A stretch of 64,000 bases of DNA from Pseudomonas sp. FP2309 (GTDB lineage: Bacteria; Pseudomonadota; Gammaproteobacteria; Pseudomonadales; Pseudomonadaceae): contig NZ_CP117439.1 in assembly GCF_030687575.1 (NCBI RefSeq), positions 3,649,501 to 3,713,500 of the forward strand. The letters are read 5' to 3'. The notes below the pieces were generated by a model. That model did no database searches. It saw only the letters and a program-made list of their open reading frames with translations, and was not told where the DNA came from. Numbering within the stretch: position 1 is the stretch's first letter; each line of letters opens with the position of its first letter. Both the position numbers and the translations under genes were made by a program. Below, piece by piece: positions 1-64,000 of this stretch.

Positions 1-163
1 CCGCACCCAGTCGCGCTGACGCCACGGCCTGATTGGCACCCTTGCCACCCGGGACCGTGGAAAACGTCTGGCCGATCAAAGTTTCACCGGCACGGGGCAG
101 CCGGCTGGCACGAGTGACCAGATCCATGTTCAAGCTGCCTACTATCACTACTTTTGCTGGCAT
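1..163 (-). CDS. rbsK: Ribokinase, N-terminal part (runs off the window)
   Basis: Only the first 54 codons are present. Ribokinase phosphorylates ribose to ribose-5-phosphate in the cytoplasm after uptake by the neighbouring Rbs transporter. Translation from the ATG at 163 gives a GSLNMDLV strand followed by the ribokinase/PfkB signature [11 protein letters not shown], which lies in the sugar-binding region. It sits 23 bases downstream of rbsR in the same direction, so it is the distal part of the rbsBACRK operon. The rest, including the ATP-binding C-terminal domain, lies outside the window. Confidence 0.93.
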
Positions 164-186
164 ACATCAGTACTCATCAATTCGGT

Positions 187-1209
187 TCAGCGGTATTGAG
201 CGAATACACCGGCAACCGGTGCCGTCGACTCACGCAATACAATGCTAGGCGTCACGATGCGCTGATCGATCGGCAGTTGGGGTTTTGCAATTCGTCGCAG
301 TAACAGTTCGGCTGCCGTCTCGCCCAGTTGCAGGATCGATTGCCCGACCGTGGTCAGCGCCGGGTAGACGTAGCGACTCATTTGAATGTCATCGAAGCCG
401 ATCACCGACAGCTCGCCGGGCACGCGGATATTACGCTCCGCCGCTGCCCGCAGCACGCCGAAGCCGATCATGTCGTTGCTGGCAAAAATCGCACTTGGCG
501 GGTTATGCGCCAGCAATTGTACGGCCGCGGCATAACCACCGGTGCTGGTGAAGTCGCTTTCCTGGGTGCGCCCAGCCGCCACCTCCACACCGGCCTCATG
601 CAGCGCACGGTGGTAGCCCGCCAGTCGCATTTGCGCAACGCGGGTGTGAGCCGGCCCACCAATGCAGGCGATGTCGCGATGACCCAACTCAAGCAAGTGG
701 CGAGTCGCCAGATAAGCGCCCTCCTCGTGATCGATACGCACCAGGTCGACGTCGATGCCATCCAGCGCACGGTCGACAATCACCATGGGCGTGCGTACCG
801 CGCTCAAGCCTGCGGCCAAACCGCTGTCGTCACCGCCCACCGACGTAACGATCAAACCGTCGACGCGCTTCTCCAATAAAACCCGTAAATAGCTGCGCTG
901 TTTTTCGGCATTGTCATCGGAGTTACAAAGGATCACGCAATAACCATTACGCTCACAGTAATCCTCAATGCCCCGCGCCAGCTCCGCAAAATATGGGTTG
1001 AGGCTGTTGGGCACCAGCAAGCCAATGGTGGCCGTGGTCTTGGCCTTGAGCGAGCGCGCAACCGCGCTGGGTACGTAGTCGAGCTGCTTGATGGCCGCTT
1101 CGACCTTGATCCGTACCGGCTCGCTCACTGGGCGCGTCTTGTTCACCACATGGGACACCGTGGTGTAGGAAATACCTGCAAGCGCTGCCACATCCTTGAT
1201 CGTTGCCAT
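187..1209 (-). CDS. rbsR: LacI-family ribose operon repressor
   Basis: A 340-residue LacI/GalR regulator. The N-terminal helix-turn-helix (ATIKDVAALAGISYTTVSHV, about residues 2-21) and hinge are typical, followed by a periplasmic-binding-like sensor domain (about 60-330; IGLLVPNSLNPYFAELARGI). Family knowledge: RbsR represses rbs genes and is released by ribose. Here it lies inside the operon, 3 bases after rbsC, so it would be co-expressed and autoregulated. Its likely target is the perfect palindrome at 4871-4884 in the rbsB promoter. The effector sugar is inferred from context. Confidence 0.92.
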   Translation of the reverse strand: MATIKDVAALAGISYTTVSHVVNKTRPVSEPVRIKVEAAIKQLDYVPSAVARSLKAKTTATIGLLVPNSLNPYFAELARGIEDYCERNGYCVILCNSDDNAEKQRSYLRVLLEKRVDGLIVTSVGGDDSGLAAGLSAVRTPMVIVDRALDGIDVDLVRIDHEEGAYLATRHLLELGHRDIACIGGPAHTRVAQMRLAGYHRALHEAGVEVAAGRTQESDFTSTGGYAAAVQLLAHNPPSAIFASNDMIGFGVLRAAAERNIRVPGELSVIGFDDIQMSRYVYPALTTVGQSILQLGETAAELLLRRIAKPQLPIDQRIVTPSIVLRESTAPVAGVFAQYR

Positions 1210-1212
1210 GGT

Positions 1213-2190
1213 TCAGCCCCGCCGACTGGCGCGTCGGCTGCGGTAAGTGTCCAGCACCACGGCAATCACGATCACAGCACCGGTGATGATGCGCTTGGTC
1301 GGTTCCGTGGCGCCAATCTGCGCGAGGCCGGCGGCCAGTACCGAAATGATCAACACACCAAAAAAGGTACTGATAACCGAACCGCGGCCGCCCATCAGGC
1401 TAGTGCCACCGATCACCACCGCGGCGATCACTTGCAGTTCCAGGCCGGAGCCCGCGTTCGGGTCTGCCGCTTCCAGGCGCGAGATCTGGAACAACGCCGC
1501 CACCCCCGCCAGCAACCCCATGAGGCTGAACACCAGAATTTTGTAGGGTTTTGGGTTGATCCCGGCCAGGCGCACGGCCTCTTCGTTGGTGCCGATACCG
1601 ATCAGATAACGACCGAATACGGTACGGGTCAACACCAGTTGCGCCACGATGATCACCAGCAAGGCGATGATGAACGACGGCGATATACCAAAGGCAATCG
1701 GGTTCGACAGCCAGGCGAACGAATCGCCGATATAGGCCGTGCGCGAGCCGGTCATCTGGTACGCGACGCCGCGGGCCATCTCCAGCACACCCAAGGACAC
1801 GATAAACGAGGGAATCCGCCAGGCCACGGTGATCGAACCGGTGATAGTGCCGGCCAACGCGGCGCAGCCCATGCCCAGCACCGCGGCCGGTAATACGCTC
1901 CAGCCCCAGCCGAGAATCGCTACGCTGACGGCCGACGCGGCCAACGCCAGCACCGAGCCCACCGACAGGTCAATGCCGCCGATGATCAGAATGAAGGTCA
2001 TGCCGACCGCCAGCACCATCAGGTCCGGGATCTGGTTGGCGAGGGTGCTGAAGGTGTCGTAGGACAGGAAGTGATCACTGAGTACCGAGAACAACGCAAT
2101 CATTGCAAGCAAGGCGCCCGCCAGGCCCAGGTATGTGCCCAGGCCGTAGAAGTTGCCGCCGGTTTTACCGGGGGAAGTTGTGGTTTTCAT
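1213..2190 (-). CDS. rbsC: Ribose ABC transporter, permease
   Basis: A 325-residue BPD_transp_2 (AraH/RbsC) permease with about eight to ten hydrophobic segments. It forms the inner-membrane channel of the ribose importer with RbsA (ATPase) and RbsB (binding protein). Motifs include DLSVGSVLALAASA near residue 75 and the loop GGTSLMGGRGSV near 260, which contacts the ATPase in this family. The start codon overlaps the rbsA stop by four bases (ATGA), so the two are translationally coupled. Length matches E. coli RbsC. Confidence 0.95.
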   Translation of the reverse strand: MKTTTSPGKTGGNFYGLGTYLGLAGALLAMIALFSVLSDHFLSYDTFSTLANQIPDLMVLAVGMTFILIIGGIDLSVGSVLALAASAVSVAILGWGWSVLPAAVLGMGCAALAGTITGSITVAWRIPSFIVSLGVLEMARGVAYQMTGSRTAYIGDSFAWLSNPIAFGISPSFIIALLVIIVAQLVLTRTVFGRYLIGIGTNEEAVRLAGINPKPYKILVFSLMGLLAGVAALFQISRLEAADPNAGSGLELQVIAAVVIGGTSLMGGRGSVISTFFGVLIISVLAAGLAQIGATEPTKRIITGAVIVIAVVLDTYRSRRASRRG

Positions 2191-3740
2191 GGGGTATTCC
2201 TAGGCGCGGCTTCGTTGAGCAGCGCATCACGTTTTTGATAGCCGGCAAACGCGGCGGCGAGCAATTCGTCCTGGGTCCAGCTGTCGCGCTCGAAGGTTTC
2301 GATCAAACGTCCGGCAGACAGCACGCCGATGCGATCGCAGATCAGCATGAGTTCACGCAGGTCGCTGGACACCACCACCAACGCTTTGCCCTGACGAGTC
2401 AGTTCGCCAAGCAAGGCGTAAATATCGAATTTGGCCCCGACGTCGATACCTCGGGTTGGTTCGTCGAAGAGCATTACGGAGCAGTCGCGCTCAAGCCAGC
2501 GGCCGATCACGACTTTCTGCTGATTGCCGCCCGACAGTTCGGATACCAACTGCGCCGGGCTGGAGCTGCGGATACGCATCGCGTCGATCTGGCGCGTAGC
2601 CAAGGCGGTTTCGTCGCGGCTGTTCACAACCCCACCACCGGAGATTTCCGGCATGTTGCCCAACGCAATATTCGCGCTGATGGACTGCGTCAGCAGCAAG
2701 CCTTCACCTTTACGGTCCTCGGTGATCAACGCGATGCCATGCCCGACCGCGTCCACCGGCGAGCGGATGCTCACCACCTGAGCCGGCGAGCCCAGGGCCA
2801 CGGTGCCGCTGTCTGGGAGGTCGGCGCCGAAGATCAGGCGCAGCAGCTCGGTGCGACCGGCGCCGATCAGGCCGGAAATGCCGTAGATCTCGCCGGCACG
2901 CACTTCAAACGACACGTCGCGCACCTTATCCGAACGGCTCAACCCTTTGACCGTCAAGGCCGGACCACCAATGGTGCGCGGGCCCAGGTCGATGTGTTCA
3001 CCCAGCTCGCGACCGACCATCAAGGTCACCAGTTGCTCACTGTTGTAATTGGCCATCGGCTCGACGCAGACCAGCTTGCCGTCACGCAGTACCGCAATGC
3101 GCTGGGCAACACGGGCCAGCTCTTCGAGCCGATGCGAAATATAGATGATCGCCACCCCCCGGGCCTGCAGGCGGGTGATTTGCTCAAACAGCATCTCGAC
3201 TTCACGGGCGGTGAGCATCGCCGTGGGTTCGTCGAGGATCAGCACATGGCAATCGCCAATGAGGTTACGGGCGATCTCGACCATCTGTTGATGACCGATG
3301 CCCAGGCTGCCAACCAGGGTGTCCGGGTCAATGGCGTCCAGGCCGACCTGCGCCATGGCTTCGATCGCGGCTTTGCGCAGTTGCTTGCGGCTGATCCAGC
3401 CACAATTGCTCGGCAGGTTATCCAGAAACAGGTTTTCGGCCACGGTAAGGGTCGGCAGCAGATTGAGTTCCTGCATGACCATACGCACACCCAACGCCTC
3501 GGCCTGGGTGCGGCTGCCAGGACGGTAATCCTGCCCCATGAATTGCATGTGCCCGGTGGTCGGCGTGACCAGCCCGCCGATAATCTTCGACAACGTGCTT
3601 TTGCCTGCGCCGTTTTCACCGGTCAGCGCCAACACCTCACCACGATTAAGCGTGAGTGTGATGTCGGACAGAACCGGTTGGGCATAGGTCTTACCGATAC
3701 CGCTGACCGAGAGGACAGCGTTCGGGGCGGAAGATGACAT
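2187..3740 (-). CDS. rbsA: Ribose ABC transporter, tandem ATPase
   Basis: A 517-residue protein with two ABC cassettes, the form found in CUT2 sugar importers. Cassette 1 has Walker A GENGAGKST (about 42-50) and Walker B ILDEPTA. Its signature is LGIGHQQM rather than LSGGQ. Cassette 2 has the degenerate Walker A GLIGAGRTE usual for RbsA/AraG/MglA, but a good signature LSGGNQQKV. It powers ribose uptake through RbsC. A GGAG ribosome site lies just upstream of the ATG at 3740, and the gene follows rbsB by 57 bases. Confidence 0.95.
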   Translation of the reverse strand: MSSSAPNAVLSVSGIGKTYAQPVLSDITLTLNRGEVLALTGENGAGKSTLSKIIGGLVTPTTGHMQFMGQDYRPGSRTQAEALGVRMVMQELNLLPTLTVAENLFLDNLPSNCGWISRKQLRKAAIEAMAQVGLDAIDPDTLVGSLGIGHQQMVEIARNLIGDCHVLILDEPTAMLTAREVEMLFEQITRLQARGVAIIYISHRLEELARVAQRIAVLRDGKLVCVEPMANYNSEQLVTLMVGRELGEHIDLGPRTIGGPALTVKGLSRSDKVRDVSFEVRAGEIYGISGLIGAGRTELLRLIFGADLPDSGTVALGSPAQVVSIRSPVDAVGHGIALITEDRKGEGLLLTQSISANIALGNMPEISGGGVVNSRDETALATRQIDAMRIRSSSPAQLVSELSGGNQQKVVIGRWLERDCSVMLFDEPTRGIDVGAKFDIYALLGELTRQGKALVVVSSDLRELMLICDRIGVLSAGRLIETFERDSWTQDELLAAAFAGYQKRDALLNEAAPRNTP

Positions 3741-3797
3741 AGGAAAATCTCCAGGCGTCCGCTCAGGACGAGCGGACGCTGTTGGGTGCTGCCGGAA

Positions 3798-4757
3798 TTA
3801 CTTCTTGATGACGAGCTCGACCGGGGTTTCGATCACGCCGTCCTTGGCATCGACTTTCTCACCCTTGACCAGCTTGAGGGCATTCTGGATACCGAATACC
3901 GCTTGCTGGGCTGCAGCCTGGTCGGCAGTGGCCAGGACGCGTCCGTCCTGCAACATCGGCTTGATCGCTTCGATGTTGTCGTAGCCTACGACCAGGACTT
4001 TACCGGCCTTGCCTGCGGCACGGACGGCAGAGACCGCACCCAGAGCCATGTTGTCGTTACCCGCCAACAGGGCCTTGAGGTCCGGGTATTCGCTGAGCAT
4101 GGCCGAGGCGACTTTCTGACCCTGGTCAATTTCCCAGTTGCCGGATTGAGTCGAGACGATCTTCATGCCGGCCGCGTCCATCGCATCCTTGTAGCCTGCG
4201 GTGCGCTGTTGGGCGTTGGTGGTGGTCGGTACACCTTCGATAATGCCGACCTTGTCACCTTTGCTCAGCTTTTCGGCCAGGTAGTCGCCTACCAGCTTGG
4301 CGCCTTTGCGGTTATCCGGACCTACGAACGGAATTTCGAGCTTTTTGCTTTTCAGCACATCCGGGTCCAGACGGTTGTCGATGTTGACCACCTTGATACC
4401 GGCGTCGGAGGCTTTCTTGAGCACGGTGACCAGTGCTTTGGAGTCGGCAGGCGCGATGACGATGGCGTTGACCTTGGCGAGGATCATCTGATTGACGATA
4501 TCAATCTGCGCGCTGGTGTCGGTTTCGTTCTTGATGCCGTTGGTGATCATGTCGAAATCGGCGGTGTGGTCTTTCTGGTAGGCCTTGGCACCGTCCTGCA
4601 TGGTCACGAAAAATTCGTTGGCGAGGGACTTCATCACCAGGCCGACCTTCGGTTTGGCGGCGGCGTCATCAGCAAATGCAGAGGAAAGAGGTAAAGCGGC
4701 GGATGCGGCAGCAAGCACAGCGACAGCAAGAAGACGTCCAGCGAATGGCAGCTTCAT
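3798..4757 (-). CDS. rbsB: Ribose-binding periplasmic protein
   Basis: A 319-residue periplasmic binding protein and first gene of the rbs operon. A Sec signal peptide covers roughly residues 1-29 (positive N-terminus, hydrophobic core, ...SSAFA). The mature part is a type 1 sugar-binding fold (KVGLVMKSLANEFF, GNDNMALGAVSAVRAAG, VVGYDN). It captures ribose and delivers it to RbsC. It is read from the promoter at 4864-4892, which contains a LacI-type operator. Substrate is assigned from similarity and from the rbsACRK neighbours. Confidence 0.93.
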   Translation of the reverse strand: MKLPFAGRLLAVAVLAAASAALPLSSAFADDAAAKPKVGLVMKSLANEFFVTMQDGAKAYQKDHTADFDMITNGIKNETDTSAQIDIVNQMILAKVNAIVIAPADSKALVTVLKKASDAGIKVVNIDNRLDPDVLKSKKLEIPFVGPDNRKGAKLVGDYLAEKLSKGDKVGIIEGVPTTTNAQQRTAGYKDAMDAAGMKIVSTQSGNWEIDQGQKVASAMLSEYPDLKALLAGNDNMALGAVSAVRAAGKAGKVLVVGYDNIEAIKPMLQDGRVLATADQAAAQQAVFGIQNALKLVKGEKVDAKDGVIETPVELVIKK

Positions 4758-4863
4758 GGGTTTACTCCGATCTTATGATTATTGTGAGCAACGCTCGCAC
4801 CGAAGAACGTTTCGGCGCCCTCCCACCCGGGTGGCTGATACGAGCGTTCACCGGACTCGGTGA

Positions 4864-4892
4864 AACATCTCGCAAACGTTTGCGTTAGTCAA
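4864..4892 (-). promoter_or_regulatory. rbsB promoter with embedded LacI-type operator
   Basis: On the minus strand a -35 hexamer TTGACT (4892-4887) is followed after 17 bases by GATGTT (4869-4864), a weak -10. The spacer contains the perfect 14-base palindrome CGCAAACGTTTGCG (4871-4884) with the central CG typical of LacI/GalR operators. Binding there would block RNA polymerase. RbsR, encoded in the operon, is the obvious candidate. The palindrome is seen directly; promoter use is inferred. Confidence 0.75.
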
Positions 4893-5061
4893 ACTATGAG
4901 AACGTTGCAGCGATTTGTCAACGGTACAACACAGCCTTTCATTGCAATGCCTCCAGCCCTGCCTCACACACCCGTGGAAGACCTTCGCACCCTCTGCGCT
5001 GCACCGCCGCTCCTTGAAACGACAGGTATTGGCGCACGATCAGGATTTTTCCGTCAGTTTT
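4893..5061. other. Intergenic region between the rbs and ansB control regions
   Basis: With the control sites on either side this makes a gap of about 540 bases between rbsB and the glutaminase gene. No convincing gene is seen in it. The ORF possible on the plus strand across 4860-5255 runs through the boxes and promoter described separately and has no recognisable protein features. Confidence 0.5.
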
Positions 5062-5106
5062 TTCGGACAACCGAACGCAACGACTCAGGTTGTTCGGAAA
5101 GCCGGA
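5062..5106 (+). promoter_or_regulatory. Two AauR-like activator boxes upstream of ansB
   Basis: TTCGGACAACCGAA (5062-5075) matches the motif TTCGGNNNNCCGAA reported for AauR, the sigma-54-dependent activator of acidic amino acid and glutaminase genes in P. putida. A second copy, TTCGGAAAGCCGGA (5093-5106), differs at one base. The centres are 31 bases apart, about three helical turns, so both face the same side of the DNA. They lie roughly 100-130 bases upstream of the sigma-54 promoter, the usual enhancer distance. An 18-base perfect palindrome, GCCGGACAATTGTCCGGC (5101-5118), overlaps the second box. Confidence 0.7.
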
Positions 5107-5191
5107 CAATTGTCCGGCGCCACGCCTCAACAAAACAAATAAAAACGTTATATATCAATAGATTAATTAATATACGGGAACACGATCAGCC

Positions 5192-5207
5192 TGGTACGGA
5201 TCCTGCT
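5192..5207 (+). promoter_or_regulatory. Sigma-54 promoter of ansB
   Basis: TGGTACGGATCCTGCT fits the -24/-12 consensus TGGCACG-N4-TTGCW with two differences and keeps the invariant GG-N10-GC spacing (GG 5193-5194, GC 5205-5206). Transcription would start near 5218, giving a leader of about 77 bases before the ATG at 5295. The AauR-like boxes upstream support RpoN-dependent activation. Confidence 0.7.
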
Positions 5208-5255
5208 CCTACACAGCGCCTTGGGCATGCAGCGACGCCCAGGTGTTCTAGATGA

Positions 5256-6383
<1,128 letters not shown>

Positions 6384-6541
6384 TTCCTGGTGAAACGCCA
6401 CGCGGGGGCGGTCTGACCGCTCCTGCTTCCCTCGCTGAATCCCGCCGTAAACGCCTCCCCGCCCTACATCCAACACTCCAATTTGTTGTAAGACGAACTT
6501 CTTGAAGTTTAAGCAGTTGCGAAATCGCCTACAGTTAAATA

Positions 6542-6557
6542 CTGTATGCACATACAG
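6542..6557 (+). promoter_or_regulatory. LexA (SOS) box
   Basis: CTGTATGCACATACAG is a near-perfect CTG-N10-CAG SOS box with the favoured TAT/ATA flanks. It ends 18 bases before the GTG start of the DUF1654 gene and just ahead of its ribosome site, a position where LexA would repress transcription. The DUF1654 gene and endA downstream would therefore be DNA-damage induced. Confidence 0.85.
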
Positions 6558-6575
6558 CAAACTAAGGAATACTCT

Positions 6576-6827
6576 GTGGCAAAGTCTTCTTCTGCAGCGC
6601 CAACTCCACCGGATGCCTACGAACGCCTGGCTGTTCGTGTGCAAAAGATCATCAACTCCACCAATGCGCAAAAGGCCAGGGCCGCCTTGATCTTCCGCTT
6701 GCCGGACGAGCCCGAGGACGAGTGGCAGCGTTTACTGGAGGAAATCGCGGAGAACGACAACGTCACCCTCGCCTATCGCGACGACGGCGGTGTGCAGATT
6801 TTCTGGGTTGTGCCGAAGGAAGATTGA
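6576..6827 (+). CDS. DUF1654 family protein, SOS-regulated
   Basis: An 83-residue protein starting at GTG 6576, chosen because AAGGA (6564-6568) lies seven bases upstream and because the earlier ATG at 6546 falls inside the LexA box. The sequence is small, acidic and soluble (YERLAVRVQKIINS, FRLPDEPEDEW, VQIFWVVP) and fits DUF1654, a family found mainly in Pseudomonas with no established function. It is followed after four bases by the endonuclease I gene, so the pair is probably one SOS transcript. No catalytic motif is visible; a DNA-damage or regulatory role is inferred only from the LexA box. Confidence 0.85.
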   Translation: MAKSSSAAPTPPDAYERLAVRVQKIINSTNAQKARAALIFRLPDEPEDEWQRLLEEIAENDNVTLAYRDDGGVQIFWVVPKED

Positions 6828-6831
6828 TTCA

Positions 6832-7521
6832 ATGAGTGCCCGTTTTATTGCTGCGTGTTGTCTGTTTTTTGCCGTTGCCGCCCACGCTCAGGCACCTCGA
6901 ACCTTCAGTGAAGCCAAGAAAGTCGCCTGGACGCTCTACGCACCGCAATCCACCGAGTTCTATTGCGGCTGCAAATACACCGGCAACCGCGTGGACCTGA
7001 AAGCCTGCGGCTATATCCCGCGTAAAAACTCCAGCCGCGCCAGGCGCATCGAGTGGGAGCACATTGTTCCGGCCTGGCAGATAGGGCATCAGCGCCAGTG
7101 CTGGCAGGATGGCGGGCGCAAGAACTGCACGCGCCGTGATGAGGTGTTCAAGCGCGCTGAAGCCGACCTGCACAACCTGGTGCCGAGCATCGGCGAGGTG
7201 AATGGCGACCGGAATAACTTCAGTTTCGGCTGGCTGCCGGTGCAACGCGGGCAGTACGGCTCATGCCTGACCCAGGTGGACTTCAAAGCCAAAAAGGTCA
7301 TGCCGCGTCCGTCCATTCGCGGGATGATTGCACGTACCTATTTCTACATGAGCAAGCAGTATGGCTTGCGCCTGTCAAAACAGGATCGCCGGCTGTATGA
7401 AGCCTGGAACAAGACTTACCCGGTGCAGGCCTGGGAGCGCCAGCGTAACCAGACCGTGGCGTGCGTCATGGGACGCGGCAATGAATTTGTAGGCCCTGTG
7501 AACCTCAAAGCCTGCGGCTGA
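6832..7521 (+). CDS. endA: Secreted endonuclease I
   Basis: A 229-residue non-specific DNase of the EndA/Dns/Vvn family. The start at 6832 gives a clean signal peptide (residues 1-21, ...FFAVAAHAQA). The catalytic motif RRIEWEHIVPAWQIG (about 71-85) contains the beta-beta-alpha-metal His77, and VNGDRNNFSFGW supplies the metal-binding Asn. Multiple Cys residues suggest disulfides and a periplasmic or extracellular location. It sits four bases after the DUF1654 gene behind a LexA box, so nuclease production is probably tied to DNA damage, which is unusual for this family. Confidence 0.93.
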   Translation: MSARFIAACCLFFAVAAHAQAPRTFSEAKKVAWTLYAPQSTEFYCGCKYTGNRVDLKACGYIPRKNSSRARRIEWEHIVPAWQIGHQRQCWQDGGRKNCTRRDEVFKRAEADLHNLVPSIGEVNGDRNNFSFGWLPVQRGQYGSCLTQVDFKAKKVMPRPSIRGMIARTYFYMSKQYGLRLSKQDRRLYEAWNKTYPVQAWERQRNQTVACVMGRGNEFVGPVNLKACG

Positions 7522-7552
7522 ACGTGGGCGGCATGCCGCCCGATCCAGCCAG

Positions 7553-7933
7553 TCATTGCGCGGCGTTGTGCTCGATGATTTCGGAGACGGTGTCGGTTTT
7601 CTTGGCGCGGGCCATTTTTTCGTTGAGCAGCGTCTGCTTGGCTTCGGCTTCTGCCTTGGTTGCGAACGGCCCCAAAAGCACCTCGTCCTTACCGTCGACC
7701 TTCACGATATAAAAATTGAAACCATGTTCGAGCAACCACGCGGTCAGGTCGGTGATCGCCTGCAACTTGTGGTCTGGCGGACCAACCCGCAGATCCCATT
7801 CCTGGGCGGCAATCGCGCCGGTTTGTGGCTGGGTTTCGGTGACGGCAGGCTTGGCCCTGGGCGCATCGACGCTTTTGCCTTCACCGCATCCGGCCAGTGC
7901 CAACACCGCCATTGCCATCGCTACTTTACGCAC
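7553..7933 (-). CDS. SPOR-domain lipoprotein
   Basis: A 126-residue lipoprotein with GTG start at 7933 (AAGGAG eight bases upstream). The lipobox LALAGC puts the acylated cysteine at about residue 16. The C-terminal half (about 50-115; FYIVKVDGKDEVLLGPFATKAEAEAKQTLLNEK) is a SPOR domain, which binds denuded peptidoglycan glycan strands, usually at the division septum. It converges with endA. The exact cell-wall role is not known. Confidence 0.85.
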   Translation of the reverse strand: MRKVAMAMAVLALAGCGEGKSVDAPRAKPAVTETQPQTGAIAAQEWDLRVGPPDHKLQAITDLTAWLLEHGFNFYIVKVDGKDEVLLGPFATKAEAEAKQTLLNEKMARAKKTDTVSEIIEHNAAQ

Positions 7934-8061
7934 TGCCCTGCTCCTTTAAAGGATAAAGAGGCGACTTTATCATTCACTGTCTATTCTGGCCGTCATAAAC
8001 GTTGGCTTAAACAATGCGAATGATGTATCCCAGACCTGTATGATGCCGCCATGGGAATTAA

Positions 8062-8180
8062 TGTCGCCTCTATGCGTCCTAAAAGAGGCAGTCACAGGGA
8101 AGCGCTTAGCAGTAAGCTACACACATCCGACACCTGCCCTGTCTGAAACATGTGTCCTTAAAAGTAATCAAGGAGAAGTC
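8062..8180 (+). promoter_or_regulatory. rsmE leader with hairpins and GGA motifs
   Basis: The stretch before the rsmE start can form GCCTCT...AGAGGC (about 8065-8088) and GCTTA-GCAG-TAAGC (8104-8117). GGA trinucleotides occur at the ribosome site (TCAAGGAGAA, 8168-8177) and near 8097. CsrA/RsmA proteins bind GGA in loops or at ribosome sites, and rsmE is known to be autoregulated in P. protegens, so feedback on translation is plausible. Confidence 0.45.
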
Positions 8181-8181
8181 C

Positions 8182-8376
8182 ATGCTTATACTCACCCGCA
8201 AAGTCGGTGAAAGCATAAACATCGGTGATGACATCACGATCACCATCCTCGGCGTAAGCGGCCAGCAAGTACGAATCGGCATCAACGCGCCCAAAGATGT
8301 TGCCGTACATCGCGAAGAGATCTACCAACGCATCCAGGCCGGCCTGACTGCTCCGGACAAAAACCAGACGCCTTGA
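8182..8376 (+). CDS. rsmE: CsrA-family RNA-binding regulator RsmE
   Basis: A 64-residue protein starting [18 protein letters not shown]. It has the full CsrA fold with the RNA-binding residues Leu4/Arg6 at the N-terminus and [10 protein letters not shown] at the end of the fold. The [24 protein letters not shown] variant and the TAPDKNQTP tail match RsmE rather than RsmA of fluorescent pseudomonads. It represses translation by binding GGA motifs at ribosome sites and is titrated by RsmX/Y/Z RNAs under GacS/GacA control. The start is set by AGGAG at 8171. Confidence 0.9.
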
Positions 8377-8585
8377 AGCGCCCTCAGTAGCCAGCCCTTT
8401 CGTGCACTGTAACGGCTGGCGAAAACCCCTTCGAATTGCTCTTGTGTGTTGCGCCACTTGCTTTGTCGATACGTTCATCTGCCCTCAGTATGAAACTGTC
8501 GTCACGTATGGAACTTGTTACATTATCTAAGGCCGAATCCACTGACTGACATCACAGCCGTCTGTGTGCACTCAGGAGCCCGTCG

Positions 8586-8831
8586 ATGAGGCCCACTACC
8601 GTGCAGCCGTTTCTTTCCCGATCGTGGGCAATCGCCTTGCTGATTGGGATGGCGTTCGTCGGCTTGGAATATGCCCTTAAGCTGAAACTGGAAGACGCCG
8701 GCGGCCCCCGTTCCTGGCTGGACCTGACACTACTGCTGTGCGGCTACCTGTTCATGTTCTGCCTCAAGCCTATCCAGAAGGCAGTGCAGCGCAAACTTTG
8801 CCAGCGAACCGCGCAAAAAGCCGCAGGCTGA
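8586..8831 (+). CDS. Small two-helix membrane protein
   Basis: An 81-residue protein with two predicted membrane segments (about 12-31, IALLIGMAFVGLEYAL; and about 46-62, LTLLLCGYLFMFCLKPI) and a basic C-terminus (QKAVQRKLCQRTAQKAAG). AGGAG at 8574-8578 supports the ATG at 8586. No family recognised; a conserved Pseudomonas hypothetical is likely. It lies between rsmE and another small protein without tight spacing. Confidence 0.65.
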   Translation: MRPTTVQPFLSRSWAIALLIGMAFVGLEYALKLKLEDAGGPRSWLDLTLLLCGYLFMFCLKPIQKAVQRKLCQRTAQKAAG

Positions 8832-8927
8832 CCGACGCTGCCTGCCATCAGATCGCCGGTATTTACAGGCTCGCAACAGGACCTATTCTTGGGATTGTTC
8901 GCACAGCCAGTAAAGGTGCTGAAGCCG

Positions 8928-9224
8928 ATGGATACCCTCAGTAAAACCCAAATCGAATCTGAACTGGCAGCCCGACTGCCCAGCTACAAGGTCACCTGCA
9001 CCTTAAACGCTGACGGAACCCTCTCGGCCGTCCTGAGCGGTCCGGACACCGACAACTTTGCAATCACCGGCATTGTGCGCGCGCACTATCGCGGCGCCGA
9101 AGCGATTGCACGGCTGGCCAACGAAATCCTCAGGGAAATGGTGTTGTCACGCCAAGCCATGCGCAGTGATCGAATGCACGCGCCACCTGCGTGCGCTAGT
9201 TACGAACCAGGCCGAGACCGGTAA
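8928..9224 (+). CDS. Small conserved hypothetical protein
   Basis: A 98-residue soluble protein. The ATG at 8928 is preferred over the TTG at 8889. Sequence features are an N-terminal amphipathic part (LSKTQIESELAARLP), a beta-rich middle (KVTCTLNADGTLSAVLSGPDTDNFAITGIV) and a helix (GAEAIARLANEILREMVLSRQ). No known motif or catalytic residue is evident. A strong terminator follows at 9209, so it is probably monocistronic or transcribed with the upstream small membrane protein. Confidence 0.65.
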   Translation: MDTLSKTQIESELAARLPSYKVTCTLNADGTLSAVLSGPDTDNFAITGIVRAHYRGAEAIARLANEILREMVLSRQAMRSDRMHAPPACASYEPGRDR

Positions 9225-9240
9225 CGGGCTCGGCCTTTTT
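9209..9240 (+). terminator. Rho-independent terminator
   Basis: The stem AGGCCGAG/CTCGGCCT (9209-9216 and 9229-9236) is followed by a T run. It overlaps the end of the small hypothetical gene and separates it from the convergent HAD gene. Confidence 0.85.
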
Positions 9241-9243
9241 GCA

Positions 9244-9921
9244 TCAGAGCGTCGTGCGCTCCACGCACAATAAGCCATTGACGTCGCGCCGGACCTGCAG
9301 TTGCTCATACCGCTCAATCGACGGATGCACCGTGTCCATGGGCGCGTGGTGGGTGGCCGTCACCACCATCACATCCGCCCCGGCCGCCTCCCCCGCGCGA
9401 ATACCTACGCCGGCATCTTCAAACACCAGACAGTCCTGCACCGGCACACCCAGGCGCTGGGCTCCCAGCACATAACAGGCTGGGTTCGGCTTACCGATCG
9501 CGACATCTTCGGCGGTGACCAATACCGCCGGCGGCGTGATACCCGCCGCCTGCAGTCGTCGCACTGCCAGCGCCTTGGGAGCAGACGTCACCAGCGCCCA
9601 CTGGTCTTCAGGCAGGCGCTTTAGAAAGTCGACAGCCCCAGGAATCGCGACCACACCTTGCACATCGTTGATTTCCGCCTCGGTGATCCACTGCGCCTCA
9701 ACCTCCGGATCGACGCCGGGCAACGCTTGACGCCTGATGGTATCGATCGCACGGGCGCCATGAATGGTGGTCAGGAACGCCGCCACATCCAGCCCATGGC
9801 GCTCAGCCCAGATGCTCCACACCCGTTCGGCGGCGGCAATGGAGTTGAGCAGCGTCCCGTCCATATCGAACAGGAAAGCGCGGTAAGGACGGTTAAATAC
9901 GGCTGAACCTCGGATGGACAC
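9244..9921 (-). CDS. HAD-superfamily sugar phosphatase (YfbT-like)
   Basis: A 225-residue HAD subfamily IA phosphatase. Motif I FLFDMDGTLLNS (nucleophile and acid aspartates, about 14-25), motif II VTSAPK, motif III lysine in GKPNPACY and motif IV VFEDAGVGIRAG are all present, with a helical cap between motifs I and II. It resembles YfbT/YniC-type sugar-phosphate phosphatases; the substrate cannot be read from sequence. The start is GTG at 9921, supported by GAGGA nine bases upstream. Confidence 0.85.
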   Translation of the reverse strand: MSIRGSAVFNRPYRAFLFDMDGTLLNSIAAAERVWSIWAERHGLDVAAFLTTIHGARAIDTIRRQALPGVDPEVEAQWITEAEINDVQGVVAIPGAVDFLKRLPEDQWALVTSAPKALAVRRLQAAGITPPAVLVTAEDVAIGKPNPACYVLGAQRLGVPVQDCLVFEDAGVGIRAGEAAGADVMVVTATHHAPMDTVHPSIERYEQLQVRRDVNGLLCVERTTL

Positions 9922-10021
9922 GGCGTGGCTTCCTCGTGGGCTGAAACGAATAATCGGCCCGGTGCAATCTACGGATCACCTCATGACTTGTAAACGCGAC
10001 GAGCACTTCGCGCCGCCAATC

Positions 10022-10037
10022 ATTACAAACTTGTCAT
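10022..10037 (+). promoter_or_regulatory. CusR/CopR-type copper box
   Basis: ATTACAAACTTGTCAT matches the copper-responsive operator ATGACAANNTTGTCAT with one mismatch. It lies about 90 bases upstream of the DUF2790 gene, ahead of a heavy-metal-type response regulator and sensor kinase, so it probably mediates metal-dependent autoregulation. Confidence 0.65.
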
Positions 10038-10128
10038 CCTCCTGTTGGCGGGCTGTTCGGGTCCTCTGGTTACCGTGACGCCACTGCCACAACTTGGCAG
10101 CCATCCCGTTACCAACAGAGAGACCGCT

Positions 10129-10380
10129 ATGAAACTTTTTATCCTCGCACTGACCGCCTTACTTGCTACCGGCTCGGTGTTCGCGGCTGATAACGCCAAC
10201 GTGATCCACGACAAGACCGGCTTTTTCGTTCACCTGGATGTGGCCAAAGTACTATCGAGCACCGACACCTATGGTCAGTGCGGCGTCGTCCCGGCAAGGC
10301 TCGACTACCTCGATCACCAGGGTCGCGAACACGTACTCGACTATCAGGTCCAGGCCACCGGCTGCGCCAGTGACAATTGA
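10129..10380 (+). CDS. DUF2790 small exported protein
   Basis: An 83-residue protein with a signal peptide (about 1-20, LILALTALLATGSVFAAD) and a short mature domain of the DUF2790 type (VCGVVPARLDYLDH-like core and a C-terminal Cys; two cysteines, in QCGVV and TGCASDN, could form a disulfide). The family is largely restricted to pseudomonads and often sits beside copper-responsive two-component genes, as here. The preceding CusR-type box suggests metal control. Molecular function unknown; periplasmic metal sensing or binding is inference. Confidence 0.8.
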   Translation: MKLFILALTALLATGSVFAADNANVIHDKTGFFVHLDVAKVLSSTDTYGQCGVVPARLDYLDHQGREHVLDYQVQATGCASDN

Positions 10381-10422
10381 TCGGGCTACACTGGCGCCAC
10401 GTATTGAATCAGGGCATTTCCC

Positions 10423-11094
10423 ATGAACATCCTCGTTGTCGAAGACGAACCCAAGGCCGGTAATTACCTGCTCAATGGCCTGCAGGAACAGGGTTACTCC
10501 GTAAGCCTCGCCCGTGATGGCGTGGACGGCCTGCACCAGGCGCTGGAGACCGCGTTCGACGTAATCGTGCTGGACGTGATGATGCCGAAAATGGACGGCT
10601 GGGAAGTGCTGCGCCGCCTGCGCAAGGAAATCGACACACCGGTTCTTTTCCTGACCGCCCGCGATGACATTGCCGACCGCATCAAAGGCCTGGAACTGGG
10701 CGCTGATGACTACCTGATCAAGCCGTTCTCCTTCGCCGAACTGGTAGCACGCCTGCGCACCCTGACCCGCCGAGGTCCGAGCCGGGAGGAAGAACAGCTA
10801 CAAATCGCCGACCTGCACATCGACGTGCTCAAACGCCGTGTTACCCGTGCAGGCACGCGTATCACCCTGACCAACAAGGAATTCGCCCTGCTGCACCTGT
10901 TCGCCACCCATCAGGACCAGGTGCTGTCACGCTCGCTGATCGCCTCACGTGTATGGGACATGAATTTCGACAGTGATACCAACGTGGTGGACGTGGCCGT
11001 GCGGCGCCTGCGTCTGAAGATCGACGACCCGTTCCCGCTCAAGCTGATCCACAGCGTGCGCGGCATCGGCTACCGTTTCGACACCCAGCCATGA
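10423..11094 (+). CDS. Heavy-metal-type response regulator (CusR/CopR/IrlR family)
   Basis: A 223-residue OmpR-family regulator. The receiver domain (1-115) has the acidic pocket EDE at 7-9 and phospho-acceptor Asp51 ([15 protein letters not shown]), plus the switch Lys in YLIKPF. The winged-helix DNA-binding domain (about 125-220) ends with VRGIGYRFD. Sequence is closest in style to CusR/CopR/IrlR, which respond to copper, silver or zinc. Its stop overlaps the sensor gene by four bases. The box at 10022-10037 is a likely self-binding site. Confidence 0.9.
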
Positions 11095-12491
11095 GCAATC
11101 GTCGCCATTATTCCCTGACCCTGCGTCTGGCGCTGATCTTCGCCCTGCTCGCTTTTGCCTTGTTGGCCAGCCTGGGCGTGGCGCTGTACCGTGAGCTGGA
11201 ACGCGAGCTGATCCGCCGCGACGACGCGCAGCTGATTTCCCGCGTGGACCAACTGCGCAACCTGCTCAATGACAGCAACACCCTGGACCTGATCAAGACC
11301 AAGCCGGAATTGTTCCAGAACATGCTGGGCAATCGCGAGTCGGTGCTAAGCATTGCCGCGCCCGGCCAGGCACCGCTGCTGCTGGTAAACCCGGCCAATA
11401 TCGACCTGCCGGCGATCAAGCCAGTGCCCAAGGGCCACGTGCTTGCGCTGAGCGATGTGCAACACCTGCCGGGGGTCAATGGCGTGCCCTTTTCCACCCT
11501 GGCCGCGTCCATCGACTCCGGCGACTTGGGCAGCCTGCAAGTCACCAGCGGGCGCCTGATGACCGAGCGCACCGCCATGCTCGCCAGCTACCGGTTGAGC
11601 GTATATATCCTGGCGAGTATCGCCGCCATCATCCTCGCATTGGTGGGCTACCTGCTGGTGCATCGGGGTCTGCAACCCCTGCGCCGCCTGGCCGAACACG
11701 CCCAGGGGATCGGCGTCGGCAATCTGGCCGAACGTCTCGACAGCCACGGGGCACCAAAAGAGCTGCTGCCGATGATCGATTCGTTCAACACCATGCTTGA
11801 ACGCCTGGCCAAGGGCTTTGTACAACTGGGCCAGGTGTCCACCGACATGGCTCATGAACTGCGCACGCCGATCAACAACCTGCTGGGGGAAACCCAAGTT
11901 GCCCTGCAACAGCAGCGCAGCGTCGAGAGCTACCAGCAACTCCTGGCCTCCAATGTCGAGGAACTGGAGCGCCTGGCGCGAATGCTCGACAACATGCTGT
12001 TTCTGGCCCGCACAGACCCGGCCAGCGCCTTGCGCCAGCGCCAGGCATTGAGTGCGACGGATGAACTGGAACGCATCGCCGATTACTTCGAAGGCTTGGC
12101 GGGCGACAGGGATATCACCATTCGGGCCGAGGGTGACGGCGTGATCTGGGCCGAGCCGATGCTGCTGCGCCGCGCCCTGGCGAACCTGTGCGCCAATGCC
12201 ATCAAATATGCGGCGCCGAGCTCCGAGCTGGTGATCCAGGCCGTTGCACAGGCCGACGGTATCCGTCTGCGGGTCAATAACCACGGCGAAACCATCCCGG
12301 CCGAGCACTTGTCGCGGCTGTTCGAACGGTTTTATCGGGTGGATGAATCACGGGAACGGTCGGCCCAATCCAACGGGCTGGGCCTGTCCATCGTCGCGAC
12401 CATCATGCAGTTGCATAACGGCCGGTACAGCGTCAGCAGCCAGGACGGCGTGACGTGTTTCGAGCTGTTCTTTCCAGGGCCTGAAGCATGA
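11091..12491 (+). CDS. Heavy-metal-type sensor histidine kinase
   Basis: A 466-residue inner-membrane kinase. Membrane segments lie at about 11-33 and 169-190, enclosing a periplasmic sensor loop. Then come a HAMP domain (191-243), a HisKA domain with phospho-acceptor His255 ([13 protein letters not shown]) and a HATPase domain (N-box [12 protein letters not shown], later [11 protein letters not shown]). The layout matches CusS/CopS/IrlS. It is translationally coupled to the response regulator. The ligand is inferred to be copper or a similar metal from the operator and family. It converges with the cigR-like gene with 11 bases between. Confidence 0.9.
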
Positions 12492-12502
12492 AGGACGCAG
12501 GC

Positions 12503-12949
12503 TCAGTCCAACGCGCCATTGAGCACTTCGTAAATGATGCCCGTCGCGATGGTCACCAGTATCAGGTCGGTGCCTGCCTGCTGCCACTCATACCCATCGT
12601 AATGGGGCAAGCGCCCGGCTAAACGCCCGTCCAGCTTCTTGGCAATACCCGGCGGCAGCGGTTTGCCGCGCGCCAGGTTCTTGCGGATACCCGGCGGCAG
12701 TGCAGGTCCTGGGCTCCAGTAATCGCGATAGCCGCCCAGCACACTCAGTACGCCGCCACGGTCGACAGCAGGCCCGTGATTGCCCGCGCCACCTTTGCCT
12801 TTGGGCTTTTCATGCCCCTGCCCACCTTGGCTGTTGCCTTTGTTATTACCTTGCCCCTTGCCGTTACCGGGATCTGCCAGGGCCATACCGCTGCCGGCAA
12901 ACAGCACAAGCGACAACGCAACAGACGCAAACTTCAACGACCTGATCAT
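12503..12949 (-). CDS. CigR-like/RcnB-like exported protein
   Basis: A 148-residue exported protein. A signal peptide (about 1-25, LSLVLFAGSGMALA) is followed by a low-complexity Gly/Asn/Lys/Gln stretch (about 26-62). A conserved C-terminal part contains PGIRKNLARGKPLPPGIAKK and ends with a hydrophobic helix (TDLILVTIATGIIYEVLNGAL). This matches the family named after CigR of Salmonella (an SPI-3 anti-virulence factor), related to RcnB. In Pseudomonas the function is not established. Periplasmic or membrane-attached location is expected. Confidence 0.8.
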   Translation of the reverse strand: MIRSLKFASVALSLVLFAGSGMALADPGNGKGQGNNKGNSQGGQGHEKPKGKGGAGNHGPAVDRGGVLSVLGGYRDYWSPGPALPPGIRKNLARGKPLPPGIAKKLDGRLAGRLPHYDGYEWQQAGTDLILVTIATGIIYEVLNGALD

Positions 12950-13012
12950 GACGATTTTCCAAGGCAGGAACGTAGGTGGACTGTAGTTGAAGTTCCCGCG
13001 CCACGCGCTGAA

Positions 13013-13627
13013 TCAACTCACCTGGCCGCCCACCTCCACCGCATCCACTGAGGTGTTCCACGCCACAGACACCGCCACGCGCAGCCCATCTACCAGGCGC
13101 GATAGCGGCATCAGTGACTCACCTGGCACATGGATAAAACCACTGCGCACAGCCGAACCCACCAGCTCATGCTGTAAACGATAAAACACCTGATTGCACA
13201 CAAAGGTACCCGCCGTCTGCGACACAGACGCTGCAATCCCCGCCTCACGCACCGCCTTGACCATGGCCTTGATCGGCAGCGTCGAAAAGTAGGCCGCCGG
13301 ACCGCCGTTCACGATGGGCGTATCCACGGGCTGCTCACCCAAATTATCGGGGATGCGCGCATCGTTGATATTGATCGCCACCCGCTCCATGGAAATCTCG
13401 CTACGCCCCGGCGCCAGGCCGGTGGCGATGACCATGGCTGGGCGCAATTCGTCAATCAATTGCAGCATGCGCTCGCCCGCCGTGGCGAACGCACACGGCA
13501 GTTCGCGGGCCACGACCCTCACATCCTGGTCAATCTTGAACCCGTCCAACTGGCGCGCGGCTTCCCAGGACGGGTTCACCGGTTCTTGATCAAAAGGCTC
13601 GAACCCCATCAGCAGTACGGTTTTCAT
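13013..13627 (-). CDS. pcp: Pyroglutamyl-peptidase I (pyrrolidone-carboxylate peptidase)
   Basis: A 204-residue C15 cysteine peptidase that removes N-terminal pyroglutamate from peptides. The triad is intact: Glu81 in ISMERVA, Cys144 in TFVCNQVFY and His166 in GFIHVPGE. The N-terminal VLLMGFEPFD is typical. It follows the DUF979 gene by seven bases and forms an operon with the DUF969/DUF979 membrane pair. This recurrent grouping suggests that the membrane proteins import or export pyroglutamate, its peptides or the released acid. Confidence 0.93.
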   Translation of the reverse strand: MKTVLLMGFEPFDQEPVNPSWEAARQLDGFKIDQDVRVVARELPCAFATAGERMLQLIDELRPAMVIATGLAPGRSEISMERVAININDARIPDNLGEQPVDTPIVNGGPAAYFSTLPIKAMVKAVREAGIAASVSQTAGTFVCNQVFYRLQHELVGSAVRSGFIHVPGESLMPLSRLVDGLRVAVSVAWNTSVDAVEVGGQVS

Positions 13628-13634
13628 CCTGGCC

Positions 13635-14585
13635 TCACATCAATAGATAAAGCAGCACGATATTCACCACCAGCATCATCAACGCCGTTGGCAACTGGGC
13701 CTTGATCACCGCGTTTTTGTCCGGCAACTCCAGCAACGCGGCCGGCACGATATTGAAGTTGGCGGCCATCGGTGTCATCAGCGTTCCGCAGTAGCCGGAG
13801 AACATGCCGATGGCCGCCATCACCGCAGGGTTCCCGCCGTAGATGCCCACCAGCACCGGCACGCCGACACCGCCGGTCATCACCGGGAACGCGGCAAAAC
13901 CATTGCCCATGATCACTGTGAACAGTGCCATGCCCAACACATAGACCATCACCGCCACCAACTTGAAATCCAGGTTGATATAAGTGGTGGTGACGTGGGC
14001 AACGGCCGTCCCCACACCGGCGTCATTGAACAGCAGGCCGAGCATCGCCAGCATTTGCGGGAGCACCATGGCCCAGCCCAAGGCCTCGGTGAGGCGGCGC
14101 GATTCACGCAACGCTTGCACCGGCGTATCACGGGTCAGCCAGCAGGCCAGGCCGAGGGCGATCAGGCAGCCAATGCCGAGGGACACGAAGGTGGTGTTTT
14201 TCGGGTCCAGCAGCGCAACGCCACCGATCTCAGTGTGCTTGAGCAGCACCGAACCGATCACCGTGGTCAGCGGGATCGCCAGCGCCGGAATGAACAACTT
14301 ATGCCCCAGGCGGCCGGCGCTGGCACGGGACGCCTTGTCGTGCAACTCGACATGGCTGCCACGGCCAACGCCGCCCAGGCCTGCGATCAACGCCATCACC
14401 ACCACGCCTGCGCCGACCACCACCGATGGCAGGCGCTCGCCCACCAGGAATGGGATGGCGAAGAGCAACCAGAACAGCGCGCTGGACAGGCGCTTGGGGT
14501 GCGTGCGGTCCAACAGGATCATGCTAGCAGTGATCAGCAGCAGCACGCCGGCGAGCCAGTACAGGTATTGAATGGAAATAATCAT
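13635..14585 (-). CDS. DUF979 membrane protein
   Basis: A 316-residue polytopic inner-membrane protein with about eight to ten hydrophobic segments. It belongs to DUF979, almost always encoded next to DUF969 and often next to pcp. Features include VIMGNGFAAFPVMTGGVGVP and the loop MFSGYCGTLMTPMAANFNIVPAALLEL, whose Gly/Asn-rich re-entrant look resembles ion-coupled carboxylate transporters. The start overlaps the DUF969 stop by four bases. A transport role linked to pyroglutamate is inferred, not shown. Confidence 0.85.
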   Translation of the reverse strand: MIISIQYLYWLAGVLLLITASMILLDRTHPKRLSSALFWLLFAIPFLVGERLPSVVVGAGVVVMALIAGLGGVGRGSHVELHDKASRASAGRLGHKLFIPALAIPLTTVIGSVLLKHTEIGGVALLDPKNTTFVSLGIGCLIALGLACWLTRDTPVQALRESRRLTEALGWAMVLPQMLAMLGLLFNDAGVGTAVAHVTTTYINLDFKLVAVMVYVLGMALFTVIMGNGFAAFPVMTGGVGVPVLVGIYGGNPAVMAAIGMFSGYCGTLMTPMAANFNIVPAALLELPDKNAVIKAQLPTALMMLVVNIVLLYLLM

Positions 14586-15298
14586 TGGGCGGCCTCCACA
14601 GTGGTGGACGCAGGCGTCATCTCGCGGGTCAGCCGGCGGTCAAACCGATGCAGGCGGATCGCATGGATGATGAAGGCGCAGATCGCCGTGGGAATGCCCC
14701 ACACTGCAATGTGCAGCGGCTCGACATCGATTCCCGAGCCCAACAGGAAGGTGTGCATCAGCGCGATCGCACCAAAGGCTACAAAGATGTCTTCACCAAA
14801 AAACAGGCCGACGTTGTCGGTCGCCGCGCACATGGCCAACACCTTGTGGCGCAGCTTGTCCGGCAGTTTGCCGTAGCGTTTTTCCGCCGCGCCTTCGGCC
14901 ATGGGGGCCAGCAACGGGCGCACCATCTGCGGGTGTCCACCCAAGCTGGTCAAGCCCATGGCAGCCGTGGATTCGCGCACAAACAGGTAAATGATCAGCA
15001 GGCGGCCGACCGTGGCACGCTCGAATCGCGCAATCCAGTTCTGCGCGTGCAGGCGCAACCCATGGCGCTCCAGCAAGCCGATGACCGCCAGGGGCAACAA
15101 GAGGATCAATTGCAGGGCACGGGTCTGAAGGAAGCCATCGCCCATGGTGGCGAGGATTTTTTCCAGCGGGAAATGGGCGGCAAGCCCGGTGGTGATAGCG
15201 GCGGCGGTGACCACCAACAACGGATTGAAGCGCAAAACAAAGCCAACCACGATCACAAGTACGCCGATCAACGGCCATAGGTTCACAACAGTTTGCAT
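14582..15298 (-). CDS. DUF969 membrane protein
   Basis: A 238-residue membrane protein starting at ATG 15298, chosen over the upstream in-frame ATG at 15334 because AAGGA lies about ten bases before it and the hydrophobic sequence begins at once (MQTVVNLWPLIGVLVIVVGFVL). About six membrane segments are visible. DUF969 and DUF979 probably form one transporter split into two chains, here coupled by an ATGA overlap. First gene of the DUF969-DUF979-pcp operon. Confidence 0.83.
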   Translation of the reverse strand: MQTVVNLWPLIGVLVIVVGFVLRFNPLLVVTAAAITTGLAAHFPLEKILATMGDGFLQTRALQLILLLPLAVIGLLERHGLRLHAQNWIARFERATVGRLLIIYLFVRESTAAMGLTSLGGHPQMVRPLLAPMAEGAAEKRYGKLPDKLRHKVLAMCAATDNVGLFFGEDIFVAFGAIALMHTFLLGSGIDVEPLHIAVWGIPTAICAFIIHAIRLHRFDRRLTREMTPASTTVEAAQ

Positions 15299-15460
15299 GG
15301 CGATGAAGTCCTTAAGTGCGCGCTGCGGCGCCATTACAGCAGGATGTGAACAAGGGGTTCACAGCAAGAAGTGGCGTGCAGTCGGCTCGGTTTTTTATTG
15401 TTGACCCGTAAGGGCGAGCGTCAGTGGCGGCAACTTTGCTGCCTGGAAGCGCGAGGTGTC

Positions 15461-15504
15461 CAACAAGAAAAATTGTTGCTGCGCACCAATAAATTTTGTT
15501 GGTG
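15461..15504. promoter_or_regulatory. Pair of inverted repeats upstream of the DUF969-DUF979-pcp operon
   Basis: CAACAA-N6-TTGTTG (15461-15478) and CACCAA-N9-TTGGTG (15484-15504) are adjacent dyads with related arms, within an AT-rich stretch 160-200 bases upstream of the DUF969 start. They look like operator half-sites for one regulator. No dedicated regulator gene is adjacent. Confidence 0.4.
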
Positions 15505-15565
15505 AATGACGCCGGTGCAGGTAACAAGAAGTAGACAGGTCGCCGCAGGTTCGCGTACTTACGAC

Positions 15566-15688
15566 ATGTGCTCTTCAGCGCGGGAAGGGATTACCCCGGC
15601 CCTTACCAAAAAACAGGTGCAGGCGATTGCCAAGCAGATGATCAGTGATATCAAGAACGCCAAGGCAAGTGAGACGCCCCTGGGATGA
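15566..15688 (+). CDS. Possible small ORF
   Basis: A 40-residue frame from ATG 15566 (an earlier ATG at 15506 gives 60 residues). The C-terminal part is a lysine-rich helix (TKKQVQAIAKQMISDIKNAKAS) with plausible coding character. Its stop overlaps the next start in ATGA fashion, which suggests coupling. No family recognised and no clear ribosome site, so it may be a remnant. Confidence 0.3.
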   Translation: MCSSAREGITPALTKKQVQAIAKQMISDIKNAKASETPLG

Positions 15689-15870
15689 GCGAGTTTCTGG
15701 AGTTCATCGGGCGTCTGATCGACCTGCTGCTCAAGCTATTAGAGCTCAGCAACGATTACACACCACCACGGCGCAAACGCGTTTTCTCACTCGGGTTCGT
15801 GATGTTTTTGCTGTGCGTGGCCGTAGTTGAACTGATTCTGCTCAACGTCTGGTTTGCAGGTGGCGGCTAA
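15685..15870 (+). CDS. Small single-pass membrane protein
   Basis: A 61-residue protein with an amphipathic N-terminus (EFLEFIGRLIDLLLKLLEL), a basic turn (TPPRRKRVF) and one strong membrane segment (about 36-56, LGFVMFLLCVAVVELILLNVWF). The positive patch before the helix fits the inside-positive rule. Start overlaps the upstream small ORF by four bases. Function unknown. Confidence 0.5.
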   Translation: MSEFLEFIGRLIDLLLKLLELSNDYTPPRRKRVFSLGFVMFLLCVAVVELILLNVWFAGGG

Positions 15871-15970
15871 GACAGCCGCGGTGACTGCCTGATCTCGCTG
15901 GTAGCCGTCACCACCCGATCCAGGTTGCTTTGGGAAGAGGTCCTTTTAGCACTGACAAATCGCAGGTAAC

Positions 15971-16000
15971 AAAAAAGGGCTCACCTTTCGGTGAGCCCTT
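15971..16000 (-). terminator. Terminator of the tRNA-Val(GAC) gene
   Basis: The stem GGGCTCACC/GGTGAGCCC (15977-15985, 15990-15998) with a TTTC loop and A run on the plus strand gives a U run on the minus strand, just downstream of the tRNA. Confidence 0.85.
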
Positions 16001-16029
16001 CTAGACCGCCCAGCAGAACGGATTTTGTT

Positions 16030-16106
16030 TGGTAGGCGCGATTGGACTCGAACCAACGACCCCCACCATGTCAAGGTGGTGCTCTAACCAACTGAGCTAC
16101 GTGCCT
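16030..16106 (-). tRNA. tRNA-Val (anticodon GAC)
   Basis: A 77-base cloverleaf with encoded CCA (16030-16032). The anticodon stem is CCACC/GGTGG with loop TTGACAT, and the T-arm has GGTTCGAGTCC. Acceptor AGGCACG pairs with CGCGCCT apart from one A-C mismatch. Confidence 0.95.
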
Positions 16107-16290
16107 GCTGTGAGGCGGCATTCTACGGAATTCAGAAGGTGTGTCAACATCTTTTTTGCAGCTAACCCTATGAATATGCGAATTTTTTATTTGCAGCCCG
16201 CGCGTAGCTCTTTTCCTGCTGGCTGGCAGGCAATTTTCAACTGAGGTAGGATCGGCACACTCGTAAAAAATATAAAACAGAGGTTCCAGG

Positions 16291-17574
16291 ATGGCGAACA
16301 CCCCCTACCCCCAGTCGTATTACGCGGCGTCAGCGAATGCCGTTCCGCCTCGCCCGATGCTGCAAGGCGATGTCGAAACCGATGTCTGCGTGATCGGCGC
16401 CGGCTATACCGGCCTATCCAGCGCGCTGTTCCTGCTGGAGAACGGCTTTCGCGTGACTGTCCTGGAAGCCGCCAAAGTGGGTTTTGGCGCCTCGGGCCGC
16501 AATGGCGGGCAGATCGTCAACAGCTACAGCCGCGATATCGATGTGATCGAGCGCAGCGTCGGGTCTCAGCAGGCGCAGCTCTTGGGGCAGATGGCGTTTG
16601 AAGGCGGCAGGATCATTCGTGAGCGGGTCGCCAAGTATCAGATCCAGTGCGACCTGAAGGACGGTGGCGTGTTCGCCGCGCTAAACAGCAAGCACATGGG
16701 CCACCTGGAGTCGCAGAAGCGCCTGTGGGAGCGCTACGGCCACACGCAACTGCAATTGCTGGACGAACGCCGCATCCGCGAGGTGGTGGCCTGTGACAAC
16801 TATGTCGGCGGCCTGCTGGACATGAGCGGTGGGCATATCCATCCGCTGAACCTGGCGCTGGGTGAGGCGGCTGCGGTGGAATCCCTGGGCGGCACCATCT
16901 ACGAACAATCGGCGGCGGTGCGTATCGAACGCGGCGCCAACCCGGTAGTACATACCGCCGAGGGCAAGGTCAGAGCCAAGTTCATCATCGTGGCGGGCAA
17001 TGCCTACCTGGGCAATCTGGTGCCGGAACTGGCCGCCAAGTCCATGCCTTGCGGCACACAAGTGATCACTACCGCACCGCTGGGGGATGAACTGGCCAAG
17101 ACCCTACTGCCGCAGAATTACTGCGTGGAAGACTGCAACTACCTGCTCGACTACTACCGCCTGACCGGCGACAAACGCCTGATCTTCGGCGGCGGCGTGG
17201 TGTATGGCGCGCGCGACCCAGCGAATATCGAGGCGATCATCCGACCAAAAATGCTCAAGGCCTTCCCGCAGCTCAAGGATGTGAAGATTGATTACGCCTG
17301 GACCGGCAATTTCCTGCTGACCCTGTCGCGCCTGCCGCAGGTAGGGCGCCTGGGCGACAATATCTACTATTCACAGGGCTGCAGTGGCCACGGCGTGACG
17401 TACACGCACCTGGCGGGCAAAGTGTTGGCGGAGGCACTCAGAGGCCAGGCAGAGCGTTTTGATGCGTTCGCCGACCTGCCGCACTATCCTTTCCCGGGCG
17501 GCCAACTGTTGCGCACACCTTTTGCAGCATTGGGCGCCTGGTACTACGGCTTGCGCGATAAGCTGGGGTTCTGA
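16291..17574 (+). CDS. FAD-dependent gamma-glutamylputrescine oxidase (PuuB/PauB-like)
   Basis: A 427-residue DAO-family flavoprotein. The dinucleotide-binding motif CVIGAGYTGLSSALFLLENG lies at about 33-52, followed by GFGASGRNGGQIVNSYS, characteristic of gamma-glutamylputrescine oxidase. The C-terminus has the substrate-side SQGCSGHGVTYTHLAGKVLAEAL. It oxidises gamma-glutamyl-putrescine to the aldehyde in polyamine catabolism. Pseudomonas genomes carry several PauB paralogs, and this one stands apart from other polyamine genes, so the preferred substrate is not certain. GAGG before the ATG supports the start. Confidence 0.85.
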   Translation: MANTPYPQSYYAASANAVPPRPMLQGDVETDVCVIGAGYTGLSSALFLLENGFRVTVLEAAKVGFGASGRNGGQIVNSYSRDIDVIERSVGSQQAQLLGQMAFEGGRIIRERVAKYQIQCDLKDGGVFAALNSKHMGHLESQKRLWERYGHTQLQLLDERRIREVVACDNYVGGLLDMSGGHIHPLNLALGEAAAVESLGGTIYEQSAAVRIERGANPVVHTAEGKVRAKFIIVAGNAYLGNLVPELAAKSMPCGTQVITTAPLGDELAKTLLPQNYCVEDCNYLLDYYRLTGDKRLIFGGGVVYGARDPANIEAIIRPKMLKAFPQLKDVKIDYAWTGNFLLTLSRLPQVGRLGDNIYYSQGCSGHGVTYTHLAGKVLAEALRGQAERFDAFADLPHYPFPGGQLLRTPFAALGAWYYGLRDKLGF

Positions 17575-17579
17575 CGCCA

Positions 17580-17609
17580 TTGCGGGAGCCGGTTCGCCGG
17601 CTCCCGCAA
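17580..17609 (+). terminator. Hairpin after the oxidase gene
   Basis: A perfect 13-base-pair stem TTGCGGGAGCCGG/CCGGCTCCCGCAA with a TTCG tetraloop, starting six bases after the stop. There is no following T run, so it may act as an mRNA-stabilising or REP-like element instead. Confidence 0.55.
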
Positions 17610-17631
17610 CCGGACATCAAATCGCAGACAC

Positions 17632-17663
17632 AAAAAACCCCGGTCTTTCGACCAGGGTCTTTG
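17632..17663 (-). terminator. Terminator of the tRNA-Asp/Val cluster
   Basis: On the minus strand ACCCTGGTC-GAAA-GACCGGGGT followed by TTTTTT, with one G-T pair in the stem. It lies downstream of the first tRNA-Asp in the direction of transcription. Confidence 0.8.
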
Positions 17664-17731
17664 CTATCGGGTCAAAGAAGCTTGACGCTTGCTTTGTGCT
17701 CCAAGGCGTTCAGTGGGCCTTGAGGCAGATA

Positions 17732-17808
17732 TGGCGCAGCGGACGGGACTCGAACCCGCGACCCCCGGCGTGACAGGCCGGTATTCTAACCGACTGAACT
17801 ACCGCTGC
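17732..17808 (-). tRNA. tRNA-Asp (anticodon GTC), copy 1
   Basis: A 77-base tRNA with encoded CCA. The anticodon loop CTGTCAC sits on a CCGGC stem, and acceptor GCAGCGG pairs with CCGCTGC. Identical to the copy at 17914. Confidence 0.96.
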
Positions 17809-17913
17809 GTATCGCTTGACCAGTTGAGCGAAAACCGCCAACCGTCTTTAAACATCTGATCGATCAACCTTGGCTGTTCGATCTCAGGCCCGATACATCG
17901 AACCTGGAAAATA

Positions 17914-17990
17914 TGGCGCAGCGGACGGGACTCGAACCCGCGACCCCCGGCGTGACAGGCCGGTATTCTAACCGACTGAACTACCGCTGC
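17914..17990 (-). tRNA. tRNA-Asp (anticodon GTC), copy 2
   Basis: Same 77-base sequence as copy 1, separated from it by about 105 bases of unrelated spacer, so the tRNA itself is a tandem duplicate. Confidence 0.96.
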
Positions 17991-18045
17991 GCGTCGGTGC
18001 AACCTATAAAGTTGCGTCTTGCCCTGGGGCAAAACTCTCAAGAAG

Positions 18046-18121
18046 TGGTGGGTGATGACGGGATCGAACCGCCGACCCTCTGCTTGTAAGGCAGATGCTC
18101 TCCCAGCTGAGCTAATCACCC
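18046..18121 (-). tRNA. tRNA-Val (anticodon TAC)
   Basis: A 76-base tRNA with encoded CCA. Anticodon loop CTTACAA on a TCTGC/GCAGA stem; acceptor GGGTGAT pairs with ATCACCC. It is the first gene of the minus-strand tRNA cluster. Confidence 0.95.
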
Positions 18122-18228
18122 TTTGCTTCGTTGAGGCCGCGAAATTTACGCAGGTAACGGACCTAAGTCAATAGCCCGCTTGAAGTTTTTCTAAAAAAGA
18201 CAAAATTGCTTCAAGACGCCTGCACGCC

Positions 18229-19008
18229 CTACTCGCTGTAAATCATCTTCTTGCTCATGCCACCGTCCACCACAAACTCCTGCCCGGTCACAAAGCCCGC
18301 CTGACGCGACAGCAGCCACGCCACCATCGCCGCCACGTCCTCGACCGTACCCACCCTGCCCGCCGGATGCTGGGCATGATCGGCATCGGTCAGTGGCTCG
18401 GCGCGGCGCGCGGCCGGATCACGTGCATCGATCCAACCCGGGCTGACCGCATTGACCCGTACTTCAGGTCCGAGGCTGATGGCCAACGCGTGCGTCAGCG
18501 CCAACAAGCCGCCCTTACTCGCCGCGTAGGCCTCGGTATCCGGCTCGGATTGACCGGCGCGGGTCGACGCCAGGTTGACGATCGCACCACCATGGGCCCG
18601 CAGGTACGGCGCGCAGTGCTTGGCCAGCAACATCGGCCCACTGAGGTTCACCGCCAGCACACGATTCCAGTAAGCCAGATCGAGGCTTTCCAGGGTGCTG
18701 TTACGCGGGTCGGCCACCGCCGCATTACATACCAGCGCATCCAGACGCCCGAATTGCCCAAGCACTTCGGCGACGCCTGCGGCAACTTGTTTTTCGTCGG
18801 CCACGTCCATGGTGATAAACCAGGCGTTCTCACCCAGCACCTTGGACACCTGGGATCCGCGCTGGCGATCCAGATCAGCCAACACCACTTGCCAGCCTTC
18901 ACTGACCAGCCACGCGGCAACGCCCAGACCAATGCCCCGCGCAGCGCCCGTCACCAGCGCGACGCGCCCGTTACTGGCCGTTGCGGCCTCCAGTGACCAT
19001 TCAATCAC
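18229..19008 (-). CDS. Short-chain dehydrogenase/reductase
   Basis: A 259-residue classical SDR. The NAD(P) motif [12 protein letters not shown] lies at about 20-31, NAA at about 95-97 and the catalytic YAASK near 160, with Ser in NLASTRAG. The aspartate in VLADLDRQ suggests NAD(H). It overlaps the metZ stop by four bases and is the last gene of the purF-metZ-SDR stretch, a conserved Pseudomonas order. Substrate unknown; the neighbourhood does not by itself imply methionine metabolism. Confidence 0.88.
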
Positions 19009-20216
19009 AAGGCCGCCAACCCGCGAGCCAGGTCCGCCTGCAAGTCAGTCACGTCTTCCAGACCCACAGCGACGCGGATCAGACTGTCACGGATACCGGC
19101 CGCTTCACGCTCCTGCGGCGCCAGGCGCCCATGGGACGTGGTACCTGGGTGGGTAATGGTGGTTTTACTGTCGCCCAGGTTGGCAGTGATCGAGATCAGG
19201 CGCGTCGCATCGATAAAGCGCCAGGCGCCCTCCTTGCCACCCTTGACCTCAAAGCTCACCACCGCACCGAAGCCGCGCTGCTGACGCTGGGCCAGTTCGT
19301 GCTGCGGATGGCTCTTGAGGCCGGCGTAGTGGACTTTTTCGATACCGTCCTGCTGCTCCAGCCACTCGGCCAGGGCCTGGGCGTTGGCGCAATGGACTTT
19401 CATACGCAGGCTGAGGGTTTCCAGGCCTTTGAGGAAGATCCAAGCGTTGAACGGGCTCAAGGTCGGGCCGGCGGTGCGCAGGAAGCCCACCACTTCCTTC
19501 ATCTGCTCGGCGCGACCGGCAACCACGCCCCCCATGCAACGGCCCTGGCCGTCGATGAACTTGGTCGCCGAGTGCACAACGACGTCCGCACCCAGCTTCA
19601 GCGGCTGTTGCAGGGCAGGCGTGCAGAAGCAGTTATCGACCACCAGCATCGCGCCCTTCGCGTGGGCAACTTCCGACAACGCGGCGATGTCCACCAACTC
19701 GGCCAGCGGGTTGGACGGCGACTCGACGAACAGCAATTTGGTATTGGCTTTGATCGCCGCGTCCCAGCCGGACAGGTCCGCCAGGGGCACGTAGTCCACT
19801 TCGATACCGAAGCGCTTGAAGTACTTCTCGAACAGGCTGATGGTCGAGCCGAACACGCTGCGCGACACTAACACGTGGTCGCCGGCACTGCACAGGCTCA
19901 TTACCACAGCCATGATCGCCGCCATGCCGGTGGCCGTTGCCACCGCCTGCTCAGCGCCTTCCAGGGCCGCGATACGCTCTTCGAACGCACGCACGGTCGG
20001 GTTGGTGTAGCGCGAATACACGTTGCCCGGCACTTCGCCAGCAAACCGTGCAGCCGCATCAGCCGCGGTACGGAACACGTAGCTGGAGGTGAAGAACATC
20101 GGATCGCCGTGCTCACCTTCCGGGGTGCGGTGCTGGCCGGCGCGCACAGCCAGGGTATCGAAAGCCACGCCATCGAGGTCGCTGTCCAACCGACCGGCAT
20201 CCCATTCCTGACTCAT
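19005..20216 (-). CDS. metZ: O-succinylhomoserine sulfhydrylase
   Basis: A 403-residue PLP enzyme of the Cys/Met metabolism family. It makes homocysteine directly from O-succinylhomoserine and sulfide, the methionine route used by Pseudomonas. The PLP lysine is in [18 protein letters not shown] (about residue 212), with [22 protein letters not shown] near the N-terminus. AAGGAG precedes the ATG at 20216. A hairpin between purF and metZ (20253-20276) suggests that part of its transcription is independent. Confidence 0.93.
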
Positions 20217-20252
20217 GCTGCCACTCCTTACTCGAATTCTTTATTTAAGATA

Positions 20253-20276
20253 CAAAACCGGCCCCTCAGGGCCGGT
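20253..20276 (-). terminator. Terminator-like hairpin after purF
   Basis: On the minus strand ACCGGCCC-TGAG-GGGCCGGT followed by TTTTG. It lies between purF and metZ and may partly end the cvpA-purF transcript. Confidence 0.7.
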
Positions 20277-20282
20277 GGTTAC

Positions 20283-21788
20283 TCAGTTGTTATACAGATC
20301 GATGATCGCACTGACCGCCTGGGTCTTGATCTTCGACGAGTCGTTACGTGCCTGCTCGATTTTGTTCAGGTAGGCCTCGTCGACGTCTCCGGTCACGTAC
20401 TTGCCGTCGAACACGGCACAGTCGAACTGCTCGATCTTGATCTTGCCACCGCCCACCGCTTCGATCAGGTCCGACAGGTCCTGGTAGATCAGCCAGTCGG
20501 CGCCGATCAGGTCAGCCACATCCTGGGTGGTGCGGTTGTGGGCGATCAGTTCGTGGGCGCTCGGCATGTCGATACCGTACACGTTCGGGTAACGCACGGC
20601 GGGAGCTGCGGAACAGAAGTAAACGTTCTTCGCACCCGCTTCACGGGCCATCTGGATGATCTGCTTGCACGTAGTGCCGCGCACGATGGAGTCATCCACC
20701 AGCATCACGTTCTTGCCGCGGAACTCCAGCTCAATGGCGTTGAGCTTCTGACGCACTGATTTCTTGCGTGCAGCCTGGCCAGGCATGATGAAGGTACGGC
20801 CGATGTAGCGGTTCTTCACGAAGCCTTCGCGGAACTTGACGCCCAGATGGTTCGCCAATTCCAGCGCAGCGGTGCGGCTGGTGTCCGGGATCGGGATCAC
20901 CACGTCGATATCATGCTCAGGGCGCTCGCGCAGGATCTTGTCGGCGAGCTTTTCGCCCATCCGCAGGCGCGCCTTGTACACCGAAACACCGTCGATGATC
21001 GAATCCGGACGCGCCAGGTAGACGTGTTCGAAGATGCAAGGGGTGAGTTTCGGCGCTACAGCGCACTGACGGGTGTGCAGCTTGCCATCTTCGGTGATGT
21101 ACACCGCTTCGCCCGGCGCGAGGTCACGGATCAGGGTGAAGCCCAGCACGTCCAGGGACACGCTTTCGGAAGCGATCATGTACTCGACGCCTTCGTCGGT
21201 GTGACGCTGACCAAACACGATCGGACGAATGCCATGCGGATCGCGGAAACCGACGATACCGTAACCGGTGATCATCGCCACCACGGCATAACCACCGACA
21301 CAACGGTTGTGCACGTCGATCACGGCGGCAAACACGTCTTCTTCGGTCGGCTGCAGCTTGCCGCGCTGGGCCAGTTCGTGTGCGAACACGTTAAGCAGCA
21401 CTTCCGAGTCGGAACTGGTGTTGACGTGGCGCAGGTCAGATTCGTAGATCTCCTTGGCCAGTTGTTCAACGTTGGTCAGGTTACCGTTATGCGCCAGGGT
21501 GATGCCGTAAGGCGAGTTGACGTAAAACGGTTGAGCTTCGGCCGACGTCGAGCTGCCAGCGGTCGGATAACGCACATGGCCAATACCCATGTGCCCGACC
21601 AGGCGCTGCATGTGACGCTGATGGAACACGTCACGTACCAGACCATTATCCTTGCGCAGGAATAACCGGCCGTCGTGGCTGGTCACAATACCGGCAGCGT
21701 CCTGGCCGCGGTGCTGGAGGACGGTTAGCGCGTCATACAGCGCCTGATTGACGTTCGACTTACCGACGATACCGACGATGCCACACAT
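20283..21788 (-). CDS. purF: Amidophosphoribosyltransferase
   Basis: A 501-residue enzyme for the first step of purine synthesis (PRPP plus glutamine to phosphoribosylamine). The start at 21788 is chosen because it places the N-terminal nucleophile Cys directly after Met (MCGIVGIVG); AGGGG lies eight bases upstream. The glutamine amidotransferase domain covers about 1-240. The phosphoribosyltransferase domain carries [17 protein letters not shown] (PRPP loop). It follows cvpA, the classical cvpA-purF arrangement. Confidence 0.96.
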
Positions 21789-21828
21789 GCGACGCAACCC
21801 CTACTTAATGAATCTTGACTGAACACTC

Positions 21829-22386
21829 TTACTGAGGCGTTTTGGCCGGCAAGAGGTGTTCCTTGAACGGAAGATCAGCGGGTACGCTGATTCCGCTGGC
21901 CAGCCACTGACTGCTCCACCCCAATATGAGGTTCTTGGACCAGTCTGCAACCAATAGAAACTTTGGCACGAGTACCGACTCCTGCCACCACGCATCCTGC
22001 TGTACCGGCCCCAGGCTCAACAGCCCGACTGCCACGACCACCAGCAACGCGCCACGCGCGGCACCAAAAGCCATGCCCAGAAATCGATCGGTCCCGGAGA
22101 GGCCGGTGACACGTATCAACTCGCCAATAAGATAATTGACCATTGCCCCCACCAGCAGCGTGGCGATGAACATGATGGCGCAGCCCGCGATGACGCGGGC
22201 CGAAGGTGTTTCGATGTATCCGGCCAGATAGACCGACAATGAACCGCCGAACATCCAGGCTACGACTCCTGCGATGATCCAAGTCAGCAACGACAGTGCT
22301 TCTTTTACGAAGCCGCGGCTTAGACTGATCAAAGCGGAGATGGCGACGATTGCAACGATCGCCCAGTCAACCCAGGTAAATGGCAC
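21829..22386 (-). CDS. cvpA: CvpA family membrane protein
   Basis: A 185-residue inner-membrane protein with four hydrophobic segments (for example WAIVAIVAISALISLSRGFV). It begins with the CvpA signature FTWVDWAIVAI and has GFVKEALSL. In E. coli CvpA was found through colicin V production and lies upstream of purF, as here; its biochemical role remains unclear. The start is GTG at 22386. The hydrophilic C-terminus (about 145-185) is poorly conserved. Confidence 0.92.
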   Translation of the reverse strand: MPFTWVDWAIVAIVAISALISLSRGFVKEALSLLTWIIAGVVAWMFGGSLSVYLAGYIETPSARVIAGCAIMFIATLLVGAMVNYLIGELIRVTGLSGTDRFLGMAFGAARGALLVVVAVGLLSLGPVQQDAWWQESVLVPKFLLVADWSKNLILGWSSQWLASGISVPADLPFKEHLLPAKTPQ

Positions 22387-22522
22387 GTTAGAGCCTACGG
22401 ACGGATAAGGCGGCGCATTTTAGCAGAGCGTCGGGCTGTCGGTAAGCGGTGTTTGCGGCTGCTTTGCAAATCAATAGTTTGGGACGAGCGAATCCGATCT
22501 CAACCCCACCACAAAACCAAAA

Positions 22523-22608
22523 TGGGAGGGGCTCGCCTCCGATAGCGGCGGATCAGTCATTCATCCGTCGACTGTCACACCACCACCGAGGGCGAGCGCC
22601 CTCCCACA
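22523..22608. repeat. REPIN-like inverted REP pair
   Basis: Two REP-type palindromes in inverted orientation: TGGGAGGGGCTCGCCTCCGA (22523-22542) and, about 45 bases on, the reverse-oriented AGGGCGAGCGCCCTCCCACA (ending 22608). Arrangement and sequence fit the REP doublets (REPINs) that are abundant between genes in P. fluorescens genomes and mobilised by RAYT transposases. No RAYT gene is in the window. Confidence 0.7.
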
Positions 22609-22632
22609 CGCGCACCGAGTGATCGGCTTGAA

Positions 22633-23286
22633 TCAGCCGCGCTCGGGCTGGAAGCGGGTCACGAACCCCTTAAGATTCTGCTGACGATCCAGCAGGTCGC
22701 GCAGGCGATCCGCCTCGGCGCGCTCGATCAGCGGCCCAATAAATACCCGGTTCTTGCCATCGGCACTGCGGATATAAGCGTTGTAGCCCTGGGCGCGCAG
22801 CTTCTTCTGCAAAGCGTCGGCGCCTTCGCGATTGCCCAGGCTGGCGACCTGGATCGACCAACTGATCGGTAAACCATTCGGGTCGATCCGGCTCTGCCCC
22901 ACATCCGGCTTGCCCGGCGCAGCAGGCTGCGGTGCAACCGGCTTGGGCGCAGGTGTCGGCACAACGGGCTTGGCAGCCACGGCAGGTGCAGGCTTGACCA
23001 CCGGCACGCTTGGTTGCACCGGCATCGACGGCGCCTGTTGCGCAGCCACTTCCTCATCGGTCGGCACCGGCTCTTCCTCGGGCAGGGCCTGGGGCTCAGG
23101 CACCACCACCGGCTCGACCTGCACCTGCGGCACCGCCGGGGCCTGCGGCGCTGCCGGAGCCTCGACGACAACCTGGCGCTGCTCATCCTGACGGGAAAAC
23201 AACATCGGCAGGAAAATCACCGCCAACGCCACCAGGACCAGAGCCCCAACCATTCGCTGCTTGTATGCGCTATCCAGTAATGCCAT
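22633..23286 (-). CDS. SPOR-domain cell division protein (DedD-like)
   Basis: A 217-residue protein starting [30 protein letters not shown]: a short cytoplasmic tail, one membrane anchor, a Pro/Val/Ala-rich linker (about 45-130) and a C-terminal SPOR domain (about 140-215; WSIQVASLGNREGADALQKKLRAQGYNAYI). This is the DedD layout, which targets septal peptidoglycan. The start at 23286 overlaps the folC end by 17 bases. It lies in the accD-folC-dedD-cvpA-purF order known from enterobacteria and pseudomonads. Confidence 0.88.
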   Translation of the reverse strand: MALLDSAYKQRMVGALVLVALAVIFLPMLFSRQDEQRQVVVEAPAAPQAPAVPQVQVEPVVVPEPQALPEEEPVPTDEEVAAQQAPSMPVQPSVPVVKPAPAVAAKPVVPTPAPKPVAPQPAAPGKPDVGQSRIDPNGLPISWSIQVASLGNREGADALQKKLRAQGYNAYIRSADGKNRVFIGPLIERAEADRLRDLLDRQQNLKGFVTRFQPERG

Positions 23287-24577
23287 GTGCAGCTTCCTCC
23301 GTGGAGCGCCGGGCCAACCACTCGAGCGCCTCGGCAACACAATAAAATGATCCGAACAACAGAATCTCGTCCTCGGCCGTGGCTACTGCGCACTGCGCTT
23401 CAAGAGCCGCCGTGACGCTTGCATACGACGCCACCATTGCACCAAGGTTCTGCAACGCCACCTGCAACTCAGCCGCCGGACGACTGCGCGACGTATCCAG
23501 CGGCGCGACCGCCCAAGCCTGAACGCAGCCCAACAATGGCGCAACCACACCGTCCAAGTCCTTGTCCGCCAACAAACCGAACACCGCCAGGCGACGCCCG
23601 ACCGGGGGCGTATGCGCCAAACGCCGCGCCAGGTAGTTGGCTGCATGGGGGTTATGCCCCACGTCGAGCAACAGGTTCAGACGCTTGCCTTGCCACTCGA
23701 ACGCCCGACGATCCAGGCGTCCGACCACCCGGGTCGCCAGCAAGGTCGCGACAATCTGCTCGGCGTTCCACGGCAGGCCCAGCAACAGATAGGCTTGCAG
23801 CGCGAGCGCGGCGTTTTCCATCGGCAGGTTGAGCAAGGGCAAATCGCGCAGCTCGACGAGCTGGCCGTGCGCATCGCGCCCACGCCATTGCCAGTGCTGC
23901 TCGCCGATCTCAAGGTCGAATTCGCGCCCGCGCAAAAAGAACGGGCAGTCCAACTCACGCACCTTGTCCAGCAACGGCGGTGGCGGGTCCAGGTCGCCGC
24001 ACAGCGCCGGCTTGCCCTGACGGAAGATCCCGGCCTTTTCGTAGGCAACAGATTCGCGGGTATCGCCCAGATAATCAGCATGGTCCACGCCGATGCTGGT
24101 GACCAGCGCCAGGTCCGCATCCACCACATTCACCGTATCCAGACGCCCACCCAGGCCCACTTCCAGCACGACCACATCCAGTTGCGCACGCTCGAACAGC
24201 CAGAACGCCGCCAGAGTGCCCATTTCGAAGTAAGTCAGGGAAGTGTCGCCGCGGCCGGCATCCAGTGCGGCAAAGGCTTCGCAGAGTTGCTCGTCAGTGG
24301 CTTCGACGCCATTGAGCTGCACCCGCTCGTTGTAGCGCAGCAGGTGCGGCGAGCTGTACACGCCCACTTTCAGCCCTTGGGCTTGCAGCAGCGCAGCGAC
24401 AAAAGCGCAGGTAGAGCCTTTGCCGTTGGTGCCGGTCACCGTGATCACACGCGGTGCCGGCTGGCCCAACCCGAGGCGGGCCGCTACCTGTTGCGAGCGC
24501 TCCAGGCCCATGTCGATGGCGGACGGATGCAACTGCTCAAGGTAGGCGAGCCACTCGCCCAGGGTACGTTGGGTCAT
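23270..24577 (-). CDS. folC: Folylpolyglutamate/dihydrofolate synthase
   Basis: A 435-residue Mur-ligase-fold enzyme. It joins glutamate to dihydropteroate and adds glutamates to folates. ATP-binding motif [14 protein letters not shown] (about 43-56), the middle-domain signature [26 protein letters not shown] and DVGHNPHAA are intact. Start overlaps the accD stop (ATGA), so it is translationally coupled. Confidence 0.95.
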
Positions 24578-25494
24578 AGGTTCGCAGGCACCGGCGGCAC
24601 GACGATTGGCTCGACTTTAGGCGCGACGTACACCGGCGTCGGCAGGCCCATCATTTGCGCCAGCAGGCTACCCAGACGTGGACGCAGCTCGCTACGCGGG
24701 ATAATCAGGTCGATCGCACCGTGCTCCAGCAGGAACTCGCTGCGCTGGAAGCCTTCGGGCAGCTTTTCGCGAACGGTCTGCTCGATCACGCGCGGACCGG
24801 CAAAGCCGATCAGGGCCTTCGGTTCGCCGACGATCACGTCGCCCAGCATCGCCAGGCTTGCAGAAACGCCGCCGTAGACAGGGTCGGTCAAGACAGAGAT
24901 AAACGGAATGCCTTCTTCGCGCAGACGCGCCAGTACCGCAGAGGTCTTGGCCATTTGCATCAGGGAGATCAAGGCTTCCTGCATGCGCGCACCGCCGGAA
25001 GCGGCGAAGCAGATCATCGGGCAACGGTTTTCCAGGGCGTAGTTGGCGGCGCGAACAAAGCGCTCACCGACGATGGCGCCCATGGAGCCGCCCATAAAGG
25101 AGAACTCGAACGCCGACACAACAACAGGCATGCCCAGCAGCTTGCCGCTGACGGAGATCAACGCGTCCTTCTCACCGGTCTGCTTTTGCGCAGCGGTCAG
25201 ACGGTCCTTGTACTTCTTGCCGTCGCGGAACTTGAGACGGTCAACCGGCTCCAGGTCAGCGCCCAGCTCTTGACGGCCATCGGCATCGAGGAAGATATCG
25301 ATGCGCGCACGGGCGCCGATACGCATGTGGTGGTTGCACTTAGGGCAAACGTCCAGGGTCTTTTCCAGCTCCGGGCGGTACAGCACCGCGTCGCAGGAAG
25401 GGCACTTGTGCCACAGACCTTCAGGAACCGAGCTTTTTTTCACCTCGGAACGCATGATCGAAGGGATCAGTTTGTCTACTAACCAGTTGCTCAT
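24574..25494 (-). CDS. accD: Acetyl-CoA carboxylase, carboxyltransferase subunit beta
   Basis: A 306-residue subunit of the first enzyme of fatty acid synthesis. It partners AccA to transfer carboxyl from biotin to acetyl-CoA. The start at 25494 gives [13 protein letters not shown], typical of AccD, so the earlier ATG at 25527 is rejected. The N-terminal C4 zinc finger is CPSCDAVLY...CPKCNHH (about 41-66). The crotonase-like domain has [23 protein letters not shown]. Confidence 0.95.
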
Positions 25495-25739
25495 GCTTTC
25501 TTTCTCCAGTACCGGTGGCTTGAACACAGCCCCGCGTATGCCCTTGAGCTAAATTCATATGTGGCGATGACACAGAGTAGACGGGGTCAGACGTTCGACC
25601 TGCCATTTCCAGCCTGTATCCTCAGCCTTCCAGACAACCTGCCAGCGCAGGGTTGCCACTTCTGTTTCCAGGCCACCCACAGGCGGCGCCGGGCTGTTTT
25701 ACACAGTGGTAGTTATGGACGGCGGCAGACTGCCAGCCG

Positions 25740-26372
25740 TCACATCCCCGCACCGCTGTTGCGCACTGCATGCATGAACGCGTGAATCTTGCCGTGATCC
25801 TTGATGCCTTTGCCCTGCTCCACTCCACCGCTGACATCCACCGCATACGGGCGAACCTGCTCGATGGCCGCCGCGACATTCGCGGGGGTGAGCCCACCAG
25901 CCAGGATGATCGGTTTGCTAAGCCCCTCGGGAATCAGCGACCAATCGAATGCCTCACCCGTGCCCCCCGGCACACCTTCGACATAAGTATCGAGCAGAAT
26001 CCCGCGCGCGCCGCCATAAGCGGCACAGGCGGCGGCGATATCATCCCCGGCCTTGACGCGAAGCGCCTTGATGTACGGGCGCTGATAGCTTTCGCATTCG
26101 TCGGGACTTTCATCGCCATGAAACTGCAGCAGGTCCAGCGCTACAGCATCCAGGGTTTCGTTGAGCTCGCAACGGCTGGCGTTGACGAACAAGCCCACGG
26201 TGGTCACAAAGGGCGGCAGCGCGGCGATGATCGCCCGCGCCTGCAACACATTCACCGCCCGCGGACTCTTGGCATAAAACACCAGGCCGATCGCATCCGC
26301 ACCCGCCTCGACTGCCGCCAGCGCGTCTTCTATGCGGGTAATCCCGCAAATCTTGCTGCGAACGGCTGACAT
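25740..26372 (-). CDS. trpF: Phosphoribosylanthranilate isomerase
   Basis: A 210-residue TIM-barrel enzyme of tryptophan synthesis. [11 protein letters not shown] supplies the catalytic Cys8-type residue, and the C-terminal phosphate-binding part is [14 protein letters not shown]...AVDVSSGVE-like (here [20 protein letters not shown]). Catalytic Asp is in [20 protein letters not shown]. It stands downstream of truA and upstream of accD, away from trpAB, as in other pseudomonads. The gap of 245 bases to accD holds no gene that I can support. Confidence 0.95.
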
Positions 26373-26435
26373 GTGGTGAAAACCTCAGGAGTATGCCGAG
26401 AAAGTCCCGGATGGTAACAAAAGCTTTTAAGGGCG

Positions 26436-27260
26436 TCAGCCGCCAAGTTCGCTGAAGCCGGTGAGGAAGTGCGGCCCGATAAAGCGTTCCGGCAATTCGA
26501 ACTCGTCACGGTACTCCACGTCCACCAGATACAGGCCAAACGGGTGAGCCGTCACCCCACCGGTACGACGAATGCGACTCTCCAGCACTTCTTTGGCCCA
26601 CTCCACGGGACGCTCGCCGGTACCGATGGTCATCAACACGCCGGCGATGTTACGCACCATGTGATGCAGGAACGCGCCGGCGCGGATGTCCAGCACAATC
26701 ATCTTGCCGTGGCGGGTCACCCGCAGGTGATGGACCTCCTTGATCGGCGACTTGGCCTGGCACTGGCCGGCACGGAACGCACTGAAGTCATGCACGCCCA
26801 CCAGATGCTGCGCAGCCTCGGCCATGCGCTCTGCATCCAAGGGGCGGTGGTTCCAGGTGATTTCTTCGTTAAGGTGCGCCGGACGGATCTGGTCGTTATA
26901 GATCACATAGCGGTAACGCCGGGCAATCGCCTTGAAGCGCGCATGGAAATGCGCAGGCATCACCTTGGCCCAAGTGACGCTGACGTCATGGGGCAAATTG
27001 ATATTGGCGCCCATGACCCACGCCTTCATCGTGCGTTCGGCCTGGGTATCAAAATGCACCACTTGGCCACACGCATGAACCCCGGCGTCGGTGCGCCCGG
27101 CGCACATCAGCGAGACCGGTGAATCGGCAACCTTGGACAGGGCCTTCTCCAGGGTTTCCTGCACCGTCAGCACGCCCGACGCCTGGCGCTGCCAGCCGCG
27201 ATAGCGCGAGCCTTTGTATTCCACGCCCAGGGCGATGCGGTAAAAGCCTGCGGCCGCCAT
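26436..27260 (-). CDS. truA: tRNA pseudouridine(38-40) synthase
   Basis: A 274-residue enzyme that makes pseudouridine at tRNA positions 38-40. The catalytic Asp lies in MCAGRTDAGVHACGQVVHFD. RIALGVEYKGSRYRGWQRQ is the N-terminal signature and RAGAFLHHMVRNIAGVLM the C-terminal one. I use the ATG at 27260, which fits family length. A longer form from TTG 27317 is possible, and neither start has a strong ribosome site. Confidence 0.93.
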   Translation of the reverse strand: MAAAGFYRIALGVEYKGSRYRGWQRQASGVLTVQETLEKALSKVADSPVSLMCAGRTDAGVHACGQVVHFDTQAERTMKAWVMGANINLPHDVSVTWAKVMPAHFHARFKAIARRYRYVIYNDQIRPAHLNEEITWNHRPLDAERMAEAAQHLVGVHDFSAFRAGQCQAKSPIKEVHHLRVTRHGKMIVLDIRAGAFLHHMVRNIAGVLMTIGTGERPVEWAKEVLESRIRRTGGVTAHPFGLYLVDVEYRDEFELPERFIGPHFLTGFSELGG

Positions 27261-27416
27261 TTCGGCGGCCGCGTTATCTATATTTGCCAAGAACTGAGAG
27301 CCTGATGAGTTGCGCAAAGGCGGCCATTATAGAGCGACACGCCGCAGACGCCATGGGTGGGTGTGTATAAGGCAAAACGGCGACCCGAAGGCCGCCGCAG
27401 CGTCAGTTACCGGGTT

Positions 27417-29981
27417 TTATGCCAACCGGCTGAGCATTTCCTTGGCCTCGCCGCGCTGGGACTCATCCCCTTCGGTCAGCACTTCGGCGAGGATATCTTT
27501 CGCGCCATCGGCATCACCCATGTCGATGTAGGCCTGGGCCAGGTCCAGCTTGGTGGAGACCTCGTTGGTGCCGGAGAGGAAATCGAACTCTGGTTCATCA
27601 TCACCCAGCGCCGCGTCTTCAGCGGTAAAGGTCGGCTCGATCGGCGGGTGTTCCAGGCTCTGGGACAAGCGATCCAGCTCAGCGTTGACGTCATCGAGTT
27701 CCGACGCAAAGGCGTCGGGCGTAGCCGCTGCATCCGGCTCGTCCGCCAGGGACAGGTCAAAATCTTCCGGCAGGTCGAAATCGTCCAGTGCCGCAGGCGT
27801 AAGGGTCGGCGGCTCGACTGCCGGGACGTCCTTCATCTCCTCTTCCAGGCCCGAAAGGAAGTCGTCATCCGATTGCGCCGATGCCGGTGCGTCCAACTGC
27901 AGGTCCAGGTCGAAGTCGGACAAATCATCCGGGCTCGCCTTGGCTTCGGTTTGCTGCGCCAGCACCGATTCAAAACTCAGCTCGTCGTCCAGATTGGCCG
28001 GTGACGCGGCTTCCAGCTCATCCAGGCTCAGATCAAAATCCGTATCGAGCGCGTCCGGCTCAGGTGCAGGGGCAACCGGCTTGTCTTCCAGCAGTTCCTT
28101 GACGTACTGAGCGTCGAGGGCGGCGGCGGCCACCGCGGCACTAACACCCGCCGCCACGACCGCCATGGCCGGGAAGCGCGACTTGAGTTGCTCGACCTGG
28201 GCGTGGTTTTCACCATTGGCCACCAGTTGGCGCTCCTGAGTCACGAAGCCGTCCTTGTCGCTTTGCAGGCCGTAGACTTCCATCAGTTTCAAGCGCAGGT
28301 CGCTGCGCTTGGGCTCGTGCTTGATTGCCTGCTCCAGCACATCGGCGGCCTGGTTAAGGTGACCGCGATCAATATGGGATTGTGCCTGGGCCAGCGCGTC
28401 ATTGGCGTTTTGCGGGGCCACGGCCACCGCCAACGGGGCGAGCACGGAGGCAACGGTAGGCGCCGCGACGGCAGGCTCAACGACGGGTGTCGGAGCCGGA
28501 GCCGGCGCGGCCGCCAGCTTTACGCTGGGAGGCGAGACCTCCAGACCCTCAAAGCTGTCCGGTGGCAGGTCCTGTTGGATGTCCGAGCTGAACAGCGGCT
28601 CTTCGGCCAGGGCCCGCGCCATGCGCAAGTGCTTTTCCTCTTCGCGGCGCGCATTGCGATGACGCGCCCACAGCAGCAGAAGCAACAACACCAGCAGACC
28701 CGCTGCGCCGCCGATGACACCGAGGACGACAGGGTTGGTCAGCAGCTCGTCGAACTTGCCTTGTGTGGTGTCTGCAGCGGCGACCGGCGTTACCGGCTCC
28801 GCTGCCGGCGCAGCAGGCGTCGGCGTGGCGACCGGCGCAGCGGGTGTCGCTGGGGCGGCCGCCGGGTCACTTGCCAATTGGGCGGGCATCGCCGTCGTGG
28901 CTTGCGCCGCCGGGTCAGCTTTTTCCGCCTGCAGGCGGGCCAGTTGATCGTTCTTCAGTTGAATCAGCTTTTGCAGCTTGTCCAACTGGCTCTGCAAATC
29001 GGCTGCGCGGCTTTTCAGCTCTTCATTGTCGCGGCGAGTGGTGTCCAGTTGTTCCTGGGTCATCGCCAGCTTGTCGCTCAAGACCTGGCTGTCACCGGCC
29101 TTGCCTTTGCCGCCCTTCCTGGCCGCTTCGGCCGAGACCAGGCTCAGGTTGTCCTGGGCATTGGTGGTCGATGGGGCGTTGCCCGCTTGAGCGCGCTTGG
29201 TCGCATCCAGTTGCTGCTTGCCGGCTGCCGGGTTATTGGCCGCGCGGCGGCCCTGACGCCAAGCCTCGTTCTGCGCACGAACCTCAGCAATCGCACGGGG
29301 TTGCGGCAACGCGGTACTTTGCACGGTGTCGGGCAGGCGCAGCACCTGGCCGGTTTTGAGGCGGTTGATATTGCCATCGATAAAGGCGCCCGGGTTGAGT
29401 GCCTGGATGGCCAGCATGGTCTGCTGGACCGAGCCACCATTGCGGTACTTCTCGGCAATTTCCCACAAGGTGTCGCGAGAAGAGGTGGTGTGCTGGGCCG
29501 GTTTGCTCACGGCAGGCGTGGCGCTGGCGGGCGCACTCAAGCGTGGAGCCGGCGCGGTGGCGCCTGGAGCGGACGGGTCGAACTTGGCAGGATCCAGCAA
29601 TACGCTGTAATCGCGCATCAGGCGGCCGTTGGGCCACTGCACCTGCAGCAGGAAACGGACGTAGGAATCGGGCAGCGGCTTGCTGGAGGTGACCCGCACC
29701 ACGCTGCGGCCGCTGGGGTTGATCACCGGGGTAAACGTCAGGTCGTTGAGAAACGCCTGGCGATCCACGCCGGCATCCACAAATGCCTGGGATGAAGCCA
29801 GGCTCGGGGTGATCTCGGACGCCGTGAGGCCGCCGACATCGAGCAATTCGATTTCCACCGACAAGGGCTGGTTCAACTTCGACTTGAGGGTCATTTCCCC
29901 CAGCTGCAGCGCCTGCGCCATACCGGAGGACAGCGCCGAGGCGGCCGCTATTGCTAACACCAGTTTGCGAACTTGAACCAT
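27417..29981 (-). CDS. fimV: FimV, polar hub protein (LysM and TPR-type)
   Basis: An 854-residue inner-membrane protein starting MVQVRKLVLAIAAASALSSG; GGATGAG before it supports this start. Order: signal or anchor helix (1-24); conserved periplasmic FimV N-terminus (LQLGEMTLKSKLNQPL, about 25-135); LysM peptidoglycan-binding motif (SSRDTLWEIAEKYRNGGS); coiled coil (LAMTQEQLDTTRRDNEELKSRAADLQ region); membrane helix (VLGVIGGAAGLLVLLLLLLW, about 410-430). A long acidic cytoplasmic part with TPR-like helices ends in the FimV C-terminal motif (STKLDLAQAYIDMGDADGAK). FimV organises cell-pole functions, type IV pili and cAMP signalling in P. aeruginosa. Confidence 0.93.
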   Translation of the reverse strand: MVQVRKLVLAIAAASALSSGMAQALQLGEMTLKSKLNQPLSVEIELLDVGGLTASEITPSLASSQAFVDAGVDRQAFLNDLTFTPVINPSGRSVVRVTSSKPLPDSYVRFLLQVQWPNGRLMRDYSVLLDPAKFDPSAPGATAPAPRLSAPASATPAVSKPAQHTTSSRDTLWEIAEKYRNGGSVQQTMLAIQALNPGAFIDGNINRLKTGQVLRLPDTVQSTALPQPRAIAEVRAQNEAWRQGRRAANNPAAGKQQLDATKRAQAGNAPSTTNAQDNLSLVSAEAARKGGKGKAGDSQVLSDKLAMTQEQLDTTRRDNEELKSRAADLQSQLDKLQKLIQLKNDQLARLQAEKADPAAQATTAMPAQLASDPAAAPATPAAPVATPTPAAPAAEPVTPVAAADTTQGKFDELLTNPVVLGVIGGAAGLLVLLLLLLWARHRNARREEEKHLRMARALAEEPLFSSDIQQDLPPDSFEGLEVSPPSVKLAAAPAPAPTPVVEPAVAAPTVASVLAPLAVAVAPQNANDALAQAQSHIDRGHLNQAADVLEQAIKHEPKRSDLRLKLMEVYGLQSDKDGFVTQERQLVANGENHAQVEQLKSRFPAMAVVAAGVSAAVAAAALDAQYVKELLEDKPVAPAPEPDALDTDFDLSLDELEAASPANLDDELSFESVLAQQTEAKASPDDLSDFDLDLQLDAPASAQSDDDFLSGLEEEMKDVPAVEPPTLTPAALDDFDLPEDFDLSLADEPDAAATPDAFASELDDVNAELDRLSQSLEHPPIEPTFTAEDAALGDDEPEFDFLSGTNEVSTKLDLAQAYIDMGDADGAKDILAEVLTEGDESQRGEAKEMLSRLA

Positions 29982-30144
29982 AGCCTCATCCTTTGTTTGA
30001 ACACTCCCCGGCCTGCGAGAAGGTTGGTAACCGCTTGCCATAAGGCATGGCGAGCCGATAGGTCACCGACGCGCAACTGTTCCTGCTTGGGGCCAAGCAT
30101 AGCGCCTGGTTAGAATCAATCTACAAATTGCCGCCAAGTATCTT

Positions 30145-31155
30145 TTACGCAAGGCCTTTTATCAACAACTGCGCCAGCTGCACAGCGTTAAGCGCCGAGC
30201 CCTTGCGTACGTTATCTGACGTCAACCACAGATTTAGTTCCGCCGGGTCATCCACACCGGCGCGAACCCGGCCTACATACACCACGTCCTGCCCCACTGC
30301 ATCGCCCACGGCGGTTGGGTAATCCCCCTCCTCCACCCGCTCGATACCTGGCGCACTGTCCAACGTGCGGTTGACCGCCGCCAGGTCGACCGGCGCGGCC
30401 AATTGCAACGACACAGTCAGGCTATCGCCAAAAAACACCGGGGCTTGAACGCACGTCGCGGAAATCTTTAGCGAAGGTAAATCCAGAACCGCACGAAGTT
30501 CATGTACGAGACGCTTCTCAAGTGCCGTATGACCTTGAGCATCAGGCGTGCCGACTTGGGCCAGGAGATTGAAGGCCATCTGCCGATCAAAGAACGTCGG
30601 CTCCAGAGGGCGCACGTTCAGCAGCTCCGCCGTCTGACGAGCCAGTTCACTGACCGCCTCGCGACCTTGGGCCGACACCGCCAGGTTGGCGGTAACGCTG
30701 ACACGCTGGATGTCGAGCAAACCGCGCAACGGTGCCAGCACCACCGCCAGGTGAGTGGCGCACGGGCTTGGGCTGCTGAGCAGGAACGGTTTTTTCAGGC
30801 CTTTGAGGACGTGAGCGTTGGCCTCGGGCACTACGCCAGGCGCCTGATCGGCGGGCAAGGCACCCGACAAGTCGATCACCGAGCAGCCGGCCGCCACGGC
30901 ACGTGGGGCGAAACTCAGGGTCACCGCCGGGCCTGCAGCGAAGAACGCCAGTTGTGCCTTGCTGAAGTCGAACTCATCGACTTCCTTGACCCGCACGTTC
31001 TTGCCGCGAAACGGCACCGACGCACCGGCAGAGTTATTGCCCGCCAGCAAATACAGGGTGCCCACCGGAAACTTCAGCTCTTCGAGAATCTGCACCAGGG
31101 TTTCACCGACGGTGCCGGTGGCGCCGATCACGGCGATTTCAAAGGTCTGGGTCAT
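30145..31155 (-). CDS. usg: USG-1-like aspartate-semialdehyde dehydrogenase paralog
   Basis: A 336-residue protein with the ASADH fold: NAD(P)-binding IAVIGATGTVGETLVQILEE at the N-terminus and the catalytic-Cys segment SPSPCATHLAVVLAPL. Two other active-site positions are changed relative to the true enzyme next door: the substrate-binding Arg of CVR is Gln (ATCVQAPV) and the acid-base His of RCHS is Asp (FFGDSL). It is therefore probably not an active dehydrogenase. Start at 31155 is supported by GAGG. It lies between asd and fimV, as in other gamma-proteobacteria; function unknown. Confidence 0.88.
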   Translation of the reverse strand: MTQTFEIAVIGATGTVGETLVQILEELKFPVGTLYLLAGNNSAGASVPFRGKNVRVKEVDEFDFSKAQLAFFAAGPAVTLSFAPRAVAAGCSVIDLSGALPADQAPGVVPEANAHVLKGLKKPFLLSSPSPCATHLAVVLAPLRGLLDIQRVSVTANLAVSAQGREAVSELARQTAELLNVRPLEPTFFDRQMAFNLLAQVGTPDAQGHTALEKRLVHELRAVLDLPSLKISATCVQAPVFFGDSLTVSLQLAAPVDLAAVNRTLDSAPGIERVEEGDYPTAVGDAVGQDVVYVGRVRAGVDDPAELNLWLTSDNVRKGSALNAVQLAQLLIKGLA

Positions 31156-31292
31156 GGGGGCTGCCTCGGGCATTGCGGGGGGAGCGGCACTTTACCGGGT
31201 GGCTGGGGGTGAGGCAATTAGCCTGGGGCCTGGGGTGCGGCCGATCGCCGTGTCGGGGCATGGATATCCGCAGCTTGATCTGCGAACACCTT

Positions 31293-31330
31293 CGCATATG
31301 GGAGGGGCTTGCCCCCGACAAGGCTCGAAA
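31293..31330. repeat. REP-type palindrome
   Basis: TATGGGAGGGGCTTGCCCCCGACAAGG-type sequence in the usg-asd gap, containing the inverted GGGGGC/GCCCCC arms typical of Pseudomonas REP elements. Single copy. Confidence 0.6.
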
Positions 31331-31335
31331 AAACA

Positions 31336-31371
31336 ATAAAAAACCCGCGCCTGTCACCAGAGCACGGGTTT
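31336..31371 (-). terminator. asd terminator
   Basis: On the minus strand AACCCGTGC...GCGCGGGTT followed by a T run, starting just after the asd stop codon. It separates asd from usg. Confidence 0.75.
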
Positions 31372-31388
31372 GTCGAGACAGGCAGCGA

Positions 31389-32501
31389 TCAACGCTCCAG
31401 CAAAATCCGCAGCATGCGGCGCAGCGGCTCGGCCGCGCCCCACAGCAACTGGTCGCCAACCGTGAACGCGCCGAGGAACTGGCTGCCCATGTTCAGCTTG
31501 CGCAGGCGGCCCACCGGTACATTCAGGGTGCCGGTGACCTTGGTCGGGCTCAGCTCCTGCATGCTGATGTCGCGGTTGTTCGGCACCAGCTTGACCCACG
31601 GGTTGTGCTGGCTGATCAGCCCTTCGATATCGGCGATTGGCACGTCTTTGTTCAACTTGATGGTCAGTGCCTGGCTGTGGCAGCGCATGGCGCCGATGCG
31701 CACGCAGATACCGTCCACCGGGATCGGGCTCTTGAAGCGACCGAGGATCTTGTTGGTCTCGGCCTGGGCCTTCCACTCTTCACGGCTCTGGCCGTTCGGC
31801 AGCTCCTTGTCGATCCAAGGGATGAGGCTACCGGCCAATGGCACGCCGAAGTTTTCGGTCGGGTAGGCATCGCTGCGCATCGCTTCGGCCACACGACGAT
31901 CGATGTCGAGGATCGCGCTGGCCGGGTCGGCCAGTTGATCGGCGACAGCGGCGTGGGTCGCGCCCATCTGCTTGATCAGCTCGCGCATGTTCTGCGCGCC
32001 GGCGCCGGACGCCGCCTGATAGGTCATGGCGCTCATCCACTCCACCAGACCGGCCTCGAACAGACCGCCCAGGCCCATCAGCATCAGGCTGACGGTGCAG
32101 TTGCCGCCGACGTAGTTCTTGGTGCCGGCATCCAGCTGCTGGTCGATGACCTTGCGGTTAACCGGGTCGAGGATGATCACCGCGTCGTCCTGCATGCGCA
32201 GGCTCGAAGCGGCGTCGATCCAGTAACCCTGCCAGCCGGCTTCGCGCAGCTTGGGGAAAACTTCGCTGGTGTAGTCGCCGCCCTGGCAGGTCAGGATCAC
32301 GTCGAGGGTTTTCAGCTCGTCGATGCTGTAGGCGTCTTTGAGCGGAGCAATATCCTTGCCCACGGACGGCCCTTGGCCACCCACGTTCGAGGTGGTGAAA
32401 AACACCGGCTCAATAAGATCGAAATCCTGCTCTTCCAGCATCCGCTGCATGAGCACGGAACCGACCATACCGCGCCAACCGATCAGACCTACACGTTTCA
32501 T
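31389..32501 (-). CDS. asd: Aspartate-semialdehyde dehydrogenase
   Basis: A 370-residue enzyme of the E. coli type that reduces aspartyl phosphate to aspartate semialdehyde for lysine, threonine, methionine and diaminopimelate synthesis. [17 protein letters not shown] binds NADP. The catalytic Cys is in [12 protein letters not shown], Arg in [18 protein letters not shown] and the acid-base His in the same segment. It lies downstream of leuB behind a terminator, so it probably has its own promoter. Confidence 0.96.
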
Positions 32502-32515
32502 CGCAACTACACCTT

Positions 32516-32559
32516 GTTAAAAAGTGGGCCGCCTTGCAGCAACAACTGCAAGCGGGCCC
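32516..32559 (-). terminator. leuB terminator
   Basis: On the minus strand a long stem GGGCC(C)GCTTGCAG / CTGCAAG(G)CGGCCC with loop TTGTTG, then ACTTTTTAA. It begins a few bases after the leuB stop. Confidence 0.85.
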
Positions 32560-32565
32560 GAGAGA

Positions 32566-33648
<1,083 letters not shown>

Positions 33649-33701
33649 GCGTTCCTCATTTCATCAAGCGACCCGCCCGCAGGCAGGTCGGGAAAAATTA
33701 A

Positions 33702-34466
33702 TCAGCGCTCGGCCCACACCACCAGCACGTCGGTGCTGAAGGTGCCGTCGGCTTGGATCTCGTAATAGTCGCGCACTTCCTGGCCCATCGCCTGCTGCAA
33801 CTCAAGGATCGCGGCGCGCAACGCTTGCGGCGTGCGCATGCGCTCGACCCACGAGGTGTATTCCAGGCGCAGACGCTGGCGGGTGCTGTTGCGCACATGT
33901 AAACCGGCCTCACTGAGATGACGCATCCACTCGGCGGCGGAATAATCTCGCACGTGGCTGGTGTCGCGCAGCACTTCGACGGTTTGCAGGTAAGTGTCCA
34001 ACAGCGGGCTGCCCGGCGACAAGACGTCGACAAACGCCGCCACGCCGCCTGGCTTGAGTACGCGGCGCACTTCACGCAGCGCCAGGCCGAGGTCGCTCCA
34101 GTGGTGGGCCGAATAACGGCTGAACACGAAGTCAAATTCGCCATCGGCGAACGGCAAGCGTTCGGCGGCACCGTTCACGGTGCTGATATTGGTGAACCCG
34201 CGTTCTTGCGCAGCGGCGGCCACCACATCAAGCATTTGCTGAGACAGGTCGTAAGCCACCACCTCTTTGACCAGCGGCGCGACGTGAAAACTCACATGAC
34301 CGGCACCGCAGCCCAGGTCCAGCAGTCGCGCACCGCCCTGCCCGGCCAGTTCGGCCTGGAGCAGCGCGAATTCGGTGCCTTGGGCGTGCACGGCACTGCT
34401 CAGGTAGGCCGCGGCCTGTTCGCCGAATTGTTTTTGCACGACTTGGGTGTGGGCGGTGCTGGTCAT
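33702..34466 (-). CDS. Class I SAM-dependent methyltransferase in the leu operon
   Basis: A 254-residue UbiE-like methyltransferase. Motif I LLDLGCGAGHVSFHVA (about 48-63) binds SAM. Motif II AYDLS and FDFVFSRYSAHHWSDLGLAL follow. The C-terminal part (MRTPQALRAAILELQQAMGQEVRDYYE) resembles the methyltransferases linked to biotin, quinone or small-molecule pathways. The start at 34466 has GAGGA upstream; the longer ORF from 34583 enters REP-like sequence. It sits between leuD and leuB in several pseudomonads; its substrate is not known. Confidence 0.88.
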   Translation of the reverse strand: MTSTAHTQVVQKQFGEQAAAYLSSAVHAQGTEFALLQAELAGQGGARLLDLGCGAGHVSFHVAPLVKEVVAYDLSQQMLDVVAAAAQERGFTNISTVNGAAERLPFADGEFDFVFSRYSAHHWSDLGLALREVRRVLKPGGVAAFVDVLSPGSPLLDTYLQTVEVLRDTSHVRDYSAAEWMRHLSEAGLHVRNSTRQRLRLEYTSWVERMRTPQALRAAILELQQAMGQEVRDYYEIQADGTFSTDVLVVWAER

Positions 34467-34537
34467 GATGGACTTCCTCGGGTTTTGGGGTGTTTGTACG
34501 GCCGCTGTCGCAGGCAAGCCAGCGTCCACAGTTGGAA

Positions 34538-34582
34538 TACATCCCCCCGTGGAAGCCGGGCTTGCCCGCGATGGGGCCCGCA
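34538..34582. repeat. REP-like palindrome between leuD and the methyltransferase gene
   Basis: CCGTGGAAGCCGGGCTTGCCCGCGATGGGG-type sequence with CGGGC/GCCCG arms, a variant of the Pseudomonas REP consensus. Confidence 0.5.
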
Positions 34583-34596
34583 CGGTCTACCTCAAA

Positions 34597-35241
34597 TCAC
34601 GCGTCGCGAAACAACCAGGGCTGGCTGGCCCGGTGCCTGGCTTCAAACGCAGCAATCGCATCGCCGTCCTGCAAGGTCAGGCCGATATCGTCCAGACCAT
34701 TGATCAGGCAGTGCTTGCGGAACGCGTCCACTTCGAAGTGGTACACCTTGCCGTCCGGACGGGTCACGGTTTGCGCGGCCAGATCGACGGTCAACTGGTA
34801 GCCCACCTCGGCTTCCACTTGTTTGAACAGTTCATCGACTTCTTCGTCGGTCAAGATGATCGGCAGCAGGCCGTTCTTGAAGCTGTTGTTGAAGAAGATG
34901 TCGGCATAGCTGGGCGCGATAATGCTGCGAAAGCCATATTCTTCCAGGGCCCACGGCGCGTGTTCACGGCTGGAGCCACAACCGAAGTTTTCCCGGGCCA
35001 GCAACACGCTAGCGCCCTGGTAACGTTCGGCGTTGAGCACGAAGTCCTTGTTAAGCGGGCGCTTGGAGTTGTCCTGGTAGGCGTAGCCCACGTCAAGGTA
35101 GCGCCACTCGTCGAACAGGTTGGGGCCGAAACCGGTGCGCTTGATCGACTTCAAGAACTGCTTGGGGATGATCTGGTCGGTGTCCACGTTGGCACGGTCC
35201 AACGGCGCGACAAGACCTGTGTGTTGGGTAAAAGCTCTCAT
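34597..35241 (-). CDS. leuD: 3-isopropylmalate dehydratase, small subunit
   Basis: A 214-residue swivel-domain subunit that combines with LeuC to isomerise 2- to 3-isopropylmalate. The substrate-recognition motif [19 protein letters not shown] is intact, as are [18 protein letters not shown] at the N-terminus and [14 protein letters not shown] near the C-terminus. It follows leuC by about ten bases; GAGGA supports the ATG at 35241. Confidence 0.96.
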
Positions 35242-35251
35242 CGGGTATTCC

Positions 35252-36670
35252 TCAGATCAATTCGCGAACGTCGATGAAACGACCGTTAACGGCGGCGGCG
35301 GCGGCCATGGCCGGGCTGACCAGGTGAGTACGCCCACCGGCCCCCTGACGCCCTTCGAAGTTACGGTTGGACGTGGACGCGCAGTGCTCGCCCGACTCCA
35401 GGCGGTCCGGGTTCATTGCCAGGCACATGGAGCAGCCCGGCTCGCGCCATTCAAAACCGGCTTCGAGGAAAATCTTGTCCAGCCCTTCGGCTTCGGCCTG
35501 CGCCTTGACCAGACCCGAGCCCGGCACCACGATCGCCTGCTTGATGGTGGAGGCCACTTTACGCCCCTTGGCGATCACAGCGGCGGCGCGCAAGTCTTCG
35601 ATCCGCGAGTTGGTGCACGAGCCGATGAACACGCGATCCAACTGGATGTCGGTGATCGCCTGGTTGGCCTGCAAGCCCATGTATTTCAAGGCGCGCTCGA
35701 TGGAGCCACGCTTGACCAGGTCGGTTTCTTTAGCCGGGTCCGGTACGTTCTGGTCGACCGCCAACACCATTTCCGGCGACGTGCCCCAGCTCACCTGCGG
35801 CTTGATCTGGGCCGCGTCGAGCTCGACGACGGTGTCGAACACCGCGTCGGCGTCGGACACCAGGTCCTTCCAGGCTTCAACCGCCGCATCCCAATCGGCG
35901 CCTTGCGGGGCGAAGGGGCGGCCTTTGACGTATTCAACGGTTTTTGCGTCCGCGGCCACCATGCCCACACGGGCGCCGGCTTCAATGGACATGTTGCAGA
36001 TGGTCATGCGGCCTTCGATGGACAGGTCGCGAATAGCGCTGCCGGCAAATTCGATGGCATGGCCGTTACCGCCGGCGGTGCCGATCTTGCCGATCACGGC
36101 CAGCACGATGTCCTTGGCGGTCACGCCGAACGGCAACGTGCCTTCGACCTTGACCAGCATGTTCTTCATCTTTTTAGCGACCAGGCACTGGGTGGCGAAT
36201 ACATGCTCCACCTCAGACGTACCGATGCCATGGGCCAAGGCGCCGAACGCACCGTGGGTGGAGGTGTGGGAGTCGCCGCAGACCACGGTCATGCCCGGCA
36301 ACGTGGCGCCTTGTTCCGGGCCGATCACGTGCACGATGCCTTGACGCACGTCATTCATCTTGAATTCGGTGATGCCATATTCATCGCAATAGTCGTCAAG
36401 GGTCTGTACCTGCAAACGCGATACGGTGTCGACAATCGCGTCGATGCCGCCCTTGCGCTCCGGTGTGGTCGGTACGTTGTGGTCCGGGGTGGCGATGATC
36501 GAGTCGACGCGCCAAGGCTTGCGCCCGGCCAGTCGCAGGCCTTCGAACGCTTGGGGCGAGGTCACTTCATGGATGATGTGACGGTCGATGTAGATCAGCG
36601 ACGACCCATCATCGCGCCGTTTCACTTCATGGGAATCCCAAAGCTTGTCGTAAAGCGTTTTGCCGGCCAT
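35252..36670 (-). CDS. leuC: 3-isopropylmalate dehydratase, large subunit
   Basis: A 472-residue aconitase-family subunit with the Fe-S cluster. The start at 36670 gives [16 protein letters not shown], the usual LeuC N-terminus. The three cluster cysteines are visible: one in [13 protein letters not shown] and two in [42 protein letters not shown] is the substrate signature. First gene of the leu cluster, divergent from a LysR regulator that may control it. Confidence 0.96.
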
Positions 36671-36810
36671 CAGTCGGTCCTCATCAGCGGTGTTTCTATG
36701 CGCCGGGCTTTTCAATAACCCTTTGGCTTGTGAGGCTGATGGTATGGCGCTACATTAAATAACTCAAATTCATATTTTTTATGCTTTGGATTACCAACTG
36801 GAATACCACC

Positions 36811-37701
36811 ATGGACTTGGCCAACCTCAATGCTTTTATTGCCATCGCAGAAAGCGGCAGTTTCTCCGGCGCCGGTGAGCGCCTGCACCTGACTCAACCG
36901 GCCATCAGCAAACGCATCGCCGGTCTTGAGCAGCAGTTGAACGTGCGTCTGTTCGATCGTTTGGGCCGTGAAGTGGGCTTGACCGAGGCCGGGCGCGCCC
37001 TGCTGCCACGGGCCTATCAAATCCTCAACGTGCTCGACGACACGCGCCGCGCCCTCACCAACCTGACCGGCGAAGTCAGCGGCCGTCTGACCCTGGCTAC
37101 CAGTCACCATATCGGCCTGCACCGCCTGCCGCCTGTGCTGCGCACCTTTACCCGGGAATACCCGAACGTGGCGCTGGATATTCAGTTTCTCGATTCGGAA
37201 GTGGCCTACGAAGAAATCCTCCATGGCCGCGCCGAAGTGGCCGTCATCACTCTGGCACCCGACCCGCATCACCTGGTGCGTGCCACCCCGGTATGGGACG
37301 ACCCGCTGGACTTTGTGGTGGCGCCGGAACACAGCCTGATCAGCAACGGCGCCATCAGCCTGGCCGACATTGCCGGGCACCCGGCGGTGTTCCCCGGCGG
37401 CAATACCTTTACCCACCATATTGTCAGTCGACTGTTCGAGGCCCAGGGCCTCACGCCGAATATCGCCATGAGCACTAACTATTTGGAAACCATCAAGATG
37501 ATGGTGTCCATCGGCCTGGCCTGGAGCGTGTTGCCGCGCACCATGCTCGACGAGCAGGTGGCAAGTATCGCTTTGCCAGGCATACAACTCAGTCGCCAGC
37601 TAGGCTATATCGTGCACACCGAAAGGACGCTGTCGAATGCTGCGCGGGCTTTCATGAGCCTATTGGATGCACAGGTGGATCTGCCAGGGATACAGGCATG
37701 A
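36811..37701 (+). CDS. LysR-family regulator divergent from leuC
   Basis: A 296-residue LysR regulator starting MDLANLNAFIAIAESGSFSGAGERL; the winged helix-turn-helix occupies about 1-60 (LTQPAISKRIAGLEQQLNVRLFDRLGR) and the effector domain about 88-290. The 140-base AT-rich gap to leuC is shared. Divergent placement is typical of LysR control of the neighbouring operon, here leucine synthesis, with 2-isopropylmalate a conceivable ligand by analogy. This is inference from position. Confidence 0.85.
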   Translation: MDLANLNAFIAIAESGSFSGAGERLHLTQPAISKRIAGLEQQLNVRLFDRLGREVGLTEAGRALLPRAYQILNVLDDTRRALTNLTGEVSGRLTLATSHHIGLHRLPPVLRTFTREYPNVALDIQFLDSEVAYEEILHGRAEVAVITLAPDPHHLVRATPVWDDPLDFVVAPEHSLISNGAISLADIAGHPAVFPGGNTFTHHIVSRLFEAQGLTPNIAMSTNYLETIKMMVSIGLAWSVLPRTMLDEQVASIALPGIQLSRQLGYIVHTERTLSNAARAFMSLLDAQVDLPGIQA

Positions 37702-37767
37702 CATTGTGCGGCCTCAGGTAGTGAGTCACACCGCGCTGTTTGCCCATCGAATCAAGGCCCTTTGATA

Positions 37768-40700
37768 ATGCGCAACCCCGTTGATCCCGTGCCACCCCTG
37801 CCGCGCATCTACGCCCTGGATCCCCAAGCGGCCGAGCAAAGCTGGGACAGCGCCCCGCAATTGCTGGCGGCCCTCTATGCCGCTCGGCTGGGCGCATGGT
37901 CCTGGGAAATCGACACCGGCAGAATCAGTTGGTCCCGGGGCACCCAGGCGCTGTTTGGGTTTGACCCACGCCAACCGCTGCCCAAGGACCTGGATTACCT
38001 TGACCTGCTGGCGTCCAGCGATCGCGGGAAGGTTGTACGCGCCTTTCACGCGGTATTGGCAGGCGAGCCGTTCGAGCAGGCCATGCATCACCGTATCCAG
38101 TGGCCCGATGGCAGCTTTCACTGGCTGGAGATCAATGGCAGCCTGCTGCCGGACAAGACCGGTCGGCGCCGGATGATCGGGGTCATCCGCGAAATCACCC
38201 ACCAGCGCGAACGGGAAAGCGCCCTCAGTCACTCCGAAAAACGCTTCGCTACGCTGTTTCACCTGTGCCCGAACATGGTGTTGCTCACACGTCAGTCGGA
38301 CGGCCTGATCAGTGAAGCCAACCAGTATTTCGAGATGCTGTTCGGCTGGCCGCTCGCCAATGTGATCGGCCGTACCACCCTGGAATTGGGCCTGTGGCGT
38401 CACCCCGAGCAGCGCGCGCAGCTAGTCAAGGCCACCCAACGCAAGGGCGAGCCGATCAGCATGGAAGTGCAGTTTTGCGCCAGCAACGGCCAGATCCACG
38501 ATGGCACGCTCAGCGCACAAAAGGTCGAGCTGGAGGGCGAGGCGTACCTGATCAGCACATTTCTCGACACCACCGAACGCAAAAATGCCGAGCAGGCACT
38601 CAAGGACAGCCAGGAACGCCTGGACCTGGCCCTGGACTCGGCGCAACTGGGCACCTGGGACTGGCACATCCCCAGCGGCATGCTCTACGGCTCGGCGCGC
38701 GCCGCCCAGTTGCACGGCCTGCCGCCCGAACCGTTCCATGAATCCTTCGAGGCGTTTTTCGAGGGCATGCCTGATGAAGAACGCGAGAGCATGCGCAATG
38801 CCTACCGCACGCTGCGCGAAGGCCCAGCCGGTAATTATCAACTGACCTACCGTGTGCCCATGGAAGACGGCACCTCGCGCTACCTCGAAAGCCGCGCCCG
38901 CCTTTACCGCGACGAGAAAGGCGCGCCGCTGCGGATGGCCGGCACCCTGCTGGATATCACCGACCAGGTGGAGCGCGAACAACGCCTGAGCGCCTCCGAA
39001 GAAAAATTCGCCAGCCTGTTCCAGGCCAGCCCGGACCCGATCTGCGTCACGCGCCTGGACAGCGCTGCGTTTATCGAGATCAACCCAGCCTTTACTCAGA
39101 CCTTCGGCTGGACCGCCGCCGAAGTCATCGATAAAAGCGCCGACCAGATCGGGCTGTGGGAAGCCCCCCACCAGCGCCTGGAACGTATCGAACGGGTGAT
39201 TCGCGAACAGGCGCTGAGCAATGTGGCCGTGGTGGTGCATCACAAAAACGGTCAGAGCCTGACCTGCATGATCTCCAGTCGCTTGATCAAGGTCGGCGAC
39301 CAGCCATGCATCGTTACCACCTTGCGTGATATCACCCAGCAGCAACGCTCGGAGGCGGCACTGAAGGCCAGTGAAGAGAAGTTCGCCAAGGCCTTTCATT
39401 CCAGCCCCGACGCGATTTCCATCACCGAACGCGATACGGGCCGTTATGTGGAGGTCAATGACGGGTTCTGCCGCCTGACCGGCTACCGCGCCGAAGACGC
39501 GATCGGCCTCACCCTCTACCAGATCGGTATCTGGGCCGATGAGAACCAGCGCTCGGCGCTGTTGGCCGAGGTAACGATCAAGGGCCGCATTCATCACCTG
39601 GAAATGCTGTGGCGCAACAAGCGGGGCGAGTTGCTGGCCGTGGAAGTTTCGGTGGAGCCCATCACGCTGAATGAGACCCCGTGCCTGCTGCTGACGGCGC
39701 GGGACGTGAGCCTGCTGAAAAATGCCCAGGCGCAGATCCGTCACCTGGCCTACCACGACCCGCTGACCAACCTGCCCAACCGCGCACTGTTGATGGACCG
39801 CCTGAGCCAACAGATCGCCCTGCTCAAGCGCCATAACCTGCGGGGTGCGCTGCTGTTTCTCGACCTTGACCACTTCAAGCACATCAACGATTCCCTCGGC
39901 CATCCGGTGGGTGACACCGTGCTGAAAATCGTCACCGCGCGCCTCGAAGCCAGCGTGCGCATGGAAGACACCGTAGCGCGCCTGGGCGGCGATGAGTTTG
40001 TGGTGCTGCTCAGCGGCCTGGAGGGCACGCGCGCGCAGGTCAGCCACCAGGTGCAGGAACTGGCCGACACCTTGCGCGAATTGCTCTCGGAGCCGATGTT
40101 CCTCGATGGGCAGCGCCTGCAGGTCACGCCGAGCATCGGTGTGGCGTTGATTCCCGACCATGGCTCCACCCCGGCCGACCTGCTCAAGCGCGCCGACATC
40201 GCCCTTTACCGCGCCAAGGATTCCGGGCGCAACACCACGCAAATGTTCCACAACAGCATGCAAAGGACCGCCAGCGAGCGGCTGCGCATGGAAACCGACC
40301 TGCGCCTGGCCCTGGCGCGTGGCGAGTTCAGCGTGCATTACCAGCCCCAGGTGGATGCGCGCGGCAACAAGATCGTCGGCGCCGAGGCGCTGGTGCGCTG
40401 GCAGCACCCACAACTGGGTGCCCAGTCGCCATCCGAATTTATCAAAGTGCTGGAAGACAGCGGCCTGATCCTCGAGGTGGGCACTTGGATTCTCGATGAG
40501 GCCTGCGCCGCCTTTGAGCAGTTAATCGCCGACGGCCTGGTGGACCCGCTGAACTTCAGCCTGTGCGTGAATATCAGCCCCCGGCAATTTCGCCAGAACG
40601 ACTTCGTGGAACGGGTGGAGCACAGCCTCAAGCGGCATTCACTGCCCTTCAGCTTGCTGAAACTGGAAATCACCGAAGGCATCGTGATTCAAAACCTGGA

Positions 40701-41043
40701 CGACACCATCAATAAAATGCGCCGTTTGAAGAAGCTCGGCGTGAGCTTTGCGATGGATGACTTCGGCACCGGCTACTCGTCGCTGACCTATCTCAAGCGC
40801 CTGCCGGTGGATGCGCTGAAGATCGACCAATCATTCGTGCGCGATGCCACGCACGACCCCAACGACGCCGAAATCATCCGTGCCATTGTGGCCATGGCGC
40901 GCAGCCTGAACCTGGAAGTGATCGCCGAGGGCGTGGAGACCCTGGAACAACTGGCCTTTCTACAAAAGCTGGGGTGCCATTTATTCCAGGGGTATTTGCA
41001 TAGCCGCCCGTTGCCGATAGAGCAATTCAGACGGTTACTCTGA
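37768..41043 (+). CDS. Five-PAS GGDEF-EAL c-di-GMP protein
   Basis: A 1091-residue soluble signalling protein without membrane segments. Five PAS domains lie roughly at 25-145, 150-270, 285-410, 415-530 and 535-655 (for example FASLFQASPDPICVTRLDS and FAKAFHSSPDAISITERDT). The GGDEF domain has an intact active site (GGDEF 740-744) and the inhibitory RxxD site (RMED 731-734). The EAL domain keeps Glu873-Ala-Leu and DDFGTGYSS. Both synthesis and breakdown of c-di-GMP are therefore possible, set by signals at the PAS domains. ATG 37768 is used with AAGG upstream. It converges with the effector-like operon. Confidence 0.93.
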   Translation: MRNPVDPVPPLPRIYALDPQAAEQSWDSAPQLLAALYAARLGAWSWEIDTGRISWSRGTQALFGFDPRQPLPKDLDYLDLLASSDRGKVVRAFHAVLAGEPFEQAMHHRIQWPDGSFHWLEINGSLLPDKTGRRRMIGVIREITHQRERESALSHSEKRFATLFHLCPNMVLLTRQSDGLISEANQYFEMLFGWPLANVIGRTTLELGLWRHPEQRAQLVKATQRKGEPISMEVQFCASNGQIHDGTLSAQKVELEGEAYLISTFLDTTERKNAEQALKDSQERLDLALDSAQLGTWDWHIPSGMLYGSARAAQLHGLPPEPFHESFEAFFEGMPDEERESMRNAYRTLREGPAGNYQLTYRVPMEDGTSRYLESRARLYRDEKGAPLRMAGTLLDITDQVEREQRLSASEEKFASLFQASPDPICVTRLDSAAFIEINPAFTQTFGWTAAEVIDKSADQIGLWEAPHQRLERIERVIREQALSNVAVVVHHKNGQSLTCMISSRLIKVGDQPCIVTTLRDITQQQRSEAALKASEEKFAKAFHSSPDAISITERDTGRYVEVNDGFCRLTGYRAEDAIGLTLYQIGIWADENQRSALLAEVTIKGRIHHLEMLWRNKRGELLAVEVSVEPITLNETPCLLLTARDVSLLKNAQAQIRHLAYHDPLTNLPNRALLMDRLSQQIALLKRHNLRGALLFLDLDHFKHINDSLGHPVGDTVLKIVTARLEASVRMEDTVARLGGDEFVVLLSGLEGTRAQVSHQVQELADTLRELLSEPMFLDGQRLQVTPSIGVALIPDHGSTPADLLKRADIALYRAKDSGRNTTQMFHNSMQRTASERLRMETDLRLALARGEFSVHYQPQVDARGNKIVGAEALVRWQHPQLGAQSPSEFIKVLEDSGLILEVGTWILDEACAAFEQLIADGLVDPLNFSLCVNISPRQFRQNDFVERVEHSLKRHSLPFSLLKLEITEGIVIQNLDDTINKMRRLKKLGVSFAMDDFGTGYSSLTYLKRLPVDALKIDQSFVRDATHDPNDAEIIRAIVAMARSLNLEVIAEGVETLEQLAFLQKLGCHLFQGYLHSRPLPIEQFRRLL

Positions 41044-41100
41044 AGCGTCGCGCTAAAGCCAATGCCGGTTTTTGCGCCTGACGGCCAAGCGAACCATTGG

Positions 41101-42291
41101 TCAACGGGACGGCGTATTGACCACCTGCCAAGGTACCGATTGCTCCTCGGCCAGCTCCTTTACGGCGCTTTCACGCATGTAGCCGTACACCCCAAGACGC
41201 CGAAGCGCTTGCCCTGGGTCCTTGCCGTCATTCAGCGTTTGCAGGGCAGCCCCATAACTCTTCGCCACACGAACGTCGTTGCTCTCCAATTGCGCGCGCT
41301 TGGCGCTGACGGCGTACAGAAAGTTGGCGTAATTCAACAACCGTGGGTCACTGCCATAAAAATTCGAGGCCGCGGCGGCCTGACGAATGTGCTCATGGGT
41401 CAACTCCAGCCTGAAAGAATCCCTCATGACGATAACGAAGCCGTCCGAGGCGACTTGAACCTGCTTATAGATCCCTTGGGGATCCTTCCAGAACCGAAGG
41501 ATGGCGGCCTTGATCGCGCAGACCGTGACACCATTGCCTTCCACGCGTTGATAAAAGCCACTCCAGATCCGCGCCGGCGTGGCGCTGCGGGCTGCATCGA
41601 CGGCATGCCCGGCCTCCTCGCCGGCCATGGGGTGGTCGCCGGCAAGTACGTATCCGTATCGCCCATCCGCCTTGTGGCGCTCGCCATACAAATGGTTCAT
41701 CCCGTCCATGACCAGGGCCGAGCCACGGTGATGGGTGCCGACGACGCCTATCGCCCCGTCTGCGGTCATTTTTTCCGACGACACAAATTGAGCGAGACCG
41801 AATACACCCATCCCCTGCAGACATCGCTGAGTCGTCTCGCCCTCAAGGGTGTTTGCCAGGGCCGCCTCGAAACCGCCGTACCCTCCGGTTAATTGTTTGC
41901 GGCTCACAAAGGCGGCAAACATGAAATTCGCATCCTTTACTGCGCCTGAATCAACGCCGTAAAAACGCGAAGCCTCGGCCGCCTGCTGCAGCGCCTGGCC
42001 GGTCAGTTGAACCTCGAAAGCATCCTTCATGGTGATTCGGTAGCCATCACCGACACAGACCAACGCCTTGAACATTCCCGCCGGATGCTGACCAAAGGTC
42101 ATCATCATCAATTTGATCACTGCCGCATGGGTGCTGCAGTCGAAGGCCTGGGCAAACCGGCGTTGCGGCACGTCGAAAGCCTGCAGGATATCCACTGGCT
42201 TTTCCCCCACACCCTTTGAAGAGAGCATCGCAAACGCTGCGCTTTGCCCTTTTTCCGGTATACCCGGACGCACACCCGCAGAGCTCTTCAT
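41101..42291 (-). CDS. Unrecognised protein with two Cys/His-domain copies, candidate type III effector
   Basis: A 396-residue protein with no family that I recognise. It contains two copies of the domain found in the gene upstream. Copy A (about 46-205) keeps a Cys (DCSTHAAVIK, Cys52) and ends in THHRGSALVMDGMNHLYG, where the expected His aligns with Gly191-area residues and two His lie just before. Copy B (about 241-388) matches better (IWSGFYQ...GNGVTVCAIKAA...FYGSDP...FLYAVSAKRAQLE) but has Gly254 where the Cys should be and stops before the His strand. The N-terminus MKSSAGVRPGIPEK lacks acidic residues for 12 positions, as in type III effectors. GAGGG precedes the ATG; it follows its partner by 48 bases. 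Confidence 0.7.
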   Translation of the reverse strand: MKSSAGVRPGIPEKGQSAAFAMLSSKGVGEKPVDILQAFDVPQRRFAQAFDCSTHAAVIKLMMMTFGQHPAGMFKALVCVGDGYRITMKDAFEVQLTGQALQQAAEASRFYGVDSGAVKDANFMFAAFVSRKQLTGGYGGFEAALANTLEGETTQRCLQGMGVFGLAQFVSSEKMTADGAIGVVGTHHRGSALVMDGMNHLYGERHKADGRYGYVLAGDHPMAGEEAGHAVDAARSATPARIWSGFYQRVEGNGVTVCAIKAAILRFWKDPQGIYKQVQVASDGFVIVMRDSFRLELTHEHIRQAAAASNFYGSDPRLLNYANFLYAVSAKRAQLESNDVRVAKSYGAALQTLNDGKDPGQALRRLGVYGYMRESAVKELAEEQSVPWQVVNTPSR

Positions 42292-42339
42292 CCACTGGAT
42301 CCCTCATATTTATCGAAGCCATACTCAGCTCGCAGAGCC

Positions 42340-43278
42340 CTAGATCAGCGCTACGGCGTCACCACGGGTGGGAACAGGGCCGCGACTGCCCCACAGTTCT
42401 TCGCGACCATTGATGACCGCAACTGAATGCCCGGTGCGATTGCACATCCCCAACTGACCGCGAGCGAGTTGCCCCACGGACACACGCTTCATGTGCTGCC
42501 TCAGCCCGAGCCGCACAAAACCCTCCCCGGGCCCATACTCGTCCTCACCATCGTTCAAGCTGCGAATGGCCGCCGCGTAGCTTCTGCCGGCCGTGCGATC
42601 GTTGTTTTCCATCTGCGCGCGCTTGGCGCTGACGGCGAAGAGAAATCGCGCATCCTTGAGCATGCCTTTGTCCGGGCCGTAGAACCGTGCGCCGCGCGCG
42701 CCTTCGGCCAGTTCATGCGCGCTCAGCGTAAGTTGAAAGCCATCACGCATGACCACGTGATAGTCATTACCCATTGTGTGCACCTGTTTGAAAATATCCG
42801 TGGGGCTTTGGCCAAATCGATACATTGCTGCCTTGATGGCCGAAACCGTCACGCAATTACCATCAGGCCCTTGGCGAAAGCCGCTCCAGATACTGGCCGG
42901 CTTTTCACCCCGCCTCTTGCCCGAGAGGCCGGGGATGTCCACCGCCTGGCCCGGCACAGGTGCGTTCGGCACCGGTGCAGGTGTCACTGCGGGCGACGGC
43001 GCGCTATCGGGCATTGCAGGATCTGTTTCAGGAGAGACCAACCCCAACAACCGAGTGAAAAATGACGTGAACAAGGCGATCAAAGCACTGACCCCGGCCA
43101 TGCCTGAGGCTTTGCCAGCGCCCTCAGCAGTTGATCGATAAGCGACAGAACTTGAAGCGTCCCGAGCTTCGGAACTTAATGTGGCGCACGTTTCATTACT
43201 GGCAGCCAATGGGCCAGCGTTCAGCACATGCGATACATTAACAATGCGGGCAATATTATTGATTGAATAGCTCGACAT
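42340..43278 (-). CDS. Unrecognised protein with intact Cys/His/Asn domain, candidate type III effector
   Basis: A 312-residue protein. ATG 43278 is chosen because GGAG lies eight bases upstream. N-terminus MSSYSINNIARIVNVSHV is Ser/Asn-rich with no acidic residue before 29, as in type III secretion signals. A hydrophobic helix follows (about 61-81, VSALIALFTSFFTRLLGLV), then a Pro-rich linker (82-118). The C-terminal domain (about 129-300) has GNCVTVSAIKAAM (Cys142), FYGPDKG, FLFAVSAKRAQMENND and TGHSVAVINGREELWG (His284, Asn290). The Cys...His...Asn order with an HSVAVI strand resembles papain-like peptidases or acyltransferases. No named family recognised. Confidence 0.75.
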   Translation of the reverse strand: MSSYSINNIARIVNVSHVLNAGPLAASNETCATLSSEARDASSSVAYRSTAEGAGKASGMAGVSALIALFTSFFTRLLGLVSPETDPAMPDSAPSPAVTPAPVPNAPVPGQAVDIPGLSGKRRGEKPASIWSGFRQGPDGNCVTVSAIKAAMYRFGQSPTDIFKQVHTMGNDYHVVMRDGFQLTLSAHELAEGARGARFYGPDKGMLKDARFLFAVSAKRAQMENNDRTAGRSYAAAIRSLNDGEDEYGPGEGFVRLGLRQHMKRVSVGQLARGQLGMCNRTGHSVAVINGREELWGSRGPVPTRGDAVALI

Positions 43279-43288
43279 AGCATTCTCC

Positions 43289-43336
43289 AAGTGCACGCAC
43301 TTCTTCAGTTGGACGTACCGCAGAAGTGCACGCACT
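43289..43336. repeat. Direct repeat of a near-palindromic 13-mer before the Cys/His-domain gene
   Basis: AAGTGCACGCACT occurs at 43289-43301 and 43324-43336, 35 bases apart. The first copy extends to AAGTGCACGCACTT, a palindrome with a two-base centre. It abuts the ribosome site of the 312-residue protein, so it could be an operator or translational control site. Confidence 0.5.
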
Positions 43337-43386
43337 GTTCAAGACATTGAAAGAAGTCCGTTCATTTCAGAACGTTTATGCTCATC

Positions 43387-44235
43387 TCACATTGCGCGAG
43401 CGGTTGTCTTTTTAGGACGACTTCCGGCATGGCCAGGGCTGGTTATTTCAGAGGTTGGGCTGTGGCGTAACGCTGTTGGCGCGGTATCTGGCACAGCATG
43501 GGAAGTTGTCACTGACTGCACGTGGCGGTTAACTTCTAACTTCGGCTCGGTTACGGCTGCTCGCTCAGGCGTGGTGTTATCAATGGGTACATAATGACGC
43601 TGTGCAGGGCTGAAATGCCTGCCTGGCTGCGGCTCCATGCGGTTGGTCATATGCTCGATCGGCGGTGCGCTGGTGTCAGGGCAAGGGCAGCGACCCACAT
43701 TGACGTTCAAGTGCACGTTCGCCTTGGCGTCATTGATCACAGCGCGCTCGGGTTGCTGAACGTCGAAAGGCTCAACCTCCGGATGTGGAGAAAATGGCGG
43801 TATTTCATAGGGGTACCTGACGACCGCCGACCTGCCGTCATCCGGTTTTACCGAGTGTGGGTGCGTCTGCGTCGCTGGCACATCGCGCTTACTGGGTTTT
43901 GCTGCTTCCTGCGGTACGACGTTCGCCGGCTGACTTGGGGTCTGCGTCGGCACCACCGCAGCGGCGGGTGCGGCCGGTTGCTTGCCAGGCTCGGCCCGCA
44001 CTTCAAAGGCCGGACGCTTCAAAGACATCATCTCGCGCATGGCTCGGAAGACCATGTCAAGCATGTCAAATAACTTGGTAAGCGCAGCCGCAGGGTTCAT
44101 TACTTCATTGTTAAAAAACGCGGACTCAGCATGATGTTGTGACGGCGTGTGCGGCGTCGCTGGCGAAACAGTATTCTTCTCAACACGGGACGCGTCGACA
44201 GTGACGCGGGGAGTATGACTGACGGATAGAGACAT
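43387..44235 (-). CDS. Pro-rich protein, first gene behind the hrp box
   Basis: A 282-residue protein without a recognised family. AAGGA nine bases before ATG 44235 supports the start. MSLSVSHTPRVTV is Ser/Thr/Val-rich with no acidic residue before 14. An amphipathic helical stretch lies at about 49-71 (ALTKLFDMLDMVFRAMREMM), and most of the remainder is Pro/Ala/Thr/His-rich and probably disordered. A Cys pair (RCPCPD, 183-185) and several His are present. It could be a type III substrate, a harpin-like accessory or an effector partner. Low-complexity composition limits any prediction. Confidence 0.65.
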   Translation of the reverse strand: MSLSVSHTPRVTVDASRVEKNTVSPATPHTPSQHHAESAFFNNEVMNPAAALTKLFDMLDMVFRAMREMMSLKRPAFEVRAEPGKQPAAPAAAVVPTQTPSQPANVVPQEAAKPSKRDVPATQTHPHSVKPDDGRSAVVRYPYEIPPFSPHPEVEPFDVQQPERAVINDAKANVHLNVNVGRCPCPDTSAPPIEHMTNRMEPQPGRHFSPAQRHYVPIDNTTPERAAVTEPKLEVNRHVQSVTTSHAVPDTAPTALRHSPTSEITSPGHAGSRPKKTTARAM

Positions 44236-44336
44236 TAATCGTATTCCTTAGTTGAAAGTTCCTCAGCCCTGATGAGCAACCTGGGAACTTATGGATTATT
44301 CGCTGGAGGCACTTAGGCTGCTTCACAGTCATTCCA
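44236..44336 (-). promoter_or_regulatory. 5-prime leader of the effector-like operon
   Basis: About 95 bases between the presumed start site and the first ATG. AAGTTCC (44256-44262) pairs with GGAACTT (44284-44290), with an inner CTCA/TGAG stem, so the leader can fold. Relevance to expression is unknown. Confidence 0.35.
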
Positions 44337-44364
44337 TTCGTGGAGAGTTAGGCGATCGGGTTCC
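44337..44364 (-). promoter_or_regulatory. hrp box (HrpL-dependent promoter)
   Basis: On the minus strand GGAACC (44364-44359), then exactly 15 bases, then CCACGAA (44343-44337), an exact match to the hrp box consensus GGAACC-N15/16-CCACNNA recognised by the ECF sigma factor HrpL. It lies about 100 bases upstream of the first gene of the three-gene operon. No other match was found in front of the two downstream genes, so one transcript is likely. Confidence 0.8.
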
Positions 44365-44556
44365 GAAAATCGCTTTTAATATAAGGAAACCAATGTCTAT
44401 TTATCGGAAATTGCCCCTACACCTTGCACGCGAAGCGTGATGAAAGCAGGGTTTAACCTGCACAGGCGGTTACATGCACTAATACACCGCACAAGCGCAA
44501 CTAATGGACAATATTTACTCCGCTGTTTGTTGAGGTATTCGTGCTAACGCACACGC
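44365..44556. other. AT-rich intergenic region
   Basis: With the promoter and leader this forms a gap of about 370 bases between the effector-like operon and dusC. It is visibly more AT-rich than its surroundings (for example 44365-44410). No gene, repeat or RNA is recognised. Confidence 0.5.
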
Positions 44557-44586
44557 GCAAAAAAGGGCGCCGCAGCGCCCTTTTCA
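44557..44586 (-). terminator. dusC terminator (bidirectional shape)
   Basis: GGGCGC (44565-44570), four-base loop, GCGCCC (44575-44580), with an A run before and a T run after. It lies about 25 bases downstream of the dusC stop. Confidence 0.8.
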
Positions 44587-44609
44587 GGTCGGTCGAACAA
44601 ACGGTCTGC

Positions 44610-45572
44610 TCAGTGCGCCGAGACCGGGTGAACCATCCCCAACAGTCGACTGACCTGCTCAAGATCGGTCTCGCGCCGCATGGCCGTAAACAACTCCACC
44701 GCTTCCGGGTAATTGCGGGTCAGCATCGCCAGCCACTGTTTCAAGCGGCCGGGCGCCTGCTTCTCCGTCAGTTGTGCAACCGATTGGGTCCAGAACTCGT
44801 GCAGCATGGGTTGCATCTGCGCCCAAGTCATCTCCACGACTTCCTCGCCTGCACGCGCCGCGGCAATCTGGCGGGCCAGGTCCGGGCGCGCCACCAGCCC
44901 GCGACCGAGCATGATGTCTTCAGCACCGCTGACCTCGCGACAGCGCTTCCAGTCATCGACACTCCAGATGTCACCATTGGCGAAGACGGGAACCTTGACT
45001 ACGTCCTGCACGCGTGGGATCCACTCCCAATGGGCGGGCGGCTTGTAACCATCGGTCTTGGTGCGCGCGTGCACCACGATATGCGCTGCGCCGCCCTCGG
45101 CCAGGGCGGTGGCACACACCAGCGCACCGTCGGGGCTGTCGAAGCCCAGGCGCATCTTGGCGGTCACCGGAATGTGGGCGGGAACCGCACGGCGCACATG
45201 CTCAACGATCTGGTTGAGCAACTCCGGCTCCTTGAGCAGTACCGCACCGCCGCGCGACTTGTTCACGGTTTTGGCCGGGCAGCCGAAGTTGAGATCGATC
45301 ACCTGCGAACCCAGCTCGCAGGCCAACGCCGCGTTTTCCGCCAGGCACACCGGGTCGGAACCGAGCAATTGCACACGCAAAGGCACACCTGCCGCCGTGT
45401 GGGCACCGTGCAGCAACTCCGGGGCGAGCTTGTGGAAATAGGCGGGGGTGAGCAGGCGGTCGTTGACGCGAATGAACTCGGTCACGCACCAGTCGATACC
45501 GCCCACGCGGGTCAACACGTCCCGCAGGATGTTGTCGACCAACCCCTCCATGGGCGCCAAAGCAATTTGCAT
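44610..45572 (-). CDS. dusC: tRNA-dihydrouridine(16) synthase
   Basis: A 320-residue FMN-dependent enzyme that reduces uridine 16 of tRNA. The start at ATG 45572 gives [20 protein letters not shown]; a GTG at 45581 is an alternative. FMN-binding segment and catalytic Cys are in [33 protein letters not shown] and [18 protein letters not shown] are typical of DusC rather than DusA or DusB. It stands alone with its own terminator. Confidence 0.93.
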
Positions 45573-45627
45573 GGAAAACACTCAACAAAAATCGTGGCGC
45601 AGTTTACTGGGTTTCCCACAGCAACCG

Positions 45628-46062
45628 TTAACCCCCCGTCAGCGCAGGACCATATCCGTCCAGAAACTCGGCGGGCATGCGCTTGGGCTTACCGCTGGAG
45701 AGTTCAATGCACACAAAGGTGGTCTGCGCCCGTAACAGGGTCACTCCGTCGCGCGGACGGACCAGTTGGAAGCGGCGGGTCATTTTCAAACGCTGATCCC
45801 AGTCGACGATCCAGGTGCCCAGTTGCAGTTCGTCGCCTTCATAGCCTGCAGCCAGGTAGTCAATCTCATGGCGCACCACCGCCATGGCGCGATCCAGACG
45901 GCGATATTCAGTGAGGTCCAGCCCCAGGCGCTGGGAGTGACGCCAGGCGCAGCGCTCCAGCCAGGACACGTACACCGCGTTGTTGGCGTGCCCCAGGCCG
46001 TCAATGTCTTCAGGCGCGACCTGCAGATCGATGATGAACGGCGTTGCCAAATCCCAGCCCAT
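45628..46062 (-). CDS. Acyl-CoA thioesterase (4HBT/YbgC-like hotdog fold)
   Basis: A 144-residue hotdog protein. The 4HBT signature DIDGLGHANNAVYVSWLERC has the catalytic Asp at about residue 21. VRHEIDYLAAGYEGDELQLGTWI continues the fold. It should hydrolyse short acyl-CoA or related thioesters; the substrate is not readable. The next gene upstream (alpha/beta hydrolase) is 41 bases away in the same direction, so the two may be co-transcribed. Confidence 0.85.
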   Translation of the reverse strand: MGWDLATPFIIDLQVAPEDIDGLGHANNAVYVSWLERCAWRHSQRLGLDLTEYRRLDRAMAVVRHEIDYLAAGYEGDELQLGTWIVDWDQRLKMTRRFQLVRPRDGVTLLRAQTTFVCIELSSGKPKRMPAEFLDGYGPALTGG

Positions 46063-46103
46063 GCGGTGCTCCCGGTCGATTAATGTCGGCGGGCAGCAGT
46101 GTA

Positions 46104-46937
46104 TCAGGCGCTCTGCCGTGCCGGTAAATGGCAGCCGGCCAGGAGCGCCAGCACGCCGTCAATCACCCGCGGGTCGGCCAGCACTTTCTGGTGCCCGCCC
46201 CTCTCCAGGCGCAGCAGGCGGCTGTCGGACCAGGCCTCGTGGATAGCCTGGGACGCCTTGACCGGAACGAAGGTATCGTCTTCGGCGTGCACGATCAGGC
46301 CGGGGATGTTCATCTGGTAATGGGCCACATCCAGGTGTTTGAGCGCCATCCCGAAGCTCAGCTCGACCTCCTGCATAAATGCCGAACGCGCACGCGCCGG
46401 CAAGCCGACCATCCTGGTAAAGCCGCGCAATACGTCGAGAAAACGCGACGGCGCTGCAATGCTCACCAACGCCTCGGTACGCAACCCCAATTGCACGGCC
46501 AGCATCGCGCTGGCACCGCCCATGGAATGGCCGATCACCGCGCGCAGCGGCGGCAACTCGGCGGTGGCCTCAAGCATGGCGCGGGCGAACAGCAGCACAT
46601 GCGCCTCACGCCCCGGCGAGCGGCCATGGGCGGGGCCGTCGAGGGCAATCACGCAGTAGCCGTTGTCGACCAGGGCCGTGATCAAGCTGGCGAACTGGGT
46701 CGGCCGCCCTTCCCAACCATGCATCAACAGCACCGCTGGGCCTTCACCCCAGCGCAACGCCGACAAACCAAAGCGCAACGTGATGCGCTCCGATTGCGCC
46801 AACAACGGCAATTCCCAATCACGCGGCGGCAGTTCGCGCGGCGTCATGAAGGTACGGCGCATCTTGCTGGCGACGGCTTGGGGAGCCAGGTGGCCGACGG
46901 TGCCGTTGAAACGACGAATCCACGTCAAAGCAGTCAT
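46104..46937 (-). CDS. Alpha/beta hydrolase
   Basis: A 277-residue alpha/beta hydrolase with nucleophile elbow VIGHSMGGASAML (about 131-143), oxyanion region LLMHGWEGRPTQF, Asp in VHAEDDTFVPV and His in RGGHQKVL. No signal peptide. It follows a TetR regulator by 15 bases in the same direction, and may be controlled by it. Substrate unknown. Confidence 0.83.
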   Translation of the reverse strand: MTALTWIRRFNGTVGHLAPQAVASKMRRTFMTPRELPPRDWELPLLAQSERITLRFGLSALRWGEGPAVLLMHGWEGRPTQFASLITALVDNGYCVIALDGPAHGRSPGREAHVLLFARAMLEATAELPPLRAVIGHSMGGASAMLAVQLGLRTEALVSIAAPSRFLDVLRGFTRMVGLPARARSAFMQEVELSFGMALKHLDVAHYQMNIPGLIVHAEDDTFVPVKASQAIHEAWSDSRLLRLERGGHQKVLADPRVIDGVLALLAGCHLPARQSA

Positions 46938-46952
46938 TACGCAAACCCTCCG

Positions 46953-47492
46953 TCAGCGCACCGCCGACTTGGCCGCACGTATCACGCGATCGGACAACTC
47001 GCCCGGGCCCAACGCCCGCGCCAATGTCAGCCCGCCCACCATCAAGGCCATGTCCGCCAGGGCCTTGTCGGTGTCTTCCGGGCTGCCGGCCAATTGTGCG
47101 GCCATCAACTCAACATGCTCGCTCAATACCTCGCGAAACGCGTCCGGCAAGCGCCCCATCTCGCCGACCGTGGCCGGTAACGGGCACGCCTGGGACGTGG
47201 AGTCACGGTGCTTGCGCGACAGGTAGAAAGCCGCCACCAGCGCACGGCGCTCCTCGTCGGGGAGCTGGGTGTCGATGTCGTCGATGGACGCGCGGCGCTG
47301 CGCAAGCAGTTGGCTGAACGCCTCGAGCATCAGCGCATCCTTGCTTTCAAAATGCGCGTAAAAACCACCGACTGTCAGCCCCGCAGCGCCCATGACTTCA
47401 CCGACACTCGGCTCGGCCGGGCCACGCTGAATCAACGCGGCGCTGGCGGCTTGCAAGATACGTTCGCGGGTTTGCGCTTTTTTATCGCTCAT
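46953..47492 (-). CDS. TetR-family regulator
   Basis: A 179-residue TetR/AcrR repressor. The start at 47492 is chosen from GGAGG immediately upstream and gives MSDKKAQTRERILQAASAAL. Helix-turn-helix at about 24-52 (PSVGEVMGAAGLTVGGFYAHF); the ligand-binding part has a hydrophobic C-terminus. Transcribed towards the alpha/beta hydrolase gene with 15 bases between, so it probably regulates that gene and itself. Confidence 0.85.
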   Translation of the reverse strand: MSDKKAQTRERILQAASAALIQRGPAEPSVGEVMGAAGLTVGGFYAHFESKDALMLEAFSQLLAQRRASIDDIDTQLPDEERRALVAAFYLSRKHRDSTSQACPLPATVGEMGRLPDAFREVLSEHVELMAAQLAGSPEDTDKALADMALMVGGLTLARALGPGELSDRVIRAAKSAVR

Positions 47493-47616
47493 AAAGCCTC
47501 CAAATCTCATGGACCGGATATTATTACCACAATAATATTTAGCAAGCGACCGTCACGACCATCTGTCAGAACGCAAGAAAGGAAATAAGGAGAGAATTGG
47601 CCGAACGCCAGACAAA

Positions 47617-47651
47617 CAAAAGGGCCATTCAATAATTGAATGACCCTTAAA
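47617..47651 (-). terminator. Terminator of the Glu/Ala tRNA block
   Basis: On the minus strand AGGG-T-CATTCAA / TTGAATG-G-CCCT with an internal mismatch, followed by TTTTGTTTG. It lies downstream of the last tRNA-Glu. Confidence 0.75.
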
Positions 47652-47673
47652 AATCCCGCAGAGCGGGTAATCG

Positions 47674-47749
47674 TGGCGTCCCCTAGGGGACTCGAACCCC
47701 TGTTACCGCCGTGAAAGGGCGGTGTCCTAGGCCACTAGACGAAGGGGAC
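47674..47749 (-). tRNA. tRNA-Glu (anticodon TTC), copy 1
   Basis: A 76-base tRNA with encoded CCA. Anticodon loop CTTTCAC with stem CCGCC/GGCGG; acceptor GTCCCCT pairs with AGGGGAC. Identical to copy 2. Confidence 0.96.
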
Positions 47750-47827
47750 ACAAACCTTCTATACAACTGACCGAGCTGAGATCGGTCGATTCAAGGATGG
47801 AGTGGCCAAAACCTTGAACCTGTAAAT

Positions 47828-47903
<76 letters not shown>

Positions 47904-47953
47904 GGATTTTTCGCCTCGCGGCGCAGCAGATCTTTCGGGCTGCTTGTTGAAAC

Positions 47954-48029
47954 TGGCGTCCCCTAGGGGACTCGAACCCCTGTTACCGCCGTGAAAGGGC
48001 GGTGTCCTAGGCCACTAGACGAAGGGGAC
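47954..48029 (-). tRNA. tRNA-Glu (anticodon TTC), copy 2
   Basis: Same 76-base sequence as copy 1; part of the second unit of a Glu-Ala tandem duplication. Confidence 0.96.
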
Positions 48030-48106
48030 AAAACCTTCTGTACAACTGATCAGCGCTGAGAACTGATCGATTCAAGGACGGTGTGGCCAGACCTTGAACC
48101 TGTAAT

Positions 48107-48182
<76 letters not shown>

Positions 48183-48283
48183 TCATCGGTGAGGACGGGG
48201 CGAATCTTAATGGCGGCTTGGAAGTGTGTCAAATTTATTTTCAACATTTTCCAAATTTTTTTGCCGGGATAACAATCACTTAC

Positions 48284-48315
48284 CGACGAAACCCCGGAAA
48301 ACCGGGGTTTCGTCG
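48284..48315 (-). terminator. Hairpin after gltX
   Basis: A perfect 14-base-pair stem CGACGAAACCCCGG/CCGGGGTTTCGTCG with an AAAA (TTTT on the minus strand) loop, 15 bases after the gltX stop. No clear T run follows. Confidence 0.65.
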
Positions 48316-48329
48316 CTGCAACAGCGTGC

Positions 48330-49811
48330 TTAAGCGATAGCGCCCAGCAGCTTTTCCCACTCTTTGTTTTCTTTCTTCGATACACCACCAAGCAAATCAA
48401 GGGCTTGGCGCAGGCGGAACCGGGTAAGGTCCGGACCGAGAATTTCCATTGCATCAAGCACCGACACCGAACTGGCCTGCCCGGTGATCGCGGCAAACAT
48501 CAGCGGCATGGCGTCGCGCAACTTCAGTTCCAGGGATTCAACCACCGACTGGATCGTCGCGGTGATCGCATCCTTCTCCCACTGACGCAGACTCTCGAGC
48601 TTCCACAGGATCAACTGCATCAGTTGGCGAACCTGATCACCCGAGAGCTTCTTGGACTCGAACAGCTTGGGATCCGGGTTCACGCCGCCAGCAAAGAAGA
48701 AACTTGCCAAGGGTGCGACCTGACTGAACGTCTCCACCCTGCCCTGCACCAGCGGCGCGATCTTCATCATGTACTCAGGGTTCAACGCCCACTGCTGCAC
48801 ACGGCTGGCAAACTCCTCCACAGGCAGGTCACGCAGCCACTGGCCGTTGAGCCACGACAGCTTCTCGATATCGAAGATCGGCCCGCCAAGGGACACGCGG
48901 GACAGGTCGAAATTGTCGACCATTTCCTGCAGCGAAAACTTCTCGCGCTCGTCCGGCATCGACCAGCCCATGCGGCCCAGGTAGTTGAGCATCGCCTCAG
49001 GCATAAAACCCATGCGCTCATAGAACGTCACCGAGGTCGGGTTCTTGCGCTTGGACAGCTTGCTCTTGTCCGGGTTACGCAGCAGCGGCATGTAGCACAA
49101 CTGCGGCTGTTCCCAGCCGAAATATTCGTAGAGCAGGATCAATTTCGGCGCCGACGGCAGCCATTCTTCACCCCGCAGCACATGGGTGATGCCCATCAGG
49201 TGGTCGTCGACCACGTTGGCCAGGAAGTACGTCGGCAAGCCGTCGGTCTTCATCAGCACTTGCATGTCCATGCGGTCCCACGGGATCTCGACGTCACCGC
49301 GCAGCATGTCCGGCACCACACACACGCCTTCGCTCGGCACCTTCATGCGGATCACGTGGGGCTCGCCGGCGGCCAGGCGCTGGGCCACTTCTTCCTTGGA
49401 CAACAGCAGCGCGCGGCCATCGTAGCGCGGGGTTTCGCCACGGGCCTGTTGCTCGGCGCGCATCTGGTCCAATTCTTCGGCAGTGCAGAAGCACGGGAAC
49501 GCATGGCCCATGTCGACCAGTTGCTGGGTGTATTGCTTGTAGATGTCGCTGCGCTCGCTCTGACGATACGGGCCATGCGGGCCGCCGACGTCCGGGCCTT
49601 CGGCCCAGGTGATGCCCAACCAGCGCAAGGCATCGAAAATCTGCTGCTCCGACTCACGAGTGGAACGCAGTTGGTCGGTGTCTTCGATCCGCAGGATGAA
49701 TTCACCGCCGTGCTGCTTGGCAAAGCAGTAGTTGAACAAGGCGATGTAGGCAGTGCCGACGTGGGGATCCCCAGTAGGCGATGGCGCAATGCGCGTGCGG
49801 ACGGTGGTCAT
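48330..49811 (-). CDS. gltX: Glutamyl-tRNA synthetase
   Basis: A 493-residue class I synthetase that charges tRNA-Glu. The HIGH-type motif appears as [19 protein letters not shown] (about 9-27) and the KMSKS-type motif as [14 protein letters not shown]. The C-terminal helical anticodon-binding domain is present to normal length. It lies just upstream of a block with two tRNA-Glu genes, which suits coordinated supply. Confidence 0.96.
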
Positions 49812-49887
49812 GGCAGGTCTCGAATGGGCGATAGAACTGAAAATTGAAACAAGGGGCGAATGTTAACACCAGCGTGGGGGCTTCTGG

Positions 49888-49922
49888 CAGACCGAGGTGC
49901 TCGCGAAGAGGCGAGCACCCTC
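49888..49922 (-). terminator. Hairpin downstream of uvrB
   Basis: GGTGCTCGC and GCGAGCACC arms (about 49892-49919) form a stem a few bases after the uvrB stop in its direction of transcription. No strong T run; it may be a REP-like element. Confidence 0.5.
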
Positions 49923-49930
49923 ACCGTCAC

Positions 49931-51946
49931 TCAAACGGTTAACAAGCGCTCACGCAACTTACCAATCTCATCGCGCGTCTGCGCCGCCGCCTCGAACTCC
50001 AGGTCTCGCGCCAGCTGGTACATCTTCTCTTCCAACTGACGGATACGCTTGGTGATCTCACTCGGCGAGCGCAGTTCGTTCTCGTACTTGGCGCTTTCCT
50101 CGGCGGCCTTGGCCATGCCCTTGCGCTTCTTGCTGCGCGAGCCAGGTACGGTGGCGCCTTCCATAATGTCGGCAACGTCCTTGAATACCCCTTTGGGAGT
50201 GATGCCGTTTTCCAGGTTGAATGCGATCTGCTTGTCGCGCCGACGCTGGGTCTCGCCAATCGCCCGCTCCATGGAGCCGGTGATGCGGTCGGCGTACAGA
50301 ATCGCCCGCCCGTTGAGGTTGCGCGCGGCACGGCCGATGGTCTGGATCAGCGAACGCTCGGAGCGCAGGAAGCCCTCCTTGTCGGCATCGAGGATCGCCA
50401 CCAGCGAGACTTCCGGCATGTCGAGACCCTCACGCAGCAGGTTGATCCCCACCAGCACATCAAAGGTGCCCAGGCGCAGGTCGCGGATGATCTCCACGCG
50501 CTCGACGGTGTCGATATCCGAGTGCAGGTAGCGCACGCGCACGCCATGGTCGGCGAGGTAGTCGGTCAGGTCTTCGGACATGCGCTTGGTCAGCGTGGTG
50601 ACCAGCACCCGCTCTTCCAGGGCCACGCGCTTATTGATCTCCGACAGCAGGTCGTCGACCTGGGTCAGCGCCGGACGGATCTCTATCTCAGGGTCCACCA
50701 AGCCGGTCGGGCGCACCAGTTGCTCGATCACCCGGCCGGCGTGTTCGGCCTCATAGTTGCCCGGTGTGGCCGAAACGAAGATGGTCTGCGGGCTGATGGC
50801 TTCCCATTCATCGAAACGCATCGGCCGGTTATCCAGCGCCGAGGGCAGACGGAAGCCGTATTCCACCAGGGTTTCCTTGCGCGAGCGGTCACCCTTATAC
50901 ATCGCACCCACTTGCGGCACGCTCACGTGGGATTCGTCGATCACCAGCAGCGCGTCGTCCGGCAGGTAGTCGTAAAGCGTCGGCGGCGGCGCGCCCGAAT
51001 CGCGACCCGAGAGGTAGCGCGAGTAGTTTTCGATGCCGTTGCAGTAGCCCAGTTCGAGGATCATCTCCAGGTCAAAGCGGGTACGCTGCTCCAGGCGCTG
51101 GGCCTCCACCAATTTGTTGTTGGCGCGCAGGTATTCCAGGCGCTCGGCCAACTCGACCTTGATGCCCTCGATCGCGCCCATCAGGGTTTCACGGGGGGTC
51201 ACGTAGTGACTCTTGGGGTAAAAGGTGAAGCGCGGCAGTTTGCGGATCACCTCGCCAGTCAACGGGTCGAAGGCCGACAGGCTCTCGACTTCATCGTCAA
51301 ACAGCTCGATGCGGATCGCTTCCAGGTCGGATTCGGCCGGGTAAATGTCGATCACATCGCCGCGCACACGGAAGGTGGCGCGGGCAAAGTCCATGTCGTT
51401 GCGGGTGTATTGCAGGCTGGTCAGACGGCGCAGCAGTTCGCGCTGGTCGAGTTTGTCGCCACGGTCGACGTGCAGCACCATCTTCAAATAGGTTTCCGGG
51501 CTGCCCAGGCCGTAGATGCACGACACCGTGGTGACGATGATCGCGTCTTTGCGCTCGAGCAACGCCTTGGTCGCCGACAGCCGCATCTGCTCGATATGGT
51601 CGTTGATCGAGGCGTCCTTCTCGATAAAGGTATCGGAGGACGGCACATAGGCTTCGGGCTGGTAGTAGTCGTAGTAGGAGACGAAGTACTCCACCGCGTT
51701 GTTGGGGAAGAACGCCTTGAACTCGCCGTACAACTGCGCGGCGAGGGTCTTGTTCGGTGCCAGCACCAGGGTCGGGCGGTTAATCTGCGCGATCACGTTG
51801 GCGATGCTGAAGGTCTTGCCTGAACCGGTCACCCCAAGCAGCGTCTGGTGCGCCAGCCCGGCTTCGATGCCTTCGACCATCTGGCGAATGGCTTCCGGTT
51901 GATCGCCGGCGGGTTCAAAACGGGTGACGAGTTGGAAATCCGACAT
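49931..51946 (-). CDS. uvrB: Excinuclease ABC subunit B
   Basis: A 671-residue nucleotide excision repair helicase that verifies damage after UvrA and recruits UvrC. Walker A is [14 protein letters not shown] (about 39-52). The damage-inserting beta-hairpin region is [25 protein letters not shown]; helicase motif VI is QTIGRAARN. The C-terminal UVR coiled-coil that binds UvrC (about 630-665) is present. No LexA box is seen in its upstream region. Confidence 0.97.
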
Positions 51947-52289
51947 AACGTACCTCGTGAAGTCACCCCGGACTCGAAACCGCCAGGGACGAAATAGCTC
52001 AGCAACCCACGAATAGTCATCGCAGGTTGCAGGAAAAAACCATGATAGCTTTAGAAGTGGTGACGGATGTGACGGGTTTCAAGGCAATCGTCCTACCAGC
52101 CGTCCCGTAGCCAGGTTGCAATAAGACTAACGGTCGGCAAATAAACCGAAAAACTTGGCCGAAAAGCCGTTTAGCCTGTCGCCCTCAGCGGTGATGGCCT
52201 CTATACTAGCTCCCCGTTTGTGCACCGCTCTAGTGCATTCGGCTGGAGCGCGACACGTCCCTCCCCTCCCCCATAGAGCTGCCGCAAAA

Positions 52290-53486
52290 ATGAGCCTGTT
52301 CTCCGCTGTCGAAATGGCACCACGCGATCCTATCCTGGGCCTCAACGAAGCATTCAACGCCGACACACGAACCACCAAGGTCAACCTTGGCGTCGGCGTT
52401 TATTGCGACGAGGAGGGGAAGATTCCACTCTTGCGTGCCGTTGCCGAAGCGGAAGCCATTCGTGTGGCCCAACACGCCGCCCGTGGCTACTTGCCGATCG
52501 ATGGCATCGCCGCCTACGACAAGGCCGTGCAAACCCTGCTGTTCGGTACCGAATCGCCGCTGCTCAATGCCGGCCGCGTCGTCACCGTACAAGCCGTCGG
52601 CGGCACTGGCGCCCTGAAGCTCGGCGCTGACTTCCTCAAGCAACTGCTGCCGAACGCCGTCGTCGCCATCAGCGACCCAAGCTGGGAAAACCACCGCGCG
52701 CTGTTCGAAACCGCCGGTTTCCCGGTGCAGAACTACCGCTACTACGACGCGGCCACCCACGACGTGAACCGTGCCGGCCTGCTCGAAGACCTCAAAGCCC
52801 TGCCACCCCAGTCCATCGTGGTCCTGCACGCCTGCTGCCACAACCCGACCGGCGTCGACCTGAGCCCGGCCGACTGGCAAAACGTGCTGGACGTGGTCAA
52901 GGCCAACAATCTGGTGCCGTTCCTCGACATGGCTTACCAGGGCTTCGGCGACGGCATCCACGAAGACGCTGCGGCTGTGCGTCTGTTCGCTGAGTCCGGT
53001 CTGACCTTCTTCGTTTCCAGTTCGTTCTCCAAATCGTTCTCGCTGTACGGCGAGCGCGTGGGCGCGCTGTCGATCGTGGGCGACTCCAAGGAAGAAAGCG
53101 CGCGCATCCTGTCCCAGGTCAAGCGTGTGATCCGCACCAACTATTCCAACCCGCCGACCCATGGCGCAGCGATTGTGGCCGCGGTGCTCAACAACCCCGA
53201 GCTGCGCGCCCAGTGGGAAGCCGAACTGGCCGAGATGCGCCTGCGCATCCGTGGCATGCGCGAGCAGATGGTCGCCGCACTGGCCAAGGCCGCTCCAGGC
53301 CACGACTTCAGCTTCGTCGGCCGCCAGCGTGGGATGTTCTCCTACTCCGGCCTGACCGTTGAGCAAGTCACCCGCTTGCGCACCGAGTTCGGCATCTACG
53401 CGCTGGATACCGGGCGTATCTGTGTGGCGGCGCTGAACCAGTCGAACATTGACGCGGTAACAAAGGCAATCGTTCAGGTTCTATAA
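52290..53486 (+). CDS. Aspartate/aromatic amino acid aminotransferase
   Basis: A 398-residue PLP class I aminotransferase. The start at 52290 gives MSLFSAVEMAPRDPILGL, the family N-terminus, so the longer frame from 52155 is rejected. The PLP lysine is in SSSFSKSFSLYGERVG; HACCHNPTGVDL and the Arg near the C-terminus complete the active site. It resembles TyrB/PhhC/AspC; a broad role with aromatic acids and aspartate is likely. It is divergent from uvrB and has its own terminator at 53505. A possible -10 (TATACT) lies near 52201. Confidence 0.92.
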   Translation: MSLFSAVEMAPRDPILGLNEAFNADTRTTKVNLGVGVYCDEEGKIPLLRAVAEAEAIRVAQHAARGYLPIDGIAAYDKAVQTLLFGTESPLLNAGRVVTVQAVGGTGALKLGADFLKQLLPNAVVAISDPSWENHRALFETAGFPVQNYRYYDAATHDVNRAGLLEDLKALPPQSIVVLHACCHNPTGVDLSPADWQNVLDVVKANNLVPFLDMAYQGFGDGIHEDAAAVRLFAESGLTFFVSSSFSKSFSLYGERVGALSIVGDSKEESARILSQVKRVIRTNYSNPPTHGAAIVAAVLNNPELRAQWEAELAEMRLRIRGMREQMVAALAKAAPGHDFSFVGRQRGMFSYSGLTVEQVTRLRTEFGIYALDTGRICVAALNQSNIDAVTKAIVQVL

Positions 53487-53504
53487 CCCTGACGGCGCTA
53501 TACG

Positions 53505-53529
53505 AAGGGAAGCCGCGGCTTCCCTTTTT
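53505..53529 (+). terminator. Terminator of the aminotransferase gene
   Basis: The perfect palindrome AAGGGAAGCCG/CGGCTTCCCTT (53505-53526) is followed by TTT, 18 bases after the stop. Confidence 0.88.
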
Positions 53530-53596
53530 AATGCCTGTCGGAAAACACCCTGCTCCCCTAGACTGACCCTGATCGCCCCTTTGCTGTGAGAGCCCT

Positions 53597-53806
53597 ATGA
53601 GAAACGACGACCTGGACCTGCGCGCCGACCGCGACGAACTGCACGACTACACCCCACGCGCCCCGCAAGCCAAACGCCAGAAAAGCCTGGTGCTGCAAGT
53701 GGCCCTGGGGGTCTTTCTCGGCGGATTGGCCTTATGGCTGGTGCAACTGGGCGCGACGGCAATCATGGCGAAGCTGGCCATGGGCACCTTCCAGTTCGGC
53801 GGCTGA
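53597..53806 (+). CDS. Small single-pass membrane protein
   Basis: A 69-residue protein. The N-terminal half is highly charged (RNDDLDLRADRDELHDYTPRAPQAKRQKS) and followed by one membrane helix (about 31-58, LVLQVALGVFLGGLALWLVQLGATAI). The charge pattern suggests that the N-terminus faces the cytoplasm. No family recognised; conserved small Pseudomonas proteins of this shape are common. Promoter-like sequence and spacing after the preceding terminator suggest its own transcript. Confidence 0.6.
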   Translation: MRNDDLDLRADRDELHDYTPRAPQAKRQKSLVLQVALGVFLGGLALWLVQLGATAIMAKLAMGTFQFGG

Positions 53807-53818
53807 TAAACAAAAAAA

Positions 53819-53848
53819 GTGGGAGATGGCTTGCCTACTCCCGCCTTC
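53819..53848. repeat. REP-like palindrome
   Basis: GTGGGAGATGGCTTGCCTACTCCCGCC-type sequence between two convergent genes, a degenerate Pseudomonas REP element with GGGAG...CTCCC arms. Confidence 0.5.
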
Positions 53849-53851
53849 GAT

Positions 53852-54736
53852 TCACGCCGCTACCAGCCCGCGCGCCTCCAATAACTTCACAAAGCTGTTC
53901 AAACTCTGCGACACCGTGCCGCGCCGCCAGATCAACCAGGTATTCAACAGGCGAAAGCTGTCGGCCAACGGCCATACACTCACCGCAGCCGACCCCGGCA
54001 TGCTTTCCAACATACTGCGCGGCATCAGTGCCAGGCCGGCACCGGCGCTGACGCACGCGAGCATGCCGTGGTACGACTCGATCTCGAAGATCTTGCCCGG
54101 CACCGCGCCGTCCTGCGCAAACCAGCGCTCGAAGTGGTGCCGGTAAGAGCAGTTGGAACGGAACGTGTAAATGTTCTCGCCGTTGACCTCCCTGCCCCGC
54201 GTGATCGGCGCATGATGCAGCGGCGCAATCACCACCATCTCTTCCTCGAACACCGCCACGCCCTCCAGCGTCGAGTGCAACACCGGGCCGTCGACAAACG
54301 CCGCCGTCAACCGCCCCGACAACACGCCTTCGATCATCGTGCCCGAAGGCCCCGTGCTCAGGTCCAGCTCGACCTTGGTGTGCTTCTGGTTATACGCCGC
54401 CAACAACGCCGGAATGCGCACCGCCGCCGTGCTCTCAAGTGACCCCAGCGCAAACGCGCCTTGGGGCTCCTCCCCCGCCACCGTGGCGCGGGCCTCTTGC
54501 ACCAGGTCGAGGATACGCCGCGCATAGCCGAGGAAATTCCACCCGGCCGGCGACAGGCGCAGACGACTCTTCTCGCGGATAAACAACGCCACGCCCAGGT
54601 CCTGCTCCAGTTGCTTGATGCGTGTGGTCAGGTTCGACGGCACACGATGAATCAACTGCGCGGCGGCGCTGATACTGCCTTGCTCGGCAACGGCCTTGAA
54701 GATTTCCAGCTGCACCAGATCCAAGTCATTCTCCAA
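53852..54736 (-). CDS. LysR-family regulator, divergent from sad
   Basis: A 294-residue LysR regulator (PtrR/YneJ type). N-terminal DNA-binding domain ([43 protein letters not shown]); effector domain about 90-290. It is divergent from the succinate-semialdehyde dehydrogenase gene with about 90 bases between. The same pairing (yneJ-yneI/sad) occurs in E. coli, where the regulator controls the dehydrogenase. The AT-rich shared gap contains TGAAT...ATTCA-type symmetry. Confidence 0.87.
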
Positions 54737-54828
54737 TCGTGAATGTATTGCTTAATATTATTCAGTTTCCAGAAAAGAGCCAGCGCCTTACGCTGACCAC
54801 CATCCCAACGCACACGCAGGACGGTGCC

Positions 54829-56220
54829 ATGAACGCTATTTCCCCTCAGACCCACGCCCTGTCGATCAACCCCGCCAACGGCGAAACGGTCGGCAGCTAT
54901 CCGTATGAAACCGCGTCGCAGCTCAACGCCGCGCTCGAGCGTGCCACCGCAGCCTTCCGCACCTGGCGCCGCCAGCCGGTCAGCGGACGCGCCGAGCGGT
55001 TACTGGCCCTGGCCGCTGCCCTGCGCGAACAAGCGGAGGAGATGGCACAGATGATCACCCTGGAAATGGGCAAGCCCATTGCCCAGGCCCGTGCCGAAAT
55101 CGAAAAGTGCGCGCAACTGAGCGAGTGGTACGCCGCCCAAGGCCCGGCCATGCTCGCCCCGGAACCGACCCTGGTGGACAACGGCACCGCGCACATCGAA
55201 TACCGCCCACTGGGTCCGATCCTCGCCGTAATGCCGTGGAACTTCCCGGTCTGGCAAGTCCTGCGCGGCGCAGTGCCGACCTTGCTGGCCGGCAACACCT
55301 ACGTGCTCAAACACGCACCGAACGTGATGGGCAGCGCGTACCTGATCAGGCAAGCCTTCCAGAAAGCCGGTTTTATCGAAGGCCTGTTTGAAGTGATCAA
55401 CGTGACCACCGAGGGTGTGTCCAGCGCCATCGCCGACCCACGGATCGCCGCCGTCACCCTCACCGGCAGTGTGCGTGCCGGCATCGCCATCGGCTCCCAG
55501 GCGGGCGCGGCGCTGAAAAAATGCGTGCTGGAACTGGGCGGCTCCGACCCGTTCATCGTGCTCAACGATGCCGACCTCGACGCCGCCGTACAGGCCGCGC
55601 TGATTGGCCGCTTCCAAAACAGCGGCCAAGTTTGCGCCGCCGCCAAGCGCCTGATCATTGAGGCCGGTGTGGTCGAAGCCTTCACCGCCAAATTCGTCGA
55701 GGCCAGCCGCGCCATGGTGATGGGCGACCCGACCTCAGCCGACACCTACGTCGGCCCGATGGCCCGCTTCGACCTGCGGGACGAGTTGCACGGCCAGGTC
55801 CAGGCCACTCTGCAAGAAGGCGCCACATTGTTATTGGGCGGCAATAAAGTCGCAGGGGCCGGTAACTATTACGAACCGACCGTACTGGCAGACGTCACCG
55901 ACCGGATGACCTCGTTCAAACAGGAGCTGTTCGGGCCGGTGGCCTCGATCATCACCGCCCGCGACGCTGACCACGCGGTGGCGCTGGCCAACGACAGCGA
56001 GTTCGGCCTCACCGCCAGCATCTTCACCGCCGATGCGGCAAAAGCCCGGCATATCGCCGATCAACTGGAAACCGGCGGGATCTTCGTCAACGCCTTCAGC
56101 GTCTCTGACCCACGGGTGGCGTTTGGTGGCGTGAAGAAGAGCGGCTTCGGCCGCGAGCTGTCGCACTTTGGTGTGCGCGAGTTCTGCAACGCGCAGACCG
56201 TGTGGCTGGACCGCAAATAA
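54829..56220 (+). CDS. sad: Succinate-semialdehyde dehydrogenase (Sad/YneI type)
   Basis: A 463-residue aldehyde dehydrogenase. ATG 54829 is chosen over the upstream frame because it matches family length. The catalytic Cys is in NSGQVCAAAKRLI and the general-base Glu in VLELGGSDPFI. NAD-binding TLTGSVRAGIAIGSQAG is present. Sad oxidises succinate semialdehyde to succinate, feeding GABA or putrescine carbon into the TCA cycle. The divergent LysR gene is a likely regulator. The enzyme could accept other small aldehydes. Confidence 0.87.
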   Translation: MNAISPQTHALSINPANGETVGSYPYETASQLNAALERATAAFRTWRRQPVSGRAERLLALAAALREQAEEMAQMITLEMGKPIAQARAEIEKCAQLSEWYAAQGPAMLAPEPTLVDNGTAHIEYRPLGPILAVMPWNFPVWQVLRGAVPTLLAGNTYVLKHAPNVMGSAYLIRQAFQKAGFIEGLFEVINVTTEGVSSAIADPRIAAVTLTGSVRAGIAIGSQAGAALKKCVLELGGSDPFIVLNDADLDAAVQAALIGRFQNSGQVCAAAKRLIIEAGVVEAFTAKFVEASRAMVMGDPTSADTYVGPMARFDLRDELHGQVQATLQEGATLLLGGNKVAGAGNYYEPTVLADVTDRMTSFKQELFGPVASIITARDADHAVALANDSEFGLTASIFTADAAKARHIADQLETGGIFVNAFSVSDPRVAFGGVKKSGFGRELSHFGVREFCNAQTVWLDRK

Positions 56221-56237
56221 AACAGGCAACACCCGTC

Positions 56238-56266
56238 AACTGTGGGAGCGGGCTTGCTCCCACCTT
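56238..56266. repeat. REP-type palindrome
   Basis: CTGTGGGAGCGGGCTTGCTCCCACC has GGGAGC/GCTCCC arms and matches the common short REP of P. fluorescens genomes. It follows the sad stop. Confidence 0.65.
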
Positions 56267-56394
56267 TGACCTGCGGTGCTTTTTCGACCAATCGACCGTC
56301 ACTTCCCCCACTGCTTTTGCAGCATGCCCTTACTTGCTTCCAGCAGTTGCTCGCGCAGTAAGCCAGTCGCATGCCCGACAGGAAAGCAGCTGCG

Positions 56395-56871
56395 TCAAAG
56401 CGCCCACAGGCGGATCAAGGCAAACCCCAGGTCTACGTTGACGCAGTCACGCCCATCTACCCACTCATCCCCGCGAAGGCGTCGTCCGGTGTTGGTCTCG
56501 CGCTCACCTTTGGCAATCACCAGCACAAACAACCGGACCGGGCATTCGAATGAGCGCAACCGCTCAACATCAGCCCTCACTGACCAATTGCCCTCCAGGC
56601 ACTTGGCTTGGGATATGTCGCCCAGACACTTGATTTCAGCAACCATGCTCGTTGAGCCACTGTCGTCCAGGGCATACAGGTCGGCTTTGCGCCGCTCGCC
56701 AATCGGCAAATCGGTCCAGAGGCTGATCTCATTCTTGAACCAGGCATACAAGCTGATTTCGGCCTGAATCCAGTGCTCGCGGCAACTGTTCAGTTGCAAC
56801 ACCTGTTCGAGTTTATCGCCCATTTCACGAAAGGCCCGCTCGAACAAAACAATCCATTGATCAGCATTCAT
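56395..56871 (-). CDS. Orphan PD-(D/E)XK nuclease-like protein
   Basis: A 158-residue soluble protein of no recognised family. The middle holds a PD-(D/E)XK-like core: Glu38 in a helix (QAEISLYAWF), Asp64 in RKADLYALD and Glu79-Ile-Lys81 in VAEIKCLG, with a following Gln (ISQAK). This order of E...D...ExK fits the restriction-endonuclease-like fold, though 158 residues is short and the motif alone is weak evidence. No methyltransferase or toxin/immunity partner is adjacent. Could also be an inactive member or a DNA-binding accessory. Confidence 0.55.
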   Translation of the reverse strand: MNADQWIVLFERAFREMGDKLEQVLQLNSCREHWIQAEISLYAWFKNEISLWTDLPIGERRKADLYALDDSGSTSMVAEIKCLGDISQAKCLEGNWSVRADVERLRSFECPVRLFVLVIAKGERETNTGRRLRGDEWVDGRDCVNVDLGFALIRLWAL

Positions 56872-56901
56872 GACTTACTCCCTGTGTATGACGTATCGAG
56901 G

Positions 56902-57531
56902 CTAGTGCTTGACTGGTGCATCCCAGCAATCCGGGTGGCGTGCGCAGACATCGTATTGGCGATCCATCAAGGCCATGCGGTTAATGTGGGCGTCCGTGGC
57001 CGCCCGGAACGACTGATTGCTGGTTGTGATATAGGCCGCGGTGCGGTCAGTCAGGCGTGCGTTTAACTGGCTGCGGGTGTGGGCATCCAGTGCCTGGGGC
57101 GCGGTGGCTATGGTTTGCAGTGTCACGTCGTTCAAACGACTCAACTCATCGCGGTAGGTGTTTACGTATTCGGCACGGGCCGCGTCATGCTGGTGGTTCA
57201 AGTCGTACTGCATGGCTTCCAGGTTCTGCTTGTAGAGCGCCCAATAGCCCGCGGGCAGCACGCCACCGTCTTGTTTACGCAATTTGGCAATGCGCGCGTC
57301 GTTATCCGGAGCCGGTTGGAGTACGGGCTTGCGCGCAGAAGTGACGACGGGGTCTTGATCAATGATCTGGTCGATCCAGCCCAGCCTTGAAGGGTTCGAG
57401 GGCAAAACCTGTCCTAACGGTTCAAGCGGCACTGGCGCAGCAGGTGGGGGTGACGACACTGACTGGGCGCAACCACCCAGCAGTAACAAGGTGCAAAGCC
57501 GGGTCAGGACAAGGACGTTGCGAAAAGACAT
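56902..57531 (-). CDS. Hypothetical lipoprotein
   Basis: A 209-residue lipoprotein; start 57531 has GGAG upstream and gives a signal peptide with lipobox LLLGGC (Cys at about 21). A Pro-rich linker follows (SSPPPAAPVPLEPLGQVLP). The rest is helical and charged (NLEAMQYDLNHQHDAARAEYVNTYRDEL) and ends VCARHPDCWDAP, with a Cys pair that could be disulfide-bonded in the periplasm. It faces the same way as the pseudo-MetAP gene 109 bases upstream. Function unknown. Confidence 0.7.
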   Translation of the reverse strand: MSFRNVLVLTRLCTLLLLGGCAQSVSSPPPAAPVPLEPLGQVLPSNPSRLGWIDQIIDQDPVVTSARKPVLQPAPDNDARIAKLRKQDGGVLPAGYWALYKQNLEAMQYDLNHQHDAARAEYVNTYRDELSRLNDVTLQTIATAPQALDAHTRSQLNARLTDRTAAYITTSNQSFRAATDAHINRMALMDRQYDVCARHPDCWDAPVKH

Positions 57532-57639
57532 AAGTTCTCCATGAACAAAGGCGAATCGAAAGGGCGCGGCAAATAATATCATTGAGCCATCACTGCGTGT
57601 CACCCCATCGCTCAAGCATTCGCAGGGCGGTACAGCGCA

Positions 57640-58503
57640 TCAATCCAGCATCCGGCTAAGCAGCCGGTGCCCATCTGCCGTCACCTCGACCATCGCCGAC
57701 AACATCACGCCGTCGGCACCGTCCGTGGAGAGCAGGCTCCAAAAGTCCGGTGGCTGATACCTCACACCAACGGTGCCCGCCTTGGCGATCACATACACGT
57801 TGAGCACTTGCCCGGGTTGCATCAACGGGCTGTCACCCTCGACCTTGTAACCGAGCACTTGCGGCTTTTGTATGCGCGCCTGCCCCATGGCATAGCCCGC
57901 AAACTCACGCACCGCGACGGCATGGCCCGCGTCCAGTTCCTGTTGTATCGCCGCCCCCACATTGGCCAGCCGCTGGCCGCCCTGAACGTGGGCGACTCCG
58001 TTGGCCAGCGCACGGCGCGCAGTCATCAGCAATTGGCGTTGCGCCGGGGTGGCATTGGGTGTGGCGAACGTCCAGACCTGGGCAACATGGGCCTGCGCCG
58101 ATGCCGCGATCAACTCCACTTTTACCAGCGCCGCGTCCGGGAACGGCACATCGGTGGGCGGCGCGGCGCTCACCTGGTTATTCACCGACACCGCCACCGC
58201 TGCCGGGTAGCCGCGATAACCGAACATCATCGGCAGCCAGCCGTGCTGTGCGTACTGGTCGAGTAAAAATTCCTGGACCGCAGTGCCGGTGCCGCCCTTG
58301 CGGATCAGCGGCGCGACCTTGCGCAACAGGTCACTGGCGACGGGCGCCAGTTTGGCTTCCTCGGCAAGAATGGTTGCGTCATCCAACTGGGCGATGGCGC
58401 GGGCCCTGTCGCCGATCGCGTCGGTGTAGCGGGCGAGCGCAGGGTCAGCGGCGTGTGCGCTCATGCAAAACAACAGTGGCACTATTCTCAGACGTATTAA
58501 CAT
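57640..58503 (-). CDS. Exported methionine-aminopeptidase-fold protein without metal ligands
   Basis: A 287-residue protein starting at 58503 (AAGGA upstream) with a signal peptide (LRIVPLLFCMSAHAADP). The mature part aligns along its length with type I methionine aminopeptidase: GYRGYPAAVAVSVNNQV for GYHGYPKSVCISINEVV, VREFAGYAMGQARIQKPQVLGY for VREYCGHGIGRGFHEEPQVLHY, and LMQPGQVLN for LKPGMTFT. The metal ligands and substrate His are all replaced: His79 to Ala, Asp97 to Glu, Asp108 to Ala, His171 to Tyr, His178 to Ile, Glu204 to Tyr, Glu235 to Ser. It should therefore be catalytically dead and act as a binding or structural protein outside the cytoplasm. Confidence 0.8.
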   Translation of the reverse strand: MLIRLRIVPLLFCMSAHAADPALARYTDAIGDRARAIAQLDDATILAEEAKLAPVASDLLRKVAPLIRKGGTGTAVQEFLLDQYAQHGWLPMMFGYRGYPAAVAVSVNNQVSAAPPTDVPFPDAALVKVELIAASAQAHVAQVWTFATPNATPAQRQLLMTARRALANGVAHVQGGQRLANVGAAIQQELDAGHAVAVREFAGYAMGQARIQKPQVLGYKVEGDSPLMQPGQVLNVYVIAKAGTVGVRYQPPDFWSLLSTDGADGVMLSAMVEVTADGHRLLSRMLD

Positions 58504-58579
58504 GGCCTTCCTTGGGTTGGTTATGGACGGACCCAAATTGTACCTCCACCCAGCGCCCAAGATGGACTACCATACCGCG

Positions 58580-58745
58580 CCGGTTCCCCCACGGGACTAA
58601 TAGGGAATTCGAAACGCCGCACGCGGCGCCAATCGAAACTGCCCCCGCAACTGTAGGTGCCGAGCCCGCTCCTCAACGCCACTGGACGCCGTCCGGGAAG
58701 GCTGGAGCGAGGCGACGACGCATCAGTCAGGAGACCTGCCGGCCC
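58580..58745 (+). ncRNA. Cobalamin riboswitch
   Basis: Contains the conserved elements in order: CCCCCGCAACTGTAGG (58643-58658 area), the GCCACTGG part of the B12 box (58678-58685), CCGGGAAGG and the closing AGTCAGGAGACCTGCCGG. This is the class I cobalamin riboswitch pattern. It lies about 130 bases before a BtuF-like gene, so cobalamin would repress the transporter. CACCGGCGGGGTG just after the aptamer (about 58757-58770) could act in the expression platform. Confidence 0.9.
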
Positions 58746-58872
58746 AGCAACATCACTCACCGGCGGGGTGTCCGGGAAGCACATCCTTGCCTGCCTTTAT
58801 CACGACGCTCGAGGGTGTATTTCCGAATCGTACCTCCCCAGTTCCACGTACGGTTCAAACGGAGATCGCCCC

Positions 58873-59883
58873 ATGCTGCCACGCGTTATTGCCCTGATCA
58901 CTGGCCTGGCTTTCTGTGCCCTGGCCCAGGCGGCACCCACTGCTTACCCGCTGACGGTAGAAAACTGCGGCAGCACCCTGACCTTCGGGCAGGCCCCCGC
59001 GCGCAGCGTGACCATCGGCCAGGCCGCTACCGAAATGCTCTACGCCCTGGGCGTGGGTAATACCGTGGTTGGCACCTCTCTGTGGTTCAACAGCGTGCTG
59101 CCGCAGTTCAAGGCGCAGAACGATGGCATCGAGCGCCTGGCCAACAACGAGCCGAGCTTTGAAGCGGTGATCGCCAAGCGCCCGCAATTGGTGGCTGCCG
59201 AACTGGAATGGGTGGTGGGCCCGCAAGGCGTGGTGGGTACGCGCGAGCAATTCCACGAGCTGAAGATCCCCACCTACCTGCTGCCCTCCGACTGCGAAAA
59301 CAAAGACAACCTGGTGGGCGCCGACGGCACGCGACTGGAGCCGTTTCGCATCGACACGCTCTACAAAAGCATCAGCCAACTGGCGCAGATTTTCGACGTA
59401 CAGGATCGCGGCCAGCAGTTGAACGACGGGCTTAAGGCGCGCCTGGCCCACTCGGTGGCCACTGTGCAGAGCAAAGGCCTCAAGCACGCCAGTGCATTGG
59501 TATGGTTCTCCAGCGCCGAGATGGCCAGCGACCCGTACGTGGCCGGTCACAAAGGTGTCCCCGAGTTCATGCTCGAGACCCTCGGCCTGCATAACGTGGT
59601 GCAGTCCGATGAAGAATGGCCCGCCGTCGGCTGGGAAACCATCGCCAGGGCCAACCCGACCTTCCTGGTGATCGCCCGCATGGACCGGCGCCGCTACCCC
59701 GCCGACGATCATGAAAAGAAACTGGCCTTCCTGCGCAGCGACCCGGTCACGCGCAACATGGACGCGGTCAAACACAATCGCATCATCATCCTCGACGCCC
59801 TGGCGCTGCAGGCCAGCATCCGCACGTTCGACGGCCTTGAACAACTGGCGGGCGCCATCGACGGCTACGACCTGCCCCAATGA
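58873..59883 (+). CDS. Corrinoid/siderophore-type ABC transporter, binding protein (BtuF-like)
   Basis: A 336-residue periplasmic binding protein. ATG 58873 is chosen for GGAG upstream and a signal peptide (LITGLAFCALAQA). The mature part has the class III fold (ARSVTIGQAATEMLYALGVGNTVVGT, RPQLVAAELEW, GWETIARANPTFLVIARMD). It is probably a cobalamin or cobinamide binder because a cobalamin riboswitch precedes it; the family also includes iron-siderophore binders. Confidence 0.85.
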   Translation: MLPRVIALITGLAFCALAQAAPTAYPLTVENCGSTLTFGQAPARSVTIGQAATEMLYALGVGNTVVGTSLWFNSVLPQFKAQNDGIERLANNEPSFEAVIAKRPQLVAAELEWVVGPQGVVGTREQFHELKIPTYLLPSDCENKDNLVGADGTRLEPFRIDTLYKSISQLAQIFDVQDRGQQLNDGLKARLAHSVATVQSKGLKHASALVWFSSAEMASDPYVAGHKGVPEFMLETLGLHNVVQSDEEWPAVGWETIARANPTFLVIARMDRRRYPADDHEKKLAFLRSDPVTRNMDAVKHNRIIILDALALQASIRTFDGLEQLAGAIDGYDLPQ

Positions 59884-60884
59884 CCCGCACGCTAATAGCC
59901 CTGGTCCTGCTGCTGGCCGCCGTACTCGCCGGCGTGGCCATCGGTGAAACCGCCATCGAACCGCAGGTGGTGCTCCAGGTGCTCGCCAATAAACTGTGGA
60001 ACGCCGGCTACGCACTCGACCCGATTGACGAAGGCGTGGTGTGGAACTATCGCCTGACCCGCGCGCTGGTCGCCGCTGCCTGCGGGGCGGGGTTGGCCAC
60101 CTGCGGGGTGATTTTGCAGTCGTTGCTGCGTAACCCGTTGGCCGACCCGTACCTGCTGGGCATCAGCGCCGGCGCTTCGACCGGCGCGGTGCTGGTGGCG
60201 TTGATGGGCGTAGGCGGCGGGCTGATCTCGCTGTCGGCCGGCGCCTTTGTTGGCGCCATGGCAGCGTTTGCGCTGGTGATTCTGCTGGCGCGGGCCAGCG
60301 GTTCCGTGAGCGGCACCGGGCAGATCATCCTGGCGGGCATCGCCGGCTCGCAGTTGTTCAATGCACTTACCGCGTTCCTCATCACCAAATCCGCCAGTTC
60401 CGAACAAGCGCGCGGCATCATGTTCTGGCTGCTGGGCAACCTCAGTGGTGTGCGCTGGCCGTCGGTGTGGCTGGCGGTGCCGGTGGCGGTCGCAGGGTTG
60501 GCGGTGTGCCTGTGGCACCGGCGCGCGCTGGATGCGTTCACGTTCGGCAGCGACTCGGCGGCGTCCCTGGGCATCCCGGTGCGCCGCGTGCAATTTGTGC
60601 TGGTGGGCTGCGCCGCGCTGGTCACCGCGGTGATGGTGTCGATTGTCGGCTCCATCGGTTTTGTCGGCCTGGTGATCCCCCACGCCGTGCGCCTGCTGCT
60701 GGGCACCGGGCATTCGCGCTTGCTGCCGGCCAGCGCCTTGGGTGGCGCGCTGTTTCTGATCGCGGCGGATGTGCTGTCGCGCACGCTGATCAAGGGCCAG
60801 GTGATCCCCGTGGGTGTGGTCACGGCGCTGGTCGGCGCGCCAGTGTTCGCGCTGATATTGGTCGGTCGGAGGAACGCGCGATGA
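59880..60884 (+). CDS. FecCD/BtuC-family ABC transporter permease
   Basis: A 334-residue inner-membrane permease with about ten helices. Family landmarks are RLTRALVAAACGAGLATCGVILQSLLRNPLADPYLLGISAGAS and the cytoplasmic loop FVGLVIPHAVRLLLGTGH that contacts the ATPase. Overlaps the binding-protein stop by four bases. With the cobalamin riboswitch upstream it is read as BtuC-like, importing corrinoids. Confidence 0.88.
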   Translation: MTRTLIALVLLLAAVLAGVAIGETAIEPQVVLQVLANKLWNAGYALDPIDEGVVWNYRLTRALVAAACGAGLATCGVILQSLLRNPLADPYLLGISAGASTGAVLVALMGVGGGLISLSAGAFVGAMAAFALVILLARASGSVSGTGQIILAGIAGSQLFNALTAFLITKSASSEQARGIMFWLLGNLSGVRWPSVWLAVPVAVAGLAVCLWHRRALDAFTFGSDSAASLGIPVRRVQFVLVGCAALVTAVMVSIVGSIGFVGLVIPHAVRLLLGTGHSRLLPASALGGALFLIAADVLSRTLIKGQVIPVGVVTALVGAPVFALILVGRRNAR

Positions 60885-61642
60885 GCGTGCTCAGTTGCAC
60901 AGGCCTGGGCTTCAAGGTGCGCGAGGCCGAGCTGCTGCGCGATATTCAGTTGGACGTTCAGTCAGGCGAAACCCTCGGCATCGTTGGCCCCAACGGCTCC
61001 GGCAAGTCCACCCTGCTCAAACTGCTGGCGGGCCTGCGCAAGCCAGGCAGCGGCGAGGTGCGCTTGGGCGGCCAACGCCTGGACGACCTCTCCCGCCGCA
61101 CCATTGCCCAGCAACTGGCGGTGGTGGAGCAACAGGCCGACACCGACGACGCCATCCGCGTGTTTGACGCCGTGGCGCTGGGCCGTACCCCCTGGCTGTC
61201 GGCGCTAAGCCCGTGGTCCGGCGACGACGAACGCATCGTGCGCCAGGCCCTGCACGACGTGGACGCCACACACCTGAGCAGCCGCGCCTGGCGCAGCCTC
61301 TCGGGCGGCGAACGTCAACGCGTGCACATCGCCCGCGCCTTGGCGCAGCGACCGCAAATTCTGTTGCTGGACGAGCCGACCAACCATCTGGATATCCAGC
61401 ATCAACTGTCGATCTTGAAGGGCGTGCAAGCGTTACCGGTGACGACGCTGATTGCGCTGCACGACCTTAACCAGGCGCTGACCTGTGATCGCTTGGCCGT
61501 GCTTGATCACGGGCGGTTAGTGGCGCTGGGCGCGCCACTGGACGTGCTCACGCCACAGCGCTTGCAGGACACCTTCGGGGTGCAGGGGCATTACCTGACG
61601 GACCCGTTTGACGGGGCACAGATATTGCGGATGCGCTCCTAG
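60881..61642 (+). CDS. ABC transporter ATPase (BtuD-like)
   Basis: A 253-residue ABC ATPase. Walker A GPNGSGKST (about 36-44), Q-loop, signature LSGGERQRVHIARAL, Walker B ILLLDEPTNHLD and switch His in ALHDLNQAL are intact. ATGA overlap with the permease; third gene of the riboswitch-controlled importer. The specificity for cobalamin is inferred from the leader. Confidence 0.9.
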   Translation: MSVLSCTGLGFKVREAELLRDIQLDVQSGETLGIVGPNGSGKSTLLKLLAGLRKPGSGEVRLGGQRLDDLSRRTIAQQLAVVEQQADTDDAIRVFDAVALGRTPWLSALSPWSGDDERIVRQALHDVDATHLSSRAWRSLSGGERQRVHIARALAQRPQILLLDEPTNHLDIQHQLSILKGVQALPVTTLIALHDLNQALTCDRLAVLDHGRLVALGAPLDVLTPQRLQDTFGVQGHYLTDPFDGAQILRMRS

Positions 61643-61706
61643 GGCCAGGTCAGATGGCGCTTTGTGTGAGCAGGCTTACCCCAACAACCCCCTGCATGCC
61701 AAAGAC

Positions 61707-62190
61707 CTATAGATACCGCTGCATATGCGTCGTGCGCCAAACCGGATCCGCCTCGACATCCACCACGGCAAAGCCCTGACGCGCCCAAAAATCAATCGCC
61801 CCAGGCAGAAAAGGATGGGTATGCAGGTACATCACCTCAACCCCCTGCCCCCGGGCCATCTCCTCCAGCGCACGGTACAACCGACCCGCCAGCCCGAAAC
61901 GGCGAAAGGCTGGAAGCACGAACAGGCGCACCACTTCCACGGTCTTGCGGTGCTGGTAATCCAACTGCGGAAAACGCCCGTCGTAAGGTAAATAGCCGAT
62001 CGCGGCGACGATTTGATCGCCATTGCGAGCGATCAGAAAGCGCCCATTGCCCTGCAGGTACGTGGTGTCGAAATGCGCCAGGTCCGCAGGCAGGCCGGTG
62101 GCGCTGAGCGCGGGGAACAGCTCGGCGCGGGCGTGCAGGACGAAGGTCATTACCTCGGGGATATCAGCCGCGACAACAAGTTGAATGATC
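61707..62190 (-). CDS. GNAT-family acetyltransferase
   Basis: A 161-residue GNAT protein. The acetyl-CoA pyrophosphate loop is VLPAFRRFGLAGRLYRALEEMA (R/Q-x-x-G-x-G/A type), followed by VMYLHTHPFLPGAIDFWARQGF. The start is GTG at 62192, overlapping the lipoprotein stop (GTGA); the pair is translationally coupled. Substrate unknown; small amine or protein N-acetylation is possible. Confidence 0.83.
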
Positions 62191-62728
62191 ACTCCCGCAA
62201 CTCACACACCGCACTGCCCTTCATCCCCGATGCATGCACGCTCACATGGCGTACGGTAAAGCCTGGCGCCTGGACGATCTTCTTTTCATCCCAGGTATCG
62301 CCGCTGGCGACCTGGTAACCGATAGCGCCATCCGCCTGCCAGGTCAGGCGCAGCCTGTACACGCCGTTTTGATCGGGCACCTTGTGGAATGGACTGTCGA
62401 TGATTGGCTTGGCCTTGTTGAAGGTGCGCAGGTTGAACACGCGCTGGTCGGTGCCGGGCGGCGAATAGCTGGACAGGAACAGCGTATCGTCCTCGGCCTG
62501 ATCCTCGGCTGCGGCAAGGATCACCGAGGGCACCCACTTCTCGCCTCGGTTCTGGTTGTCGGTGGTGACCTTGCAGGTCAACTGGCCTTTGCCCGTGACG
62601 TTTTTGCGCAGCACGGTTTCGTAATGGCCGTACGGCACATCGAAGGTCAGGGTTTGTTCGGTGGCGGGGCTGCAAGCGCACAGCAGAGCCAGGGCGCAGA
62701 GGCTGAAGGCGCCTTGAAGATTTTTCAC
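62189..62728 (-). CDS. Hypothetical lipoprotein
   Basis: A 179-residue lipoprotein. GTG at 62728 is preferred over ATG 62734 because AAGGA ends directly at that ATG but is six bases from the GTG. Lipobox ALLCAC, Cys near residue 19. The mature domain is beta-rich (TLTFDVPYGHYETVLRKNVTGKGQLTCKVTTDNQ...YRLRLTWQADGAIGYQVASGD) with two further Cys. No family recognised. Coupled to the GNAT gene. Confidence 0.7.
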   Translation of the reverse strand: MKNLQGAFSLCALALLCACSPATEQTLTFDVPYGHYETVLRKNVTGKGQLTCKVTTDNQNRGEKWVPSVILAAAEDQAEDDTLFLSSYSPPGTDQRVFNLRTFNKAKPIIDSPFHKVPDQNGVYRLRLTWQADGAIGYQVASGDTWDEKKIVQAPGFTVRHVSVHASGMKGSAVCELRE

Positions 62729-62939
62729 ATGCATTCCTTTGCTGGAGTGGAGGACGAAAGGTTACGCGGCCCAACATGCATCTTCCAGTCTCTGGCGGAC
62801 AAACTCGCCAGACCGCCAGGCGTTCGCCGACAGCCTGCGCGTTTCGCTCGAGGCGCCCAAGACTGACATCGACTCCAGCCCTTGGCGGCAGAGCTCGTTC
62901 AACGCAGAGCGGGACCTGTACGCAACGCTGCGCAGACCG

Positions 62940-63866
62940 CTATGCCCGATGACCACCGATGAACATCGTGATCCACCGCCGGCTGTACGCCAACACGGCG
63001 TCCGCCATCGCCACCGGAAAATGAATAAACCCGTGCGCCGACTCCGGCAGCAGATGCGCCTCTGCCTGGGGCCAGCGCGCGGCGATCAGCAGCGTGTCGT
63101 CTTTAAGCGGGTCCAACTCACCCACAAACATCAACGCCGGCGGCAGGCCGTCTAAGTCGCCGAACAAGGGCGATAACGGCGCTTGCCTGCGCTCGTCATC
63201 GCTCAAGCCTGGCGTGAGCATGCGCAGCGCGTCCACCATCCCCGGTCCGTCCAGCAACAAGGTGTCCGGCCCGGCGGTGCGCACACTCGGCGTGCCAGTC
63301 AAATCGTAAACGCCGTAGTACAACACCGCGCCGGCCACGCGCGCGAGCAACTCGGGCCATTGCTTGAGCGTCAGCAAGGTCGCCGCGGCCAGGTGCCCAC
63401 CCGCCGACTCCCCCACGAAGAATACCGGCAGGCCGGCAAACTCCTCGGCACCCAGCAGCCAGCGCGCCGCCGCCAGGCAATCTTCCAGCAGCCCTTCAAT
63501 CGGCGTGTCCACCGCCAGCCGATAATCCACCGACACCACCGCCACGTCGCACGCGTTGACCATGCCCAGGTTCAGGTCGTCATCCATCTGCGCATTGCCG
63601 ATCACCCAGCAGCCGCCATGGATATCCAGCACCACGCCCCTGGGCTTGCCAGCGGGCCGCAGAATGCGCACCGGCACACCGTTCACGACGCGGCTTTGCG
63701 CCGCAGCTGCACGCTTGACCTTCTGGCTGACGCGCAGCAGCGCCTGGATCAGACGCGGCGTCACCCGGTTGCGAATTTTAAAGCGCGGCAGCCAGGCGAG
63801 CGTTTGATTGAAGCGGCGCATCTGGGCCAGTTCCGGCTCGCTGGCCGGCCAGGGTTGATAAGCCAT
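62940..63866 (-). CDS. Alpha/beta hydrolase, hormone-sensitive lipase (HSL) family
   Basis: A 308-residue esterase. The HSL oxyanion motif is DIHGGCWVIGNAQ (about 80-92; HGG), the nucleophile elbow VGESAGGHLAAAT, Asp in MFVGELDPLKDD and His in ESAHGFIHFP. These give a complete Ser-Asp-His triad. Its ATG overlaps the stop of the upstream tspO gene (TGATG). It should hydrolyse short-chain esters; natural substrate unknown. Confidence 0.87.
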   Translation of the reverse strand: MAYQPWPASEPELAQMRRFNQTLAWLPRFKIRNRVTPRLIQALLRVSQKVKRAAAAQSRVVNGVPVRILRPAGKPRGVVLDIHGGCWVIGNAQMDDDLNLGMVNACDVAVVSVDYRLAVDTPIEGLLEDCLAAARWLLGAEEFAGLPVFFVGESAGGHLAAATLLTLKQWPELLARVAGAVLYYGVYDLTGTPSVRTAGPDTLLLDGPGMVDALRMLTPGLSDDERRQAPLSPLFGDLDGLPPALMFVGELDPLKDDTLLIAARWPQAEAHLLPESAHGFIHFPVAMADAVLAYSRRWITMFIGGHRA

Positions 63867-64000
63867 CAGCGGTTATTGCGCAGAATCGAGAAATTCAGCG
63901 CCGCCGCGACGCACAGCCAGGCCAGGTAAGGGAACAACATCAAGCCGGTGATCAGGTCCAGGCGCACGGCCAACACCACCATGGCCGCCACGGTGATCCA
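63866..64000 (-). CDS. tspO: TspO/MBR family protein, C-terminal end (runs off the window)
   Basis: The last 44 codons of a gene entering from the right edge. The translation contains TGLMLFPYLAWLCVAAALNF followed by SILRNN, the conserved final helix of TspO tryptophan-rich sensory proteins (PYLxWxxxAxxLN), which bind porphyrins in the outer or inner membrane. The stop overlaps the esterase start by one base. Most of the protein is outside the window. Confidence 0.85.
   Translation of the reverse strand, partial: WITVAAMVVLAVRLDLITGLMLFPYLAWLCVAAALNFSILRNNR

What the first reader, a model, noticed from the sequence alone, without database searches (positions are those of the whole stretch)
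44337..44364. hrp box in front of a three-gene operon of unknown function
The minus strand reads GGAACC, 15 bases, CCACGAA, an exact match to the HrpL promoter consensus, and is correctly placed about 100 bases before the first ATG. No type III secretion gene is in the window, so this is an isolated member of the HrpL regulon. It makes the three downstream proteins candidate type III substrates in a P. fluorescens-type bacterium.
Basis: partly seen in the sequence, partly recalled or inferred. Interest (0 to 1): 0.9.

Follow-up and report, generated by a model that had tools for sequence, protein, structure and literature searches.

The report
HrpL-controlled operon of protease-like effectors
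A bacterium of the Pseudomonas fluorescens group carries a genuine type III secretion promoter in front of a small operon whose second protein looks like an injected cysteine protease of an unnamed family, a lead on what this poorly understood secretion system does.

Summary
The hrp box is real (GGAACC-15-CCACGAA, minus strand, 101 nt before the ATG). As a string it is at chance level in window and genome; its context makes the case. The genome has an rsc/rsp type III cluster with an HrpL-like sigma factor about 2.9 Mb away. The box precedes the same genes in all 23 of loci L036-L061 that could be tested, of 26. At this chromosomal site 23 of 23 genomes with the genes have a box, 1 of 6 without them. 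All 29 of 199 genus genomes that encode the gene-2 family also encode a close RspL. Gene 2 has a papain-like predicted fold (nearest solved structures: calpain cores, repeated with gene 3) with invariant Gln, Cys and His. Gene 3 carries two copies of the domain, neither with the Cys-His pair. Gene 1 is proline-rich, of unknown role. Best reading: an exchangeable type III effector operon delivering a papain-like cysteine hydrolase. Regulation is well supported; secretion and catalysis are inferred. Membership of the calpain family is not supported by sequence.

The parts
44337..44364 (-). hrp box (HrpL/RspL-type promoter), GGAACC-N15-CCACGAA
   Evidence: kept in relatives and tied to the genes at this site
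43387..44235 (-). gene 1: 282-aa proline-rich protein; [quoted passage not shown] candidate secreted partner or effector
   Evidence: no family match
42340..43278 (-). gene 2: 312-aa candidate effector: low-confidence N-terminal tail, one helix, Pro-rich linker, C-terminal papain-like domain (about residues 124-312)
42853..42855 (-). codon of predicted nucleophile Cys142 of gene 2 (143 in alignment A1)
   Evidence: Cys in 50 of 50 rows of A1; sequence
42427..42429 (-). codon of predicted catalytic His284 of gene 2 (285 in A1)
   Evidence: His in 49 of 50 rows of A1, a gap in the other; sequence
41101..42291 (-). gene 3: 396 aa, two copies of the domain; copy 1 keeps a Cys but has Gly at the His position, copy 2 has Gly at the Cys position and lacks the C-terminal end with the His
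   Evidence: fold

Best explanation
A promoter for the HrpL-like sigma factor RspL (44337-44364) drives a three-gene type III effector operon at an exchangeable site between a dus gene and a GGDEF/EAL gene. Gene 2 makes a substrate of the genome's rsc/rsp secretion system: a disordered N-terminal part and linker, then a papain-like cysteine hydrolase domain (Gln136, Cys142, His284 and probably the acidic Glu294), most likely a protease or deconjugating enzyme acting inside a eukaryotic partner cell. Gene 1 is probably co-secreted. Gene 3 is a paralogue with two degenerate copies of the same domain, here without an active site. Shown: the box, its conservation, co-occurrence with RspL, invariant residues. 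Predicted: the fold. Inferred: HrpL-dependent transcription, secretion, catalysis and target.
Confidence: 0.66

Rival explanations
1. HrpL-regulated but not injected: the operon is one of the non-effector genes that HrpL also drives, and its products act in or on the bacterium.
For: Non-effector HrpL targets are the subject of PMC3879358 (title and start of abstract in the listing). No secretion data here, and the N-terminal signal test is weak.
Against: Disordered N-terminal part before a catalytic-like domain, fast divergence between conserved neighbours, several family members per genome in many genomes, and some databases' own names for relatives, Type III secretion effector protein, fit effectors better. 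None of these is proof.
Confidence: 0.17
2. The box is a chance match and the operon has nothing to do with type III secretion.
For: Counts of the motif in window and genome are at or below control level.
Against: Kept on the right strand and spacing in relatives, with none for the controls; box and genes go together at one site; co-occurrence with RspL.
Confidence: 0.03
3. An effector operon, but the domain is not a protease: either a papain-fold enzyme of another kind (deamidase, transglutaminase, acyltransferase, deubiquitinase) or another fold that only resembles it. (Overlaps in part with the best explanation, so the odds do not sum to one.)
For: Papain-like effectors include deamidases and acetyltransferases (PMC10318531, passages). 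The residue in the place of a third catalytic residue is Glu in 49 of 50 A1 rows and Glu or Asp in 238 of 405 domain copies, not the Asn of calpain. Fold scores are modest.
Confidence: 0.3

Closest known systems
Box-led known and candidate effectors of P. fluorescens-group strains (RopE, RopB, RopM, RopAA; hypothetical genes of A506, SS101, BG33R, WCS374, WCS417, WH6)
   Same: Same promoter type and the same kind of rsc/rsp system; genes scattered in the genome, most of them without similarity to known effectors (PMC3390384, PMC6647874, PMC2997014; passages)
   Different: The passages read assign no enzyme activity to the hypothetical candidates. Whether this family is in their supplementary tables could not be checked
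Calpain protease core (peptidase family C2) and other papain-like (clan CA) enzymes: staphopain, FMDV leader protease, PLpro, Josephin-type enzymes, PCAT1 peptidase
   Same: Predicted fold and the order Gln, Cys, His
   Different: No sequence or profile similarity; no NPWG stretch as in three of the four bacterial calpain segments that reach it, and an acidic residue instead of that Asn
C58 and C70 papain-like effectors of plant-associated bacteria
   Same: Bacterial effectors with papain-like folds (PMC10318531, passages)
   Different: No Pfam match to either family for the window proteins or the 50 members of A1; absent from the structure lists, which excludes nothing

Membership tests
HrpL (RspL) regulon | Promoter GGAACC-N15/16-CCACNNA in the right place and direction | tested here: met
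   kept in relatives
HrpL (RspL) regulon | Cognate HrpL-like ECF sigma factor in the genome | tested here: met
   183-aa ECF sigma next to the gatekeeper gene of the rsc/rsp cluster. No HrpL-specific family was among the 25 of 73 NCBIfam matches shown, so the name rests on place and co-occurrence
HrpL (RspL) regulon | Transcription depends on HrpL | not testable with these tools
   needs RNA data
Type III effector | Type III-dependent secretion or translocation | not testable with these tools
   no assay
Type III effector | Ser-rich N-terminus, few acidic residues in the first 12, aliphatic residue at position 3 or 4 | tested here: inconclusive
   Ser in first 50: 7, 11, 5 for genes 1-3 (mean 3.1 over 44 long ATG ORFs of the window); [quoted passage not shown] aliphatic 3 or 4 in gene 1 only
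Papain-like (clan CA) enzyme | Papain-like fold with the Cys at the start of a helix and the His on a strand | tested here: met
   predicted model only: helix 143-156 starts at the Cys, strand 285-290 at the His, A1 numbering; structural matches; Foldseek alone not significant
Papain-like (clan CA) enzyme | Conserved oxyanion Gln, catalytic Cys and His | tested here: met
   gene 2: Gln 50, Cys 50, His 49 of 50 rows. Not so in gene 3 of the window
Papain-like (clan CA) enzyme | Hydrolase activity that depends on the Cys | not testable with these tools
   no assay
Calpain family C2 | Match to the Peptidase_C2 profile, or profile similarity to calpains | tested here: not met
   PF00648 not among the matches of the 50 A1 members; no PF00648 match in the own genome; hhalign probability 3% against a shallow four-sequence profile
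Calpain family C2 | Catalytic Asn after the His | tested here: not met
   the kept residue is Glu or Asp, ten after the His (bacterial calpains for comparison)

The most novel reading that the evidence does not exclude
The gene-2 family is an unnamed family of papain-like (calpain-core-like) type III cysteine-protease effectors, spread through the RspL-carrying P. fluorescens group at exchangeable sites; its gene-3 branch has evolved chains in which all but the last domain copy are catalytically dead (the Cys-His pair is kept in 117 of 121 last copies but 1 of 162 others), acting as binding decoys or regulators, and in this strain the last copy is dead too.
Probability: 0.3. Interest if true: 0.7.

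Novelty: new member of a known kind. Interest (0 to 1): 0.5.

Why it matters
The function of type III systems in the P. fluorescens group is called enigmatic (PMC3390384, passage), and most box-led candidates there resemble no known effector (PMC6647874, passage). This gives a candidate effector family that was found in no sampled genome without a close RspL, with one residue (Cys142) whose loss should abolish activity. If the enzyme is real, its substrate would tell which partner cell these bacteria act on.

Tried and rejected
Chance box: rejected by the controls, although raw counts are chance-like. Known domains in the three proteins: none in Pfam or PHROGs; in NCBIfam one match far below its cut-off (PylD, E 0.17). 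Solved structures by sequence: only weak matches to unrelated proteins (best E 0.012). OTU-type enzyme, thought of because of the DGNC string: not pursued; the Asp is not kept in gene-3 relatives (QGVEGNC) and no OTU enzyme is in the structure lists, which excludes nothing. Calpain kinship by profile: negative. C58, C70, papain and cathepsins do not appear in the structure lists; that excludes nothing. Sigma-70 promoter and terminator scans of 40900-44700: at or below shuffle level. RNA fold at the operon end: unremarkable. Gene 3 in closer relatives: the 29 genomes sampled held none close enough to date its decay (best 52% identity). Papers: searches show no paper that names this family or a calpain-like type III effector of Pseudomonas; that library holds open-licence papers only, and the supplementary effector tables could not be read.

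Full report
The observation. The minus strand at 44364-44337 holds GGAACC, 15 bases, CCACGAA, 101 nt before the ATG of the first of three co-directional ORFs. As a string it is not unusual: 53 of 100 shuffles of the window hold a GGAACC-N15-17-CCAC, and the fuller motif occurs 24 times in the genome against 27 for the backwards control.

The genome. The window is G000:C1:3649501-3713500 of a single 5.66-Mb contig. About 2.9 Mb away lies a cluster with a 183-aa ECF sigma gene, an HrpJ/SctW-like gatekeeper gene led by a box, and matches to SctV, YscD-type, SctN, YscO, FliM/N-type (SctQ), SctR, SctS, SctT, SctU, SctC, HrpE-type and YscJ-type proteins and a sigma-54 activator. I identified no pilin or translocon gene there. 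Published clusters of related strains lack some of these too (PMC6647874, PMC12157919; passages), while PMC2997014 reports that SBW25 could still deliver a heterologous effector when its regulator was expressed (passage).

Box and genes go together. The genome scan for gene-2 relatives gave 50 loci. Among L036-L061, 26 loci, the box stands in front of the genes in all 23 whose contigs reach far enough (22 GGAACY, one GGAACG); a gene-1 relative is found in 18 of 26 and a gene-3 relative with two or three domain copies in 18 of 26. Over all usable loci, 42 of 45 have a box on the sense strand upstream, none antisense, none for the backwards pattern or wrong spacings. The first six bases and CCAC are the best-kept part; the spacer varies. 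The site is fixed: dus on one side, GGDEF/EAL on the other, 93-98% and 90-95% identical, while gene 2 is 48-68% identical. Some relatives carry another member of the family with another box at the same site (L062, L064-L066, L085). Among the 30 genomes with the best dus matches, 23 have the family at the site (positions) and all 23 have a box; six lack it there, with the GGDEF/EAL gene ending 17-778 nt after dus, and one of the six (G171) has a box; one could not be scored.

The family and RspL. Of 199 genus genomes 29 encode the gene-2 family at E 1e-10 or better. All 29 have an RspL match of 290 bits or more; 34 genomes have one of 260 bits or more, and none of the other 165 has the family, including 25 with a more distant HrpL-like match of 137-185 bits (Fisher p 4.5e-30, not corrected for descent).

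The regulon in this genome. Of 34 examined GGAACN-type sites, 17 have no spanning ORF of 200 aa or more, against 3 of 30 control sites (p 0.0009), and 12 against 1 also have an ORF start shortly downstream (p 0.0016). The finding is thus one of about a dozen box-led genes.

Gene 3. In family proteins with several copies the last copy keeps the Cys-His pair in 117 of 121, other copies in 1 of 162; single-copy proteins keep it in 121 of 122 (own proteins counted beside their database copies). The window's gene 3 is an exception: copy 1 has Gly at the His position, copy 2 has Gly at the Cys position, and its C-terminal end with the His is missing because the frame departs from that of relatives. 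Complete relatives exist elsewhere. It is either a decaying gene or a protein that acts by binding.

Gene 1. Proline-rich, 282 aa, five close database relatives, more by profile in the loci. It shares an MS-start and a short amphipathic stretch with relatives. A secreted partner, chaperone-like escort or effector are all open; it is absent in front of gene 2 in several loci that keep the box, such as L038, L039, L043 and L044, so gene 2 does not always need it.

Mechanism. Most likely RspL, made when the bacterium senses its partner, directs transcription from about 44330; the products go out through the rsc/rsp machine; gene 2's domain then cuts or deconjugates a host protein through Cys142. 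Only the first link, and only its DNA side, is shown here.

Known or new. Papers predicted box-led hypothetical effectors in this group (PMC3390384, PMC6647874, PMC2997014; passages). I found none that describes this family or its fold in seven searches, and supplementary tables were out of reach. I file it as a new member of a known kind.

Noticed in passing
L087:1495-2547 (-), G000:C1 about 4.267 Mb: Second family member in the same genome: 350 aa, 56% identical in the domain, Cys and His kept, Gly-rich linker, own hrp box 45 nt before its ATG.
   Followed up: partly
L103:1541-2584 (+), G000:C1 about 2.066 Mb: Box-led gene with a weak HrpK1 match below the cut-off (E 0.0049); its box begins with the same 16 bases as the WH6 gene 1942 box printed in PMC2997014 (passage). 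Two more box matches lie within 1.6 kb downstream (L104, L105).
   Followed up: partly
L113:1576-1770 (+), G000:C1 about 4.382 Mb: Box 46 nt before a 65-aa Met/Gly-rich protein without Pfam match; a conceivable needle or pilin subunit, not tested.
   Followed up: no
[quoted passage not shown] Four are cut off by the locus end. Pfam: DUF3659 in L114, coiled-coil-type weak matches in L111, none in the other four. Possible further regulon members.
   Followed up: partly
L179 (G171), 77 nt after dus: An hrp box at the dus site in a genome without the family there; the GGDEF/EAL gene ends 778 nt after dus, so another cargo or a remnant may lie between.
   Followed up: no
G176, G101, G171, G030, G198: Five sampled genomes have a close RspL but no member of the effector family at E 1e-10.
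   Followed up: no
L062, L064, L065, L066, L085: At the same dus site these loci carry a different member of the family with a differently spelled box (CCACTGA end), which suggests exchange of effector genes at one site.
   Followed up: partly
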